DNA of 64,000 bases, taken from positions 1-64,000 of the forward strand of contig JAHJNJ010000018.1 of NCBI GenBank assembly GCA_018820925.1, given 5' to 3'. The position numbers and the translations under genes were made by a program. Numbering within the stretch: position 1 is the stretch's first letter; the number at the start of each line of letters is the position of its first letter. Positions 1 to 64,000 of the stretch are shown here, piece after piece. This DNA is from Gammaproteobacteria bacterium (lineage in GTDB: Bacteria; Pseudomonadota; Gammaproteobacteria; Burkholderiales; Gallionellaceae). A model generated the notes under the pieces. It searched no databases, was not told where the DNA came from, and worked only from the letters and a program-made list of their open reading frames with translations.

Positions 1-1281
1 GAACGTCGTGTAGTTTGATGTGTTGGTCTGGGAGTGGCAACCGCTGCTGTCACATGCCGCCGTTGTCGGTATGTGGAACACCGGTTTGCCTGTCGCCTGA
101 TTGCCGTCGTGGCACGTCGAGCACACTCCGGGCGGGCTTGCATGAACAAAGGAGGCCCCCAGGAAGGTTGTATAGTTGGACGTATTCGTCTGGGTGTGGC
201 AGAAACTGCAGGCCCCGGTGGTCACCACGTGCGTAGCCGACTTGCCCAGCGCCGTTTGTCCGTTGTGGCAGGTTGAACAGACTCCGGGCGGAGTCGAGTG
301 GGTGTAGCTCCCTCCGAGGAAAGTCGTGTAATTGCCGGTATTGGACGAAGTGTGACACACGCTGCACTGTGCAGTGGTCGACACGTGGCTGGAGGATTTG
401 CCTGAAGCATTGGCAAAACTGCCGGTATGGCAGGTCTGGCAATTGTCGGCGGGCGAGTGTGTGTATCTTATTCCCGAAAAAGTCGTGTAATTGCCGGTAT
501 TGGATTGAGTGTGACAGGTATCGCACTGGGCGCTGGTTGGGAAGTGGTCCGCCGCTTTGGGCGTTATCCCGGGCCTGCCACCATGACAGGTACTGCATAT
601 ATTCGCGACGGGAACCGGATTTGTCTCATGGTCGAAACCAGCGCCGAGGAAAGTCGTGTAATGGTTGGTGTTGGACTCTGTATGGCAGGCGTCGCAGGCA
701 TTTGACGATTGAATATGCGTTGCAGATTTGCTCACAATGCCGGGGAATGTGCCGCTATGGCAATTTGCACATGCGCTGGTGATGCCGGTGTGATTCATCC
801 GCCAATTGGAAAAACTGGTTAAATTGGCATGGCAGCTTTCACAGGGCAAAGCAGTGGGAAAGTGAGTTGAGCCCTTGCTGACGACGCTGGGATATTGACC
901 GTTATGGCAAGTGGCGCACTTGTCCTTGATACCGGGGTGAGCGAAGCTCTGCACCAGGAAACTGGTCGGGCTGGTATGGCAAACATCGCAGGCCTGGTTG
1001 GTTTGAACATGATTGTCGGGTTTGGCGATGGCACCGACACGGCTGCCTACAGAGTGGCAACCGGCACAATTCCTTGGCGTGTTCTTGAAGATTCCGTCCA
1101 CGTGGCACTGTTCGCATTTCAAGGTGGTGTGGATGCCTCTGGGCAAGAATCCCGTTTTCGCGTGGTCGAACGAAGCGGAGGACGCTGGTGCCGCTTGCGC
1201 AAGCGAAGTGATGAACAGAAATGCGCATGCCAGCAAGGCTGGGGCAATTCCACCGGTATACTTTGCAATCAGGTTCAACAT
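1..1281 (-). CDS. Periplasmic multiheme cytochrome c (at least 15 haem sites), 3' end beyond the window
   Basis: The frame is open from an ATG at 1281 to the left edge (427 codons seen, no stop), so the gene is partial. GGAG precedes the start. Residues 1-30 form a signal peptide ending AQA, implying export. There are 14 CXXCH haem motifs (first at residues 56-60 and 72-76) plus one C-x4-CH at 410-416. From about residue 200 the protein is built of ~52-residue units, each with two haem motifs, the first followed by a conserved NYTTF segment and the second by an NG..A.GK segment. This is typical of periplasmic or outer-surface electron-transfer cytochromes. It follows the 21-heme cytochrome in the same direction with a 161-bp gap, so they probably share an operon. 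The redox partner is unknown. The opposite strand and other frames contain no haem motifs. Confidence 0.9.
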   Translation of the reverse strand, partial: MLNLIAKYTGGIAPALLACAFLFITSLAQAAPASSASFDHAKTGFLPRGIHTTLKCEQCHVDGIFKNTPRNCAGCHSVGSRVGAIAKPDNHVQTNQACDVCHTSPTSFLVQSFAHPGIKDKCATCHNGQYPSVVSKGSTHFPTALPCESCHANLTSFSNWRMNHTGITSACANCHSGTFPGIVSKSATHIQSSNACDACHTESNTNHYTTFLGAGFDHETNPVPVANICSTCHGGRPGITPKAADHFPTSAQCDTCHTQSNTGNYTTFSGIRYTHSPADNCQTCHTGSFANASGKSSSHVSTTAQCSVCHTSSNTGNYTTFLGGSYTHSTPPGVCSTCHNGQTALGKSATHVVTTGACSFCHTQTNTSNYTTFLGASFVHASPPGVCSTCHDGNQATGKPVFHIPTTAACDSSGCHSQTNTSNYTTF

Positions 1282-1442
1282 AAATATTCTCCGAAGTTTC
1301 TTTTTGCGTCTACCAACATTTCCTTGGTTTTTGTATTGGTATTATTTGCAGACACTGAATAGTCTGGTCAGAACTACTGACTCGACCTACATCCTCCTAT
1401 CCATTGCGCCATTTCTCGACGAACGGCAAATTCGTCGATGCC

Positions 1443-3065
1443 CTATTTTTGCCTCCACCGCTGGCCACCGATCCTGAGTTCCTTCCAGCCATCTCCGACA
1501 ATCGTCTTCCATGACGACCCGACATGACATTGTTCGCAACGCCTTCCGAATGAACCATCGTGCTTGTCATCCTTGTCGTGACAACTCACGCAACTGCTGG
1601 CCAGTTTCATTTTTTTGAACACGGGGGTTTTGTGGCATCCGGCGCACTTGATATCTTTATGTTTGCCCTGCAACTTGAAACCCGTTTTGTCATGATTGAA
1701 ATCCCAGCTCTTCCAATCCCGGGTGTTGTGGCAAGTCTTGCAATCCGTTCCCATGGAACGCTTATGCGATTCCTTGTCCTGTTTCTCGTGACATGACCAG
1801 CAATCCGACTTGGCATCCTTGTACCTGGCGGTCGGGTGACATTTCTTGCACTCGGTTATCTGATGCTTCCCGGTCAGCGGATAGCGGGAAAGCCTGTGGT
1901 CGAATTTGGCCTTTTTCCAGGATTGTTCGTTGTGGCAAGTCTCGCATTTCTTCCCTTCCTGCCCCTCGTGTTTGTCGTCTTTCTTGTGACACGAATAGCA
2001 ATCCTGCTTCAGTTTGTCCTTGTAGATATCGCCTTTGTGGCAGTCCACACATTTGATATCGCGGTGCTTGCCACGCAAGGGGTATTTCGTCTTCCTGTCA
2101 TGGTCAAAAGGAATTTCTTTCCAGCTGCGCTCGGTGTGGCAGGCTTCGCATTTCGGGCCGAATTTTCCCTTGTGCTTGTCGTCTTTCCGGTGGCACGAAT
2201 TGCAATCCTTTTTCAACTTTTCCTTATATGGATTACCTTTGTGACAGCCGACACACTTCGCGTCCCGGTGTTTTCCGAGGAGCGGGTACTTGGTCTTTTT
2301 GTCATGGTCGAACAGGATTTCTTTCCAGCTTGCCGCGTTATGGCAGGTTTCGCACTTTGGCCCGAATGATCCCTTGTGCTTGTCGTCCTTCTTATGGCAA
2401 TCGTTGCAAAGCTTCGGTGTGTCCTTGAATTTATCTTTCGGATGGCATGCCTTGCATTTCACTTCCTTGTGCTTATCCAGCAGGTCGAAATGCGTTTTGC
2501 TGTGATCGAAGTGTGTCGTTTTCCAGTCTTTTTCCTCATGACAATTCTGGCACTCGGGTCCCAAACTGCCTTTATGCTTGTCCGCCTTCTGGTGACAACC
2601 GTTGCACTTGGTGGGCGCATCGCGATATTTTTTCTGGGGATAGTGGCAATCCTTGCAAAGAACCTTGCCGTTCAAGTGGCCACCTTTCAGAACATAGCCG
2701 GTTGTGTCGTGATCAAAATTGACCGTGCTCAGTTTGGCAATGCGCGCATCCCGGCCTTTGTGATCCGTGTGGCATTCTTTGCACGGTTTTTCTTCCTGCA
2801 TCAGGCCGTGATAGCCCTGCTTCTCGTCGATATCCTTTGCCACCTCTTTGTGACAGTCCTTGCAGAGACCGGATTGCGCAGCTTTGTCGTATGGTTTGTG
2901 GCAATTGTTGCAATCGCTTTCGTATTTGAAATGCCCCTGGATGACCTTGCCCGGCATCAATAAGTCATTTGCCGAATCGGCATGTGCGTTCACGGCACAA
3001 AACAAAGCAACAACAGCAAAAATAAATGCTCTGCCAAATGTCTTCAAAATTGAAATGGTGCGCAT
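1443..3065 (-). CDS. 21-heme periplasmic cytochrome c
   Basis: 540 residues with a signal peptide ending near AHA (residue 29) and 21 CXXCH motifs. The body repeats about every 66 residues with three haem motifs per unit, and conserved DKH, FDHD and GKH histidines that are plausible distal ligands; 7 x 3 gives 21. It is rich in lysine. I infer a long haem wire that carries electrons across the periplasm, as in iron-oxidising or metal-reducing bacteria. The ATG at 3065 lies directly next to the stop of the upstream membrane gene, showing tight translational coupling. No homologue name can be assigned from sequence alone, and the direction of electron flow cannot be deduced. Confidence 0.93.
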   Translation of the reverse strand: MRTISILKTFGRAFIFAVVALFCAVNAHADSANDLLMPGKVIQGHFKYESDCNNCHKPYDKAAQSGLCKDCHKEVAKDIDEKQGYHGLMQEEKPCKECHTDHKGRDARIAKLSTVNFDHDTTGYVLKGGHLNGKVLCKDCHYPQKKYRDAPTKCNGCHQKADKHKGSLGPECQNCHEEKDWKTTHFDHSKTHFDLLDKHKEVKCKACHPKDKFKDTPKLCNDCHKKDDKHKGSFGPKCETCHNAASWKEILFDHDKKTKYPLLGKHRDAKCVGCHKGNPYKEKLKKDCNSCHRKDDKHKGKFGPKCEACHTERSWKEIPFDHDRKTKYPLRGKHRDIKCVDCHKGDIYKDKLKQDCYSCHKKDDKHEGQEGKKCETCHNEQSWKKAKFDHRLSRYPLTGKHQITECKKCHPTARYKDAKSDCWSCHEKQDKESHKRSMGTDCKTCHNTRDWKSWDFNHDKTGFKLQGKHKDIKCAGCHKTPVFKKMKLASSCVSCHDKDDKHDGSFGRRCEQCHVGSSWKTIVGDGWKELRIGGQRWRQK

Positions 3066-3971
3066 TTAATATTTATGGACCGAGATCACATGCCATATCG
3101 AACTGAATACCAGCATGTACACCAAAGGCACGTGAAAGATATGCCACAGGGAGAACAGTTTTTCGTAGGTTGAGAACTGGGCCAGATCCCGGACTGTCGT
3201 CAGGTAGTTTCGAATGAATTGGGCGTTCTGATAAAAAAGCTCATCGAGCCGCTTCATCTGCGCATCGTTCCATTGCATCGCATTGGCGTTCGCGTACATG
3301 GCGTCTTCCAACTCGATGATTAACGTCCTGGTAAACCATTGGACCCGAAATCCCATCGTCAGGAAGTTCCACACGCTGATCCTCCCTCCCTTCGAAAGAT
3401 TCATGGCGTAACTGCGGAAATCGACGAGTTTTTGTTGAAGTTCCGGCGCGAAGCTGAAAACGGACTTAACGTCCTTTGAGCCGTCCAGTTCATCCTGCAG
3501 TTGCTGGAATGAAAGATTTCTTCCATAAAGACCGTTGTGGATTTTGGTGTAGAAGAAGCGCCCGAAAATCCCGCTTCCGGACACCAGCAGCATGCACGCC
3601 ATCGCCACGCCGGCATTTACCGACCGAAGCGTAAAGGTGGAATGAAAAACGATTAATGCCGGCCCCAGAACACCGAATGCCATATGCCATTTGAACCACT
3701 TTGGCAGAAGTCCCCAGTTCCGCATGAAGCCTATTCGCTTGCGAATCGGATAAATCAGCAGGGTTAGCATCATTATTCCGCCAACCAAACCTATGTTGTA
3801 GCCGACAGCGTCACCGGGTTTGTAAATTTCGTCTTGAGAAATAATGGAACCCGCCGCCATCAACACCGTAATCACTATCAAATACAATGTCCAACCGTAG
3901 TCTTTGGGCGGATGCCTGTGCTTTGGTCTGCGCTTCTCAACCAAATTTCTTGTTGCTGTTTGTGTGGTCAT
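3066..3971 (-). CDS. Integral membrane protein with cytochrome b-like histidines, partner of the multiheme cytochromes
   Basis: 301 residues from the ATG at 3971; an in-frame TTG one codon upstream is less likely. Hydrophobic segments lie near residues 28-45, 60-78, 95-112 and 120-140, with a last one at the C-terminus. Histidines sit in or beside them: WHMAF and VFHSTF in the third segment, and WHIFH and WHVISVH in the last. A ~120-residue soluble stretch lies between. This arrangement fits a b-type cytochrome that exchanges electrons between quinone and the periplasm. First gene of a three-gene leftward operon with the 21-heme and 15-heme cytochromes. Haem binding and quinone contact are inferred. 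It does not look like NapC/CymA, since it has no CXXCH. Confidence 0.75.
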   Translation of the reverse strand: MTTQTATRNLVEKRRPKHRHPPKDYGWTLYLIVITVLMAAGSIISQDEIYKPGDAVGYNIGLVGGIMMLTLLIYPIRKRIGFMRNWGLLPKWFKWHMAFGVLGPALIVFHSTFTLRSVNAGVAMACMLLVSGSGIFGRFFYTKIHNGLYGRNLSFQQLQDELDGSKDVKSVFSFAPELQQKLVDFRSYAMNLSKGGRISVWNFLTMGFRVQWFTRTLIIELEDAMYANANAMQWNDAQMKRLDELFYQNAQFIRNYLTTVRDLAQFSTYEKLFSLWHIFHVPLVYMLVFSSIWHVISVHKY

Positions 3972-4651
3972 CAAATACTCAATAAAACTCCGGGGGAATG
4001 CCGGTCGCGAACCTGTTCACATACAAGGCCGCGTCGGCAGTACTTACGCAAGCCCTGCTGCCCGACAGGACACCTTCGCCATACCCATCGAAATAAGGAT
4101 TCCAATCTGCTACGAATGCATACACTCCTGCCTAACAGGGCACGAGCTCTTGCCGCGCACGGTATTCCATTGCCAGGAAATTCTCTGCAAACGCCACGTC
4201 AGATTGTCAAATTTACGTCAGGCTGCGTCAGTTTCTCGTCAACCTTAATTGGTAAACATGGTTTTCACAATACGGACTTTAGTCTGAATCTGATACCCAC
4301 AAAAAAGATGCGGGGCACTGAAACGCCTTTAAATAAGGCGTTGAGGGGGTATTCCACAACCACTCATACCCACTCCTGAAGCATGTGTATATCTCGAAAC
4401 GGAATGGTTGCAGGTGATTAACTTCGGATAATGATGAAGAACCTGGAGAAATATGCGGAGGGATATCTGTGACTCAAACTGCAAGATACTTTGTATTGGG
4501 CCGGATTCCAAAATTACCCAATCCGAGCACTTCGCTTACGTTCATCTGTTTGAGTAATCGGTGAGTAATTCACGACCGGGTATATTGATACGAGTATTGC
4601 TGGTGAACCCGACCTCGATGAAAAGCATTGGAACAATCATTTCCGAATTAT
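3972..4651. other. Intergenic region upstream of the multiheme operon
   Basis: 680 bp with no convincing gene on either strand. It should contain the promoter of the leftward cytochrome operon. Visible structure: five GTCA (TGAC on the minus strand) half-sites at 4197-4241 and a hairpin with 8-bp arms AACGCCTT / AAGGCGTT at 4322-4342. I cannot fix the promoter. Confidence 0.6.
4197..4241 (-). promoter_or_regulatory. Phased TGAC direct repeats, possible response-regulator site
   Basis: Read on the minus strand, TGAC occurs five times with starts about 11, 10, 11 and 8 bp apart, all in one orientation, roughly 225-270 bp before the ATG of the membrane cytochrome gene. PhoB/OmpR-class regulators are known to bind direct repeats with 10-11 bp spacing. 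The function is an inference. Confidence 0.35.
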
Positions 4652-5569
4652 TCAGGCCAATATGCGCGACTTTTCAACAACGCCATTTCGCTTGAGCATG
4701 TTAAAAAGCTCGGCTTCATCGTTTGCAACGATTTTGGATAAATAGACCATGTTCTTTTCAATCGATTCCAGATAGTAATTTTTGCTGACTCCCATCACAT
4801 CCGCAAAATGAAAGGTGAACATCTTGTATATTCCACCGAGTGCCCCATCCAGTTTTTCTCTTGTCATTTCATAAAAACGATTGGTCTGACAGAGCAAGTC
4901 GTACATGCTCTGATAGCTTCCAAACTTCGCCTCCCTGAACTCCAGATACAAAAACAGCAATTTTTCCAGATAAATACGGTCCGCCATCTGGCCGGTAATG
5001 TCGGCGGTGGCAACAATGCGCGCCAGCATGCAGGCCCGGTCATCGTCAAAATCTGTCCGCGAGAAAGGACGGTTGTGTTCCGTCCCCTGAATCATCCCGG
5101 TCACCGTATCCGCCATTCCGGGAAACAATTTCCGTTCTGAAAAATATCGCTGCATGAATCCGATTCCGCGCTGAACATGTGTCTGGGTATATTGCGCTCC
5201 TGTCCCGCTCTCCTCGCCCTTAAGCTGCGCATAGCCGACATCGTGCATCAGTATGGCGAGCATGATCATGGTGATTTCGTCATCCGACAAGCGATCACCA
5301 GAGAGATGAACGCCATGCAGCAACCTGACACCGCACAGGAAAACTTCCAGGGTATGGGAAAGATCGTGATAAAGCGTCTTGATGGGGCCGTAACCCGGAT
5401 AGTCGCCGCGAAAAAGCCGCATGACATCGCCATAAACGGATTGGATGAGAGCGAAATCGAAATCGGGATTCACGCGACGAATGATGTCAACCACTTTCGC
5501 CCACACGATTGCCGGGTCGTCGTTGTTGAAAAGCGCATCAATCTCGGCTTGCGGCGGGCTATTGTTCAT
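4652..5569 (-). CDS. HD-domain protein (putative phosphohydrolase)
   Basis: 305 residues from the ATG at 5569, which has GAGGA upstream; a TTG at 5611 would add 14 residues. The HD metal site is visible: YHDLSH near residue 80, MHDVGY near 130, a TH in the following helix, and an AD pair in ADITGQMADR near 215. HD proteins hydrolyse phosphate esters such as cyclic nucleotides or nucleotides. No signal peptide or membrane segment is seen, so it should be cytosolic. It is not joined to a GGDEF, receiver or other sensor domain. The substrate cannot be named. A gap of 63 bp separates it from the EamA gene upstream on the same strand. Confidence 0.8.
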   Translation of the reverse strand: MNNSPPQAEIDALFNNDDPAIVWAKVVDIIRRVNPDFDFALIQSVYGDVMRLFRGDYPGYGPIKTLYHDLSHTLEVFLCGVRLLHGVHLSGDRLSDDEITMIMLAILMHDVGYAQLKGEESGTGAQYTQTHVQRGIGFMQRYFSERKLFPGMADTVTGMIQGTEHNRPFSRTDFDDDRACMLARIVATADITGQMADRIYLEKLLFLYLEFREAKFGSYQSMYDLLCQTNRFYEMTREKLDGALGGIYKMFTFHFADVMGVSKNYYLESIEKNMVYLSKIVANDEAELFNMLKRNGVVEKSRILA

Positions 5570-5632
5570 GTCCGGTGAGTCCTCGCATGGCACATGTTTT
5601 TCGAAAGTCAAAACTTCAGAAACGGGCGCAGT

Positions 5633-6499
5633 CTAACCCACGCGCTTGCCCGAATACAATTTTCCCGAAAGGAGGCTGGCAAAAATGATAAAAGCCGCCC
5701 CCACCCATTCGCGAATTTCCATCGCCTCATTGGCAAGCATATAGGATGAAATGGCGGCAACGACCAGTTCAAACAAAAACAGTACCACTGCACGGTTTGC
5801 CGGAAGATGAGTGATGCCATATTGCACGGTAAGACTGGTGGCGCCAAGCACACCACCCATCAAAACCAGCAAGCCCCAGGACGGCGTCAATATCCCGGAT
5901 ACCTTGTCCACCAGACCGCCCTGCCACAGAAGAAATGGCAAGGCCAGGCAAGTCGTGCCTGTCCACAAAATGAACGATTTCATCTCAACACTGAGATGTG
6001 AAGCCCGACGCGAGACCACATTGGAGAACGCAAACCCCATTCCGGCCGACAAGCCAAGCCATTCGGAAATCGTGTTCGGCAGCGGCGAGCCCGAAGCCGG
6101 TTCCCACAACATGATTGCCGCTCCGCACATCGACAGGGAAATGACGAAATAACCGTAGCGGTTGAGTCTTTCATCGAGCAACCAGAACGAGAACAAAATA
6201 GTCCATACAGGAGCAAGATAAAACAACAGCAACACCCGCATCACTTCGCCATGCAGCATTGCCAGCACGTAGCCGAGGTTTGCCCATCCGACGCTCAATG
6301 CCAGCAAAAGCGCCCATCCGCCCAAAGTCGAGCGCTCCCGCCACACCTGCGGCAATACAAAAGCACCGCACAACATGGCCAGGAAATAGGTGATAAATGT
6401 CGCCAGCAGGCCTGATACACCGGCATCCTGCAGCGCCCGGTAGGGATACCAGATCAAGCCCCATACCAGCGCTCCACTCAAGACCCCGGCGACCGGCAT
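5633..6499 (-). CDS. EamA/DMT-family membrane transporter
   Basis: 288 residues from the ATG at 6499; a GTG at 6520 would add 7 residues. About ten hydrophobic segments in two homologous halves, the usual layout of the drug/metabolite transporter superfamily (EamA domains). The usual role is export of metabolites or amino-acid derivatives, but the substrate cannot be predicted. Divergent from dapC with a 72-bp gap. Confidence 0.85.
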   Translation of the reverse strand: MPVAGVLSGALVWGLIWYPYRALQDAGVSGLLATFITYFLAMLCGAFVLPQVWRERSTLGGWALLLALSVGWANLGYVLAMLHGEVMRVLLLFYLAPVWTILFSFWLLDERLNRYGYFVISLSMCGAAIMLWEPASGSPLPNTISEWLGLSAGMGFAFSNVVSRRASHLSVEMKSFILWTGTTCLALPFLLWQGGLVDKVSGILTPSWGLLVLMGGVLGATSLTVQYGITHLPANRAVVLFLFELVVAAISSYMLANEAMEIREWVGAAFIIFASLLSGKLYSGKRVG

Positions 6500-6571
6500 C
6501 ACATTTTGTTTTGTTGGCACTTGCCTGACCCTTATAATGCGCGCTGAATTTCAGAACGTTGCAAAACCTTA

Positions 6572-7765
6572 ATGAATCGCGACCTAAACAAGCTGCAGCC
6601 CTACCCCTTCCAGAAACTTGCCAAGTTGTTCGGCGAAGTAACAACCAACCCAGCGTTTAAACCGATCTGCCTGCATATCGGGGAACCCAAACACGCCACG
6701 CCGCAATTCATCAAGGAAGCCCTGATCGCGGGTCTCGACGGGCTGGCGAATTATCCCACAACCAATGGCAGCGATGCCTTGCGCACCTCCATCGCCGACT
6801 GGCTGGCATCCCGCTACGGCATCCCGGCTCCAGATATCACAACCCAAATCCTGCCCGTAAACGGCAGTCGCGAGGCTCTGTTTGCCTTCGCACAAGCGGT
6901 GATCGACCGTAGTAAAAACGATCCGGTCGTGGTCTGCCCCAACCCTTTCTACCAGATTTATGAAGGTGCGGCATTGCTGGCGGGGGCGACACCCTATTTC
7001 CTGAATACCTTACCCGAAGATGCCTATGCCCTGAATTTTGGCCAATTGCCGGAATCCGTCTGGCAACGAACGCAGCTTCTATACGTTTGCTCGCCCGGCA
7101 ATCCGAACGGACGCGTAATACCGCTGGCGGAATGGAAAATCCTGTTCGAGTTGAGCGACCGTTACGGTTTCGTCATCGCCTCCGACGAGTGCTATTCCGA
7201 GATATATTTCGGTACCGGCAAGCCGCTGGGCGCATTACAGGCCGCGCAGCAACTGGGACGCGGCGATTACAGGAATCTGGTCGTGTTCTCCAGCCTGTCC
7301 AAGCGCTCCAATGTGCCGGGCATGCGCTCCGGCTTCGTTGCCGGCGACGCCGAAATCCTCGGACAATTTGCCCTTTTTCGCACTTATCACGGCTGTGCCA
7401 TGAGCCCGGCAATCCAGAATGCGACCATTTCCGCATGGCACGATGAAAATCATGTCGCGGAGAACCGCCTCCTTTACTCGGAAAAGTTCGCCAAAGTCAT
7501 TACCCTGCTCGCACCAGTGTTACCCGTGACCAAACCGGACGCCGGTTTCTACCTCTGGATCAAGACCCCCATCGCCGACACAGTCTTCGCGCAACAACTG
7601 TACCGCGACTATAATGTGTCCGTGCTGCCCGGCAGCTTCCTTGCCCGCGAAGCGCAAGGAGTCAATCCCGGTGCAAATTTCATCCGCCTGGCGCTGGTCG
7701 CCAGCCTGGACGAAACCCTGGAAGCAGCACGACGCATCGCCGAATTCACCCAAAAACTAAATTAG
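6572..7765 (+). CDS. dapC: Succinyldiaminopimelate aminotransferase DapC
   Basis: 397 residues, a class I/II fold-type I aminotransferase. It transfers an amino group between glutamate and N-succinyl-2-amino-6-ketopimelate in the succinylase branch of lysine/diaminopimelate synthesis. The PLP lysine is Lys244 in the SLSKRSN motif, and the N-terminal GEPKH segment and SPGNPNGR motif match the family. Followed after 10 bp by dapD, which catalyses the preceding step; dapE lies 2.5 kb further. This arrangement supports DapC over a general aspartate aminotransferase. Confidence 0.93.
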
Positions 7766-7775
7766 GAAAATAAAC

Positions 7776-8597
7776 ATGCCGCAATTGCAGACCATCATCG
7801 AAGAGGCCTTTGAGCGCCGTGCCGACATCACCCCGCGCAATGTGGATGCACAACTGAAAGAGACCATCAACACCGTCATCGAGTATCTCGATCAGGGTAA
7901 ATTGCGCGTGGCCGAAAAAATCAATGGCGTGTGGGTCACGCACCAATGGATCAAGAAAGCCGTGCTGCTGTCCTTCCGCATTGAGGACAATACATTCATC
8001 AAGGGCGGATTCACCAACTACTTCGACAAGGTACCGTCCAAGTTCGCCGACTACAATTCCAAGGAATTCCGCGAGGGTGGCTTCCGCGTGGTTCCCCCGG
8101 CTGCCGCGCGCCGCGGCGCCTACATCGGCAAGAATGTGGTGCTGATGCCTTCTTACGTCAACATCGGCGCCTTTGTGGACGAAGGTACCATGGTCGATAC
8201 CTGGGCCACCGTCGGTTCGTGCGCGCAAATCGGCAAGAACGTTCACCTGTCGGGCGGCGTCGGTATCGGCGGCGTGCTGGAACCGGTGCAGGCCAACCCC
8301 ACCATTATCGAAGACAACTGCTTCATCGGTGCCCGCTCGGAAATCGTCGAAGGCGTGGTCGTGGAAGAAGGTTCGGTGATCTCCATGGGGGTGTTTATCA
8401 GCCAAAGCACCAAGATCTACGACCGCGAAACCGAGGAAATACACTACGGCCGGGTTCCCGCGGGCTCGGTCGTCGTCAGCGGAAGCTTGCCTTCCAAGGA
8501 TGGCAAATACAGTCTGTACTGTGCGGTAATCGTCAAGAAGGTCGATGCCAAGACGCTGGGCAAGACGGGCATCAATGAACTGCTGAGAGGCATTTAG
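7776..8597 (+). CDS. dapD: Tetrahydrodipicolinate N-succinyltransferase
   Basis: 273 residues, the normal DapD length. It transfers succinyl from succinyl-CoA to tetrahydrodipicolinate. The middle third shows left-handed beta-helix hexapeptide repeats (for example the stretch from [15 protein letters not shown] to [12 protein letters not shown]), and the N-terminal helical domain is complete. Preceded by AGGAAA. In operon with dapC. Confidence 0.96.
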
Positions 8598-8697
8598 TCG
8601 TTAGACGTTAGTCATTAGTCGTTAGTTGGTTTTGTCGCTGCGCGTTATTTGGTTTAACTAACGACTAGCGACTGCCGACTAACAACTGGAGGTAATC
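8598..8697. repeat. TTAGTCG-type short repeats forming an inverted repeat
   Basis: The dapD-pilU gap contains several copies of TTAGTCG/TTAGACG on one side and the complement (CGACTAA, GACTAAC) on the other. A 12-bp arm TAGTCGTTAGTT pairs with AACTAACGACTA across a loop of about 28 bp. There is no T-run, so it is not a typical terminator. The pilU ribosome binding site GGAGG lies at its right end. Confidence 0.7.
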
Positions 8698-9870
8698 ATG
8701 ATCATTACACCGCTGCTCCAACTTGCCGCCGACCGCAAAGCTTCCGACTTGTTCTTTTCGGTAGGCGCACCGATCAACATCAAGATCGATGGCATCGTCA
8801 TGCCGGTCAATGCGCAAAAACTCGACGAGGAAACGGTCAAGCGCATCGTGTACGAAATGATGACCGAGCAGCAGATCAACGAATTCGAGTTGACGATGGA
8901 GATGAACTTCTCCTTCCGCGTGGCCAGCATCGGCAACTTCCGGGTCAACGTGTTCCGCCAGCGCAGCAGCGTCTCCATGGTCATTCGCTATGTGCGCGGC
9001 GACGTGCTCAATGTGGAAGACTTGAACCTGCCGCTGGTACTGAAAGAACTGGTCATGGAAAAGCGCGGGCTGGTGCTCATGGTCGGCGCCACGGGTTCCG
9101 GCAAATCCACCACACTGGCGGCGATGATCCAGCATCGCAACGAGACGCAAAGCGGACACATCCTGACCATCGAAGACCCGCTCGAATACATGTTCCGGCA
9201 CAGCAAGTCGATCGTCAACCAGCGCGAAGTCGGAACCGATACCGCCGACTACGGCAGTGCGCTGGTCAGCGCCATGCGCGAAGCGCCGGATGTGTTGATG
9301 ATCGGCGAGGTGCGCGACCGGGAAACGCTGAAACATGCGCTGATCTTTGCGCAGACCGGCCACCTGTGCCTGTCCACCCTGCATGCCAACAACAGCTACC
9401 ACGCGCTCAACCGTATGGTGAATTTCTTCCCCTACGATGCCCGCCCCAGCATCCTGTCCGATCTGTCGCTCTGCCTGCGCGCCGTCATTTCGCAGCGCCT
9501 GATTCGCAACTCACAGGGGAAATTGATGCCTGCCGTGGAGGTGTTGCTGAATTCTGCGCTGATCGCCGAGCTCATAAAAACAGACCAGATCGACCAGATC
9601 CGCGACGCGATCGAGCAAAGCGTTTCTCCCGGTTCGCAGACCTTCGAACAGGCGCTGTACAAGCTGTTCAAGGCCGGACACATCAGCAAAGAGGAAGCCT
9701 TGCGCAACGCCGACTCGGCCAGCAACCTGTCTTCGCTGATCGACTACTCGCAGACCAGCAAGGTCAAGGCTTATGACCCGGAAGCACACAAGGCCAGCAA
9801 GACGCCATCCCCCCCGGTCAAGTTTGATGGCATCAAGCTCAACCTGGAGATGCCCGGTACGGAAAAATGA
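8698..9870 (+). CDS. pilU: Type IV pilus twitching ATPase PilU
   Basis: 390 residues of the PilT/PilU retraction ATPase family. Walker A GATGSGKST starts near residue 130, an Asp box follows (TIEDPLEY), Walker B contains LMIGEVRD, and the His box is FAQTGHLCLSTLHAN. The RDRETLKHALIFAQTGHLC segment is the PilU rather than PilT version. A C-terminal tail beyond the core is also usual in PilU. No pilT is present here. GGAGG lies 6 bp before the ATG. Confidence 0.9.
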   Translation: MIITPLLQLAADRKASDLFFSVGAPINIKIDGIVMPVNAQKLDEETVKRIVYEMMTEQQINEFELTMEMNFSFRVASIGNFRVNVFRQRSSVSMVIRYVRGDVLNVEDLNLPLVLKELVMEKRGLVLMVGATGSGKSTTLAAMIQHRNETQSGHILTIEDPLEYMFRHSKSIVNQREVGTDTADYGSALVSAMREAPDVLMIGEVRDRETLKHALIFAQTGHLCLSTLHANNSYHALNRMVNFFPYDARPSILSDLSLCLRAVISQRLIRNSQGKLMPAVEVLLNSALIAELIKTDQIDQIRDAIEQSVSPGSQTFEQALYKLFKAGHISKEEALRNADSASNLSSLIDYSQTSKVKAYDPEAHKASKTPSPPVKFDGIKLNLEMPGTEK

Positions 9871-10214
9871 AACTGTATGGCATTCCCAACTGCGGCACTG
9901 TAAAAAAAGCGCGGGTCTGGTTGGACGAGCATGGCGTGCACTATGAATTTTACGACTTCAAAAAACAGGGCGTCACGGAAACCCTGCTCTCCGGCTGGCT
10001 CAAACAAGTCGGCTGGCAAAAGCTGCTGAAAAAGACCGGCCCAACCTGGGGGCAACTGCCGGATGCGGTGAAAGCCGCCATCCAGGACGATGCCTCTGCA
10101 CTGGCGCTGATGCTGGAAAAACCCAACGTCATCAAGCGCCCGGTACTGGAGCACAATGGCAAAGTGCTGGCGACCGGATTTGCCACCAGCGATTACGAGA
10201 AAATCAAACGCTGA
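9867..10214 (+). CDS. ArsC/Spx-family protein (YffB-like)
   Basis: 115 residues with the thioredoxin-like ArsC fold. One N-terminal cysteine lies in IPNCGTVKKAR, and the C-terminal KRPVLEHNGKVLATGF segment is the family signature. This YffB-type subgroup is annotated as arsenate-reductase-related, but its role is not established; there are no arsenic genes nearby. Starts inside the pilU stop (ATGA overlap). Confidence 0.88.
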   Translation: MKLYGIPNCGTVKKARVWLDEHGVHYEFYDFKKQGVTETLLSGWLKQVGWQKLLKKTGPTWGQLPDAVKAAIQDDASALALMLEKPNVIKRPVLEHNGKVLATGFATSDYEKIKR

Positions 10215-10272
10215 CTCATCCGCAACTAATACAAATTAAGACATTGAAATGCAGTCGCCAAAACTGGATTTA

Positions 10273-11458
<1,186 letters not shown>

Positions 11459-11490
11459 TTGCGCTTTCCGGTGCAGACAGGGATGAAATA

Positions 11491-12396
11491 ATGGACATCA
11501 ATCACTTTTCGGAGGCCAGCGCCTCGCTCCAGACCGTTCGCGATTGTCTGCGTTTCGCGGTGAGCCGCTTCAACGAAGCCGAGTTGTTCTTCGGCCACGG
11601 CAGCGAAAACGCTTTCGACGAAGCCGCCTACCTCATTCTGCACACGCTGAATCTGCCGCTGGACCGGCTGGAGCCTTTCCTCGATGCCAGGCTGACCCAT
11701 TCCGAAATTCTGGAGGTGCTGGACATTATCGAAAGACGCACCGAACAGCGCATCCCCGCCGCTTACCTGACCAACCAGGCCTGGCTCGGCGATCTGTCCT
11801 TCTACGTGGACGAGCGCGTCATCGTGCCACGCTCCTTCATCGCCGAACTGTTGCGCGACCAGTTGTCGCCCTGGATCAGTGATGCCGAGCAGGTTCACAA
11901 TGTGCTGGACATGTGTACCGGCAGCGGCTGTCTCGCCATCCTGTCCGCCCATGCCTTCCCCAATGCGCATGTCGATGCGGCCGATCTGTCCGCCGATGCG
12001 TTGGATGTAGCCCAATATAACGTGACAGACTATGCCCTGGAAGATCGCATTTCCCTGATCGAGTCCGACATGTTTGCCAAACTCAAAGGCAAAAAATACG
12101 ACCTCATCATCAGCAACCCGCCCTACGTGGATGCACCCTCGGTCGCCGCGCTGCCACAGGAATACAAATATGAACCAAAACTGGCTCTGGGCAGCGGCAC
12201 AGACGGGCTGAACGCCACCCGCTCCATTCTCGAACACGCCGCAAAACACCTCACCGACAAAGGCATCCTCGTCGTCGAAATCGGCCACAACCGCGATGCG
12301 CTCGAAGCCGCATATCCCAATCTGCCGTTCACCTGGCTGGAGGTGAGTGCAGGAAATGAATTTGTGTTTATGCTGCACCGTAACGATCTTGCGTGA
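11491..12396 (+). CDS. prmB: Ribosomal protein L3 glutamine methyltransferase PrmB
   Basis: 301 residues from the ATG at 11491; longer readings run into dapE. It methylates a glutamine of ribosomal protein L3 using SAM. The SAM motif DMCTGSGCLAI lies near residue 140 and the glutamine-methylase motif ISNPPYVDAP near residue 207. The N-terminal helical domain is of the PrmB type rather than the release-factor enzyme PrmC. Just downstream of dapE; hpnC overlaps its stop. Confidence 0.92.
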   Translation: MDINHFSEASASLQTVRDCLRFAVSRFNEAELFFGHGSENAFDEAAYLILHTLNLPLDRLEPFLDARLTHSEILEVLDIIERRTEQRIPAAYLTNQAWLGDLSFYVDERVIVPRSFIAELLRDQLSPWISDAEQVHNVLDMCTGSGCLAILSAHAFPNAHVDAADLSADALDVAQYNVTDYALEDRISLIESDMFAKLKGKKYDLIISNPPYVDAPSVAALPQEYKYEPKLALGSGTDGLNATRSILEHAAKHLTDKGILVVEIGHNRDALEAAYPNLPFTWLEVSAGNEFVFMLHRNDLA

Positions 12397-13223
12397 TTTG
12401 GAACCTGATGCCGGTCGACCACTACGAAAATTTCCCGGTTGCCTCCATCCTCATGCCCGGGCGGCTGCGCAAGCCCGTGGCGGCTATCTATCATTTTGCC
12501 CGCGCTGCCGATGACATTGCCGACGAAGGCGAAGCAAGCGATGCGGAACGTTTGCGGCAACTCGATGACTTTCGCGATGAGTTGAACCATATCGCGGTGG
12601 GCGAAACACCGCTGCTGCCGCTTTTCAAACGTCTCGCCCTGGAGATCGGGGCACACAATCTGCCTTTGCAACCGTTTCACGACCTGCTGAACGCTTTCTC
12701 GCAGGACGTGCTGAAGAAACGCTATGCCGATTACGAAGAACTTCTGGACTACTGCCGCCGTTCCGCCAACCCGGTGGGGAATTTGTTGCTGCATCTGTAC
12801 GGGGAAGCCACGCCGGTTAACCTCGCCTATTCCGACGCCATTTGCACGGCATTGCAGCTCATCAACTTCTGGCAGGATGTGGCAAAGGATTACGCCATTG
12901 GCCGCATCTACCTGCCGCAGGATGACATGACACGTTTTGGCATAAGCGAAGAGCAGATTGGCAAAGGCATCGCCGACGAGGCATGGCGTGTTCTGATGAA
13001 ATTCGAGGTTGACCGCGCCCGTGCGCTGATGCTGCGGGGCGCGCCGCTCGGCAGCATCCTGCGCGGGCGTATCGGCCTGGAGATGCGCATGATCATCGCG
13101 GGAGGATTGCGCATACTCGATAAATTGCAGTCCTCCAACTACAACATGTTTGAGCGCCGCCCCGTGCTGCGCCCATTCGACTGGGTTATCATGCTCGCCA
13201 AGAGCGCACCATTACGTTATTAA
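12393..13223 (+). CDS. hpnC: Squalene synthesis enzyme HpnC
   Basis: 276 residues from a GTG that overlaps the prmB stop by 4 bp; an ATG at 12408 is an alternative. It belongs to the trans-isoprenyl diphosphate synthase (squalene/phytoene synthase) family. The first aspartate motif is DDIADE and the second is FWQDVAKD followed by GRIYLP. HpnC converts hydroxysqualene to squalene in the three-enzyme HpnCDE route. The hpnC-hpnD-hpnE order is intact. No cyclase (shc) lies in the window, so use in hopanoids is inferred. Confidence 0.92.
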   Translation: MIWNLMPVDHYENFPVASILMPGRLRKPVAAIYHFARAADDIADEGEASDAERLRQLDDFRDELNHIAVGETPLLPLFKRLALEIGAHNLPLQPFHDLLNAFSQDVLKKRYADYEELLDYCRRSANPVGNLLLHLYGEATPVNLAYSDAICTALQLINFWQDVAKDYAIGRIYLPQDDMTRFGISEEQIGKGIADEAWRVLMKFEVDRARALMLRGAPLGSILRGRIGLEMRMIIAGGLRILDKLQSSNYNMFERRPVLRPFDWVIMLAKSAPLRY

Positions 13224-13224
13224 A

Positions 13225-14067
13225 ATGACCCCAGACCAGTACTGTCAATACAAGGCTGCTGCCAGCGGTTCCAGCTTCTACAACAGCTTCCGGTTTCTGT
13301 CGAAAGACAAGCGCCGCGCCATCATTGCGCTGTATGCATTCTGCCGGGAAGTGGACGATGTGGTGGATGAATGCACGGATGAGGAAGTGGCGCGCACCAC
13401 CCTCAACTGGTGGCGCGATCAGGTCGCCGCCATCTACAACGGGGATCCGATACACCCGGTGGCACGGGCACTGGTAGAGATTGTCGAAGAATACAACCTG
13501 CCTCAGGAATATCTGCAGGAAATCATCGACGGCATGGAAATGGATCTCGATCATTTCCTTTATCCCGATTTCGAATCGTTGCAACTGTATTGCTACCGCG
13601 TTGCAGCAGTGGTGGGATTGTTGTCGGCGGAAATATTCGGCTACTCCGACCGTCAGACGCTGAAATATGCGCACGACCTGGGGATCGCTTTCCAGCTCAC
13701 CAACATCATTCGCGACGTGGGCGAAGACGCCAAACGCAATCGTATTTATCTGCCGATGGACGAGTTGGAAAAGTTTGATGTTTCGGCAACAGATATCCTC
13801 ACCGCGCACGAAACCGAGAATTTCCGGAAATTGATGGCATTCCAGATCGAACGTGCCCATCGCTACTATCAGCAAGCTTTCCAGCACCTTCCGGCTGTTG
13901 ATCGCAAAAATCAGCTTGCGGGAATCATCATGGCAGCCGTCTATCAGGCCACCCTGGACGAGATCGTCACAAGCGGCTGCCATGTGCTGAAAGAACGCGT
14001 CTCGCTCACTCCAACCTACAAGCTGTGGCTGGCTGTCAAAACGTGGTGGCAGAACAGAAGCCTGTAA
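13225..14067 (+). CDS. hpnD: Presqualene diphosphate synthase HpnD
   Basis: 280 residues from the ATG at 13225. Squalene/phytoene synthase family: first aspartate motif REVDDVVDE near residue 45, second NIIRDVGEDAKRNRIYLP near residue 160. HpnD joins two farnesyl diphosphates into presqualene diphosphate. The start is 1 bp past the hpnC stop and the 3' end overlaps hpnE, so translation is coupled. Confidence 0.93.
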   Translation: MTPDQYCQYKAAASGSSFYNSFRFLSKDKRRAIIALYAFCREVDDVVDECTDEEVARTTLNWWRDQVAAIYNGDPIHPVARALVEIVEEYNLPQEYLQEIIDGMEMDLDHFLYPDFESLQLYCYRVAAVVGLLSAEIFGYSDRQTLKYAHDLGIAFQLTNIIRDVGEDAKRNRIYLPMDELEKFDVSATDILTAHETENFRKLMAFQIERAHRYYQQAFQHLPAVDRKNQLAGIIMAAVYQATLDEIVTSGCHVLKERVSLTPTYKLWLAVKTWWQNRSL

Positions 14068-15353
14068 CGGTTGCGGTCATCGGCGGTGGTTACGCCGGCA
14101 TGGCGGCTGCCGTTGAACTCGCCGCATGCGGTGTCGCCGTCACCGTTTTTGAAAGTGCCAAACAGCTCGGGGGGCGTGCACGCGCCGTGCATTACAACGA
14201 TACCGGACTCGATAACGGACAGCACCTGCTGCTCGGCTGCTACCGCGAAACGCTGCGCCTGATTGAGCTGGTCGGGGGCGACATCGAACAGGATTTCCTG
14301 CGTCTGCCGTTACAACTCGATCTGCACGGCCAATTCTCGCTTAAAGCGCCGCGCCTGCCCGCGCCTTTCCATCTCCTGGTTGCGTTGCTCAAAGCATGCG
14401 GACTGACATGGAATGAACGTATCAGGGCGGCACGCTTCATGCTCGCGTTGCGCCGCATGAAATTCCGTTTATCCCGCGAAATGACTGTTGCCGAACTGCT
14501 GGTGAAATACGGTCAGGATGCCGACCTGACGTTCAAGCTGTGGGAGCCGCTGTGCATCGCCGCACTGAACACGCCCATCCGCAAGGCTTCCGCGCAAGTA
14601 CTGCTGAATGTGCTGCGCGATTCGTTGAATCGCAAGCGTGCCGACAGCGACATGCTGCTGCCGCGCATCAATTTCACCGCCCTGTTTCCGCAACGGGCCG
14701 CCGCTTTCGTCGAACAAAACGGTGGCAAAGTTTGCATCGCCTGTGGCGTGGAAGCCATCATTCCCCAGGAAGATCGCATCGAACTCCTTACTTCACAGGG
14801 AACACATTCTTTCAGTCATGTGATCTGCGCCGTTCCGCCAGTTGTCGCGGGAAAAATGCTTGCCACTATCGCTGCACTTGAGAGTAGCGCAGCGCAAATC
14901 AGGAATCTGGAACATCAGCCGATCTACACCGTATACCTGCAATACCCAAACCACGTTACCCTGCCCCACGCCATGATCGGCCTGCATCAGCATTTCAGCC
15001 AGTGGCTGTTCGATAAAGGCAGGATTGCATCGCAACACGGCTTGCTCGCTGCCGTCATCAGCGCGGAAGGCATACATCAGCGATTGGGGCAGGAAGTGCT
15101 GGCGCAGAAAGTCATCGCCGAATTGCAGGAAGCGTTCGGCATTGCGGATACGCCGCAATGGTTCAAAGTCATCGCTGAAAAACGCGCCACTTTCTGCTGC
15201 TCGCCCGGACTGCAACGCCCGTCGCAACAAACACAACTGTCCAACTTGCTGTTGGCCGGCGACTACACGGCGGGAGATTATCCCGCCACGCTGGAAGGTG
15301 CGGTTTTAAGCGGATTACGCTGCGCCCGGCTTGTTCTCGCGGCACGAAAATAA
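14043..15353 (+). CDS. hpnE: Hydroxysqualene dehydroxylase HpnE (FAD-dependent)
   Basis: About 436 residues from a GTG at 14043; GTGs at 14025 and 14046 are also possible. The N-terminal Rossmann motif AVIGGGYAGMAAA is followed by a GGRAR motif, and the C-terminal FAD segment LAGDYTAGDYPATLEGA is present. It is an amine-oxidase/phytoene-desaturase type protein that acts with HpnC and HpnD to make squalene. Overlaps hpnD by 25 bp and the antisense DUF3025 gene by 76 bp. Confidence 0.92.
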   Translation: MVAEQKPVTVAVIGGGYAGMAAAVELAACGVAVTVFESAKQLGGRARAVHYNDTGLDNGQHLLLGCYRETLRLIELVGGDIEQDFLRLPLQLDLHGQFSLKAPRLPAPFHLLVALLKACGLTWNERIRAARFMLALRRMKFRLSREMTVAELLVKYGQDADLTFKLWEPLCIAALNTPIRKASAQVLLNVLRDSLNRKRADSDMLLPRINFTALFPQRAAAFVEQNGGKVCIACGVEAIIPQEDRIELLTSQGTHSFSHVICAVPPVVAGKMLATIAALESSAAQIRNLEHQPIYTVYLQYPNHVTLPHAMIGLHQHFSQWLFDKGRIASQHGLLAAVISAEGIHQRLGQEVLAQKVIAELQEAFGIADTPQWFKVIAEKRATFCCSPGLQRPSQQTQLSNLLLAGDYTAGDYPATLEGAVLSGLRCARLVLAARK

Positions 15354-16156
15354 TCCGTATTAGCGTAATACGCAGCGTTCTCGTTCTCCGCTGTCCAGCC
15401 CGGAATCCCCAGCACAGGCACAGGCGTCAACTCCCGGGTACTGCGGCAGTGTTCCGGCGCCAATAGATGGTTGGACAACAGATCATCCAGATGGGCCATT
15501 TGCCGTTGTCGGGGCCATGTGAAAAATGCCTGCTCCACAGGCAAAATCAATCCCTGGCCGGTCATGCCGAGGTATGGACTCAAGGCTTTTTCATACAGTC
15601 CATGCCCAAACAAATAGAATCCCATGTCTGACTTGACCCGCGCGCGGCGCTGCCAGAACAGTTCTTTCCATTGGAAGTTGCGCAACAAATCGGACAGCAT
15701 GTCATTTGCGCATGCGACGATTACGCCCGATTCGTCCAGCAGCGTGTTGGTGTCGCGTACCGCACCCCGCCGGCTTTTCGTATTCATATCGCCAGTCTCA
15801 GTCAGCGCCCGATAATGCCGCAAATTGATCGCCGCCTTGGACTTCGGGAAAGTGAACCAAACAAGTGCATTGAGCAGATCATGCCAGTTGTTTTCCCGCG
15901 TCGGCACTTCCCCTTTCAAATAACAGCGCGGCTCATACTGGGCCTCCAACGGCAACTTGCCATATTCTTGCGGCACGAAGCACAAAGGTTGCCCGCTGTG
16001 TACTGTAATAGGCGGTTCATATGCTGCGAGCAACGCATTGCAATCTTGTAAAGTCGGGAATTCCCTGGAGCCCATTCGGTGGATGCCGGGATGCAACGGG
16101 CCAAACGATGGCATGTTCAACAATACTTCTTTGTCCCATTTGGGTGAAGATTTCAT
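15278..16156 (-). CDS. DUF3025 family protein
   Basis: 292 residues from the ATG at 16156. Contains the WFTFPKSKAAIN...H segment and the FGHGLYEK and ILGIPGW-like segments of the DUF3025 family, which is common in beta- and gammaproteobacteria and has no known function. No signal peptide. The 3' end overlaps the end of hpnE on the opposite strand by 76 bp, an unusual convergent overlap; the tail within the overlap is arginine-rich and probably not conserved. Confidence 0.82.
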   Translation of the reverse strand: MKSSPKWDKEVLLNMPSFGPLHPGIHRMGSREFPTLQDCNALLAAYEPPITVHSGQPLCFVPQEYGKLPLEAQYEPRCYLKGEVPTRENNWHDLLNALVWFTFPKSKAAINLRHYRALTETGDMNTKSRRGAVRDTNTLLDESGVIVACANDMLSDLLRNFQWKELFWQRRARVKSDMGFYLFGHGLYEKALSPYLGMTGQGLILPVEQAFFTWPRQRQMAHLDDLLSNHLLAPEHCRSTRELTPVPVLGIPGWTAENENAAYYANTDYFRAARTSRAQRNPLKTAPSSVAG

Positions 16157-16269
16157 GGCGGACAGTTTAGCCGACTCACTGTGCACAACACAATTTTCGC
16201 GGCTTGTGGTAAGTTGCGCACTGTTCGATGCTTCATGCCATTTAATTGCGCTCTGAACATGGAGATGAA

Positions 16270-16767
16270 ATGAGTGAGTTGGATGCGATCCAGGCCAGTC
16301 TGGCCAGTTTTACCAAGCGACTGGATGAGGTCGCTACCGACCGCTTCAATGAGCTGCGTAAATGCTCTTTTTTTGACCCCATTCCCAGTGAATACCTGAA
16401 ACCGATCTCCGAGCAAACAGAAACCCGGATTTTTTCTGCCGGGGATTGCCTTACGGCTGAGGGCGACGATATGAATACATTCTTCGTCTTCCTGTTCGGC
16501 ACTGCCACCGTTTATCACAACAAAAAGGTAGTCGGCAAGATACGCAGCGGTGAGTGTATCGGCGAAGGGATGTTCTTTGCCAACGAGAACTTGTCCCGTT
16601 CTGCCACGGTGATCGCGGATAACCAGGTAATTGCGGCTGAGATAAAGAAGACCGGCATTGATAAGCTGCACGGGGAGTCAAAAGCTTATCTGGACAAGGC
16701 GTTGTTGCTCGCCCTTTTCAAGAAACTGCAGGGAGCAAACCGCAAGATCGAAGAGTTATTGCGCTGA
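16270..16767 (+). CDS. Cyclic-nucleotide-binding domain protein
   Basis: 165 residues from the ATG at 16270, with GGAG upstream. A single cNMP-binding (CRP-like) beta-barrel spans about residues 30-135, including a GECIGEGMFF segment. There is no DNA-binding helix-turn-helix, so it is not a transcription factor of the CRP type. A cyclic nucleotide sensor or adaptor is possible. A short coiled region precedes the domain. Confidence 0.75.
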   Translation: MSELDAIQASLASFTKRLDEVATDRFNELRKCSFFDPIPSEYLKPISEQTETRIFSAGDCLTAEGDDMNTFFVFLFGTATVYHNKKVVGKIRSGECIGEGMFFANENLSRSATVIADNQVIAAEIKKTGIDKLHGESKAYLDKALLLALFKKLQGANRKIEELLR

Positions 16768-16838
16768 ACGACCGGCAACCGGTCCGAAAGCGTTGTTGCA
16801 GCAAGTGTTGTTTTTCTCAATCTGAAAAGGAGTCATAT

Positions 16839-17105
16839 ATGCGTAATTTGCTACTCGCAGCTTGTCTGGTCAGTTTCTCTGTTCCTGCTATGGCTTCATG
16901 CGACAGCCTCAAGGCCGAGATCAATGCCAAATTGCAGGCCAAAGGCGTCCAGTCTTATACGCTGGAAATCGTCCCCGTTGCTCAGGCTGCTACAGAACCT
17001 GTTGCCGCCTCCGGTGCCGCTGCAGCGCCCGCCGAAAAACCGGCGGGAAAAGTGGTTGGCAATTGCGAAGGCGAAACAAAGCAGATCATCTACACACGCA
17101 ACTGA
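16839..17105 (+). CDS. Small secreted DUF1161 protein
   Basis: 88 residues with a signal peptide ending MAS at about residue 20. Then come CDSLKAEINAKLQAKGV and a C-terminal GKVVGNCEGETKQIIY, the two cysteine-bearing ends of DUF1161. An alanine-rich linker lies between. A periplasmic protein with a probable disulfide; function unknown. AAAAGGAG precedes the start. A terminator follows 11 bp later. Confidence 0.85.
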   Translation: MRNLLLAACLVSFSVPAMASCDSLKAEINAKLQAKGVQSYTLEIVPVAQAATEPVAASGAAAAPAEKPAGKVVGNCEGETKQIIYTRN

Positions 17106-17116
17106 TCCGCCGAACC

Positions 17117-17141
17117 GGCTCGGCCCGTAACGGGCTGAGCC
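17117..17141 (+). terminator. Intrinsic terminator after the DUF1161 gene
   Basis: Hairpin with 11-bp arms GGCTCGGCCCG / CGGGCTGAGCC (one mismatch) and loop TAA, followed by TTCTTATT. Confidence 0.85.
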
Positions 17142-17190
17142 TTCTTATTCCCATATGCACCACACAGATTTCGGCTAAAATCCCGGCCGT

Positions 17191-17958
17191 ATGAGCATCA
17201 TTGCTGTCTTCAATCAAAAAGGCGGGGTAGGCAAGACCACGACTGCCGTCAATCTCGCTGCCGCCCTGACGCGCATCGGACGCGTGACCTACGGTATCGA
17301 TCTCGATCCCCAAGCGCAATTCAGCGCGATCACCAATGTCATAGCAAGATCCGGCACCGATACGGTGTTGAGCATGTTCCAGAGCAATCGTCCCTTGCGC
17401 GAACTGGTCAAGGAATCCGCCAGCAAGATCAGAATGGTTCCCGCACACACCGAGCTTTCCAAGGTGGATGCCTTGTTCGGCAAAGGTTTCAACGTGGTGA
17501 ACAAGCTCAACAGTGCATTGCAAATCGAGCGATTCGGCGGAAAAGACACGCCGGTGCTGATCGATTGCAATCCGATGGTCGGCGTACTGTCGCTGAACGC
17601 AATCTTCGCCTGCACCGGACTGATTGTGCCGATCTCGGCCGACCATTTGTCCACCAAGGGCGCCATGCAGATCGAGAAAACCTTGAGCGCGCTGGAACAG
17701 GTGCTCAAGCGCCGCGTCAATCGCCGTTACCTGCTGACCCGCTTCGACGGGCGCCGGCGTATGTCATGGGACGTGTTAAAACAGGTAGAGGAGCATTTCG
17801 GCGCCGACGTCTGCCGCACGCGGATCGGTGAAAACGTAAGTCTGGCTGAAAGTCCGGCTTTGAACAAAACCGTGTTCGAGCATGCTCCGGATAGCCGCGG
17901 GGCGCATGATTACGACGAACTGCTGAAAGAATTGCTGGAACAAGGATTCATCGAGTGA
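17191..17958 (+). CDS. Orphan ParA-family ATPase
   Basis: 255 residues. The deviant Walker A KGGVGKTT with the signature lysine begins near residue 10, the second motif is DLDPQAQ near residue 37, and Walker B is VLIDCNP near residue 118. ParA/MinD-type ATPases position chromosomes, plasmids or protein complexes. There is no parB next to it and the chromosomal parAB locus should lie elsewhere, so cargo positioning is only a guess. It sits alone between a terminator and a convergent small gene. Confidence 0.85.
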   Translation: MSIIAVFNQKGGVGKTTTAVNLAAALTRIGRVTYGIDLDPQAQFSAITNVIARSGTDTVLSMFQSNRPLRELVKESASKIRMVPAHTELSKVDALFGKGFNVVNKLNSALQIERFGGKDTPVLIDCNPMVGVLSLNAIFACTGLIVPISADHLSTKGAMQIEKTLSALEQVLKRRVNRRYLLTRFDGRRRMSWDVLKQVEEHFGADVCRTRIGENVSLAESPALNKTVFEHAPDSRGAHDYDELLKELLEQGFIE

Positions 17959-17970
17959 CGCTTGCGCGAT

Positions 17971-18183
17971 TCACTTGGAGATCAAAGAAAGAATATCCTC
18001 AACCGACATGACCTGCTGGTTCCTTCCATCCCCAGCCCCTTTGGCGTTGCTGCTCACAATTTCGCAATAGCGATACATCTGCCGCAGCTTGCGCTCCGCT
18101 TCGGCTTCATCGCGACCCGCGATGACGATGCTCTCAATCTTTTGGCCGTCCCGGGTCAGAATCGAAAAACTATATTTCTGCAT
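17971..18183 (-). CDS. Small conserved protein of unknown function
   Basis: 70 residues from the ATG at 18183. Predicted alpha/beta: two strands (KYSFSILTRDGQKIESIVIAG), then a charged helix (DEAEAERKLRQMY), then a short C-terminal helix. No signal or membrane segment. It follows rlmB by 27 bp on the same strand. I do not recognise the family. Confidence 0.6.
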   Translation of the reverse strand: MQKYSFSILTRDGQKIESIVIAGRDEAEAERKLRQMYRYCEIVSSNAKGAGDGRNQQVMSVEDILSLISK

Positions 18184-18210
18184 CACCTTCCCCTCCCACC
18201 AGATTATTTT

Positions 18211-18951
18211 TTATATTGTTGCCCTCTGCCTTCTTGCTTCGTATAAACATACACCGGTACTCACCGATACGTTCAGGCTTTCCACGCTGCCCTGCATCGG
18301 GATGCGCACCAGTTGATCGCAGGTTTCTTTGGTCAGGCGGCGCAGCCCCTCGCCTTCCGCCCCCAATACCCATGCTACTGCACCTGTGTGCTGTACATCA
18401 TACAGATTTGTTTCCGCTTCGCCATCCATCCCGATTACCCAGATGTCGCGTTCCTGCAGCTCGCGCAGGGTACGGGCCAGATTGGTAACCGTAATATAGG
18501 GTACCGTTTGTGCCGCTCCACAGGCCACTTTTTCCACCGTGGCATTGATACCCACCGCGCGATCCTTGGGTGCGATCACCGCATGCACGCCGAAAGCATC
18601 GGCACTGCGCAGGCAGGCGCCCAGATTGTGCGGATCCTGTACCCCGTCCAGTACCAACAGCAGCGCCGGTTCGGTCAATGTGTCCAGCACGTCGTCCAGA
18701 TGCTGCACCTTCTGCGCCGCATTCACCCGCGCAGCAACCCCCTGATGACGGGCGTTTCCAGCCATACCGTCGAGGCGTTTGCTGTCCACCTGAATGACAC
18801 GCACGCCGTTGCTCTCGGCCAGTTTGAGCAAATCGCGAGCACGCGGATCGCGGCGCCCGGTATCGACAAACACTTCCAGCACGCTGTCCGCGTTCTGGCG
18901 GATACGCGCGGTGACGGCATGGAAACCGTGAATGATGCGCGACTCAGCCAT
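18211..18951 (-). CDS. rlmB: 23S rRNA (guanosine-2'-O)-methyltransferase RlmB
   Basis: 246 residues of the SpoU/TrmH class. An N-terminal substrate-binding domain is followed by the knotted domain with the motifs [25 protein letters not shown] and [15 protein letters not shown]. It modifies G2251 (E. coli numbering) of 23S rRNA. Overlaps the end of rnr by 8 bp, the conserved rnr-rlmB pair. Confidence 0.95.
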
Positions 18952-21256
18952 GGCGTTTTCCCGTTTTGCCCGATTTCACTGTTTTACCGGGTTTCGCGGT
19001 CGTTTTGGCTTTCCTGGGCGGAGCTGCACCCCAGGCGCCAACATTGATTCCCTGAATACCGGAAGCGTCGCTTGCATCTGAAGAACTGGTGTCAGCCTCC
19101 AGCACAAAGTCGATTTTGGTACTTTCCATATCCACCCGCACCACTTTCACCCGCACGCGATCGCCAAGACGATAGCGCTTGCCGGTACGCTCACCCAGCA
19201 TCTGGTGTTTTGCCGGATCAAAGTGGTAATAGTCCGCCCCCAGTTCGGACACGTGTACCAGGCCTTCGACGTACAGATCGTCCAGTGCCACGAACAGCCC
19301 GAAGCCGGTCACCGAGGAAATGGTGCCGTCGAAAACGCTGCCCAGATGGTCGCGCATGTAGAAGCACTTGAGCCAGGCTTCCACGTCGCGCGTGGCATCG
19401 TCGGCGCGGCGCTCGGTCATCGAACAATGTATGCCCAGCTCCGCCCACTTGAGTTGCGGCTTGTATTGCTTGCCGGCCAGCACGGACTTGATGGCACGGT
19501 GCACCAGCAGGTCCGGATATCGGCGAATCGGCGAGGTGAAGTGCGCATAAGCCTCATAGCCGAGGCCGAAGTGTCCCAGGTTCTCCGGCGCGTACACGGC
19601 TTGGCGCAGGGAACGCAGCATCACGGTTTGCAGCAATCCGGCATCGGGCCGCCCCTTGATCTGCTTGAGCAACTTGGAATAATCCGCTGCTTGCGGATCA
19701 TCGCCGCCGCCGAGTTGCAAGCCGAACTCCTTGAAGAATTCGCGCACCGCTTCCAGTTTCTCCGGCGTCGGACCTTCGTGGACACGGTACAGCACCGGGT
19801 GCTCATGCTCTTTCAGGAAAGCCGCCGCGCACACGTTGGCCGCCAGCATGCATTCCTCGATCAGCTTGTGCGCGTCGTTGCGGATGACCGGCACGATCTT
19901 CTCGATCTTGCCCTGGTCGTTGAAGATCATCTGCGTCTCGACCGTCTCGAAGTCGATGGCGCCGCGCTTCTCGCGCGCCTGCAGCAGGGTCTGGAACAGC
20001 TTGTACAGGTTGTTGATGTGCGGCAATACGGCAGCGTATTCGCGCGCAGTCTCGCCCTGCGGGTCCGCCAGCATGTCGGCCACCTTGGTGTAAGTCAGGC
20101 GCGCATGCGAGAACATCACCGAAGGATAGAAACGGTGTTTTTGTATCTCGCCTTCCGCGCTGATCTGCATGTCGCACACCATGCACAAGCGCTCGACATG
20201 CGGGTTGAGCGAACACAGACCGTTGGATAACTCTTCCGGTAACATGGGAATCACGCGGCGCGGGAAATACACCGAGTTGCCGCGGTTGATCGCTTCCTTG
20301 TCCAGCGCATCGCCGGTTTTCACGTAGTTGCTTACGTCGGCAATCGCCACCACCAGCCGGTAACCCGTGCCGCTGGGTTCGCAATACACCGCATCGTCGA
20401 AATCGCGTGCGGTCTCGCCGTCTATGGTCACCAGCGGCAACTGGGCCACGCTCTCGCGCCCGGCATAATCGGCCGGTTTGACCTCGGGCGAGAACGCCTT
20501 GGCCTGCTTTTCGGCTTCAGGCGGAAATTCGTTGGGCAGATCGTGCTTGCGCAGCGCGATCTCGATCTCCATGCCGGGATCGGCATAGTTGCCAAGCACC
20601 TCGACGATGCGTCCGATCGGCTGCGCATGCTTGGACGGCTGCTGCATGATCTCCAGCATCACCACCTGTCCGGCCCTGGCCCCGCCCGAGGCGCCCGGCG
20701 CCACCAGGAAGTCCTGGCTGATGCGGCGGTTTTCGGCCACCACGAACTGGATGCCATGTTCCTCGTACAAACGACCGACCACGCGCGTATTGGCCGGCTC
20801 CAGTACCTCGACGATCTTGGCCTCGCGCCGCCCGCGCCGGTCCTCGCCGCCGATGCGCGCCATCACGGTGTCGCCGTGCAGCGCCTTGTGCATCTCTTTT
20901 TCGCTTAACACCAGGTCCGGACTGCCGTCTTCCGGGATCAGGAAACCAAAGCCATCGGGATGGCCCTGCACCTTGCCCCTGATGAGGTCCAGCTTGTCCA
21001 CCACGCAAATGGCACGCTTGCGGTTGCGCATGATCTGTCCGTCGCGCTCCATGGCGCGCAGGCGGCGCAGGAACAACTCTTCCTCATGGTGCTCGATCTG
21101 CAACAGGGTACATAGCTCGTCCTGCTCCAGCGGGACGCCCTTGTCTGCAAGCATCTGCAGGATGTATTCGCGGCTCGGCAGCGGGTTATCGTATTGTTCG
21201 CGCTCGCGTTCCAGAAACGGGTCGAGTTCGCGGATATTTTTTTTCTTTTTCGTCAT
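18944..21256 (-). CDS. rnr: Ribonuclease R
   Basis: 770 residues from the ATG at 21256; a TTG 7 codons upstream is possible. Domains in order: N-terminal winged-helix/HTH, two cold-shock domains, the RNB catalytic domain with [15 protein letters not shown] acidic cluster (near residue 280) and an S1 domain near residues 630-715, then a basic lysine-rich tail. It is a 3'-5' exoribonuclease that degrades structured RNA. First gene of the rnr-rlmB pair. Confidence 0.96.
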
Positions 21257-21302
21257 TGACACAAAATCCTTAAGCAATTAAAGTGCGCACCCTTGAAGCA
21301 TT

Positions 21303-21387
21303 GCCCAGATGGCGGAATTGGTAGACGCGCACGGTTCAGGTCCGTGTGCCGCAAGGTGTGGAGGTTCGAGTCCTCTTCTGGGCACCA
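21303..21387 (+). tRNA. tRNA-Leu (anticodon CAG)
   Basis: 85 nt with acceptor arm GCCCAGA / TCTGGGC, D arm GCGGAATTGGTAGACGC, anticodon loop TTCAGGT giving CAG, a long variable arm (class II), T arm GGTTCGAGTCC, and an encoded CCA. The leucine identity follows from the anticodon. The last 21 bp are duplicated 211 bp downstream. Confidence 0.96.
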
Positions 21388-21399
21388 TTATTTAACAAG

Positions 21400-21425
21400 A
21401 TGGCTCGCGTATGCGGGCCATTTTT
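21400..21425 (+). terminator. Terminator of the tRNA-Leu gene
   Basis: Hairpin ATGGC-T-CGC / GCG-G-GCCAT with loop GTAT (one G-T pair), followed by five Ts, 12 bp after the tRNA. Confidence 0.8.
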
Positions 21426-21429
21426 GTAT

Positions 21430-21578
21430 TGTGCCCAGAACAAGCGAAGCACCTACGTGCTTCGCGCCTGGACTCGAAAGGCATCCGGTGCTGCGTGGTT
21501 GTTGCCGCTTTAGCGGCTTTACAACCACGGCGTACTCCTTGCGGGTGCAACGGATGCCGGGGTCGCGCATGCGTGACC
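21430..21578. repeat. Nested palindromic element beside tRNA-Leu
   Basis: Four inverted repeats in 149 bp: GCGAAGCAC/GTGCTTCGC (21444-21465); GGCATCCG (21480) pairing with CGGATGCC (21551), which encloses CGTGGTTGT..CCGC-TTTA-GCGG..ACAACCACG (21494-21529); and GGTC-G-CGCATGCG-T-GACC (21561-21578). No coding gene is plausible. It resembles a REP/BIME-like or small mobile repeat, or a structured RNA. Confidence 0.7.
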
Positions 21579-21598
21579 GAGTCCTCTTCTGGGCACCA
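21578..21598 (+). repeat. Duplicate of the tRNA-Leu 3' end
   Basis: Exact 21-bp copy of the tRNA-Leu end (CGAGTCCTC... to CCA) found at 21367-21387. No acceptor 5' half or anticodon arm precedes it, so it is a fragment. Such copies mark the far end of elements integrated at tRNA 3' ends. Confidence 0.8.
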
Positions 21599-21604
21599 AG
21601 ATTC

Positions 21605-21632
21605 AAAATGGCTCGCGCAAGCGGGCCATTTT
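21605..21632. terminator. Second copy of the tRNA terminator
   Basis: AAAATGGCTCGC / GCGGGCCATTTT with loop GCAA, a near copy of the hairpin at 21400. Its A and T flanks let it act on both strands, so it could also end purA transcription. Confidence 0.75.
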
Positions 21633-21712
21633 CCATTTGTATTGATGCCCCCAAATAAATACACGCACCGTCATTGCGATGCGTGTCCGTTGTTTTCCTT
21701 ATGACCACCCGC

Positions 21713-23047
<1,335 letters not shown>

Positions 23048-24205
23048 TTAAATTTTCATTTCGACGACGACCCACTTGCCGCCACGTAAAACCAACTCGC
23101 GATTACAATTCAATTCCGGGTGATATTCGGCTTTGCCCAGCAGATCGACCACGACGATCTCGCCCTGCTCGCGCAATTTGGCAATGGCAGCGTCCAGAGC
23201 AACGTCCTGCCGGTATGGTGCGTGTATCCCCTGCGGCTGCGCCTGTTTGTCCAGCAGGCCGTGCAGTTGGCGCAAATCCATGCTGAATCCCGTGGCCGGA
23301 CGCGCGCGCCCGAAAACCTTGCCCACGTCATCGTAGCGCCCGCCGAGCGCGATGGCATCGTGGCTGCCCGCATGGTAAACCGCGAACACCATGCCGCTGT
23401 GATAGTGGTAACCGCGCAATTCGGCCAAGTCGATGCCAATCTCGCCAGCCAGCGTCTTGAGTTGCGCTGCCGCCTGTTCCAGTTCGTTCAAGGCTGCCAT
23501 GACTTCCGGATAGACAGCCAGCGCCGTACGAGCGCGGGCGATGACTTCGATGCCGCCATAGAGCTGCGGCAAGGCCAGCAAGGCTGTTTGCATTTTCTGT
23601 GGCAGACCGGACACCAGACCGCGCAACGCCGGAACATCCTTGCGTTGCATGGCATTGAACAATTCCGCTTCCAGTTCCTGGGCGATACCCGCGTTCTGCA
23701 CCAGCGCGCGGAACACGCCAACATGGCCGAGATCGAGGTGTACTCCCTTGATGCCCATCAGCGCCAGCGCCTCCAGCATCAAGCGTTGCACTTCCAGATC
23801 GCTCTCGATACCGCTGTGACCGTACAACTCCGCCCCGATCTGCAATGGCTCGCGCGTACGCATCAATCCGGCAGGCTGCGTGTGTAACACGCTGCCGACG
23901 TAACACAGGCGCGTCACGCCCTGGCAATTGAGCAAATGCGCATCGATACGCGCCACCTGCGGCGTGATGTCGGCACGCAACGCCAGCGTGCGGCCGCTCA
24001 GCTGATCGACCAGCTTGAAACTACGCAGATCCATGTCCGGGCTGTCATTGATGAGCAGCGACTCGAGGTATTCCAGTAAAGGGGGAGAAACCAGTTGGTA
24101 GCCGGAGCGGCGAAGAAGTTCGAGTACATCGCGGCGTATGCCTTCGATGCGCCATGCCTCGTCCGGCAGCATGTCCTGGATATTTTCCGGCAACAGCCAC
24201 TTCAT
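23048..24205 (-). CDS. hisZ: ATP phosphoribosyltransferase regulatory subunit HisZ
   Basis: 385 residues, related to HisRS but without its anticodon domain. The class II motif 2-like segment (LRADITPQVARIDAH) and the GGRYDD motif are visible. HisZ pairs with the short HisG for the first step of histidine synthesis; the true HisRS is encoded separately at 31.4 kb, which supports this call. Confidence 0.94.
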   Translation of the reverse strand: MKWLLPENIQDMLPDEAWRIEGIRRDVLELLRRSGYQLVSPPLLEYLESLLINDSPDMDLRSFKLVDQLSGRTLALRADITPQVARIDAHLLNCQGVTRLCYVGSVLHTQPAGLMRTREPLQIGAELYGHSGIESDLEVQRLMLEALALMGIKGVHLDLGHVGVFRALVQNAGIAQELEAELFNAMQRKDVPALRGLVSGLPQKMQTALLALPQLYGGIEVIARARTALAVYPEVMAALNELEQAAAQLKTLAGEIGIDLAELRGYHYHSGMVFAVYHAGSHDAIALGGRYDDVGKVFGRARPATGFSMDLRQLHGLLDKQAQPQGIHAPYRQDVALDAAIAKLREQGEIVVVDLLGKAEYHPELNCNRELVLRGGKWVVVEMKI

Positions 24206-24218
24206 CTGAAGAATTCCA

Positions 24219-24404
24219 TTATTTGATCCAGTAAATCAGCAATAATCCGCTCAACATCAGTGTCAAACCGATGAAGCGAACCTGCCCATCCTGGAATTGC
24301 GACACTTTACGCAACGTTTCGCGCCATGAGGAGGGAAACAGGAACGGCATGATTCCCTCCAGCACCAACATCAAGCCCAACGCTGCCAGCCAAAAATTGC
24401 TCAT
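24219..24404 (-). CDS. DUF2065 small membrane protein
   Basis: 61 residues with two hydrophobic segments (about residues 3-22 and 44-60) and a short polar stretch between them, matching DUF2065. It occurs between hflC and hisZ in many betaproteobacteria. Function unknown. Confidence 0.85.
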   Translation of the reverse strand: MSNFWLAALGLMLVLEGIMPFLFPSSWRETLRKVSQFQDGQVRFIGLTLMLSGLLLIYWIK

Positions 24405-24410
24405 GCGTTT

Positions 24411-25289
24411 TTATTTGCCGTCCCTGGAAGAACCCTTCAGATACTTGAAGAATGGCGAGCCTGCATCCAGCAACATCACGTCACTTTTGTTTTTGAAGCC
24501 CTGTTTATAAACATCCAGACTGCGATAGAAGGAATAAAACTCGGGATTGCGCCCGAATGCGGCCGCATACAAAGCAGTGGCCCTGGCATCTCCGGCACCC
24601 TTGATTATCTGCGCCTCGCGATAGGCCTGCGCCAGAATCACTTCGCGTTGCCGGTCGGCATCCGCACGAATCTTTTCGCTCTCCGCATTACCCGTCGCGC
24701 GCAATTCGTTGGCTACACGCTTGCGCTCCGCATCCATACGGCGATACACGGAATCGCTGATTTCAATCGGAAAATCCACGCGCTTCAAACGCACATCCAG
24801 CACTTCCACCCCGATTTTGCGCGCATCCACATCGGTTTTTTCCTGTACCACTTTCATCAATTCGTCGCGCTGCCCGGACACCACCTCATGAATGGTGCGT
24901 TTTCCGAATTCTTCGCGCAGTGTCGAATTTACCGTCTGCATCAAACGGGTCTGGGCTCGTATCTCATCCCCGCCCACACTGATGTAATACTGTTTCACAT
25001 CGAAAATGCGCCACTTGATGAAGGAATCCACCAGCACGTTCTTTTTCTCTGCCGTAATGAAACGTTCCGGATCATCGCTATCCAGCGTCAGGATGCGCGA
25101 ATCAAAAAAACGCACGTTTTGCACCAGCGGCATTTTCCACTTGATCCCCGGCGTGGTTTCAACCCGCACCACTTCACCCAACTGGAACACGATGGCGGTC
25201 TGGCGCTGATCGACAATAAAAATACTCATGCTTGCCAGAATCAGCACAACCACGCCAGCCACCAGGAAATTTGTTGTATTCGGTTTCAT
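24411..25289 (-). CDS. hflC: FtsH modulator HflC
   Basis: 292 residues: one N-terminal membrane anchor (residues 10-27), then the SPFH/band 7 domain and a long helical tail. It forms the periplasm-facing HflKC complex that controls the FtsH protease. Overlaps hflK by 4 bp. Confidence 0.95.
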   Translation of the reverse strand: MKPNTTNFLVAGVVVLILASMSIFIVDQRQTAIVFQLGEVVRVETTPGIKWKMPLVQNVRFFDSRILTLDSDDPERFITAEKKNVLVDSFIKWRIFDVKQYYISVGGDEIRAQTRLMQTVNSTLREEFGKRTIHEVVSGQRDELMKVVQEKTDVDARKIGVEVLDVRLKRVDFPIEISDSVYRRMDAERKRVANELRATGNAESEKIRADADRQREVILAQAYREAQIIKGAGDARATALYAAAFGRNPEFYSFYRSLDVYKQGFKNKSDVMLLDAGSPFFKYLKGSSRDGK

Positions 25290-26488
25290 TGGCGAGCCCC
25301 TCTTTCACGGCTGAATTGCGAATCGCGACTACGCGGCGCGACTGTTGATTCGCCTCCTGCTGTCGATGTCAGTTGCTCGGTCGGTTTGGATCCCGGCAAT
25401 TCAACACCCGGATTGGTACTCTGGATCAGCTTATCCAAAGGCAAATACAGCAAATTGCTACCGCCGTTCTTTTGATCCACCAGCACCTTGCTGGCACTGG
25501 TCAGTATCTGTTGTTTCATATCCTGATACATACGCTCGCGCGTCACTTGCGGCGCTTTTTCATATTCGACCAAAATTTGCTTGAAGCGGCTGGCATCACC
25601 TTCTGCATTGGCAATCACGCTTTGCTTGTAACCGTCAGCCTCTTGCATCAAGCGTGCGGCAGCGCCTTTGGCTCTGGGAACGACGTCGTTGGCATAAGCC
25701 TGGCCTTCATTTTTCTGCCGCTCCCTGTCCTGCCCGGCCTTCACCGCATCGTCAAATGCGGCCTGCACCTGCTCGGGGGGTTGCGCATTCTGCATGGTGA
25801 CTTTGCTGACAACGATGCCGGCCTTGTAACGATCAAGAATATCCTGGATCAGCTTGGTGGTCGAATCCGCGACTTGCTCGCGTCCTTCGTACAGCACGAA
25901 GTCCATTTTGCTTTTACCGACCACCTCGCGGATGGCGGTCTCGGCCGCCTGACGAACGAATTCAAGTTCATCCCGCATGCGGTTGTTGAAAGTAAATTCT
26001 GCTGGATCTTTGAGAAAGTACTGCACCGCAAACTGAATATCGATGATGTTCTCGTCATCGGTCAACATCAGCGACTCTCTCAGCAACTTGTTCTTTACAT
26101 TATCGCGATATCCCACCGTGACCGTGCGCACCTGGCTCAAATTGACGACCTCCACAGCCTCAATCGGATAGGGCAAGTGCCAGCGTGGCCCCGCCTCGGT
26201 GATCTCTGTCAGTTTGCCAAATCTCAACACAACCCCGCGCTGGCTGGCATCCACAATATAGAAGCCGCTGGCAATCCAGACCAAAGCCACAACCAGCACG
26301 ATCAGCCCGATACCAACACCTCCACCGCCGATGCCGCCGGACACATTTCCGCCACCGCCCTTGGGCGTGCCCCCTCCGGATTTGCCGAACAGGGATTCAA
26401 TCTTGCGATTAAGCTTGCGCATCACCTCCTCCAGATCAGGAGGCCCGCCACCATTCTTGTTTCCCCATTGGGGGTCATTCAGTCCCAT
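25286..26488 (-). CDS. hflK: FtsH modulator HflK
   Basis: 400 residues. A glycine-rich cytoplasmic N-terminus (about residues 1-60) precedes one membrane segment and the SPFH/band 7 domain; the C-terminal tail is polar. Partner of HflC in controlling FtsH. Follows hflX by 23 bp. Confidence 0.95.
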   Translation of the reverse strand: MGLNDPQWGNKNGGGPPDLEEVMRKLNRKIESLFGKSGGGTPKGGGGNVSGGIGGGGVGIGLIVLVVALVWIASGFYIVDASQRGVVLRFGKLTEITEAGPRWHLPYPIEAVEVVNLSQVRTVTVGYRDNVKNKLLRESLMLTDDENIIDIQFAVQYFLKDPAEFTFNNRMRDELEFVRQAAETAIREVVGKSKMDFVLYEGREQVADSTTKLIQDILDRYKAGIVVSKVTMQNAQPPEQVQAAFDDAVKAGQDRERQKNEGQAYANDVVPRAKGAAARLMQEADGYKQSVIANAEGDASRFKQILVEYEKAPQVTRERMYQDMKQQILTSASKVLVDQKNGGSNLLYLPLDKLIQSTNPGVELPGSKPTEQLTSTAGGESTVAPRSRDSQFSRERGARQ

Positions 26489-26511
26489 AATCTGCTTACC
26501 TTTTTGTCAAC

Positions 26512-27654
26512 TCAGTTGTCATTCAGGGGATGCCACTCCTGCGCCTGTGCATCCGGTTCAGGTAAATCCCGTACCTCGGCCAGTGCGGCTCGCAAATCAG
26601 CCAAACCTGCGCCGGTTCTCGCGCTCAAGTGAACGCTGGCGATTTTACCATATTCGTCACGCTTCACGCCCGCTTCCAAACCCTGCAGATCGATCTTGTT
26701 GTAGACCACAATTTGCGGAATATGCTGTGCCCCGACCTCCGCCAACACTTTATTCACTTCGGCGACCTGGTCGTGCCGTTCTGGACTATTTACGTCCACC
26801 ACATGCAGCAACAGGTCGGCCTGCGCCGTTTCTTCCAGGGTGCTGCGGAATGCCGCCACCAGGCCATGCGGCAAATGACGGATAAACCCCACCGTGTCCG
26901 ACAACACCACCTGCCGCTGACTGTCGCCTTCGAGAAATACCTTGCGCGCCGTGGTGTCCAGCGTGGCGAATAACTGGTTGGCGACATAAACGTTGGCATT
27001 GGTCAGGCGGTTGAACAGCGTGGATTTCCCCGCGTTCGTGTAACCCACGATGGAAACCGACATGACTTCGGAACGGTTGCGTGCTTTGCGTTGCAGCTCG
27101 CGATGGCGCTTAAGTTGCTTTAACCGTTCGTTGAGCAGATGTACCCGGCGATCCAGCTTGCGCCGATCCAGCTCCAACTGAGTTTCTCCCGGACCGCGCG
27201 CGCCCACGGCGAATTTCTGCTGCCCCATATCCATATTCATGCCAACCAGGCGGGTGGAAAGATATTTGAGCTGCGCCAGTTCAACTTGCACTTTGCCTTC
27301 ATGGCTCTTTGCACGTAACGCGAAGATATCCAGAATCAGCATGGTGCGGTCGATTACCCGCGTTTGTATTTTGGCGGTCAGATTGCGCATTTGCGCGGGT
27401 GACAAATCGTGGTTGAAGATCACCAGCGGCGCTTCCAATTCCGCGACCAGAGCGGCAATTTCATCCACCTTGCCGCTGCCGGCAAAAGTCGAGGCATCCG
27501 GGCGCTGCCGTTTGCCTTCCACCAGCGCAAGCGTACGCACGCCGGCACTTTCAGCCAGCAAACGTAACTCTTCCAAACTTTCTGCGTAATCCGGGGCGCC
27601 AAAATCGAGACTGACCAATACCGCCGTATTGGCGGCAGTCGTTGATTCGTGCAT
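26512..27654 (-). CDS. hflX: Ribosome-associated GTPase HflX
   Basis: 380 residues. An N-terminal HflX domain with a glycine-containing GPGETQLE segment, then the GTPase domain: P-loop GYTNAGKST near residue 207, G3 DTVGF, G4 NKID. It splits stalled ribosomes after stress. The ATG overlaps the hfq stop by 1 bp. Confidence 0.95.
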   Translation of the reverse strand: MHESTTAANTAVLVSLDFGAPDYAESLEELRLLAESAGVRTLALVEGKRQRPDASTFAGSGKVDEIAALVAELEAPLVIFNHDLSPAQMRNLTAKIQTRVIDRTMLILDIFALRAKSHEGKVQVELAQLKYLSTRLVGMNMDMGQQKFAVGARGPGETQLELDRRKLDRRVHLLNERLKQLKRHRELQRKARNRSEVMSVSIVGYTNAGKSTLFNRLTNANVYVANQLFATLDTTARKVFLEGDSQRQVVLSDTVGFIRHLPHGLVAAFRSTLEETAQADLLLHVVDVNSPERHDQVAEVNKVLAEVGAQHIPQIVVYNKIDLQGLEAGVKRDEYGKIASVHLSARTGAGLADLRAALAEVRDLPEPDAQAQEWHPLNDN

Positions 27655-27884
27655 TACTCGGCGTCGAACGGAATGGTGACAGCGCGTGCGGGGACGATGG
27701 TGGAAATGGCGTGCTTGTAGACCATCTGGGTGACGGTGTTCTTCAACAGCACTACATATTGATCAAACGATTCAACCTGGCCCTGCAACTTGATGCCATT
27801 GACCAGATAGATGGCGACCTGCACATGTTCTTTACGCAATGCGTTCAGAAACGGGTCTTGTAATTGTTGCCCTTTTGTACTCAT
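27654..27884 (-). CDS. hfq: RNA chaperone Hfq
   Basis: 76 residues from the ATG at 27884. Sm1 motif with the [12 protein letters not shown]-terminus and [11 protein letters not shown]-like strand, Sm2 motif YKHAIST. Hexameric chaperone for small RNAs and mRNAs. The C-terminus is short, as in many betaproteobacteria. Order hfq-hflX is conserved. Confidence 0.97.
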
Positions 27885-27975
27885 GATGTCCGCTCTTGTT
27901 GTTCTCGGGGCGGCTACTTTACTGGAAATCACGCCAATACGGAAGGGCGCGAAGTCATTGACACTTAAATCATGC

Positions 27976-28107
27976 TCAATTTCTGCGACCGGACTTCCCT
28001 CTGGCCGCCCGCTCCCGCAACTCAACCAACACCGCCTTGGACATCATGGCGAACGTGAAAGTCGCCAGCAACAAAGTGATCACCAAACCCAGCAATAAGT
28101 ATTTCAT
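27976..28107 (-). CDS. Small single-pass membrane protein between der and hfq
   Basis: 43 residues from the ATG at 28107, preceded by a very strong ribosome binding site (GGAGGAGGTT, 4 bp before the start). One hydrophobic segment (residues 3-20) is followed by a basic tail ending KSGRRN, so the C-terminus is likely cytoplasmic. A longer reading upstream is less likely, because of the site. No family recognised. Confidence 0.7.
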
Positions 28108-28190
28108 TTCAACCTCCTCCACGCGGATGCTGCCTGCCTGAATATTGTTACGGCACAAAACGGAAATACTTGAGAAAACTGTCTGGATTA

Positions 28191-29588
28191 TTACCCGTAC
28201 AACTTGCGCCCCCGGATTCGGGCCCGATGGGCAGCGCGTAGTTCGCTCTCGGTAAGCACATGTTTCTTGTCCGCAAACGGATTCTTGCCGGACTTGAACT
28301 CGATACGCAACGGCGTTCCCTGCAGTTTAAAGGCATCGCAAAAGGTTCTTTCCAGATAACGGCTGTAACTGTCCGGCACCTTATCCAACGCGCTACCGTG
28401 AATGATGATGAGCGGCGGATTGCTGCCACCCTGATGGGCGTAGCGCATCTTGGGGCGGAAAGAACCCACGCGCGGCGGCTGTTGTTTCTGTATCGCCTCC
28501 TCCAGCACACGTGTAAGTTGCGGGGTGGGCAGCTTGGCCATTGCCGCCGCATAGGCTTGATTCACCGATTGCAGCAGCGCATCCACGCCCGTACCGTTCA
28601 ATGCGGATATGAAATGATGCTTGGCAAAGCTCAGGAAATGCAGTTTTCGCTCCAGATCGCGTTTGGTCGTGTCGCGCTTGTATTCGTCCAGCCCGTCCCA
28701 CTTGTTTACTGCCAGCACCAGTGCGCGCCCTGCTTGCAGAACAAAATCGGCAAGATGGGCATCCTGTTCGGTGATCTGGTCGCGCGCATCCACCACCAGC
28801 ACCACTACGTTGGCATCTTCGATGGCCTGCAGCGTCTTTACCACCGAGAATTTCTCGACGGCCTCATCGACTTTGCCGCGACGGCGCACGCCGGCAGTAT
28901 CGATGATGGTGTATTGCCTGCCGCCGCGCTCGAAGTCGATATAGATCGAATCGCGCGTGGTACCCGGCTGGTCGAACGCAATGACGCGCTCTTCGCCGAG
29001 AATAGCATTGACCAGCGTGGATTTCCCCACGTTGGGACGGCCGACGATGGCCAGTTTCGGATGATCCGATTTCGCTTCGGCTTCAGTCTCGATTGCCGGC
29101 AATTCATCCAGTGCGACTTCGATCATCTCGGCAACGTTATCCCCATGCGCCGATGAAATCGGGATGGGCACGCCCAGTCCAAGTTCATGGAACTCTGCGG
29201 TAACGCGGGCGCTTTGCATGCCTTCCGCCTTGTTTACCAGCAGCAACACCGGACGCCCGGTCTTGCGCAACTGCGTGGCGATAATGTGATCGTGCGGCGT
29301 CAGACCGTCGCGACCGTCGACAATGAACAACACCATATCCGCCTCATCCACCGCCTGCCGCGTCTGCTTGGCCATCTCGTGCAGGATGCCTTCCTTGGCT
29401 ACCGGCTCCAGGCCGCCGGTATCCACCACCAGATAAGGCCTTTCGCCAATGCGACCGCGACCGTAGTGACGGTCGCGCGTCAATCCGGGCAAATCGGCTA
29501 CCAGGGCATCGCGGCTGCGCGTGAGACGGTTGAAAAGCGTTGATTTTCCAACGTTGGGACGTCCGACAAGTACGAGAGTAGGCAGCAT
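28191..29588 (-). CDS. der: Ribosome-assembly GTPase Der (EngA)
   Basis: 465 residues with two tandem GTPase domains, each with P-loop GRPNVGKST (near residues 8 and 183), and a C-terminal KH-like domain. It is essential for 50S subunit assembly. The gene ends with a basic tail. Follows bamB by 3 bp, the usual bamB-der order. Confidence 0.97.
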
Positions 29589-29591
29589 CTT

Positions 29592-30722
29592 TCAGTGGAT
29601 CGCGAAACAGTACAGCTCACCATCGCTGGTCTGCACCAGGGCATTATTCCCCAAAGTGATCGGAGCCATGACAATGGCACTGCCATCGGTTTTATGACGC
29701 GCGACAAAACTCCCGTCATCCCTCTTCAGCGCATGTATATAACCTTCAAAGTCGCCGATCAGCAGAAAATCATCCAGCGGATAGGGCGCGGTCGCTTTGC
29801 GCATCAGGAGTTGGCTGTTTTTCCATATCGATGAGCCGCTGCTCTTGCTCAATGCCTGCACATTGCTGTCGGTATCGGTGATGTACAGCGTCTTGCCAAA
29901 CATGGCCAGACCTTTATCGCTGGAAATATCGCGCGTCCAAAGCGTACCTCCCTGAATTGCATCAAAACAGGCCAACCGTCCCTGGAAGGCCACTGCGCAT
30001 ACCTGGGCATTGTCCACGACCGGCAAGCTGGTGATATCACTGATGCGTTCCAGCTCGGTATTTCCGCGCGGTTGCGAAACCGAAGACTCCCATACCACCA
30101 CACCATTTTTCAAACCAATCGCCGCCAGCTTGCCCGCCGCAAAACCCGCATAGACCAAGCCATTGTTTATCTCCACACCGGCATGACTGCGTACGATAAG
30201 TGTTGGCGTGGCACGCTCGTACAACCATAAGCGGCCGCCGTCTTTCGCGCTCAAACCGGTAATGCGCTGGTTTCCGGTACGCACCACCACCACACCGTCG
30301 GCTATTTTTGGCGGACTCAACACATCGCTGGATACGCTCACCTGCCATTTCAGCTTGCCGGTATCTTCGTTGAATGCAGCCAATTCGCCTTTTTCGCCAC
30401 CCACCAGCACCAGCCCGTCCCCCGCGCCAACACCGCCGGTAATCTCAAAACCGCTGTCGATGCTCCAGACCTGCTTGCCGGTATTGCGGTCGAGGCGATA
30501 CAGCTTTCCCTGGGCATTTGCCGCAAACACTGCCTCTCGCGTCACGGCAGGGAACAACACGCTTTGCCCTGCGCCGCCGACATCGACATTCCAAAGCACC
30601 TCGAGCCTGGCTCCCGGTTTAAAGTCCACCAGTTTGGCCGGTTCGATACTGGCCTTGTCGCTGCTGCACGCAGCCAGCATCAGCGGAAATATCAACGCAC
30701 TGATTTGACGGATCAACTTCAT
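29592..30722 (-). CDS. bamB: Outer membrane assembly lipoprotein BamB
   Basis: 376 residues. Signal peptide with lipobox LAAC (Cys19), then PQQ-like beta-propeller repeats (for example the DRNTGKQVW and NEDTGKLKW type motifs). It is a subunit of the BAM complex, which folds outer-membrane proteins. Overlaps yfgM by 4 bp. Confidence 0.95.
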   Translation of the reverse strand: MKLIRQISALIFPLMLAACSSDKASIEPAKLVDFKPGARLEVLWNVDVGGAGQSVLFPAVTREAVFAANAQGKLYRLDRNTGKQVWSIDSGFEITGGVGAGDGLVLVGGEKGELAAFNEDTGKLKWQVSVSSDVLSPPKIADGVVVVRTGNQRITGLSAKDGGRLWLYERATPTLIVRSHAGVEINNGLVYAGFAAGKLAAIGLKNGVVVWESSVSQPRGNTELERISDITSLPVVDNAQVCAVAFQGRLACFDAIQGGTLWTRDISSDKGLAMFGKTLYITDTDSNVQALSKSSGSSIWKNSQLLMRKATAPYPLDDFLLIGDFEGYIHALKRDDGSFVARHKTDGSAIVMAPITLGNNALVQTSDGELYCFAIH

Positions 30723-31357
30723 TGAGCGCTTCCCAGACCATCCAGCTTCAATTGGATCAGATTGCGATACGTACTCTTCGCATCGGTCTTGTCATAGGCT
30801 TGTTGATAAGCCGCACGCGCTTCGGCAACCTTGCCTTGCGCGCTCAATACATCACCCCGGAGATCGGCAAAAAGTCCGGTAAATGACTCCGGATGAGCCG
30901 CGTCAAGTTGCTGGAGCGCCTCGTCGTATTTCTTCTCGTCCAGCAATACACTCGCCAGTTTCAAGCGTGCTGTATCCTGCAGGCCTGTTTCAGTTGCATG
31001 TTCGATCACCCACTGCAACTGCACCTTGGTGCGAGCGATATCCCTGGACTGCAAACTGGCCTGGGCGGCCAACATCTGCGCACGCGGTGCATAGGCACTG
31101 CTGCCGTAGCGGCTGACCAGTGCATCCGCCGCATCGCTGATGCGTTTGGCATCGTTGGTAGATGCCTGTTTCAGCACTTCCATATACAGCTTGCCGGCTT
31201 CCGCAGCCTGGCTGGCCTGATGGCTCTTCCAGAATTTGATGCCCGAAAAACTGAGCAAACCGACCACCACAGCGCCCAGCACCCAGTTGCCGTTTTCTTT
31301 CCACCAGGCTTTGAGCGCTTCCACCTGTTCCTGTTCCTGCAGATCCAAACTAGACAT
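30719..31357 (-). CDS. YfgM-like tetratricopeptide protein, SecYEG accessory
   Basis: 212 residues. Cytoplasmic N-terminus, one membrane segment near residues 22-40, then TPR-like helices in the periplasm. The YfgM family works with PpiD at the translocon, and its gene commonly sits between hisS and bamB as here. Confidence 0.9.
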   Translation of the reverse strand: MSSLDLQEQEQVEALKAWWKENGNWVLGAVVVGLLSFSGIKFWKSHQASQAAEAGKLYMEVLKQASTNDAKRISDAADALVSRYGSSAYAPRAQMLAAQASLQSRDIARTKVQLQWVIEHATETGLQDTARLKLASVLLDEKKYDEALQQLDAAHPESFTGLFADLRGDVLSAQGKVAEARAAYQQAYDKTDAKSTYRNLIQLKLDGLGSAQ

Positions 31358-31367
31358 TATCGTTTCC

Positions 31368-32636
31368 TCACTTGATCAATTCACGAACCTTGTGCTGCAA
31401 ATTTTCCAGCCCGACCCGCTGCTGTTCCCCGCCACCCCGCAAAGGCTTGAGCATAACCGCATTTGCCGCCACCTCGTCATCGCCGATGATCACCGCGCAC
31501 ACCGCCGCACTGCCATCCGCTTTTTTCATCTGCGACTTGAAACTGCCGCCGCCGCAATGCAACAACACGCGCAATCCGCCATCGCGCAGGTTTTCTGCAA
31601 CGCGCCACGCCAGATTCTGCGCCTGCTCGCCCTGGTGCACCACATACACATCCAGAGGTGTCAGCGGGTTCTGCATGCCGTCTTCCTGCAACAAAGCCAG
31701 CAGACGCTCCACGCCCATGGCAAAACCGCATGCCGGCGCGGGTTTGCCGCCCATCTGCTCGATCAGGCCGTCGAAGCGGCCGCCGGCGCAAATCGTGCCC
31801 TGTGCGCCGAGACGCGTAGTGACCCACTCGAACACGGTACGATTGTAGTAATCCAGTCCGCGCACCAGACGCGGATTGATCTCGAACGCAATATCCTGCT
31901 GCTTCAGGATCGCCTGTACTGCCTCGAAATGCCGGATCGCATCCGTTTCCAGCTCATCCATCAGTTTCGGTGCCGCACTCACCAGTTCCTGCATTGCCGG
32001 ATTCTTGGTATCGAGAATCCGCAGCGGATTGCTGTAAAGACGGCGCAGCGCATCGGTATCCAGTGCATCCTTGTGCAATTCAAAATATGCAATCAGTTTT
32101 TCCCTGTGACGCTGGCGCGAAACCGCATCACCCAGCGTGTTGATTTGCAAAGCCACATCGCGGATACCCAGCTTCTTCCACAAGCGTGCGCACATCACGA
32201 TTTGTTCGGCGTCGATATCCGGCCCGGCAAAACCCAGTGCCTCCACGCCGAACTGGTGAAACTGGCGATAGCGCCCCTTCTGCGGGCGCTCGTGGCGGAA
32301 CATCTGGCCCGCGTACCACAAACGCTGCGGCGCGTTATACAGCAGATTGTGCTGCAATGCTGCACGAACGCAGGAAGCCGTGCCTTCCGGACGCAACGTA
32401 AGCTGGTCGCCATTCAGGCTGTCCTCGAAGCTGTACATCTCTTTTTCCACGATGTCTGTCACTTCGCCGATGGCGCGTTTGAACAGCGCCGTCGGTTCCA
32501 CCAGCGGCATGCGGATGTTGCGATAGCCGTAACCCTCCAGCCATTCGCGCACCGTGTCCTCGAACCACAGCCACTGCGTTGCCTCTTCGGGGAGGATGTC
32601 GTTCATGCCTTTTACTGCCTGCAGTGTCTCGCTCAT
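31368..32636 (-). CDS. hisS: Histidyl-tRNA synthetase
   Basis: 422 residues of a class II synthetase. Motif 2 [20 protein letters not shown] near residue 112, the histidine-specific [11 protein letters not shown] near residue 260, and the GGRFDGL motif, then the C-terminal anticodon domain. Overlaps ispG by 4 bp. Confidence 0.97.
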
Positions 32637-33868
32637 TTCCTGACGTACTTTCTTGCCACATATTCATTGACGATCTGCGTGAACTCTTCGGCAATATGCT
32701 CGCCGCGCAGAGTCACGGTTTTTTCGCCGTCCACATACACCGGCGCGGCGGGCGATTCGCCCGTGCCCGGCAGGCTGATGCCGATGTTGGCCAATTTACT
32801 TTCACCGGGGCCATTGACGATGCAGCCCATCACCGCGACCTTCATTTCTTCCACGCCCGTGTATTGCTCGCGCCACACCGGCATCTGAGCACGCAAATAG
32901 CTCTGGATGCTCTGCGCCAGTTCCTGGAATACCGTGCTGGTCGTGCGTCCGCAGCCGGGGCACGCGGTCACCATGGGCGCGAACGAGCGCAGCCCCATGG
33001 TCTGCAGGATTTCCTGCGCCACCACGACTTCTTCGGTACGCGCCCCGCCGGGCGCCGGCGTCAAAGACACGCGAATGGTGTCGCCTATGCCTTGCTGCAA
33101 CAACACGGCCAGCGCCGCAGTGGAAGCGACAATGCCTTTCGAGCCCATGCCCGCCTCGGTCAAGCCCAGATGCAGCGGGTAGTCGCAGCGCCGCGCCAGT
33201 TCCCGATACACGGCGATCAAATCCTGCACATCGCTCACCTTGCAGGAAAGCACGATGCGGTCGTGCGCCAAACCCAGTTCTTCTGCACGCCTGGCCGAGT
33301 CCAGCGCCGACACAATCAAGGCTTCGCGCGTCACTTCGGCTACGACTTTCGGCTGTGCCAGCTTTGCGTTTTCATCCATCAAACGCACCACCAGTTCCTG
33401 GTCCAGACTGCCCCAATTGACGCCGATGCGCACCGGCTTGTCGTATTGCCGGGCAGCCGCAATCATCATTGCAAACTGATCTTCCCCCTTGCGGTTTTTG
33501 CCGACATTGCCGGGATTGATACGATATTTCGCCAGTGCCTGCGCGCAGTCAGGAAATTCGGAAAGCAGTCTGTGGCCGTTGAAGTGAAAATCTCCGATCA
33601 GCGGCACATTGCAACCCATATCGTCCAGCATCCTGCGAATATGCGGCACTTGAACTGCCGCCTCGGACGTATTCACGGTAATGCGTACCAGCTCGGAACC
33701 GGCTTGCGCCAACTCATACACCTGGCGTGCCGTGCCTTCAGCATCCGCCGTATCGGTGTTGGTCATGGATTGCACCACCACAGGCATATCACCGCCAATG
33801 CCAATATCGCCGACATGCACACACTGCGTCCGGTGACGCGAAATGGGAAGATGACTCATGTGTTTCAC
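32633..33868 (-). CDS. ispG: 4-hydroxy-3-methylbut-2-enyl diphosphate synthase
   Basis: 411 residues, an iron-sulfur enzyme of the MEP isoprenoid pathway that turns MEcPP into HMBPP. N-terminal TIM barrel, and a C-terminal domain with the [4Fe-4S] cysteines in TACPGCGR and [10 protein letters not shown]. The reductive route would supply farnesyl units for the hpnCDE squalene module. Overlaps rodZ by 4 bp. Confidence 0.96.
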
Positions 33869-34983
33869 TTCACCGTCAAGTGCGCGGTTTCCATCGCCGC
33901 ATAAGCCGAAAGGTCGATTTGCTTACCCATGTAATACAGCCTGACTTTTGCTGGATTTTTGATGGATATGGTATAGGGTGCGCGCCCCGGACCGCCTATC
34001 CATTTCTCGCCCCCGCGCGGAACATTTCTCGACAGCAACAGATTGCCATTGACGTCTATCACTTCGGCCCATGAGGCTTCATCGAACACGAAGTGCAACG
34101 GACGACGCTTGAGTATCTCCAAAGGAACCTCGGCTTTGGCTTTGACTTCCGCAACGGGTGCAGATGCCGGCAGAACCGTCGGTTCAGTCGCAACGACAGA
34201 CTTGAATAAGTTGGCCAGATTATCCGCAAAACCGGGTTCTGCGAATTTATTCGCCACCTGGGTCTTGGTCTTGGCCGGCATCTCCTGTGCCTTGGTCTGA
34301 ACTTCGGGAGTCTTGATCTTTGCTTCCGGTGTCTTTGCTTCCGGCACCTTTACTTCCGGTGTCTTTACTTCCGGTGTCTTTACTTCCGGTGTCTTTACTT
34401 CCGGTGTCTTTACTTCCGGTGTCTTTACTTCCGGTGTCTTTACTTCCGGTACCGCAGTCTGTGCCTCGGCATTCAATACGTCGGGGGCAACCGCATCTGA
34501 CGCAGGCAAAGACACAGGCTCCACAACAACCCTGGTCGGATTTGCCGGAGTTTCACCATTTTGAAACATGACAAACAAGCCGAGCAGTAAAGCGACAACC
34601 AGCGCCCCCCCCAGCCAAAACAGATTGACGCGTTGCAATGAAAGCAAAGAAGGGAATGCCACATCCACCACTTGCGACCTGCCAATAGCTGGCGTAGCCG
34701 GATCGCAAGGCAAGGCCGCTATCAGTGCCGTTTCATCCAATTGCAGCACACGCGCATAGCTACGCACAAAACCGCGCAGAAAGGTGGTCTGCGGCAGGTT
34801 TTCGAAATCATTCGCTTCCAGTGCTTCCACTTGTCTTGGCGCGAACTTGATGCGATTGGCAATATCGTGCACGTTCAAGCCCATATCTTCTCGGGCCTTG
34901 CGTAATGTCATCCCAACGTCAAGCACTGGCTGTTTGGAGGATATTGTTGTTTCCGCGTTGGTAGCGTCGCCGGTAGTGTCCAT
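33865..34983 (-). CDS. rodZ: Cell-shape protein RodZ with repetitive linker
   Basis: 372 residues. N-terminal helix-turn-helix (residues 20-90), one membrane segment (about residues 120-142), a periplasmic linker built of PEVKT repeats (roughly residues 182-225), and a C-terminal DUF4115 domain. RodZ links MreB to the elongasome. The linker is coded by six exact 15-bp tandem units at 34352-34441. The start overlaps the pilW stop by 1 bp. Confidence 0.93.
34352..34441. repeat. 15-bp tandem repeat in rodZ
   Basis: Six identical units of 15 bp (ACTTCCGGTGTCTTT on the plus strand), with diverged units on both sides, coding PEVKT repeats in the RodZ linker. The unit length keeps the reading frame whatever the copy number. 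Confidence 0.95.
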
Positions 34984-35747
34984 TATTCACCTTGCATCAG
35001 CAACTGGCATTCTCGGGAATCCGGGAAGTACTTGCGTAATTGGAGAGCGTAACTGGCTTCAGAATTTCGGTCACGCATTTTGCGCTCGATACGCACCGCC
35101 AACCACAGCTGCTCTGCATTCAAATCTGGAACCGCCTGCGAAAAACGCAGAAAGTAGGACTTCGCACCCGCATAGTCGCCACTATCGTAACTCCAGTCCG
35201 CCAAGCCGTAGAGCGCATCCGGCATACCCGGGCGAAGAATCAAAGCCCGCTGCAAATTGCTTTCCGCTTGCTTCATCAGCCCCGCCTTCTTGGAACACAG
35301 CCCCAAATTGACATATGCTTTTTCCGGTGTGGAATACAACGGGTTACTCAACGCCTCCTGGAATTGCGCAAGCGATTCCTTCGACCGACCGCGCTGGCAC
35401 ATGAACCAGCCGTAATTGTTGTGCGTTTCCGAACTGGAGTTGTCCAGGCGCAAGCTGTGGCGAAAATCCGCATCCGCCTTATCGTCTTCGCGCAACACCA
35501 TGCGCACCATCGCGCGAACGGTATAGGCTGGCGCGTAATCCCCATAAGCCTGCAGCGCCACCCCGATTTCCTGCAATGCGATGGAGTACTGGGCCCTTTC
35601 GTAATAGGAGGCGGCAAGCTCGGTATGTACCTTGGCAACAGCCTGTGCATGTGTCAAATCCTGCGGAGTACCCGATGAACCTCCGCCTGCCGAAGCGCAC
35701 CCCGCCAACAACGACACGATCAGGAATAATTTTAGATATTGATTCAT
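34983..35747 (-). CDS. pilW: Type IV pilus biogenesis lipoprotein PilW/PilF
   Basis: 254 residues. Lipoprotein signal with lipobox LAGC (Cys17), then six TPR motifs. PilF/PilW helps the secretin PilQ assemble in the outer membrane. The rlmN-pilW-rodZ-ispG-hisS order is conserved in betaproteobacteria. Overlaps rlmN by 4 bp. Confidence 0.93.
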
Positions 35748-36868
35748 AAACTCGCCTCCATCATTCGGTGTGTCCGTTTAGTCCTGTCCTGTACCTGCCC
35801 CGCCAATTGCCCGCAGGCTGCCGCTATATCGTCACCGCGCACTTTGCGGATGGTCGTCACAATACCAGCCTGCATCAGTGCATCGCGGAAGCGCAACACT
35901 GTCGGCATGTCCGAACGCTGATACGGCGACTGCGGAAACGGATTGAACGGAATCAGGTTGAACTTGCATGGCACATCGCGCACCAGTTGGATCAGTTCGC
36001 GCGCGTGCTGCACGCTGTCGTTCACGCCAGCCAGCATCACGTACTCGAAGGTCACGAAATCGCGCGGCGCCTTTTCCAGATAGCGCCGGCACGCCGCCAT
36101 CAGTTCGTGCAGCGGGTATTTCTGGTTGATCGGCACCAGTTCGTTGCGCAGCGCATCGTTGGGTGCATGCAGCGAGATCGCGAGCGCGACCGGACACTCC
36201 TCGCGCAGCCTGTCCATCGCCGGTACCACACCCGAGGTCGAAACGGTCACGCGGCGGCGCGACAGGCCGTAGGCGTTGTCGTCCAGCATCAGCCGCAACG
36301 CGCTTACCGTATTCTCGAAATTCAGCAATGGCTCGCCCATGCCCATCAGCACCACGTTCGTGACCGGCCAGTTGCCATAGCGGCCCTGACACGGTGCGGC
36401 GGAGCCGTTCGCTCTGTCGGCGGCGCTGTCCTTGCCGAGTTCGTGGTTCGCCCACCATACTTGGCCGATGATTTCAGCAGTCGACAGATTGCGGTTGAAG
36501 CCCTGTTTGCCGGTGGAACAGAATGCGCAATCCAGTGCGCATCCGGCCTGCGTCGACACGCACAACGTGCCGCGATCTTCTTCCGGGATGTACACGGTTT
36601 CCACCGCGTTTCCCGTGCCGACGTCCAGCAGCCACTTGCGCGTTCCGTCGGAGGCAAGTTCTTCGCGTATCACGGAAGGAGCCTGAACGCAGGCAATCTG
36701 TTTCAGTTTTTCGCGGAGCGAAATGGCCAAATCGCTCATCGCATCGAAATCGGACTCCCCGGCTTTGTAAATCCAGCGCAGCACCTGTTTGGCGCGGAAG
36801 GGCTTTTCGCCCTGCTCCGCAAACCAGACTGTCAGTTGCTGCGCATCAAAGTCGAGGAGATTTTGCAT
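35744..36868 (-). CDS. rlmN: Dual-specificity RNA methyltransferase RlmN
   Basis: 374 residues of the radical SAM family. The CX3CX2C cluster motif is CALDCAFC near residue 109. Also seen are GMGEPLLN and, near the C-terminus, the [14 protein letters not shown] segment with the second catalytic cysteine. It methylates C2 of A2503 in 23S rRNA and A37 in tRNA. The ATG overlaps the ndk stop by 1 bp. Confidence 0.96.
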
Positions 36869-37293
36869 TAACGGGAACAGATGTTCTTCGGTGCGAAGAA
36901 GTAATCGATCTCGATCTTGGCGTTTTCGGCCGAGTCTGAACCATGCACGGCGTTGGCGTCGATGCTGGCGGCAAAGTCGGCGCGGATGGTGCCTTTGTCG
37001 GCTTTCTTCGGATCGGTCGCGCCCATCAGTTCACGATTCTTGGCAACGGCATTGGGGCCTTCCAGCACCTGGATCATGACGGGGCCGGAGATCATGAAGC
37101 TCACCAGATCCTTAAAGAAAGGACGCTCGCGGTGTACAGCATAAAAACCTTCGGCTTCGGTGCGGGACAGGTGGCGCATCTGGGCCGCGACAATCTTCAG
37201 GCCGGCGCCTTCGAAACGGCTATAGATCTGACCGATGACGTTCTTTGCGACTGCATCGGGTTTGATGATTGAAAGGGTACGTTCGACAGCCAT
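36868..37293 (-). CDS. ndk: Nucleoside diphosphate kinase
   Basis: 141 residues from the ATG at 37293. It transfers phosphate among nucleoside di- and triphosphates. The active-site histidine is in NAVHGSDS, and the [10 protein letters not shown] start is typical. Overlaps rlmN by 1 bp. Confidence 0.97.
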
Positions 37294-37379
37294 TCTTCTC
37301 TCCAAAAATGAAAATAAATCAGAAAATTCTGAGGGCGCGATTCTAACAGGCTTTGCCTGCCCTGTCGCAGTCAGGGAGC

Positions 37380-38855
37380 CTATTCCACGACCAAACCGGA
37401 CTCGAAATTGGAGGCCTGGAATCCGGCAGCAACCGCCACCCCCACCACACTCACCAATTCATCGCCGCAATACAGCAGCGGCAGCCGTTCGCGTTGCCAG
37501 GGTGGGACAAGCCGCTCCTGAAATAAGTTCTTCAGGCTGCGCTTCGCCGCGTTTGCCTGGGGACGCAAGGTTTCCCCGCCCTTGCGCAGGCGCAGGGTTA
37601 CCGGGGCATGCTGCAACTTTTCCAGACTGATACCGCTCCCCTGCGTGTGCGTGAAATTCAGGCGGGTATTCAACGCCGGCCATTCCAGGCCGGCTTCGCC
37701 ATGCCACGGCAACACCAGCTCCCGGTCAAAATCCCCCAAGGTATGCAGGACATGGATTCTGTCCTGATAGCGGCGTACCTCCCACTCGCTGAAACTGACA
37801 CAAACCCCCGCATCCTCCCGCGCATTGAGTAATTGATGCAGCATTTCGTCGAGCTGCACGTTCTGCGGCATGGGTGCGCCCCGCGCGTGCAGCCAATAAC
37901 GCAGCAAATTCTTGGCCCTGGAATGGGAAAGATTGCGCAGCAGCGACAACGCCAACGGAGCATCAGCCGCCAAATCCGCCGCGTCCTGCCGCGCCATTTC
38001 GTCGAGCAACGCGCTTGCTTCAGCAAAATGCCGGGCGCTGCGCGTCAGCGTGTCGCGGTAGGCGGGAAACCGTCGTTCCAGCAACGGCAACAGGCGATGC
38101 CGCAAGAAATTGCGCGGATAACGGTCATCGGCATTGCTTTCATCTTCAACCCATTGCAACCCGTGTTGATCCGCATATTCGAGAAGCTTGGCGCGAGAAA
38201 TATCGAGCAGCGGGCGCAAGGTGGCGGGAGCAGGCTTGGTTGCCTGTTTCTGCAAAGGCCCTTCGACACGGCTCAGGACAGGCCCTTCGACACGGCTCAG
38301 GACAGGCCCTTCGACGCTGCTCAGGACAGGCCCTTCGACGCTGCTCAGGACAGGCCCTTCGACGCTGCTCAGGACAGGCCCTTCGACGCTGCTCAGGACA
38401 GGCATTGCTGCAACGCCCCTGACGCCCGCGCCGCGCAACAGCTGCAACAGCAGCGTTTCCGCCTGATCGTCGGCATGATGTGCCAGCGCCACGAAATCGC
38501 AATCCTGCCGGGCAAAGGCCGCGTGGCGCAGCTTGCGCGCAGCCGCCTCGATGCCGTGCTCATCGCGCAGCGGGGCAATATCGACGCGATCGATTTGCAG
38601 CGGTATACCGTGTTGCGTACAAAGATTGGTGCAGAAATCTGCCCATGCATTTGCATTCGGGCTGATGCCGTGATGGACATGCAACGCGGAAAGACGCCAC
38701 TCGAAACGCGGTGCAAGACTGTTCAACAAATGCAGCAACACGACGGAGTCCATGCCGCCGCTCAGACCGATCAGGATGTGACTGTGCTTGGGAAGAAGCG
38801 GCGCGAGGCGCGCCGCAACGGTGTCAGTTAAGTTCGATTTCCTTGAACTTGCCAT
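37380..38855 (-). CDS. tilS: tRNA(Ile)-lysidine synthetase TilS with an in-frame repeat insertion
   Basis: 491 residues. ATP-pyrophosphatase P-loop SGGMDS near residue 33, then the N-terminal domain, a substrate domain and the C-terminal TilS domain. It converts C34 of tRNA-Ile(CAU) to lysidine. Six 8-residue repeats PVLS[SR]VEG occupy about residues 153-200, between LLRGAGVRG and RPLLDISR; without them the length (443) is normal for the family. The repeat is coded by a dispersed 24-bp DNA element. The start lies in the 3' end of accA (32-bp overlap). Confidence 0.95.
38256..38399. repeat. Six tandem 24-bp dispersed-repeat units inside tilS
   Basis: Units of 24 bp (AGGCCCTTCGAC-ACGG or GCTG-CTCAGGAC) in a row: two of the ACGG type and four of the GCTG type. 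The same GGCCCTTCGAC...CTCAGG motif recurs at 56583 in degenerate form. Being a multiple of 3, it leaves the tilS frame open. Confidence 0.95.
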
Positions 38856-39798
38856 AACTCATCAAGCGGCTGAAGCGTGTCTGCAACATCTCTTCGGTGG
38901 TTTGAGATTGCACTTGCTTGAGCGCATCCTGCAGGGACTTCTTCAGGGTCTGCATCATCGCCGCATAATCACGGTGCGCGCCGCCCAACGGTTCGCTGAC
39001 GATCTTGTCCACCAGGCCCAAAGCCTTCAGCCGTGTGGCGGTGATGCCCATGGTCTCCGCAGCTTCCGACGCCTTGTCTGCGCTCTTCCACAGGATGGAA
39101 GCGCAGCCTTCCGGCGAAATGACCGCGTATGTCGCATATTGCAGCATCAGCATGACATCGCCCACCGCAATCGCCAGCGCTCCGCCGGAACCGCCTTCGC
39201 CGATAATGGTGCAAATCAACGGTACCTTCAGTTCAGCCATCACATACAGGTTCTTGCCGATGGCTTCGGATTGTCCGCGTTCTTCCGCGCCCACACCGGG
39301 ATAGGCGCCAGGCGTGTCGACGAACGTCATGATGGGAATGCCGAATTTTTCGGCCAGGCGCATCAGGCGCATTGCCTTGCGGTAGCCCTCCGGGCGCGGC
39401 ATGCCGAAGTTGCGGTACTGGCGTTCCTTGGTGTCGCGGCCCTTCTGGTGGCCGATGACCATGACGCTTTGTCCGTTGAAACGGGCCAGCCCGCCAACGA
39501 TTGCAGGATCATCCGCGTAATTGCGGTCGCCGTGCAGTTCTTCGAAATCGGTAAACAGGTGCTGGACGTAATCCAGCGTATAGGGGCGTTGCGGATGGCG
39601 CGAAACCTGCGAGATCTGCCATGGCGTGAGCTTGGCATAGATATCCTTGGTCATCGCCTGGCTTTTCTTTTGCAGCCGGCCAATCTCGTCGGAAATATCC
39701 AGTGCGGAGTCGTCCTGCACATAACGCAATTGCTCGATCTTGCCCTCAAGCTCGGAGACCGACTGCTCAAAATCCAGAAAGGTAACTTTCATCTGCAC
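38824..39798 (-). CDS. accA: Acetyl-CoA carboxylase carboxyltransferase subunit alpha
   Basis: 324 residues. N-terminal helical segment, then the crotonase-like domain with [16 protein letters not shown]-like and [11 protein letters not shown] motifs. With AccD it transfers carboxyl from biotin to acetyl-CoA in fatty-acid synthesis. Upstream of tilS, as in many proteobacteria. Confidence 0.97.
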
Positions 39799-39873
39799 TT
39801 AATCCGTGTTGTATGGGGGCGGATGATACAGGAAGCCGCGCCGCGAATTAAACCCTAAAATTTGCTTGGTTAT

Positions 39874-41412
39874 TCAGCCCAACGAAAAGAACCGCTTGAT
39901 AGTGGCCAGTATCTCGCTACGCTGCAGTGACATGTCTTTGTAAGCGCCTGTCGCATCCAGATTCTGCATCGCCTCATCCAGCTCGGCGCGGCGCGTAACG
40001 AGAATATGCGAGATTTCCTCGGCGATGCCGGGACGCGCATGCAACAACTCCTCCACCACATCCTTGTCGATGCGGTAACACTCCACATCGGTTTTGGCGA
40101 TGACCGAGGCCGAGCGCGGCGCGCCGGTCAACAACCCCATTTCACCGAAAAAGTTGCCGCGCCCCAGGATGCGCACGGTGCGCCGTTTGCCGTTGGGCAA
40201 ATCGACGTAGACCTCGGCTTCACCGTTGATGATGATGTACAACCAATGCGAGCGCGCGTCGCCCTGTCTGGTGATGATGTTGCCCTTGGCAAACGGCGCA
40301 AAGCGCAGACGCTCCGCCACCCCCCTCAACTCGACATCATTAAGCTGGGAAAACAGTTCGACCCTGCGCAGGGTCTTGATTCGCAACAGCACTTCACGCT
40401 GGCGCATCCCTTCATCGTATTTTTCATTCTCTTTGGTAAGGTGAATGCTGTGTGCTTCCTGTGCCAGCTTGATGCCCGCACGCTGCAAAGCCGTCATGAT
40501 GTGCCAGCGCAAAATGGCATCGGTGGGGTCGTCCGCCGCCAGATCAGTCAGCCAATAGCGCAAGGCATAACGTCCATACCCTTTGTCGTCCATATCCATC
40601 AGGATGCAACTCGGCGCAGGATCTTTGGCTACATTGGCAATATCGGTCTGCAAAATGGAATCCTCGACCAGGTTCACTACCCGCGTCGGCGCCGTATCCA
40701 TGCCGACGTTGAACCACACCCAGCGCCGCCATTGCACGGGCTGGTCGGTGCGCCGTCCCAACACCAGGAACTTGTTCTTCATCAACTGGCTGTTGGGAAA
40801 CACCACCGTCTCCCAGTTGCGCGTTTCCACCAGCGTGGAGCGCCAGCGAATATCCACCACCTTGCCCGAGATATCGTCCACCTTGATCCAGTCGCCGATA
40901 TCAATGGAATTGTCCAGTTGCAGCGCCAATCCGCCGAGAATGTTGCCCAGCGTATCCTGCATGGCAAACGCCACCACCGCAGTAAGCATCGCCGAGGTCG
41001 CCAGGATGCTGCCCAGATCGAGACCCGCATAGCGCAGCCGCACCATGAACCAGGCGATATAGGCGATGATGACAAAGAAATCTTCGGTAATTCGCGGTGG
41101 GGTGAATTTGAATATTGGCAACACAATGCGAAACACCAGCAGCCCCCACAAGCGGATCACCGCGACTCCGGCACCGATGATGAAGACCTCGTGCGTCAAG
41201 GCGGCGGCACGCGGCAATTCCAGCGCATGCAGCAAACCGCTCGAGAACAGACCCAGCATGCAGATAAAGAAGAAGCCCAGTGTATTGACGAGACTCGCCC
41301 GTTCTTCGCGGCGCAGACGCAACAGCACAATCGCGATGCAAAGCACCATGATGAGCAGCGGCAATGACTCCTCGCTCCAGAAAAAACCGGTCATGCTGCC
41401 CCAGAAACTCAT
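39874..41412 (-). CDS. MscS-type channel with C-terminal cyclic-nucleotide-binding domain
   Basis: 512 residues. Four hydrophobic segments in the first 160 residues, then the MscS pore/beta domain (QDTLGNILGGLALQLD and GDWIKVDD near residues 150-180), and a cNMP-binding domain from about residue 365 with GNFFGEMGLLTGAPRSASV. Known relatives are cyclic-nucleotide-gated MscS-like channels (bCNG). Gating by a cyclic nucleotide is inferred. Terminates 75 bp from accA. Confidence 0.9.
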   Translation of the reverse strand: MSFWGSMTGFFWSEESLPLLIMVLCIAIVLLRLRREERASLVNTLGFFFICMLGLFSSGLLHALELPRAAALTHEVFIIGAGVAVIRLWGLLVFRIVLPIFKFTPPRITEDFFVIIAYIAWFMVRLRYAGLDLGSILATSAMLTAVVAFAMQDTLGNILGGLALQLDNSIDIGDWIKVDDISGKVVDIRWRSTLVETRNWETVVFPNSQLMKNKFLVLGRRTDQPVQWRRWVWFNVGMDTAPTRVVNLVEDSILQTDIANVAKDPAPSCILMDMDDKGYGRYALRYWLTDLAADDPTDAILRWHIMTALQRAGIKLAQEAHSIHLTKENEKYDEGMRQREVLLRIKTLRRVELFSQLNDVELRGVAERLRFAPFAKGNIITRQGDARSHWLYIIINGEAEVYVDLPNGKRRTVRILGRGNFFGEMGLLTGAPRSASVIAKTDVECYRIDKDVVEELLHARPGIAEEISHILVTRRAELDEAMQNLDATGAYKDMSLQRSEILATIKRFFSLG

Positions 41413-41442
41413 CGCATCGGCCCCGTTGAAAGACGATTCATT

Positions 41443-42435
41443 CTACACCGCGTAGCGCAGCAAAGGCTTTGCGCCAAGCCACAGCTTCCATGCAGCGCCG
41501 CTGGTCAGTTCGACGTGCCGCATATCGTGCTCCCGCAACACATCCAGGCTCAGCCGCTGCAATTTCCCCGCCTGCAACGCCTGCAACAAGGGTTGTGCAT
41601 ATTGCCGTTCGATGTGCAGTACAGCTTCGCGCCAGGCGTAAAGATCGCCGCGTTGCAAAGCTTCGCCCGCAGCATCACAAACCCACAAACCTTTGGCGTC
41701 TTGTCCATCCAGCATCACCTGCAGCGATTCGATCTGCTGCATACCCGCGGCCCGGGTAAATGCGCCGATCAAACCATCATCCCCCCCGACTGCATCGAAC
41801 GCGGGCGCCGACGGCGCCGCCCGGCCGCCACCCCACAACCACAAACTGTTGATGATCGACTCGCCACGCGCCGCACGCAGCAGATTCAACGCGTGCCCAT
41901 GCAGCAACATTTGCACCTCGGTGAGTATCCGTTGCCAGTGCATGGCATCGTCTCCCTGCAGCGGATGGTACCTGGCATCGCGCCACGCCACCTGCCGCAA
42001 CGGCGCATTGGTCAGTTGCGGTTCCGCTTCCACCTGCACATACCAGCGCTGCGGATGCGGCGCAAAAAATTGCAGTCCTGTCCCGGCAAAATGCTCGTTC
42101 AAACAGTCGCACAGCCCCGAGGCCTCTTCCATACTCGCGGTCGCCTGTGGAAACAGCAACATCTGTGCTCCCTGCAAATGCAAATTCACCGGATCGGCGC
42201 ACATCCAGAAGCGCCCCCCCACCTCCAGACCGTCGGCAGCGGCACGAACCGGTGCGACAGATTGCACACCAAACGCGTCACACAGTCTGTCCTCCAGAAT
42301 TTCGGCAGGCAATGCGCTTGCTTTTCCGCGTGCCAGCAACTTTTCCAGCGCAGGCAAATGTAGTCCGGCGCACACTTCGGCGGCGATGTCCTGCGGGGGA
42401 ATCAGGTCGGGAATGATCAAATGGAGTAGTTTCAT
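41443..42435 (-). CDS. Conserved protein, distantly like phosphoglycerate mutase-type enzymes
   Basis: 330 residues, no signal peptide. The INSLWLWGGGR segment near residue 198 is its most conspicuous motif. Similar betaproteobacterial proteins have been annotated as cofactor-independent phosphoglycerate mutase-like, but the metal-binding pattern of that family is not visible here, so I treat the function as unknown. Divergent from lolC. Confidence 0.6.
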   Translation of the reverse strand: MKLLHLIIPDLIPPQDIAAEVCAGLHLPALEKLLARGKASALPAEILEDRLCDAFGVQSVAPVRAAADGLEVGGRFWMCADPVNLHLQGAQMLLFPQATASMEEASGLCDCLNEHFAGTGLQFFAPHPQRWYVQVEAEPQLTNAPLRQVAWRDARYHPLQGDDAMHWQRILTEVQMLLHGHALNLLRAARGESIINSLWLWGGGRAAPSAPAFDAVGGDDGLIGAFTRAAGMQQIESLQVMLDGQDAKGLWVCDAAGEALQRGDLYAWREAVLHIERQYAQPLLQALQAGKLQRLSLDVLREHDMRHVELTSGAAWKLWLGAKPLLRYAV

Positions 42436-42508
42436 ATTGGCAGTTTACCATCCCGCAACACAGGCTCTTGTGGCACACTAACGCCCTTCAATATTTCGAG
42501 CTGCCGCC

Positions 42509-43753
42509 TTGCAACCCTACGAACTCTTCATCGGCCTGCGTTACACCCGCGCCAAACGCCGCAACCATTTTATTTCGTTCATTTCGATGATCTCCATGGC
42601 GGGTATCGGCCTGGGCGTGATGGCGCTGATCGTGGTGCTGTCGGTGATGAACGGCTTTCAGAAAGAAATACGCGCGCGCATTCTCGGCGTCACCCCGCAT
42701 TTGCAGGTCATGAGCGACAGCGGACAGATCAACAACTGGCCGCAGGTGCTGGAAATCGTCGAGCAGCATCCCGAAGTGCGCGCCGCCGCGCCCTATGTCG
42801 CCGGCCAGGGCATGGTGTCGCTGAACGAGAGCGTGCAGGGCGTGATGGTGCGCGGCATTCTGCCTGCTGCCGAACAGCGCCTGACCGCGCTCGGCGACAA
42901 AATGAAAAAAGGCCAGCTGGGCGACCTGCGCGCGGGTGCATTCAATATCGTGCTCGGCGTGGATCTGGCGCGTTCGCTGGGCGCGCATGTCGGCGACAGC
43001 GTGCTGCTTATCACGCCGCAGGGGCAGATCACCCCCGCCGGCATGATTCCGCGCCTGAAACAGTTCCATGTGGTCGGCATTTTCGAGATCGGCATGGCGC
43101 CCTATGACAACGCGCTGGCGCTGATCCAGCTTGAGGATGCGCAAAAGCTCTACCGCCTGGGCGGCGGCGTGAGCGGCATCAGCGGCAGCCTGCGCAACCT
43201 TGACCTTGCGCCGCAAGTTGCCTGGGATCTGGAAGACAAGTTGCCGAAAGATTCTTACGCCACCGACTGGACGCGCCAGAACGCCAACTATTTTGCCGTG
43301 GTGGCGATGGAGAAGAAGATGATGTTCATCATCCTGTCGCTCATCGTGCTGGTCGCCGCCTTCAATATCGTCTCAACCCTGGTCATGGCCGTCACCGACA
43401 AGCAGGCCGACATCGCCATCCTGCGCACATTGGGCGCTTCGCCGAAAAGCATCATGCAGATTTTCATGGTGCAGGGCATGCTGATCGGTCTCATCGGCAT
43501 GGGGCTGGGCGTACTCGGCGGCGTGCTGCTCGCGCTCAACATCGGCACCATTGTGCCCTTCATTGAACACTTGTTCGGCGTGCAATTCCTGTCCAAGGAG
43601 TTCTACTACATCAGCGAACTGCCCTCCGACCTGCAACAGGCGGATGTATTCGTGGTCGCGGGCATGTCCTTCTTCATCAGCCTGATTGCCACGCTCTATC
43701 CGAGCTGGCGCGCGGCCAAGATACAACCGGCGGAGGCATTGCGCTATGAGTAA
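42509..43753 (+). CDS. lolC: Lipoprotein-releasing ABC transporter permease LolC/LolE
   Basis: 414 residues from a TTG; the [23 protein letters not shown] start is the family's standard N-terminus, which decides the start. One N-terminal membrane segment, a periplasmic domain, then three C-terminal segments (MacB/FtsX type). With LolD it releases lipoproteins from the inner membrane to LolA. Overlaps lolD by 8 bp. Only one permease is present, so it may work as a homodimer or with another copy elsewhere. Confidence 0.93.
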
Positions 43754-44438
43754 GCAGGATTCCGAATTGGTCATCGCCTGCCACGACCTGCGCAAAACCT
43801 ATACGCAAGGCGATCTGAGCGTCGACGTGCTGAACGGCGTGAATCTCGAAGTGAAGCGCGGCGAGCGCATTGCCATCGTCGGCGCCTCCGGTTCCGGCAA
43901 GAGCACCCTGCTGCACCTGCTGGGCGGGCTCGACACCATCACCGGCGGCAGCGTCAGCATCCTCGGGCAGGATGTCACCACGATGAACGAGACGCAGCGC
44001 GGCGAACTGCGCAACCGTTCGCTCGGTTTCGTCTACCAGTTCCACCACCTGCTGCCCGAATTTACGGCACTGGAAAACGTCGCCATGCCGCTGCTGATTC
44101 GCGGCATGAAACCCGCCGAGGCACATCCGCAAGCGGCCGCCATGCTGGAGCAAGTGGGTCTGGCACAGCGTGTTCGGCATAACCCGGGAGAGCTTTCCGG
44201 CGGCGAACGCCAGCGCGTCGCCGTGGCACGTGCTCTGGTCACCCAGCCTGCCTGTGTGCTGGCCGACGAACCCACCGGCAATCTGGACCGCGCCTCGGCT
44301 TCCACGCTGTTCGACCTGATGCAAACGCTCAACGCAAAACTCAATACCAGTTTCATCATCGTCACCCATGACCTCGAACTCGCGGGAAGGATGCAACGAC
44401 AACTGCGTTTGGTGGATGGCGTGTTGCAGCCAGGTTAA
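43746..44438 (+). CDS. lolD: Lipoprotein-releasing ABC transporter ATPase LolD
   Basis: 230 residues from the ATG at 43746. Walker [10 protein letters not shown], LolD-type [15 protein letters not shown]-loop, signature LSGGERQR and Walker [12 protein letters not shown]. It powers LolC(E). Overlaps lolC. Confidence 0.95.
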
Positions 44439-44546
44439 ATCAGGCTGAAAGAAAACTGGGAGCGCCCAAAATCGTCTGCACTATTGATCCGATGCGAAAA
44501 CAGCGTCCATACCCCGTTCGGCCCGGGTTTGTCGATGGCCTGAAGC

Positions 44547-44578
44547 CATTCATGTTTCGATAAACTCAACACGATCAG
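44547..44578. repeat. Degenerate dispersed repeat
   Basis: Has the layout CATGTTTCGA-TAAACTCAAC of the TTCGA...CTCA repeat family also seen in tilS and at 56583. Confidence 0.45.
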
Positions 44579-44649
44579 CTTTATATCGATCAATCTGATT
44601 GCCATAGGGTGCGTTCGCACATTCCAAAAAGTCACGTGCAACCCTTTGA

Positions 44650-44735
44650 GCCCCCCCTTGTTGCCGGTCTGTCTACACTTCTTCAGGTTTCATCTTCCGG
44701 GTTTTCGGTAACCAATATGCCCGGCTTGGGGGGCC
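44650..44735. repeat. Left diverged direct repeat flanking the zinc module
   Basis: Shares an aligned block (CTTCTTCA...CAATATGCCCGGC) with 48690-48776 in the same orientation, roughly 65-70% identical over ~50 bp by eye. Confidence 0.45.
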
Positions 44736-44969
44736 ATTGCCATTGGTAAATCTGAATGCCTGCTATGTAGTGCCCTCTAGCAGAACTCACAATCGGCCAG
44801 TTTCCCGGCTGCACCAGGAACGGCAACCAGTGTATGGCAGGGAGTTATTTGATTGCCGCTACAGTACTTGTTTGCATTGACTCCTCGTTTTTCCTTTAGA
44901 ATTGCCAACAAGCACTGCCTGATTCTCCGATTTTTCAATTTTTTTCAACTGGAATAATTTTCCGTACCC

Positions 44970-45296
44970 ATGCGTAGCAGCGTGTCCTTCCGCGTCCTGA
45001 TGATTGTTGCCTTGTTGTTTGCACAAATAGGCGGGGTCGCGCACGTTTATTCGCATGTTCTATCCGGGCAATCGATTACAAAGGCTCAGTTGCCTTCGGC
45101 TGACAAAACATCTTCACACGAAGAACATTGCGATTATTGCGCAACCTTTGATCAAATCGCCAGCGCACTCGCCAGCAGCATCGTCAGTTTTACGCCCTTC
45201 CGGAATTTCGACGGCTTGGGGCCAAGTCACTCCTACGCTTACACCTCCATCGCGTCGTTTCCCTTTGCGGCGCGCGCCCCGCCTTGCTCCGCTTAA
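44970..45296 (+). CDS. DUF2946-like small exported protein
   Basis: 108 residues with a signal-peptide-like or membrane segment (residues 6-27). A HEEHCDYCATF cluster near residue 50 supplies His and Cys that could bind metal, as in DUF2946-type proteins found near copper and zinc genes. It precedes zrgA by 58 bp. Weak ribosome binding site. Confidence 0.65.
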   Translation: MRSSVSFRVLMIVALLFAQIGGVAHVYSHVLSGQSITKAQLPSADKTSSHEEHCDYCATFDQIASALASSIVSFTPFRNFDGLGPSHSYAYTSIASFPFAARAPPCSA

Positions 45297-45309
45297 GCCT
45301 TGAATCGTT

Positions 45310-45330
45310 CCTCGCCTGAATCGGGCGAGG
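45310..45330 (+). promoter_or_regulatory. Hairpin between the DUF2946 gene and zrgA
   Basis: CCTCGCC / GGCGAGG with a 7-nt loop, no T-run. Could limit read-through or stabilise mRNA; function not shown. Confidence 0.4.
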
Positions 45331-45354
45331 ATTGTCATGCCTCAGGAGTAAGCC

Positions 45355-45894
45355 ATGTCACAAAAATATCTTTTGTTTGCAGCCCTTGCTGCGCTTATTG
45401 GAAATTCGCCAATTGTTTCAGCCCATGAACTCGGCGCCCATGTGCACGGAGTCGCAACCCTGCAAATCGCAGTGGATGAAAAAAACATGACGCTGTATTT
45501 TTCCAGCCCGCTCGACAACCTGCTCGGATTCGAGCACCTGCCGCGCGATGCCAAACAAAAATCCGCCGTGAAGAACATGGCGGACAACCTCAACAAAGCT
45601 GAGCAACTTTTCATCCCGACTGCGGAGGCGCAATGCACGCTCCAGTCTGTGAAGCTCGACTCCCTCGTGCTCGACCAGAAAAAAGATTCACAGCATCGAG
45701 AGGAATCAGGCGGACATGCCGATCTTGATGGCGAATTCGTCTTTGCCTGCAAACAGACCGGAAAGCTGCATGACCTCGAAGTGAAATTGTTCGACACCTT
45801 TCCCAATCTTCACCAAATGAAAGTTGAGGTCGCGACGTTGAAAAAACAGGCTTCGGCCAAACTCACACCAGACCAGCGGCGCGCAAGCTGGTAG
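45355..45894 (+). CDS. zrgA: Zinc-uptake periplasmic protein ZrgA (DUF2796)
   Basis: 179 residues with a signal peptide ending VSA (about residue 22). It starts with the HELGAHVHGVATL motif, and has a mid-loop with several histidines (QHREESGGHADLDGE) and two cysteines (QCTL and FACKQ). DUF2796/ZrgA proteins act with an ABC transporter in zinc uptake, as in Vibrio. The His loop is shorter than in many homologues. Confidence 0.85.
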   Translation: MSQKYLLFAALAALIGNSPIVSAHELGAHVHGVATLQIAVDEKNMTLYFSSPLDNLLGFEHLPRDAKQKSAVKNMADNLNKAEQLFIPTAEAQCTLQSVKLDSLVLDQKKDSQHREESGGHADLDGEFVFACKQTGKLHDLEVKLFDTFPNLHQMKVEVATLKKQASAKLTPDQRRASW

Positions 45895-45901
45895 GGCGAT
45901 C

Positions 45902-46615
45902 ATGACCAATCACGTTATCCGGATTGATAATCTGGCTTTCCGCTATCCCGATGCGGACAACGTTTGCCTGGATATCCGGGAGCTGCATGCCGAGGCTGGC
46001 GACCGCATCTTCATTTACGGTCCCAGCGGCAGCGGCAAGAGCACGCTGCTCGGGCTGCTGGGTGGCGTACTGACGCCGGAACGGGGAACGATTTCCCTGC
46101 TCGGCCACGAACTGACCACAATGACGCCTTCGGCGCGTGACAGGTTGCGCGCCGATCACATCGGCTTCGTGTTCCAGCAATTCAACCTGATTCCCTACCT
46201 GTCCGTGACGGACAACGTGCTGCTGTCCTGCCGCTTCTCTGCGCGCCGCCACAGTTGTGCGGTTGCCTCCGGCACCACGCTGCATGACGAAGCGACGCGG
46301 CTGCTCGATCATCTCGACATAGCATCTGAATTGCGCCACCGCCCCGTTACGCAATTGAGTGTGGGGCAGCAGCAACGGGTTGCGGCGGCACGCGCATTGA
46401 TCGGGCGCCCGGAAATCGTCATCGCCGATGAGCCGACCTCGGCACTCGATGCCGAACGGCAGATTGCCTTTCTCGAACTGCTGTCGCGCGAATGCATCGC
46501 TGCCAATGCGACGCTGCTATTCGTCAGCCATGACCGCAGGCTCGCTTCCGGGTTCAACCGCGAGATCGCGCTGCCGTCACTCAACCGCGCGCAAATCGCG
46601 CAGGAGGTCGCATGA
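45902..46615 (+). CDS. ABC transporter ATPase of the ZrgA module
   Basis: 237 residues. Walker A GPSGSGKST, Q-loop FVFQQFNLIPYL, signature LSVGQQQRVAAARAL and Walker B IVIADEPTSALD. MacB/LolD-like subfamily. Follows zrgA by 7 bp and overlaps the permease by 4 bp; partner in zinc uptake by context. Confidence 0.92.
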   Translation: MTNHVIRIDNLAFRYPDADNVCLDIRELHAEAGDRIFIYGPSGSGKSTLLGLLGGVLTPERGTISLLGHELTTMTPSARDRLRADHIGFVFQQFNLIPYLSVTDNVLLSCRFSARRHSCAVASGTTLHDEATRLLDHLDIASELRHRPVTQLSVGQQQRVAAARALIGRPEIVIADEPTSALDAERQIAFLELLSRECIAANATLLFVSHDRRLASGFNREIALPSLNRAQIAQEVA

Positions 46616-47874
46616 AATATCTGCTCAGTCTTGCCGTGCGCAGCGCATGGAACCGCAAGCTGACGCTCGGGCTGACCCTGATGTCCGTCGCACTGAGCGT
46701 TGCACTCCTCATCGGGGTCGAGCGCGTACGCCAGGATGCGCAGGACAGCTTCGCCCAGTCCGTATCGGGAACAGACCTCGTGGTTGGCGCACGAACCAGC
46801 CCGGTGCAACTGATGCTGTATGCGGTTTTTCATATCGGCGACGCCACCAACAACATCCACTGGCAAACCTGCAAGGACATCGCAGCGAATCCCCTGGTGG
46901 CCTGGACCATCCCGGTTTCGATGGGCGATTCCCATCACGGATTCCCGGTGGTCGGCACCACAACGGATTATTTCGCGCATTTTCACTATGGCGAGGCCGA
47001 GCCACTGACCTTCAGGGGTGGCAAACCGTTCGCCGGTTTGTTCGATGCGGTCATCGGCGCGGAGGTCGCCGATCATCTGGGCTACCGCATCGGCGACAAG
47101 ATCACGCTGTCTCACGGCACAGGTGACATCGGCCTGACCGAACACGCCGACAAACCTTTCACCGTGACCGGCATCCTCGCGCGCTCGGGCACGCCTGTCG
47201 ACCGCGCTGTGCATGTCAGCCTTGAAGCCATCGAGGCTATCCATCTCGACTGGCAGGGCGGGGCAAAGATTCCGGGATTTTCCATTCCCGCCGAATATGC
47301 AAGCAAGTTCGATCTTACGCCCAAGGAAGTCACCGCCATCCTGGTCGGTCTGAAAAACCGCGCCAGCGTATTCAAGATGCAACGCGCGGTTAATGAGTAC
47401 CCTGCCGAACCCCTGCTTGCGGTACTGCCGGGCGTCGCCCTCGATCAATTGTGGCAAGTCGTCGGCGTGGCGGAGCGCGCCTTGCTCGCGGTATCCGGCA
47501 TGGTCGTGGTGGTCGGATTATGCGGCCTGATAGCGGTCATCCTCGCCAGCCTCAACGAGCGGCGGCGGGAACTGGCTATCCTGCGTTCGGTCGGCGCCCG
47601 GCCGATGGATATTTTTCTGTTGCTGAGCGCAGAAGGTCTGTTCATCACATTGAGCGGCACGCTGATCGGCATGGCCTTGCTCACCGCGTTGACGGCAACT
47701 TTTGCACCCATAATCCAGTCGCACTACGGCCTGATGATAGCGCCCCGGTTTATTTCGCCGGACGAATTTGGATTGCTGGGTATCGTCGTCGGCGTGAGCC
47801 TGCTGGCCAGCCTGGCTCCCGGTTATGGCGCTTACAAGCTTTCATTGGCTGACGGTCTTACACCGCGTATTTGA
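46612..47874 (+). CDS. ABC transporter permease (FtsX/MacB type) of the ZrgA module
   Basis: 420 residues. N-terminal segment near residues 18-38, a periplasmic MacB core of about 230 residues, then three C-terminal membrane segments (around residues 290-315, 335-360 and 380-405). Partner of the ATPase just upstream. Confidence 0.9.
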   Translation: MKYLLSLAVRSAWNRKLTLGLTLMSVALSVALLIGVERVRQDAQDSFAQSVSGTDLVVGARTSPVQLMLYAVFHIGDATNNIHWQTCKDIAANPLVAWTIPVSMGDSHHGFPVVGTTTDYFAHFHYGEAEPLTFRGGKPFAGLFDAVIGAEVADHLGYRIGDKITLSHGTGDIGLTEHADKPFTVTGILARSGTPVDRAVHVSLEAIEAIHLDWQGGAKIPGFSIPAEYASKFDLTPKEVTAILVGLKNRASVFKMQRAVNEYPAEPLLAVLPGVALDQLWQVVGVAERALLAVSGMVVVVGLCGLIAVILASLNERRRELAILRSVGARPMDIFLLLSAEGLFITLSGTLIGMALLTALTATFAPIIQSHYGLMIAPRFISPDEFGLLGIVVGVSLLASLAPGYGAYKLSLADGLTPRI

Positions 47875-47884
47875 GGAAATCATC

Positions 47885-48496
47885 ATGCAATCCATCCGTA
47901 CTCTCCCGTTCGCCGTATTGACCTTGTTGTTGCTTGCCGTGCAGCCCACCAATGCCTTTGCTGTTCCCACCATCGTGAGCGATTACAAAGTCGGGGACAG
48001 GCTGCAACAGCAAGAGGTCAAAACAAAATCGAAATACAGGAAGGTCTCCTGGGATGACCTCATACCGAAGGACTGGGATCCCATGGCTGCCTTCAAGGGA
48101 ATCGATCTTTCCGATCTTTCCAAACTGAAAGACTCCGATCCGCGCGCCCAGGAAGCATTGCAGAAGCTGCGCGAGGCATGGGTCAACGCTCCCATCGCGC
48201 CGGAAATGAACGGCATGCGAATCCGCATCCCCGGTTTCATCGTGCCTCTGGAAGTTACGAACCACCGAATAACCGAATTTCTGCTGGTTCCCTATTTCGG
48301 CGGATGCATACATGTGCCGCCGCCGCCTTCCAACCAGATCATCCATGTATTCCCGCCCAAGCCGCTGAAGAAGGGCATGGAAAGCATGGATGCGGTATGG
48401 GTCAGCGGTACGCTGGAAGCGTTTCCTTCCGACACCGACATGGGCAGCGCCAGCTATCGGATAAAGGCGGAAATCGTCGATCCGTACAAGAACTGA
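47885..48496 (+). CDS. DUF3299 exported protein of the ZrgA module
   Basis: 203 residues from the ATG at 47885. Signal peptide ending AFA (about residue 26). The DUF3299 core includes RIPGFIVPLE, FLLVPYFGGCIHVPPPP and a single cysteine-histidine pair. It is regularly found beside ZrgA-type operons. Periplasmic; role unknown. Preceded by GAGGAAATC. Confidence 0.85.
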   Translation: MQSIRTLPFAVLTLLLLAVQPTNAFAVPTIVSDYKVGDRLQQQEVKTKSKYRKVSWDDLIPKDWDPMAAFKGIDLSDLSKLKDSDPRAQEALQKLREAWVNAPIAPEMNGMRIRIPGFIVPLEVTNHRITEFLLVPYFGGCIHVPPPPSNQIIHVFPPKPLKKGMESMDAVWVSGTLEAFPSDTDMGSASYRIKAEIVDPYKN

Positions 48497-48846
48497 CGTT
48501 TGACGCAAATGAAACATATTGCGGTTTCCATAATTGGCGGCAACGTGCAGAACGCACTACGCCGCTTAATCTATCAATTGCTTCTGCAGACCATCGCTTT
48601 CAATCAAGACCAATTATCCCATCTGCTTCATAATCGATCTGCCGCTGTGGGGTAGGATCGCCCCCCCAGGAAACCGTGCGCTTCCTCCTGAGACAACGCC
48701 CCTCTTGCCAGCCTGAACAAGCTTCTTCAAATTTCCCCATCCCTGTTTCCCCGGAATCAATGTGCCCGGCATGGCGGAGTTTCCGTTGTCTTTCCCCATA
48801 CCGGACACTTCAATAACTTTCCGCAGCGTCTTAAAAATTATTTGCT
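48497..48846. other. Intergenic region between the zinc and iron modules
   Basis: 350 bp with no gene I can support; a short minus-strand frame is not credible. It holds the right copy of the diverged direct repeat (about 48690-48776) and ends at the Fur site. Confidence 0.6.
48690..48776. repeat. Right diverged direct repeat flanking the zinc module
   Basis: Same orientation as 44650-44735; shared core CTTCTTCA...CAATGTGCCCGGC. It could be a remnant of a mobile element end. Confidence 0.45.
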
Positions 48847-48886
48847 AATGAGAATGATTATCATATAGAATGCGAATCATTCTCAT
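48847..48886 (+). promoter_or_regulatory. Double Fur box before hemP
   Basis: ATGAGAATGATT (48848-48859) is an exact inverted repeat of AATCATTCTCAT (48875-48886), and each half also reads as a Fur-like site (GATAATGATAATCATTATC consensus type). It lies 17 bp before hemP, so iron-loaded Fur should repress the hemP-feo genes. Confidence 0.85.
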
Positions 48887-48902
48887 ATTGGAGTTTACAA
48901 AA

Positions 48903-49103
48903 ATGGCTTCAAAAACCGTTCTTCGGAAAGAAGCATGCGCCATCTGCCCGCCCCGGGGCATTGCGTCTGGCGGCCCTGCGCATGCCCTGATACTGGATAG
49001 CGGAATACTGTTTGCCGGTCGCAGCGAAGTCGTCGTCACGCATGGCGCAGACAAATATCGCTTGCGTCTCACGCGTCAGAATCGATTGATTCTGACGAAA
49101 TAG
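48903..49103 (+). CDS. hemP: Hemin uptake protein HemP
   Basis: 66 residues from the ATG at 48903, with GGAG upstream. The C-terminal GRSEVVVTHGADKYRLRLTRQNRLILTK-like block is the HemP signature. HemP is a small cytosolic factor for haem-uptake gene control or haem handling. Fur box directly upstream. Confidence 0.88.
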   Translation: MASKTVLRKEACAICPPRGIASGGPAHALILDSGILFAGRSEVVVTHGADKYRLRLTRQNRLILTK

Positions 49104-49179
49104 CGATTCACCGTTTCTTCAGCCAGCCGTTGCACCAGGTGCATAGCCAGCCAACAACCCACCTAATAAAGGCTTTGCT

Positions 49180-49896
49180 ATGAACCAACAAATACTCAAT
49201 TCCAAAAAACCGCCATGCAAGCTGGCAATGCTTGCCGGCACCGTCGCGATGCTGTCACTGTCGCTCACTCTCCCGGCCCATGCGGAAGGTCCCATGAATA
49301 CCGACGATGCCGGCACACTCGACAAGGGCGGCATGAAGATCGAAGCGATCTTGGGCAAGGACGACCAGGAGAAAGGCGGCGAACTGTTGTTCGGCTTTAG
49401 TCCCCTCGAGAACATGGAAATGGAAATCGGGTTCTCGCGCACCAATGACGGCAGCACGAATCCGGACAACGAATCGAACGGCATCGCCTTTGGCGCCAAG
49501 TGGGTTCCCTACCAGAACGTCACCGGCTGGTCGTTCGGCGCCCGCTTCGACTACGCCCGCTATACGACCGGAGAATATGCGAAACATGGATACGCACTGA
49601 CCGGTCTGGCGTCCTGCCGTCTTGAAAACGGTCAGGTACTGCACATCAATCCTGGTGTGGCGCATTCGCGGACACAAGGTGTGCACGAGACCGTCGGTAC
49701 CTGGGGCATCGGCTACGAGTTCCCGCTGGTCGAGAAGCTGCAACTGACCGTGGAAACCTATGGCGAGGAGCATAGCCGCCCGGACAAGGCAGTCGGCCTG
49801 CGATACGAGGTTTTCGACGGTTTCAAGATCTCGGCGGCAGCCGGGCAAGGCAATGAACACAACTTCGGCCAGGCCGGCTTCGCCTGGGAATTTTGA
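49180..49896 (+). CDS. Outer-membrane beta-barrel-like protein of the iron module
   Basis: 238 residues with a signal peptide ending AHA (about residue 35). The mature part is rich in alternating aromatic/polar strands and ends in a phenylalanine (AWEF), the usual outer-membrane barrel ending. It lies between hemP and feoA in the same direction. Could let iron through the outer membrane; no known name. Confidence 0.7.
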   Translation: MNQQILNSKKPPCKLAMLAGTVAMLSLSLTLPAHAEGPMNTDDAGTLDKGGMKIEAILGKDDQEKGGELLFGFSPLENMEMEIGFSRTNDGSTNPDNESNGIAFGAKWVPYQNVTGWSFGARFDYARYTTGEYAKHGYALTGLASCRLENGQVLHINPGVAHSRTQGVHETVGTWGIGYEFPLVEKLQLTVETYGEEHSRPDKAVGLRYEVFDGFKISAAAGQGNEHNFGQAGFAWEF

Positions 49897-49920
49897 TCAT
49901 TTATATTAGGAGAAACCGCA

Positions 49921-50196
49921 ATGAGTCCTGCTTCCTTTCCCCTCATGATGGCCGACGCGGGCACGTGCGTGACTGTCGTCGCCCTCCTGGGCGGCGCCGG
50001 TCTCGACCGGCGCATGACCGAGATGGGCCTGAACATTGGCGCCGAGTTGGTCGTTCTCCAGCGCCAGGGCGGCGGCCTGGTGGTGATGCGCGGCGCGACG
50101 CGCTATGCGCTCGGCGGCGGCATGGCCCACAAGGTCATGGTCGCTCCGTGCAGAACGCCCACGGCCGATCTTGCCGAAGCGGGAACACTGCCATGA
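49921..50196 (+). CDS. feoA: Ferrous iron transport protein FeoA (first copy)
   Basis: 91 residues with an SH3-like FeoA fold: GLDRRMTEMGLNIGAELVVLQ is the family core. Preceded by AGGAGAAA. Overlaps the second FeoA by 4 bp. Confidence 0.88.
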   Translation: MSPASFPLMMADAGTCVTVVALLGGAGLDRRMTEMGLNIGAELVVLQRQGGGLVVMRGATRYALGGGMAHKVMVAPCRTPTADLAEAGTLP

Positions 50197-50423
50197 CAAC
50201 CCTCGACAAACTGAAGATTGGCGACCGCGCCAAACTGGTCGGCTACACGGAAACCGGCAAGGGTTATCGCCGCAAGCTGCTGACCATGGGCCTGACGCCC
50301 GGCATCGAGATCGGCGTCGTGCGTGTCGCTCCAATGGGCGATCCGGTGGAGATACGGGTGCGCGGCGCATCCCTGTCCCTGCGCAAGGAAGAGGCCGCCG
50401 CACTGGACGTGGAGAAACTATGA
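50193..50423 (+). CDS. feoA: Ferrous iron transport protein FeoA (second copy)
   Basis: 76 residues from the ATG at 50193. A more typical FeoA than the first copy: RRKLLTMGLTPGIEIGVV core and GDPVEIRVRGASLSLRKEEA ending. It is thought to regulate FeoB. Overlaps both neighbours by 4 bp. Confidence 0.9.
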   Translation: MTTLDKLKIGDRAKLVGYTETGKGYRRKLLTMGLTPGIEIGVVRVAPMGDPVEIRVRGASLSLRKEEAAALDVEKL

Positions 50424-52765
50424 TGATGAAGCACACTTGCACCATTGGCCTGGTCGGCAACCCCAACTGCGGCAAGACAACGCTTTTTAATGCACTCACC
50501 GGATCGAAGCAGCGCGTCGGCAACTGGCCAGGCGTCACCGTCGCGCGCAAAAGCGGCGAATATCGCCTGGATGGGCAGCAGATCGAGGTCGTCGATCTGC
50601 CCGGCACCTATTCGCTGGATGTGATGGATCGCGAAATCTCGCTCGACGAAATGGTCGCACGCGACTACGTGCATGCGGGCGAAGCCGACCTGATCGTCAA
50701 CATCGTCGATGCTTCCAACCTCGAACGCAACCTGTACCTGACGACGCAATTGGCCGAAATGGGCGTGCCCCTGCTGGTCGTGCTCAACATGGGCGATGTG
50801 GCCGAAGCCAGGGGCATGCGTGTGAATGCCGCCCAATTGGCCACGCAACTGGGCTGTCCGGTCGTGCCCGTCGTTGCCGCACAGGGCAAGGGCATCGTCG
50901 AACTGAAGGCGGCAATCCTCAAGGCTGCCGGCGAACAACCGCGCGCCAATGCGCGGCTGACTTATGCGGAAAGCGTCGAAGCCGCCATCGCAGCCCTCGC
51001 CGGCCGCATGCCTGAAGTGCATGGCATCGCGCCGCGCTGGCTGGCGGTGCGCCTGCTGGAAGGCGACGATCTGGCGAAACAGAGCGTCGGCCCGGAAATC
51101 GCGGCACTGGCGGCGCAACACGCCGGCGCATTCGAGGACGATCTCGACATTTTCGTCGCCGATGCGCACTACAGCCTGGCCAACCGCATCGCCAATGCGG
51201 TCGTAACGGTCAGCGGCCGCGTTGCGCGCGACAGCACCGGACGTATCGACCGTGTGGTGCTCAACCGTGTGCTGGGCATCCCGATCTTCCTGTTCATGAT
51301 GTACTTGATGTTCATGTTCACCATCAAGCTCGGCGGCGCCTTCATCGATTTCTTCGACCAGGCCACCGGCGCGCTGCTGGTGGATGGCGTTGCGGAACTG
51401 CTCGGCGGCATGAACGCACCCGAATGGCTGACGTTGCTGCTTGCCAAAGGCATCGGCGGCGGTTTGCAGACGGTCGCCACCTTCATCCCGGTGATCGGCT
51501 TCCTGTATCTATTCCTCTCGGTGCTGGAGGATTCCGGCTACATGGCGCGTGCCGCCTTTGTCATGGATCGCTTCATGCGCTGGGTCGGCCTGCCGGGAAA
51601 ATCCTTCGTGCCGCTGATTGTCGGCTTCGGCTGCAATGTGCCGGCGATCATGGCGACACGCACGCTGGAACACCGCCGCGACCGCCTGATGACCATTGCC
51701 ATGGCGCCTTTCATGTCCTGCGGCGCGCGGCTGCCGGTCTATGTGCTGTTCGCGGCGGCATTCTTTCCGCACAGCGCGCAAAACGTGGTGTTCGGCCTCT
51801 ACCTGATCGGCATCGCTGCCGCCGTCATGACCGGCCTGATCCTGAAAAATTCGCTGCTCAAAGGCGAAGCCACGCCGTTCATTATGGAACTGCCGCCCTA
51901 CCACCTGCCCACGCTGAAAGGCGTGCTGCTGCACACCTGGGAACGCCTGAAGAGTTTCACCTTCAACGCCGGGCGCATCATCGTGCCGATGGTGTTGGTG
52001 ATCAACGTCCTCAACGCGGTCGGTACCGATGGCAGCTTCGGCAACGAAGACAGCGATAAATCGATGCTGGCCGGCGTCGGTCGCAGCATCGCACCCGCTT
52101 TCGGCCCGATGGGCATGAGCGAGGAGAACTGGCCCGCCGCCGTCGGCATTTTCACCGGTGTGCTGGCCAAGGAAGCTGTCGTCGGAACGCTCAACGCCGC
52201 CTACACGGCGCTGGCGGAAAGCGCTGCCACGGCCAAGGGCACAGCAGCGGAAGCGGAAGAAGCATTCAGTCTGAACGCAAGTCTGTCGGCAGCCTGCGCC
52301 ACCATTCCCGACAAACTGGGCGAGGCCTTTGGCGATTGGGCCGATCCGCTCGGCCTGAATGTCGGCGACCTGAGCGACCAGGCAGCGGTGGCCGAGAAAC
52401 AGGAGGTCGCTACCGGCACGTTCGGCGCCATGGTGGCACGCTTCGACGGCACAGCCGGCGCCTTTGCCTACCTGTTGTTCATCCTGCTCTACTTCCCCTG
52501 CACGGCGGCCATCGCGGCGGTGCATCAGGAAAGCGGCACACGCTGGACGCTGTTTGTCGGGGCATGGACAACCGGTCTGGCCTATGGCCTGGCCACGCTT
52601 TATTACCAGATCGCCACATACGCGAATCACCCCGTGCAGGCGTTGGCCTGGATCGGCGGCGTGGTTGCCCTGTTTGCGGCGGCGTTCATCACCATGCGTC
52701 GCTATGGTCGGCAGGCAAATTTCCCGGCCACGCCGGTGCCACAGATTATTCAGGAGCCGTCATGA
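50420..52765 (+). CDS. feoB: Ferrous iron transporter FeoB
   Basis: 781 residues from the ATG at 50420; ATGs at 50423 and 50426 are alternatives. An N-terminal G-protein domain (P-loop GNPNCGKTT, G3 DLPGTYSL, G4 NMGD), then two Gate domains with the FGCNVPAIMATRTL motif and the FeoB core. Main uptake route for Fe(II). Coupled to feoA and feoC. Confidence 0.96.
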   Translation: MMMKHTCTIGLVGNPNCGKTTLFNALTGSKQRVGNWPGVTVARKSGEYRLDGQQIEVVDLPGTYSLDVMDREISLDEMVARDYVHAGEADLIVNIVDASNLERNLYLTTQLAEMGVPLLVVLNMGDVAEARGMRVNAAQLATQLGCPVVPVVAAQGKGIVELKAAILKAAGEQPRANARLTYAESVEAAIAALAGRMPEVHGIAPRWLAVRLLEGDDLAKQSVGPEIAALAAQHAGAFEDDLDIFVADAHYSLANRIANAVVTVSGRVARDSTGRIDRVVLNRVLGIPIFLFMMYLMFMFTIKLGGAFIDFFDQATGALLVDGVAELLGGMNAPEWLTLLLAKGIGGGLQTVATFIPVIGFLYLFLSVLEDSGYMARAAFVMDRFMRWVGLPGKSFVPLIVGFGCNVPAIMATRTLEHRRDRLMTIAMAPFMSCGARLPVYVLFAAAFFPHSAQNVVFGLYLIGIAAAVMTGLILKNSLLKGEATPFIMELPPYHLPTLKGVLLHTWERLKSFTFNAGRIIVPMVLVINVLNAVGTDGSFGNEDSDKSMLAGVGRSIAPAFGPMGMSEENWPAAVGIFTGVLAKEAVVGTLNAAYTALAESAATAKGTAAEAEEAFSLNASLSAACATIPDKLGEAFGDWADPLGLNVGDLSDQAAVAEKQEVATGTFGAMVARFDGTAGAFAYLLFILLYFPCTAAIAAVHQESGTRWTLFVGAWTTGLAYGLATLYYQIATYANHPVQALAWIGGVVALFAAAFITMRRYGRQANFPATPVPQIIQEPS

Positions 52766-52986
52766 TCATTGCGCGTGTTAGCGACTATCTCAAGGAACGC
52801 GGACGGGCCAGCCTGCAGGACATGGCGCTTGGTCTCGACACCAGTCCCGATGCCCTGCGCGACATGCTGGCGATTCTCGAACGCAAGGGACGCGTGCTGA
52901 GGCTGCCCAGCGGTACCGGCTGCAGCGGCTGCAGCAAATGCCAACCTGCGGATATCGAGCTTTATGAATGGCAAAGCCCGCCCTGA
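52762..52986 (+). CDS. feoC: FeoC, iron-sulfur winged-helix partner of FeoB
   Basis: 74 residues. Winged-helix core and a cysteine cluster GCSGCSKC near residue 53 that can bind an iron-sulfur cluster. Overlaps the end of feoB by 4 bp; the feoAABC order marks the operon. Confidence 0.85.
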   Translation: MIIARVSDYLKERGRASLQDMALGLDTSPDALRDMLAILERKGRVLRLPSGTGCSGCSKCQPADIELYEWQSPP

Positions 52987-53131
52987 ATATCCGCGACGGC
53001 CTTGTGTTGAAAAACACGAGCTATTCGACACCACGAATTTCTGTCGAAAGCCTGTTGGCAACCTTTCCGTCATCACCCTGTAATGAACCAGGGATAGATT
53101 ACCCGTCATTCCAACAACAGGAGCGAAGAGC

Positions 53132-53635
53132 ATGATCCCTTCCCACACGCTACCTCACCCCAAACCCACTGTCACTGACGCCGTCCTGCAGTCTTTCGAA
53201 CACCTGCTCGATTTCAAGGCATTCGCCTCGCTGCGGCGCATGGTGACACATCAACAAAGCAAACCCCTGATCAAACGTTCCGACTTCATGAAGCTGGTCA
53301 CGCTCTATCTGCCCGAGGTCGCTGCGCACATTGACGAGAGCGACTCCGGCATCGTGCATCTGGAAATCGGCGCCATGAAGCTGGCCACCAGGGACGCCCT
53401 CGCACGCAGCGACTTCGCCACCGTGCGCAAACACCTGTTCCTGATCGCCGACCTGTTCGACCGGGCCGACGCCGAACTTTACGAAGCAATCCGCATCTCG
53501 TATCTGGAAGCAATATTTCTCGGCGACACATCGGCTGCCCACATCGTAGCGCGCGGCATGCTGTCCAATGCGATGGAAAATGCTTTGCGACAAGCTGAAT
53601 CGCGCCTGGAAAAGCAACGTTCCGAGCAGGCGTAA
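53132..53635 (+). CDS. Conserved protein of unknown function
   Basis: 167 residues, mainly helical, no signal peptide or membrane segment. I do not recognise it with certainty; its helical layout loosely recalls DUF7674 proteins. Preceded by AGGAGCG. It lies between feoC and the convergent oxyR, 145 bp from feoC. Confidence 0.6.
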   Translation: MIPSHTLPHPKPTVTDAVLQSFEHLLDFKAFASLRRMVTHQQSKPLIKRSDFMKLVTLYLPEVAAHIDESDSGIVHLEIGAMKLATRDALARSDFATVRKHLFLIADLFDRADAELYEAIRISYLEAIFLGDTSAAHIVARGMLSNAMENALRQAESRLEKQRSEQA

Positions 53636-53702
53636 CTTTCCGGCGCCCCTGAAACATCACCCGGCACTTGCGCGCCGGATCGCATGCGTCGCGAAAGGAA
53701 AA

Positions 53703-54611
53703 TCAGGTGGCAATATGGTTGTAGCTTGGATTGTCGATCACGGATACCGCATCGACTAGCGCTTCGATCGCCTCCATGCGCGTATAACCCCGGCGCCAGG
53801 CCAATGCCACACGCCGCGCCGGTTCCGGCGCCTCAAAAGGAATTGATCGAACCATGTCGGTCCGGTAAGGACCGATCAGCGACCCGCTCGGCAGGACCGA
53901 AATGCCGTAGCCGGATGCAACCATGCAGCGGATCGTTTCGATGGAATGCCCCTGATGCAACGAGCCTTCTGCATGACTGATGTCCGGGCAAGCGTCGAGC
54001 ACCTGTTCGCGAAAACAGTTACCCGCCTTGAGCACCAGCACGTCGTCTCCCCGCACCTCTTCGGCCGCAATGCTCTTGCGCTTTGCCCAAGCGTGCCCGC
54101 GCGGAACGACCAGTTGAAACGGTTCGTCGTAAAGCGCCCGTGTCTCGATGCCCGGAACGTCGAACGGCAAAGCAACAATCACGGCATCGACCGTTCCATA
54201 TTTGAGGTAATCGGCGAGCAATGCCGTCATGCTCTCCTCAATATACAGCGACATGTGCGGAGCAGTGCGGCGCATGGCCGAGATCAGTTCCGGCAACAGA
54301 TAGGGGCCGATGGTATGAATGACGCCCAGGCGGAATTCGCCTTGTAACGGATCCTTGCCCATCTGTGCCACCAGTTCGACCCGCCGTGTTTCTTCCAAGG
54401 CACGGCGCGCCTGGGCTGTGACCTGAAAACCGACATCGGTCAATCCCAGATGCCCCTTGCTGCGCTCGATCAGCGCCACGCCCAATTCAGTCTCCAGATT
54501 CTGGATGGCGACGCTCAATGTCGGCTGGCTGACCTGGCATCGTTCTGCGGCCCGGCTAAAGGAGCATTCGTCGGCGAAAGCCACCAGGTAGCGCAAAGCG
54601 GAAAGTTTCAT
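53703..54611 (-). CDS. oxyR: Peroxide-sensing regulator OxyR (LysR family)
   Basis: 302 residues from the ATG at 54611. LysR helix-turn-helix with ECSFSRAAERCQVSQPTLS. The redox cysteines are in NCFREQVLDAC, with exactly eight residues between them as in OxyR. Divergent from a cytochrome c peroxidase; an OxyR site of the known four-tetranucleotide type overlaps its own start region, so it is likely self-repressed. Confidence 0.93.
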   Translation of the reverse strand: MKLSALRYLVAFADECSFSRAAERCQVSQPTLSVAIQNLETELGVALIERSKGHLGLTDVGFQVTAQARRALEETRRVELVAQMGKDPLQGEFRLGVIHTIGPYLLPELISAMRRTAPHMSLYIEESMTALLADYLKYGTVDAVIVALPFDVPGIETRALYDEPFQLVVPRGHAWAKRKSIAAEEVRGDDVLVLKAGNCFREQVLDACPDISHAEGSLHQGHSIETIRCMVASGYGISVLPSGSLIGPYRTDMVRSIPFEAPEPARRVALAWRRGYTRMEAIEALVDAVSVIDNPSYNHIAT

Positions 54612-54621
54612 CAGAGCCCCC

Positions 54622-54658
54622 ATAGAAAACAACTATACGCATAATACAGAAAAACTAT
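54622..54658. promoter_or_regulatory. OxyR binding site between oxyR and the peroxidase gene
   Basis: ATAG-n7-CTAT-n7-ATAC-n7-CTAT: all four tetranucleotides with exact 7-bp spacings, one base off the OxyR consensus. It is 11 bp from the oxyR ATG and about 95 bp from the peroxidase ATG. Confidence 0.88.
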
Positions 54659-54753
54659 CGCAACTAGTTGATCTTAATCAATTTTTAATAATATTTGGCA
54701 TGGTAACATCCTTGCCGGTTTCAGGGGTAATTTAACGCAAAAAGGAGAGTCAC

Positions 54754-55749
54754 ATGCAAATTCATCTTCTCATCGCCAGTCTGCTGATAGCCGGATCTTC
54801 CGGCGCCTGGGCAGCCAGCAACGAACCGATCCAGCCCATTCCGCAAGTCAAAGTCGCCAACCCGGCACTGGCGGAACTGGGGAAAAAACTCTTCTTCGAT
54901 CCGCGCCTGTCGAAGTCGGGCTTCATTTCCTGCAATTCCTGCCACAACCTGTCCATGGGTGGAACGGACAACCTGAAGACCTCCGTCGGCCACAACTGGA
55001 ACGAAGGCCCGATCAATTCGCCCACCGTGCTCAATTCCAGCATGAACCTCGCCCAGTTCTGGGACGGCCGTGCCAAGGACTTGCAGGAGCAGGCGGGTGG
55101 CCCCATCGCCAACCCGGGAGAAATGGCTTCGAACCATGCGCTCGCCGTCGAGGTGTTGCAATCCATACCGGCCTACGTCGCCGAATTCAAAAAGGTCTTC
55201 GGCAACGACAAGGTGACGATAGAGGAAGTGACCAAGGCCATTGCCGCTTTCGAAGAAACGCTGGTCACGCCCAATTCGCGCTTCGACAAATGGCTCAAGG
55301 GCGACAAGAAGGCGCTCACCGCCCAGGAATTGGCGGGCTACAACCTGTTCAAGGATAGCGGTTGTACGGCCTGCCACAACGGCCCCGCCGTTGGCGGTAA
55401 TTCCTACCAGAAGATGGGTGTGGTTGAGCCTTACAAGGCAAGCAGCCCCGCCGAAGGCCGCGTCGCTGTAACCGGCCAGGACGCCGACCGTTTCAACTTC
55501 AAGGTGCCGACGCTGCGCAACGTGGAAATGACGTATCCGTACTTCCATGATGGTGCAGCCAATACCCTGAAGGAAGCGGTGGATACGATGGGGCGCGTGC
55601 AACTGGGCAAGAAGTTCTCCGACGATGAAAATGCCAAGGTCGTCGCCTTCCTGAAGACGCTCACCGGCGATCAACCGGACTTCAAGCTGCCGATCCTGCC
55701 GCCGTCATCGGATAGCACGCCACGATCGGAGCCGTTCGCGAAAAAATAA
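54754..55749 (+). CDS. Dihaem cytochrome c peroxidase
   Basis: 331 residues with a signal peptide ending AWA (about residue 21). Two haem motifs: CNSCH near residue 61 and CTACH near residue 206, the CcpA/MauG-type layout. It reduces H2O2 to water in the periplasm. AAAAGGAGAG precedes the start. The divergent OxyR site predicts peroxide induction. Confidence 0.95.
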   Translation: MQIHLLIASLLIAGSSGAWAASNEPIQPIPQVKVANPALAELGKKLFFDPRLSKSGFISCNSCHNLSMGGTDNLKTSVGHNWNEGPINSPTVLNSSMNLAQFWDGRAKDLQEQAGGPIANPGEMASNHALAVEVLQSIPAYVAEFKKVFGNDKVTIEEVTKAIAAFEETLVTPNSRFDKWLKGDKKALTAQELAGYNLFKDSGCTACHNGPAVGGNSYQKMGVVEPYKASSPAEGRVAVTGQDADRFNFKVPTLRNVEMTYPYFHDGAANTLKEAVDTMGRVQLGKKFSDDENAKVVAFLKTLTGDQPDFKLPILPPSSDSTPRSEPFAKK

Positions 55750-55768
55750 ACACGGCGATGTAACATGA

Positions 55769-55800
55769 AAACGCCCCGGTACTTGCGTACCGGGGCGTTT
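55769..55800 (+). terminator. Strong hairpin terminator after the peroxidase
   Basis: Perfect 14-bp arms AAACGCCCCGGTAC / GTACCGGGGCGTTT with loop TTGC. A near copy lies at 56526. Confidence 0.9.
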
Positions 55801-55875
55801 CGACTTAATCATCATAAATTCATTTCAATTATGAAACCGTAGCCAAACAAAATCGCTCAAGAAACGCATGGCTCA

Positions 55876-56343
55876 TTAAAATTTATTACACTCAGGCAGA
55901 ACTGTATACTCCTTAACCTCTTCAATTTTTCCGCTTCTATCAATTTCCGCAATACTCAGGAAACAGATATTGCCTGTTAGTCCGATATCCACAGAATACT
56001 TACCGTCAGTCTTTGGAGTAAACATTTTCACACCTGGCTGACAGGTTGCTCCAGCAAAAGTCAAGTAACTCCGAATCGCGATAGCCTTTCCAGCAGGAGT
56101 CCGAATCGTTTTGGTTTTATCAAAATATTTGTTGTTGTTGGAAACAACTCCGACATTCGTAAAATCCTTGCAATCTCTCGCAGAAATATCGTTCACCTTA
56201 ACATTGAAACCTCGGTTTCCGACATCTCCCATACGCTCACCAAAAACAATTTCCGGATCGTTATTCGAGATTGATTTGTAGGAATAAGGTGCCACACACC
56301 CGGACAAGAGAATTGCCAAAATAACGATTTTATAGTTGCGCAT
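55876..56343 (-). CDS. AT-rich lipoprotein of unknown function
   Basis: 155 residues, signal with lipobox LLSGC (Cys16). AGGA lies before the ATG. Three further cysteines in the mature part (DCKDF, TCQPG, ICFLS). Codon use is much more AT-rich than in its neighbours, and it lies between two copies of the same hairpin, a likely recent acquisition. No domain recognised. Confidence 0.75.
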   Translation of the reverse strand: MRNYKIVILAILLSGCVAPYSYKSISNNDPEIVFGERMGDVGNRGFNVKVNDISARDCKDFTNVGVVSNNNKYFDKTKTIRTPAGKAIAIRSYLTFAGATCQPGVKMFTPKTDGKYSVDIGLTGNICFLSIAEIDRSGKIEEVKEYTVLPECNKF

Positions 56344-56525
56344 TTTTTTCCTAATGTGTACATATCAGATGGAATAGACAATTTCGAGAAGAGGTTTCTT
56401 GACTAAACAATTCAGTGATCAATTTTCGAATAGTCGGTGCGCACCATATACGCCTGCCAAAAACTAGTCAACAGAACAGAAGCCCGCAGCATCAAGCGCA
56501 CCTCTTCTTGATTTGTATAATCCAA

Positions 56526-56555
56526 AACGCCCCGGCACTTGCATACCGGGGCGTT
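56526..56555 (+). terminator. Second, degenerate copy of the peroxidase terminator hairpin
   Basis: AACGCCCCGG / CCGGGGCGTT; nearly identical to 55769-55800, 757 bp away. The two flank the AT-rich lipoprotein gene. Confidence 0.75.
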
Positions 56556-56571
56556 CGAATTGTTAGGGAGG

Positions 56572-56627
56572 CTCTGATTAAGTCCGTTCGCCCCGCCCCT
56601 TCGACACAACTCAGGGCTAAATCAGAG
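56572..56627. repeat. Dispersed-repeat relic within an inverted repeat
   Basis: CCCTTCGACACAACTCAGGG is a variant of the tilS repeat. It is bracketed by exact 8-bp arms CTCTGATT and AATCAGAG. Confidence 0.6.
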
Positions 56628-56637
56628 TTTCCTTGGT

Positions 56638-56748
56638 TTAGATAGATGAACCGACGGACGTAAGCGTCGGCAGTACAACGATAATCGCAGCCACGCCGAT
56701 TAGCGCCCAACGAATCAACATGGCAACTTCTTCATATGCTTTTTTCAT
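56638..56748 (-). CDS. 36-residue single-pass membrane peptide
   Basis: ATG at 56748 with GAGAGG 5 bp upstream. The peptide begins MKKAYEEVAMLIRW, has one hydrophobic segment and ends SVGSSI. There is a weak, uncertain resemblance to Flp-type pilins. Too short for domain evidence. Confidence 0.6.
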   Translation of the reverse strand: MKKAYEEVAMLIRWALIGVAAIIVVLPTLTSVGSSI

Positions 56749-56836
56749 CTGACACCTCTCTTGGTTAACTCAAGATCCGGCTTGCTACTGCCAGATGCGA
56801 TATCAGACATGGATTGTCAGGTATGGTTCAGCTCCA

Positions 56837-57361
56837 TTAACCATGCCGCCTGTGCCATTTCCACAACACAAACAAGCGCCAAAACAAACGGATAAAAACA
56901 AATCCAATAATCGCCAACCCCATTGCAAGGATGGGAAGCCCGATCAACAGCGGTTTGCCCAATGCCGTCAGCCACATCCATATCTGGGTAAAACCCGTGG
57001 TCCAGTGCACTTCGGGAAAGGCAGGTACGACAGTTCCATACGCAGAACCCGACAGCCGGATACCAATTTCATACGCCAGCAGGTATAAAGGCACAATCGT
57101 AAAAGGGTTGGTATAGAGCGTGGTAAAAGCCGCCACGGGCAGATTGGCTCGAAACAGGATAGCCAACAGGGCAGCCGAGATCATTTGAAGCGGACCGGGA
57201 ATCAAACCGCAGAATAATCCAATCGCCACGCCACCCGCCACCGAGCGGCGATTCAGATGCCACAGGTTGGGATGCTGCAGCCAATGCTGTACCGGACCCA
57301 GCCAGCGCTGGCGCAGGACGGTGTCACGGTCTGGTAATCGATCACGGAAGAATCTACGCAT
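56837..57361 (-). CDS. DUF2062 membrane protein
   Basis: 174 residues with three or four membrane segments and the GLFCGLIPGPLQM and TTLYTNPFT motifs of DUF2062. Often next to comEC in betaproteobacteria. Function unknown. Its start codon overlaps the comEC ATG on the other strand. Confidence 0.85.
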   Translation of the reverse strand: MRRFFRDRLPDRDTVLRQRWLGPVQHWLQHPNLWHLNRRSVAGGVAIGLFCGLIPGPLQMISAALLAILFRANLPVAAFTTLYTNPFTIVPLYLLAYEIGIRLSGSAYGTVVPAFPEVHWTTGFTQIWMWLTALGKPLLIGLPILAMGLAIIGFVFIRLFWRLFVLWKWHRRHG

Positions 57362-59756
57362 GAGTGGATTCTATATTCATTACGGTGCGCGACACACTAT
57401 GGTTTCTTTCGCGATCTTCTTCACCCTCGGCGCATGGTACCTGCAGCAGCAAGCCGTATTGCCCGCCCTCCCCGCCTACTGGCCGCTTGCCGCACTCGCA
57501 TTGCTGCTTCCGCGTGCCGGCAGAAAAAGTCTGATCTATGCCCGCAGCATGACGCTGATCCTCTGCGCCGCATTGCTGGGTTACAGCTATGCGGCATGGA
57601 TTGCCCAGAATCGCCTGTCCGACAGGCTACCCGACGAATGGCAGAAAAAAAATATTGTGGTCACCGGCATCGTGGCGGAGATGCCGCGCCTGCACGAGCG
57701 CGGCCAGCGTTTCGCTTTTGATGTGGAAAGCACGCAAACGGAAGGTGTGCATGTTCCGCGTCGCATCCAGCTTGCCACCTATGACAGCGACAGCAACGAC
57801 CCGCTGCAATTCAGTGCCGGCGAACGCTGGCAACTCACCGTGCGCCTGAAACAACCCCACGGCACCAGCAATCCGTACAGCTTCGATTTCGAGGCGTGGG
57901 CACTGGAGCGCGATATTCGCGCCTCCGGCTATGTGTATGCCAGGGGTGACAATCGAAAATTGTCGGAACGGAGCGCCAGCCCCGCCTACCTGGTGCAACG
58001 CCTGCGCGAAAAGGTGCGCACGCGTTTTCAGAAAACGCTGGGGGATGTGCCTTACGCGGGCATCCTCACCGCACTGGCGATCGGCGATCAGTCCGGCATT
58101 CCACAAACCGAATGGCAGGTATTCAGGCGCACCGGCGTCACCCATCTGATGAGTATCTCGGGGCTGCATATCACCATGCTTGCCGGTCTGGTTTTCGCCA
58201 TTGTGTATTGGCTGTGGCGACGCAGTGTGCGTCTCACGCTCCGGTTCCCGGCGCGCAAGGCGGCCGCATTGGCAGGTCTTTTCGCCGCACTCTTCTACAC
58301 GCTGGTATCGGGATACGAAGTGCCCGCCCAGCGTACGCTGTACATGGTGGCAACCATGACCGTGATGCTGCTGCTGTCGCGCAACGTCTCGCCTTCCCAA
58401 TTGCTGGCAGCCGCCATCCTGGTGGTGGTGCTCGCCGATCCGTGGGCGGTACTGTCGCCGGGTTTCTGGTTGTCGTTCGGCGCCGTTGCGCTGATCTTTT
58501 ATGTCACCGCCAACCGTTTGCACAAACAGCACTGGCTGAAGGAATACGGCAAGGTGCAATGGGCCATGATGATCGGCCTGATTCCGCCGTTGCTGGCGCT
58601 GTTCCAGCAACTGTCGCTGGTCGCGCCTGTTGCCAACGCCTTCGCCATTCCGCTGGTCAGCTTTGTCGTAGTTCCCCTCACCCTGCTCGGCACCTTGCCG
58701 CCGTTCGAGTGGATGCTCTTCGTCGCCCATGAAGCCTTGCGCCTGTGCATGTATCTGCTCCTCCTGCTGGATCAACTTCCCAATATTGTCTGGGCCCAAC
58801 ATGCGCCGCCTGCCTGGACCATCCTTGCCGGTGTCGGCGGCGCGCTGTGCATACTTGCCCCGCGCGGTTTTCCGTTGCGCTGGGTGGGTGTCATATTGCT
58901 AATGCCGATGTTTCTGGTCGCCCCCGAACGACCTGCCGCAGGCAGCGCGCACGTGCTGGTATTCGATGTCGGCCAGGGCTTGGCAGTCTCCGTACAGACA
59001 CGCAACCATGCAATGCTCTACGACACCGGACCGGATTTTTCGGGAGAGTCGGATAGCGGTAATCGCATCCTGCTGCCCGCGCTGCGCGGCATGGGCATAG
59101 CCCAACTGGATACTCTGGTGCTGTCGCATAACGACATCGATCACGTCGGCGGAACGGAGTCTGTGCTGCAGGGTCTGCCGGTATCCAATGTTCTTTCCTC
59201 CCTGCCAGATACCAATCCGATATTGCAGCTCGCTGCACACAACGAGGCCTGTATCGACGGACAATCGTGGGAGTGGGACGGCGTGCGCTTTGAAATATTG
59301 CACCCTGCAAAAATGCATACCGCGAATTCCAAAGAACATGACAACGAACGCAGTTGCGTATTGTTGATCAGCACCGGACAGCACAGCTTATTGCTGGCCG
59401 GCGATATTGAAAAAAACTCCGAATCGCGATTGCTGAAGCTGCACCCCGAGAAGCTTTACTCCACAATATTGGTCGTGCCGCATCACGGCAGCAAGAGCTC
59501 TTCTTCGCAGGATTTTGTGAGGGCCGTGCATCCGCAATATTCGATCTTCACTTCCGGATATTTGAATCGCTTCGGGCATCCCAAAAAAACAATTGTGGAA
59601 CGCTACCAGACTGCCGGAAGCAAAATATTGCGATCCGACAGGGACGGTGCGATCAGCATCGCGATGGACGCACAAAAATTCCAGATTGACCGCTACCGAC
59701 AATCGCACGCGCGATACTGGCAAAACGACTCCTCACCTGAATCATCAAGGCAATAA
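57360..59756 (+). CDS. comEC: DNA uptake channel ComEC/Rec2
   Basis: 798 residues from the ATG at 57360; an ATG at 57399 (MVSFAIFF) is as likely, as the first overlaps the divergent DUF2062 start. N-terminal membrane segments and DUF4131 domain, the competence domain with HLMSISGLHI, then a C-terminal metallo-beta-lactamase domain: FDVGQGLAV, SHNDIDHVGG and VPHHGSKSS. It carries single-stranded DNA across the inner membrane during natural transformation; pilU and pilW in the window fit a type IV pilus-based uptake. Confidence 0.93.
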   Translation: MSGFYIHYGARHTMVSFAIFFTLGAWYLQQQAVLPALPAYWPLAALALLLPRAGRKSLIYARSMTLILCAALLGYSYAAWIAQNRLSDRLPDEWQKKNIVVTGIVAEMPRLHERGQRFAFDVESTQTEGVHVPRRIQLATYDSDSNDPLQFSAGERWQLTVRLKQPHGTSNPYSFDFEAWALERDIRASGYVYARGDNRKLSERSASPAYLVQRLREKVRTRFQKTLGDVPYAGILTALAIGDQSGIPQTEWQVFRRTGVTHLMSISGLHITMLAGLVFAIVYWLWRRSVRLTLRFPARKAAALAGLFAALFYTLVSGYEVPAQRTLYMVATMTVMLLLSRNVSPSQLLAAAILVVVLADPWAVLSPGFWLSFGAVALIFYVTANRLHKQHWLKEYGKVQWAMMIGLIPPLLALFQQLSLVAPVANAFAIPLVSFVVVPLTLLGTLPPFEWMLFVAHEALRLCMYLLLLLDQLPNIVWAQHAPPAWTILAGVGGALCILAPRGFPLRWVGVILLMPMFLVAPERPAAGSAHVLVFDVGQGLAVSVQTRNHAMLYDTGPDFSGESDSGNRILLPALRGMGIAQLDTLVLSHNDIDHVGGTESVLQGLPVSNVLSSLPDTNPILQLAAHNEACIDGQSWEWDGVRFEILHPAKMHTANSKEHDNERSCVLLISTGQHSLLLAGDIEKNSESRLLKLHPEKLYSTILVVPHHGSKSSSSQDFVRAVHPQYSIFTSGYLNRFGHPKKTIVERYQTAGSKILRSDRDGAISIAMDAQKFQIDRYRQSHARYWQNDSSPESSRQ

Positions 59757-59790
59757 AAAACGGAAGCCGACTCACGCCGACTTCCGTTTA
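59755..59790. terminator. Bidirectional terminator between comEC and pntB
   Basis: ACGGAAG / CTTCCGT stem with one interior mismatch, an A-run on the comEC side and a T-rich tail on the other. Confidence 0.65.
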
Positions 59791-59816
59791 TATTGCCTGT
59801 TCCAAACTTCTCTTTG

Positions 59817-61238
59817 CTATGCCTTCAACGCCACGAACACTTCTTCCAGCATCTTCTTGGCATCGCCGAACAACATGCGGTTGTTCTCCTTGTAGAACAG
59901 CGGATTGTCCACGCCCGCGTAACCGGATGCCATGCTGCGCTTCATCACGATGGAGGTCTTGGCCTTCCAGACTTCCAGCACCGGCATACCGGCGATGGGG
60001 CTGCCCGGATCGTCCTGCGCTGCCGGATTCACAATATCGTTCGCGCCAATCACGATGGCAACATCGGTATCCGGAAAGTCCTCGTTGAGTTCGTCCATTT
60101 CCATCACGATGTCGTAAGGCACCTTGGCTTCGGCCAGCAGCACGTTCATGTGGCCGGGCATGCGACCCGCGACCGGGTGAATGCCGAAGCGCACATTGAC
60201 ACCCATCTCGCGCAACGCCTGGGTGATCTCGTACACCGTGTGCTGCGCCTGTGCCACCGCCATGCCGTAGCCCGGCACGATGATCACGTTCTTGGATTCA
60301 CGCAGCAATTCCGCCGTTTCCACGGCACTGATTGGCGACACTTCGCCCGCCGGTTGCGCATCGCCGCTGGCCGCAGGCGCAGTGCCGCCGCCGGTGCCGA
60401 ATCCGCCCGCGATCACGCTGATGAAGTTGCGGTTCATCGCGCGGCACATGATGTAGGAAAGAATCGCACCGCTGGAACCCACCAGCGCGCCGGTGACGAT
60501 CAGCAGGTCGTTGTTCAGCATGAAGCCGGTCGCCGCCGCCGCCCAGCCCGAGTAGCTGTTGAGCATGGACACCACCACCGGCATGTCGGCGCCGCCGATG
60601 GCCATCACCATGTGGATACCGAACAGCAGCGCGATCACGGTCATCACGGTCAGGCCGATCATGCCGGCGTTGATCGATTCGGCATGCAGGAACTGGTAGC
60701 CGAACACGATGACGATCAGCAGTCCCAGCAGGTTGAGCCAGTGGCGTGCCGGCAGCAGCAGCGGCTTGCCGCCGATCTTGCCCGAGAGTTTGCCGAAAGC
60801 GATGATGGAACCGGAGAACGTTACGGCACCGATCAGAATGCCGACGTAGATCTCGATCTCGTGAATGGCCTTTTCAGCGCTGCTCAAATTCATTGCCGCT
60901 ACCGGATCGATGTAATTTGCGAAACCGACCAGGCAGGCAGCAAGACCGACCAGGCTGTGCATCAACGCGACCAGTTCCGGCATTTGCGTCATTTGCACCT
61001 TGCGCGCCGCATAGAGTCCGACGCTGCCGCCTACCAGCATTGCGCCGATGATCCACGGCATACCGGCCATCGTGACGCGCGGGCCGAACACCGTCGCCAG
61101 CACGGCGATGGTCATGCCGATCATGCCGTAGAGATTGCCGCGTCGCGAGGACTCGGGATGGGAAAGACCGCCCAGACTCAGGATAAAGAGAATGGTCGCA
61201 CCAATATAAGAAACAGTTGCCAAGCTTGCAGACATCAT
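59817..61238 (-). CDS. pntB: NAD(P) transhydrogenase subunit beta
   Basis: 473 residues. Nine or so membrane segments, then the NADP-binding domain III with [13 protein letters not shown] near residue 318. With PntA it links proton movement to hydride transfer from NADH to NADP+. Follows pntA by 12 bp. Confidence 0.96.
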
Positions 61239-61250
61239 GATGATTTATCC

Positions 61251-62831
61251 TTATTTACGGAACATCGACAGCATGCGTCGGGTAACGGCGAAGCCGCCGA
61301 ACATATTGACCGCGGTGAGCGCAATGCCCGCCACCGCCAACCAGCGTATCCATGCATCCGGGCGATCCAGTCCTTCCGAAAGAGGAGGAGCGATCTGCAC
61401 CAGCGCACCGATGGCGATAATGCTGCTGATCGCATTGGTCACACTCATCAACGGCGTATGCAGGGCCGGCGTGACATTCCACACCACCATGTAGCCGACG
61501 AAGCAGGCGAGCACGAACACGGTGAAGTGTCCGAGGAATGCTGCGGGCGCATAGGCACCAACGAGCAGGAACAGCAGCGCGGCAATGCCGAACATGACTG
61601 CCGTTTTGGTTGCCGAGGCTGGTGCGCCACCACCACCATGGCCATGCGCAGGCGCTGGTGCGGGTTTCGCTGCCGCCGGTTTAGGCGCTGGCGGCAGTTT
61701 CGGCGCAGGCGCAGGCCAGGTGACCTCGCCGTCCTTGATGACTGTCAGACCGCGAATCGCATCATCTTCCATGTTGACGTTGATGTTGCCGTCCTTGGTC
61801 TTGCACAACTCTTCGGTCAGACGGAACAGGTTGGTTCCATACAGGGTGGAGGACTGCTTGGCCAGACGGCTGTTCAGATCGGTGTAACCGACGATGGTCA
61901 CGCCATGTTTCACCACGGCCTTGCCGGGTTCGGTCAGTTCGCAATTGCCGCCGCGTTCTGCCGCCATGTCGACGATGACGCTGCCGGGCTTCATGCTCTG
62001 CACCATCTCGGCGGTGATCAGCCTTGGCGCGGGCTTGCCCGGGATCAAAGCGGTCGTGATGATGATGTCCACTTCCTTGGCCTGCTTGGCGTACATCTCG
62101 CGCTGCGCCTGCTGGAAGCCCTCGCTCATTACCTTGGCGTAACCGCCGCCACCGCCGCCTTCTTCCTCGTAATCAACCTTGACGAATTCGCCGCCCAGCG
62201 ACTTGACCTGATCGGCCACTTCGGCACGCGTGTCGTTGGCGCGCACAATGGCGCCCAGACCGGCGGCGGTGCCGATGGCAGCCAGACCGGCCACGCCGGC
62301 ACCGGCGATGAATACCTTGGCCGGCGGAACCTTGCCTGCGGCCGTGATCTGGCCGTTGAAGAAACGGCCAAAAGCGTTGGCGGCCTCGATGACGGCGCGG
62401 TAGCCGGCGACGCCGGCTTGCGAGGTCAGCGCATCCATCTTCTGCGCACGGCTCAGCATGCGCGGCAGACAATCAATGGCCAGCACGGTGGCTTTCTTCG
62501 CCGCCAGTTGTTGCATCAATTCGGGATTTTGCGCGGGCCAGATGAAACCGATCAAATGACCGCCTTCGCGCAGCAGACCGACTTCTTCCTTTGTCGGTAC
62601 GCTTACCTTGAAGACGATGTCGGATTCAGCCCACAGCTTGGGAGCTCCAACGATGATCTCGGCACCTGCAGCGCGATAAGCATCATCACTGCAATTCGCC
62701 GCCTCTCCGGCACCGGATTCAACCGCAACTTTGAAACCCAGCTTGATGAGTTTCTCCACGACCTCCGGTACTGTGGCAACGCGCTTCTCCCCTGCTGCCG
62801 TTTCACGGGGAATTCCTATCATTAATGGCAT
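61251..62831 (-). CDS. pntA: NAD(P) transhydrogenase subunit alpha
   Basis: 526 residues. NAD-binding domain I (GAGVAGLAAIGTA near residue 175), a proline/alanine/histidine linker with HGHGGGG near residue 400, then four membrane segments of domain II. Single full-length alpha subunit, not the split PntAA/PntAB type. Confidence 0.96.
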   Translation of the reverse strand: MPLMIGIPRETAAGEKRVATVPEVVEKLIKLGFKVAVESGAGEAANCSDDAYRAAGAEIIVGAPKLWAESDIVFKVSVPTKEEVGLLREGGHLIGFIWPAQNPELMQQLAAKKATVLAIDCLPRMLSRAQKMDALTSQAGVAGYRAVIEAANAFGRFFNGQITAAGKVPPAKVFIAGAGVAGLAAIGTAAGLGAIVRANDTRAEVADQVKSLGGEFVKVDYEEEGGGGGGYAKVMSEGFQQAQREMYAKQAKEVDIIITTALIPGKPAPRLITAEMVQSMKPGSVIVDMAAERGGNCELTEPGKAVVKHGVTIVGYTDLNSRLAKQSSTLYGTNLFRLTEELCKTKDGNINVNMEDDAIRGLTVIKDGEVTWPAPAPKLPPAPKPAAAKPAPAPAHGHGGGGAPASATKTAVMFGIAALLFLLVGAYAPAAFLGHFTVFVLACFVGYMVVWNVTPALHTPLMSVTNAISSIIAIGALVQIAPPLSEGLDRPDAWIRWLAVAGIALTAVNMFGGFAVTRRMLSMFRK

Positions 62832-63350
62832 GTCGTTTTCCGTTCAAAAAATTATTCAATACTCGTCGCGCGGAATCAACATCCAGTCAAACCGCACCAC
62901 GTGCCCACCTGCCTGTGTTTCCGCAGGAATACTGCCTGTACTTAATTGGGTACTCTCCTGATAGCACGCTACTGCAAAACGCCCGGATAACCGGGCGAAA
63001 ATTTATAAGCAAAAAAATATATGTACCTGTTACACAACCAAGAGCGACATGACCGCAGTCTTGAAAAGACATGCAAACACGCTTATCCACCCTGAACGAA
63101 GTAGTGAACAGGTGCCATGCGCTGGGCGATAACCTTACTCAGTTGCGCTTTTTTTTGCCAGTCAGCGACAATCGCTACGCTCATTGCCGTAGCAATGACA
63201 ACATCCTCTGCGATTCATGGAGAAATCCCCGTTTTTACTGCTTTTTGAATTTTTTAGCTCTTCTTATATAGATAGAGTATTGGTCAGGTCTATGCCACCA
63301 ACGGGGGCAGTGTAATTCAAACTTAATTTCTTCACCACTCCAAATTTGGA
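62832..63350. other. Intergenic region before pntA
   Basis: 519 bp with no supportable gene. It should hold the pntA promoter and the 3' end of the exbBD transcript. The only structure seen is a short hairpin GCTACG / CGTAGC at 63174-63193. Confidence 0.55.
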
Positions 63351-63758
63351 CTATTTGGTAATCGTCAAAAATGAAAGTTTGCTTACGCCGGCTTTCTGAG
63401 CAATGGCCATGACCTGCGCCACGCGTCCGTAATTTACTGCGGTATCTGCTTGTATTTGTAGCTGGAACTGTGGATCGGCAGCCCGGTTTTTGAGCATCTC
63501 GGCCAAGCCTTCGTCGCTTAAACGGGCCGAATCCAGCGAAATATTCCCTTCGGCATCGATCGCCAGACTGACTTTTTGCAGCTTGTCGTCGTGCGCAACC
63601 GATTCCGTCTTGGGCAGGTTGATCTTGAGCGACTGCGGCGCCAGCAACGGCGCGGTGATGATGAACACCACCAGCAGCACCAGCATCACGTCCACCAAGG
63701 GCGTGACGTTGATCTCGCTCATCATGCTGTCTTCCTGGGAATTGTTTCCGAATGACAT
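63351..63758 (-). CDS. exbD: Biopolymer transport protein ExbD
   Basis: 135 residues. One membrane segment (about residues 20-38) with the functional aspartate in NVTPLVDVMLVLLVVFI, then a periplasmic domain. With ExbB it energises TonB-dependent outer-membrane uptake, which fits the iron genes. TolR is an alternative, but the sequence is more like ExbD. Confidence 0.9.
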   Translation of the reverse strand: MSFGNNSQEDSMMSEINVTPLVDVMLVLLVVFIITAPLLAPQSLKINLPKTESVAHDDKLQKVSLAIDAEGNISLDSARLSDEGLAEMLKNRAADPQFQLQIQADTAVNYGRVAQVMAIAQKAGVSKLSFLTITK

Positions 63759-63767
63759 AGCGCGCCT

Positions 63768-64000
63768 CTACAGTTTGGAATTATGCTTCTGCGCCAGGCG
63801 CATGAAATCGTGGGCAAAATTCTCCAGATCGGTTACATGCACCTTCAGGCGACGCAGGAAAAAGTTATAGGCCAGCACAGCCGGCAAGGCGGTGGCAATG
63901 CCGATGGCAGTGGCAACCAGCGCTTCACCGATGGGGCCGGCCACCACATCCAGCGAAGCCGAGCCGCTTTGCCCGATGTTCTGCAACGCGTGCATGATGC
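63768..64000 (-). CDS. exbB: ExbB/TolQ proton channel, 5' end beyond the window
   Basis: Partial: 76 codons visible, the C-terminal part of the MotA/TolQ/ExbB family (GPIGEALVATAIGIATALPAVLAYN). It precedes exbD by 9 bp. Confidence 0.9.
   Translation of the reverse strand, partial: IMHALQNIGQSGSASLDVVAGPIGEALVATAIGIATALPAVLAYNFFLRRLKVHVTDLENFAHDFMRLAQKHNSKL

Follow-up and report, generated by a model that had tools for sequence, protein, structure and literature searches.

A probable PCC3 porin-cytochrome cluster at a contig end in a Gallionellaceae genome and a ferredoxin-FAD gene that tracks PCC3

What electron conduit do the multihaem cytochrome genes at the edge of this Gallionellaceae contig encode, and in which direction would it carry electrons? 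The window, that is, the whole stretch of 64,000 nucleotides that was analyzed, opens with three genes of what is very probably a complete PCC3 porin-cytochrome cluster, the first of two copies in the genome, cut off here on its left side. PCC3 clusters occur widely and encode some very haem-rich proteins (with up to 85 haem sites, described in 2017 as the largest number reported; PMC5566968), and their function and direction are so far putative. The host is a relative of iron-oxidizing bacteria in which the assembly has split PCC3, with the porin on the next contig.

Cluster genes and the contig junction

The three genes are located on the minus strand of contig C9. The gene for the inner-membrane protein (IMP; 3066..3971) encodes 301 amino acids from an ATG, one codon upstream of which a TTG is located, and is followed at a spacing of 0 bp by the gene for a periplasmic multihaem cytochrome (1443..3065; 540 aa) that carries 21 CXXCH motifs, with 25.7 residues per haem, and a hydrophobic N-terminal segment (residues 6-24). 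After a further 161 bp, the third ORF (1..1281) is open at the left edge and provides the N-terminal 427 aa of an extracellular-type multihaem cytochrome, with 14 CXXCH and one CX4CH in the window. The ORF coordinates (3971-3066 and 3065-1443) and motif counts bear out the original prediction of three same-direction genes, in which a membrane protein gene directly abuts that of a 21-CXXCH cytochrome and precedes a cytochrome of at least 15 sites, giving 36 or more haem sites. In 1000 shuffles of the same residues, the 21-haem protein shows 0.31 CXXCH on average and never more than 3, and 1000 shuffles of the third protein, joined as described below, yield a mean of 0.27 and a maximum of 4; the actual counts are far above these values and are therefore not due to chance. 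The 680-base intergenic stretch 5' of the IMP gene (3972..4651) is a probable promoter region, and a consensus scan of it returned no promoter-like site on the minus strand.

Does the cluster lack a porin, as the window alone would indicate? Base 1 of the window is base 1 of C9, i.e. the left edge is the contig end, and bases 1-103 of contig C42 from the same genome are the exact reverse complement of window bases 1-103. A genome search with window bases 1-1500 matched no contig besides C9 and C42. The third gene is completed on C42 to 784 aa with 23 CXXCH and four CX4CH, or 27 sites, of which 13 belong to the C42 piece (one inside the overlap); this number is possibly an underestimate because the contig break falls within repeats. 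Together with the 21-haem cytochrome, 48 sites are reached. If the contigs are joined in this manner, the 27-haem protein has 29.0 residues per site (34.1 counting CXXCH alone), and Thr, Ser, Ala and Gly make up 45.9% of its residues. Its gene is followed, outside the window at C42 1258-3882, by an 874-aa beta-barrel protein gene, a homologue of which is modeled with 22 barrel strands and produces barrel matches. The synteny of relatives supports the join, given that the C9 and C42 flanks lie on two sides of one locus in four relatives with the same cluster (L100, L040, L042 and L043); L041 shows the C9 side alone, and L046 neither flank. Thus, the earlier statement that no porin is visible holds within the window and fails beyond the contig end, where its own suggestion of looking past the left edge leads to the barrel gene via the 103-base overlap. 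A new conduit type that consists of three genes only, dispenses with a porin and is unrelated to PCC3 would agree with the porin-free window, but the contig end, the overlap, the continuation and barrel gene on C42, the synteny and the homology leave it a negligible probability, and we reject it unless the C9-C42 join is false.

Identity as PCC3 and comparison with other conduits

Across C9 and C42, the gene order is IMP, 21-haem cytochrome, 27-haem cytochrome and beta-barrel protein, and both the order and the motifs are conserved in relatives. Because C42 completes the third gene and the barrel gene follows, with synteny supporting the join, we assign the cluster to PCC3 (He et al. 2017, PMC5566968), although the original prediction could not match the arrangement to a named system. 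Like the PCC3 clusters of Sideroxydans, Leptothrix and Gallionellaceae (PMC5566968, PMC10734462, PMC12442390), it comprises four genes, including those for an IMP of ~300 aa with SGXXG and two WX3HX13H motifs and a periplasmic cytochrome of about 21 haem sites. A barrel gene within the cluster and a large second cytochrome that is rich in Thr, Ser, Ala and Gly, with a low residues-per-haem ratio inside the 22-39 range of PCC3, complete the resemblance, and these two features rely on the contig join. The genome contains two PCC3 copies, as published for ES-1 and CL21. It differs in its haem numbers, with copy 1 at 21/27 and copy 2 at 21/12, and, as far as the main texts of these papers could be searched, in a ferredoxin-FAD gene that accompanies PCC3.

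The paired histidines that had been noticed in the membrane protein are located in two WX3HX13H motifs, W93-X3-H97-X13-H111 and W277-X3-H281-X13-H295, and SGXXG is found at 134 (P0001 numbering; motif definitions from PMC5566968). The five transmembrane helices of PCC3 are matched by hydropathy peaks in five zones, as identified by a simple scan rather than a topology program, and by model helices at 25-47, 55-79, 89-107, 118-145 and the end of 236-300 (mean pLDDT 74). A Foldseek fold search returned only weak helical matches, none better than E 1.1. On the basis of its motifs, which He et al. liken to those of quinone-reactive cytochromes b (PMC5566968), the IMP is a predicted di-haem b protein.

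The cluster resembles MtrCAB, MtoAB and PioAB in combining a barrel with multihaem cytochromes for trans-envelope electron transfer. Profile searches of the whole genome agree with the earlier remark that no MtrB-like porin or MtoA gene is visible: the MtrB/PioB barrel PF11854 has 0 matches at E <= 0.001, and the best match to the DmsE/MtoA decahaem profile TIGR03508 scores 32.9 bits vs a cut-off of 192.2, with the three sub-cut-off matches all falling in PCC3 cytochromes. An MtrAB, MtoAB or PioAB identity was rejected, as neither the barrel nor the decahaem cytochrome was found in the genome. In ferric reductase/NOX-type flavocytochromes (FRD), a flavin on the cytoplasmic side feeds b haems. 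These proteins share two HX13H pairs with the IMP (PMC5566968), but the IMP has no match to the Pfam FRD domain, its ferredoxin-YpdA-like partner is a separate protein, and its wires outside are of the c type. HX13H pairs also occur in the IMPs of PCC4 and of porin-less clusters (He et al. 2017); in subgroup II of PCC4, the IMP gene has an Fe-S gene upstream, and most porin-less clusters contain another redox protein. Unlike PCC3, PCC4 has no extracellular multihaem cytochrome and uses 4-, 5- and 10-haem cytochromes, and its IMP is described as lacking significant overall homology to the PCC3 IMP.

A ferredoxin-FAD gene that tracks PCC3

Genome comparison reveals that a gene for a membrane-anchored ferredoxin-FAD oxidoreductase is usually arranged head-to-head with the PCC3 IMP gene. 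Among the 369 genomes of the class sample, 41 have both genes, one the IMP only, two the FAD gene only and 325 neither; in the phylum sample, the two genes occur in the same 4 of 319 genomes. The pairing is broken in G165 (99% complete), where the FAD gene occurs without an IMP match, and in G224 (92% complete), where two IMPs occur without a FAD match. In the present genome, the FAD gene adjoins PCC3 copy 2 (contig C39), not the window copy, whose closest relatives (L040-L043, L048 and L049) also lack an adjoining FAD gene. The family sample yields 77 strong IMP matches, 23 of which have no FAD gene within 4 kb on the contig. The link of the FAD gene to copy 1 is at best in trans.

In the FAD protein, His replaces one cluster Cys, and the flavin domain, which resembles YpdA and thioredoxin reductase, is possibly circularly permuted relative to YpdA. 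The tracking of PCC3 by this gene is new here; such a partner is not reported in the searchable main texts of PMC5566968, PMC10734462 and PMC12442390. Its occurrence suggests, from sequence, either a cytoplasmic NAD(P)H/Fe-S input to PCC3 or a maturation role. The gene offers a concrete handle on whether PCC3 is tied to a cytoplasmic donor, an assembly need or neither, and it could mark PCC3 loci apart from other multihaem clusters.

Direction of electron flow

In the conduit that we propose, the IMP would carry two stacked b haems that span the inner membrane, the 21-haem protein would serve as a periplasmic wire, and the 27-haem protein would pass through or sit on the barrel, facing outside, such that extracellular acceptors or donors could exchange electrons with the inner membrane. 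A route from the inner membrane to the periplasm or cell surface, as originally predicted, is still the best reading, but the arrangement does match a named system, and a barrel gene follows it. In a new element of this scheme, the membrane-anchored ferredoxin-FAD oxidoreductase would generally serve the inner end of PCC3 on the cytoplasmic side, and the conduit may draw its electrons from NAD(P)H or a different cytoplasmic donor. In that case, the flow would be outward, because passing electrons from Fe(II) directly to NAD(P)+ is uphill; overall, we regard the case for outward flow as evenly balanced. It is conceivable, at somewhat under even chances, that PCC3 is a five-part NAD(P)H-linked extracellular reductase acting via ferredoxin-FAD, the di-haem IMP and the 21- and 27-haem wires, and we hold equally tentatively that such a reductase would be present even in iron oxidizers and would not be a quinone-linked iron oxidase.

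He et al. 2017 instead modeled PCC3 as an uptake route, in which electrons from extracellular Fe(II), minerals or cathodes reach the quinone pool through the 27- and 21-haem wires and the IMP, and the FAD protein would then be incidental or would act on quinone and not on NAD(P)H. Both parts of this explanation are serious possibilities, although we lean against them. Among iron-oxidizing Gallionellaceae, PCC3 is a common possession (PMC10734462), the IMP has a match in 62 of 150 family genomes at E <= 0.001 (one weak), and the likeness to quinone-reactive cytochromes b fits a quinone link, which is itself a hypothesis of He et al. (PMC5566968). According to the accessible part of PMC12442390, moreover, the inner-membrane gene of PCC3 copy 2 in Sideroxydans CL21 is significantly upregulated when the cells could oxidize iron. 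However, the accessible part of PMC8788666 describes both PCC3 clusters of ES-1 (S. lithotrophicus) as downregulated on Fe(II), and in the ES-1 proteome table, as far as accessible, the extracellular PCC3 cytochrome Slit_1448 scores 0 in all columns, and the remaining PCC3 proteins that it lists lie between 0 and 63 percentile. Uptake also leaves unexplained the ferredoxin-FAD gene that tracks PCC3. In these partial sources, ES-1 expression speaks against Fe(II) oxidation by PCC3, the CL21 data are mixed and make the outward direction contested, and the iron oxidation originally suggested is unproven.

The ferredoxin-FAD protein might also carry no conduit current and instead help the very haem-rich PCC3 cytochromes to mature, for instance by providing the Ccm system with reduced haem or thiols, which we consider unlikely on both counts. 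Such a role would fit the similarity of the flavin domain to YpdA and thioredoxin reductase, but a CXXC disulphide is absent from this domain in all 21 aligned members that have it. The ccm genes adjoin PCC3 in several lineages in a profile scan that covered loci from outside the Gallionellaceae: a redoxin, CcmE and a CcmC-like protein (Cytochrom_C_asm) are encoded beyond the FAD gene in G377 (L104), CcmH and CcmF in G790 (L108), where they separate the FAD gene from the IMP gene, and CycH/CcmI-type proteins next to the IMP in L058, L061 and, weakly and below the cut-off, L060. In G485, the place of the FAD gene is taken by a lone 115-aa ferredoxin-like ORF that has one complete cluster motif and that, unless it is a remnant, fits an electron relay somewhat better than a maturation factor.

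A candidate fifth component of PCC3

Which genes accompany the porin-cytochrome cluster PCC3 of He et al.? The surroundings of PCC3 relatives reveal a gene, here the FAD gene, for a membrane-anchored ferredoxin-FAD oxidoreductase of ~434 residues, which we propose as a fifth PCC3 component. Searching with the PCC3 inner-membrane protein (IMP) gave 24 named loci, of which 16 include the FAD gene. In 14 of the 16 the FAD and IMP genes lie on opposite strands; the exceptions are L057 and L063, the two loci labelled Deltaproteobacteria. Bradyrhizobium also carries it. The sole match in the present genome (contig C39, 51025-52320, minus strand; L033:3026-4318) adjoins PCC3 copy 2, head to head with its IMP gene. 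An HD-like gene (Pfam match below cut-off) takes this place upstream of copy 1, the window cluster. A Sel1/ankyrin-repeat gene directly follows the FAD gene, before the PCC3 genes, at L057:6395-8434 and L103:7737-9782 and likewise, judging from a similar sequence start, at L063:6395-8434.

The FAD-gene family tracks the PCC3 IMP across the sampled genomes. Both are present in 60 of 150 genomes of the family sample (IMP only, 1; FAD only, 4; neither, 85; G115, a weak IMP match, dropped), 41 of 369 of the class sample (1, 2 and 325), 4 of 319 of the phylum sample (0, 0 and 315) and 7 of 150 of the order sample (0, 0 and 143), the last after leaving out the 11 of 18 genomes matching the IMP at E <= 0.001 whose match is weaker than E 1e-30. 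FAD genes were sought with profile A3 at E <= 1e-80 in the phylum sample and with P0006 at E <= 1e-60 elsewhere; because each search scored only a genome's top candidates, 4 or 5 when FAD genes were sought in the class and phylum samples and at most 11 in the other searches, a few genes may have been missed. Fisher's test, ignoring kinship, gives p = 8e-36 (family) and 7e-51 (class), and the 42 IMP genomes of the class sample spread across 36 genera. Among the family exceptions, the IMP-only genome G224 is 92% complete, and the FAD-only genomes G235, G247, G154 and G165 are 82%, 69%, 75% and 99% complete; given its completeness, G165 counts as a genuine counterexample on present evidence. Among the class exceptions, the IMP gene of G485 is still paired head to head with a 115-residue ferredoxin-like ORF, and the neighbours of the FAD gene in G472 include a barrel (outer-membrane porin) gene and one for an extracellular-type cytochrome.

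The FAD gene can also be retained without a linked cluster. G203, whose only PCC3 is of the copy-1 type, keeps it 821 kb away, where one or more of its neighbours resemble those at the copy-2-type locus of G215 (L099 versus L101). Of the two FAD genes in G196, one neighbours a PCC3 barrel gene and the other shows no PCC3 gene within the 12 kb read. Such retention is consistent with service in trans.

By word search, the main texts of PMC5566968 and PMC10734462 contain no mention of an FAD gene tied to PCC3, nor do the literature matches listed; the figures or supplements of He et al. may already show it. The accessible portions of PMC13386937 and PMC12442390 yielded no FAD-type PCC3 component, and the latter calls each CL21 PCC3 copy a set of four genes. 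The four-gene cluster itself is known; it is the FAD partner that deserves further work.

Architecture and possible role of the FAD protein

The FAD protein combines a di-cluster ferredoxin with a Pyr_redox_3 flavin domain similar to YpdA, though with a score under the NCBIfam cut-off. Of 22 proteins, 21 carry at the N terminus a hydrophobic stretch with basic residues behind it; the short L102 ORF does not. The second cluster motif starts with CIGHG in all 22 aligned proteins, placing His where ferredoxins usually have their second Cys; the same position of the first motif holds Ser (8), Ala (7) or Cys (7). Clusters with such replacements can be [3Fe-4S] or His-ligated and have a higher potential. 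No CXXC occurs in the flavin domain of the 21 aligned members having it, so the protein is probably not a disulphide reductase.

Building on the observed gene content, order, motifs and co-occurrence, we propose that the FAD protein would provide a cytoplasmic ferredoxin-FAD input to a conduit in which the IMP would act as a di-haem b protein and the multihaem cytochromes as wires, together with the barrel. Fe(II) reduction of NAD(P)+ is uphill; with NAD(P)H as donor, electrons would flow outward. The use in iron oxidation suggested by the original prediction meets divided evidence in three reports. In ES-1, both PCC3 clusters are down on Fe(II) (PMC8788666), and in its proteome the listed PCC3 proteins stand at 0 to 63 percentile, the listed extracellular cytochrome at 0 throughout (PMC12016527), which fits a purpose different from Fe(II) oxidation. 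The CL21 data do not agree well with such a purpose: in cells able to oxidize iron, copy 1 is down and copy 2 up, the copy-2 IMP alone significantly (PMC12442390). A serious rival to the proposed input is that the FAD protein is a maturation factor: several lineages have ccm genes next to PCC3 (L104:9232-11097, L108:6992-10016, L058:8114-8911 and L061:7567-8877, from a profile scan that took in loci other than those of Gallionellaceae).

PCC3 copies and other clusters

PCC3, as described by He et al. 2017 (PMC5566968), comprises a porin, an extracellular multihaem cytochrome, a periplasmic one (median 21 haems) and a ~300-residue IMP that has five helices, an SGXXG motif and two WX3HX13H motifs. 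The window cluster shows every testable feature and belongs to PCC3, a named system to which the original prediction could not match the arrangement. Its minus-strand ORFs encode the IMP (3971-3066), a 21-CXXCH cytochrome (3065-1443) and a third-gene cytochrome running from 1281 beyond base 1, out of the window's left edge; a recount upholds the predicted 21 and at least 15 haem sites. Contig C9 ends at base 1. Its outermost 103 bases recur exactly on contig C42, the match failing at 104, and the C42 piece is oriented so as to extend the third gene. The joined cytochrome has 784 residues with 23 CXXCH and 4 CX4CH, a haem number that may be a minimum because the break lies inside internal repeats. 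An 874-residue protein with an N-terminal hydrophobic segment is encoded 80 bases further on. The porin that the original prediction did not see is absent from the window only, as the joined C42 places a barrel gene beyond the left edge. Among six loci compared, C9 and C42 flanking genes lie on opposite sides of one cluster in L100 (from the single-contig genome G203), L040, L042 and L043, at 72-88% flank DNA identity; L041 has the C9-side flank only and L046 neither.

The Gallionellaceae pangenome report lists complete PCC3 in 26 genomes and partial PCC3 in 11 (PMC10734462). The window IMP finds its best named matches in MAGs labelled Nitrosomonadales bacterium (85%), Sideroxyarcus (78%) and Sideroxydans (74%), and on this basis the genome is assigned to Gallionellaceae. 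Among the 24 named loci, all found with the IMP, the whole gene order is present in 10 and continues up to the contig end in 9; one locus ends at once, in another the cytochrome and barrel genes are inverted, and three (L050, L054, L056) have a PCC3-type IMP gene without any multihaem cytochrome gene seen downstream, suggesting remnants or IMPs acting in trans. In the IMP tree, copy 1 lies beside L040-L043, whose second cytochromes carry 29-41 sites, and copy 2 falls in a group with second cytochromes, where present, of 12-13 sites; the two larger groups are separated with moderate support (91/85 and 86/86).

Copy 2 (L033:5043-11079, contig C39) consists of an IMP, a 21-haem cytochrome, a short second cytochrome (11 CXXCH and 1 CX4CH) and a barrel. 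A third, different set on contig C50 (L034:3836-6582) encodes in a row an NAD(P)H/FAD/2Fe-2S reductase-like protein, a 192-residue IMP-like protein (DUF4405-like, below cut-off) and an 8-haem cytochrome; it resembles the porin-less IMP clusters of He et al. (PMC5566968). An FGE-sulfatase-domain protein gene follows this set. Profile searches of the genome found no MtrB/PioB barrel and no MtoA match over cut-off. Elsewhere, the window carries a FeoB ferrous iron transporter gene (50105-52765) and a plus-strand ORF of 1010 residues (59793-62825) with no Pfam match, which may be a shadow frame and is overlapped by long minus-strand ORFs at 59817-61238 and 61251-62831.
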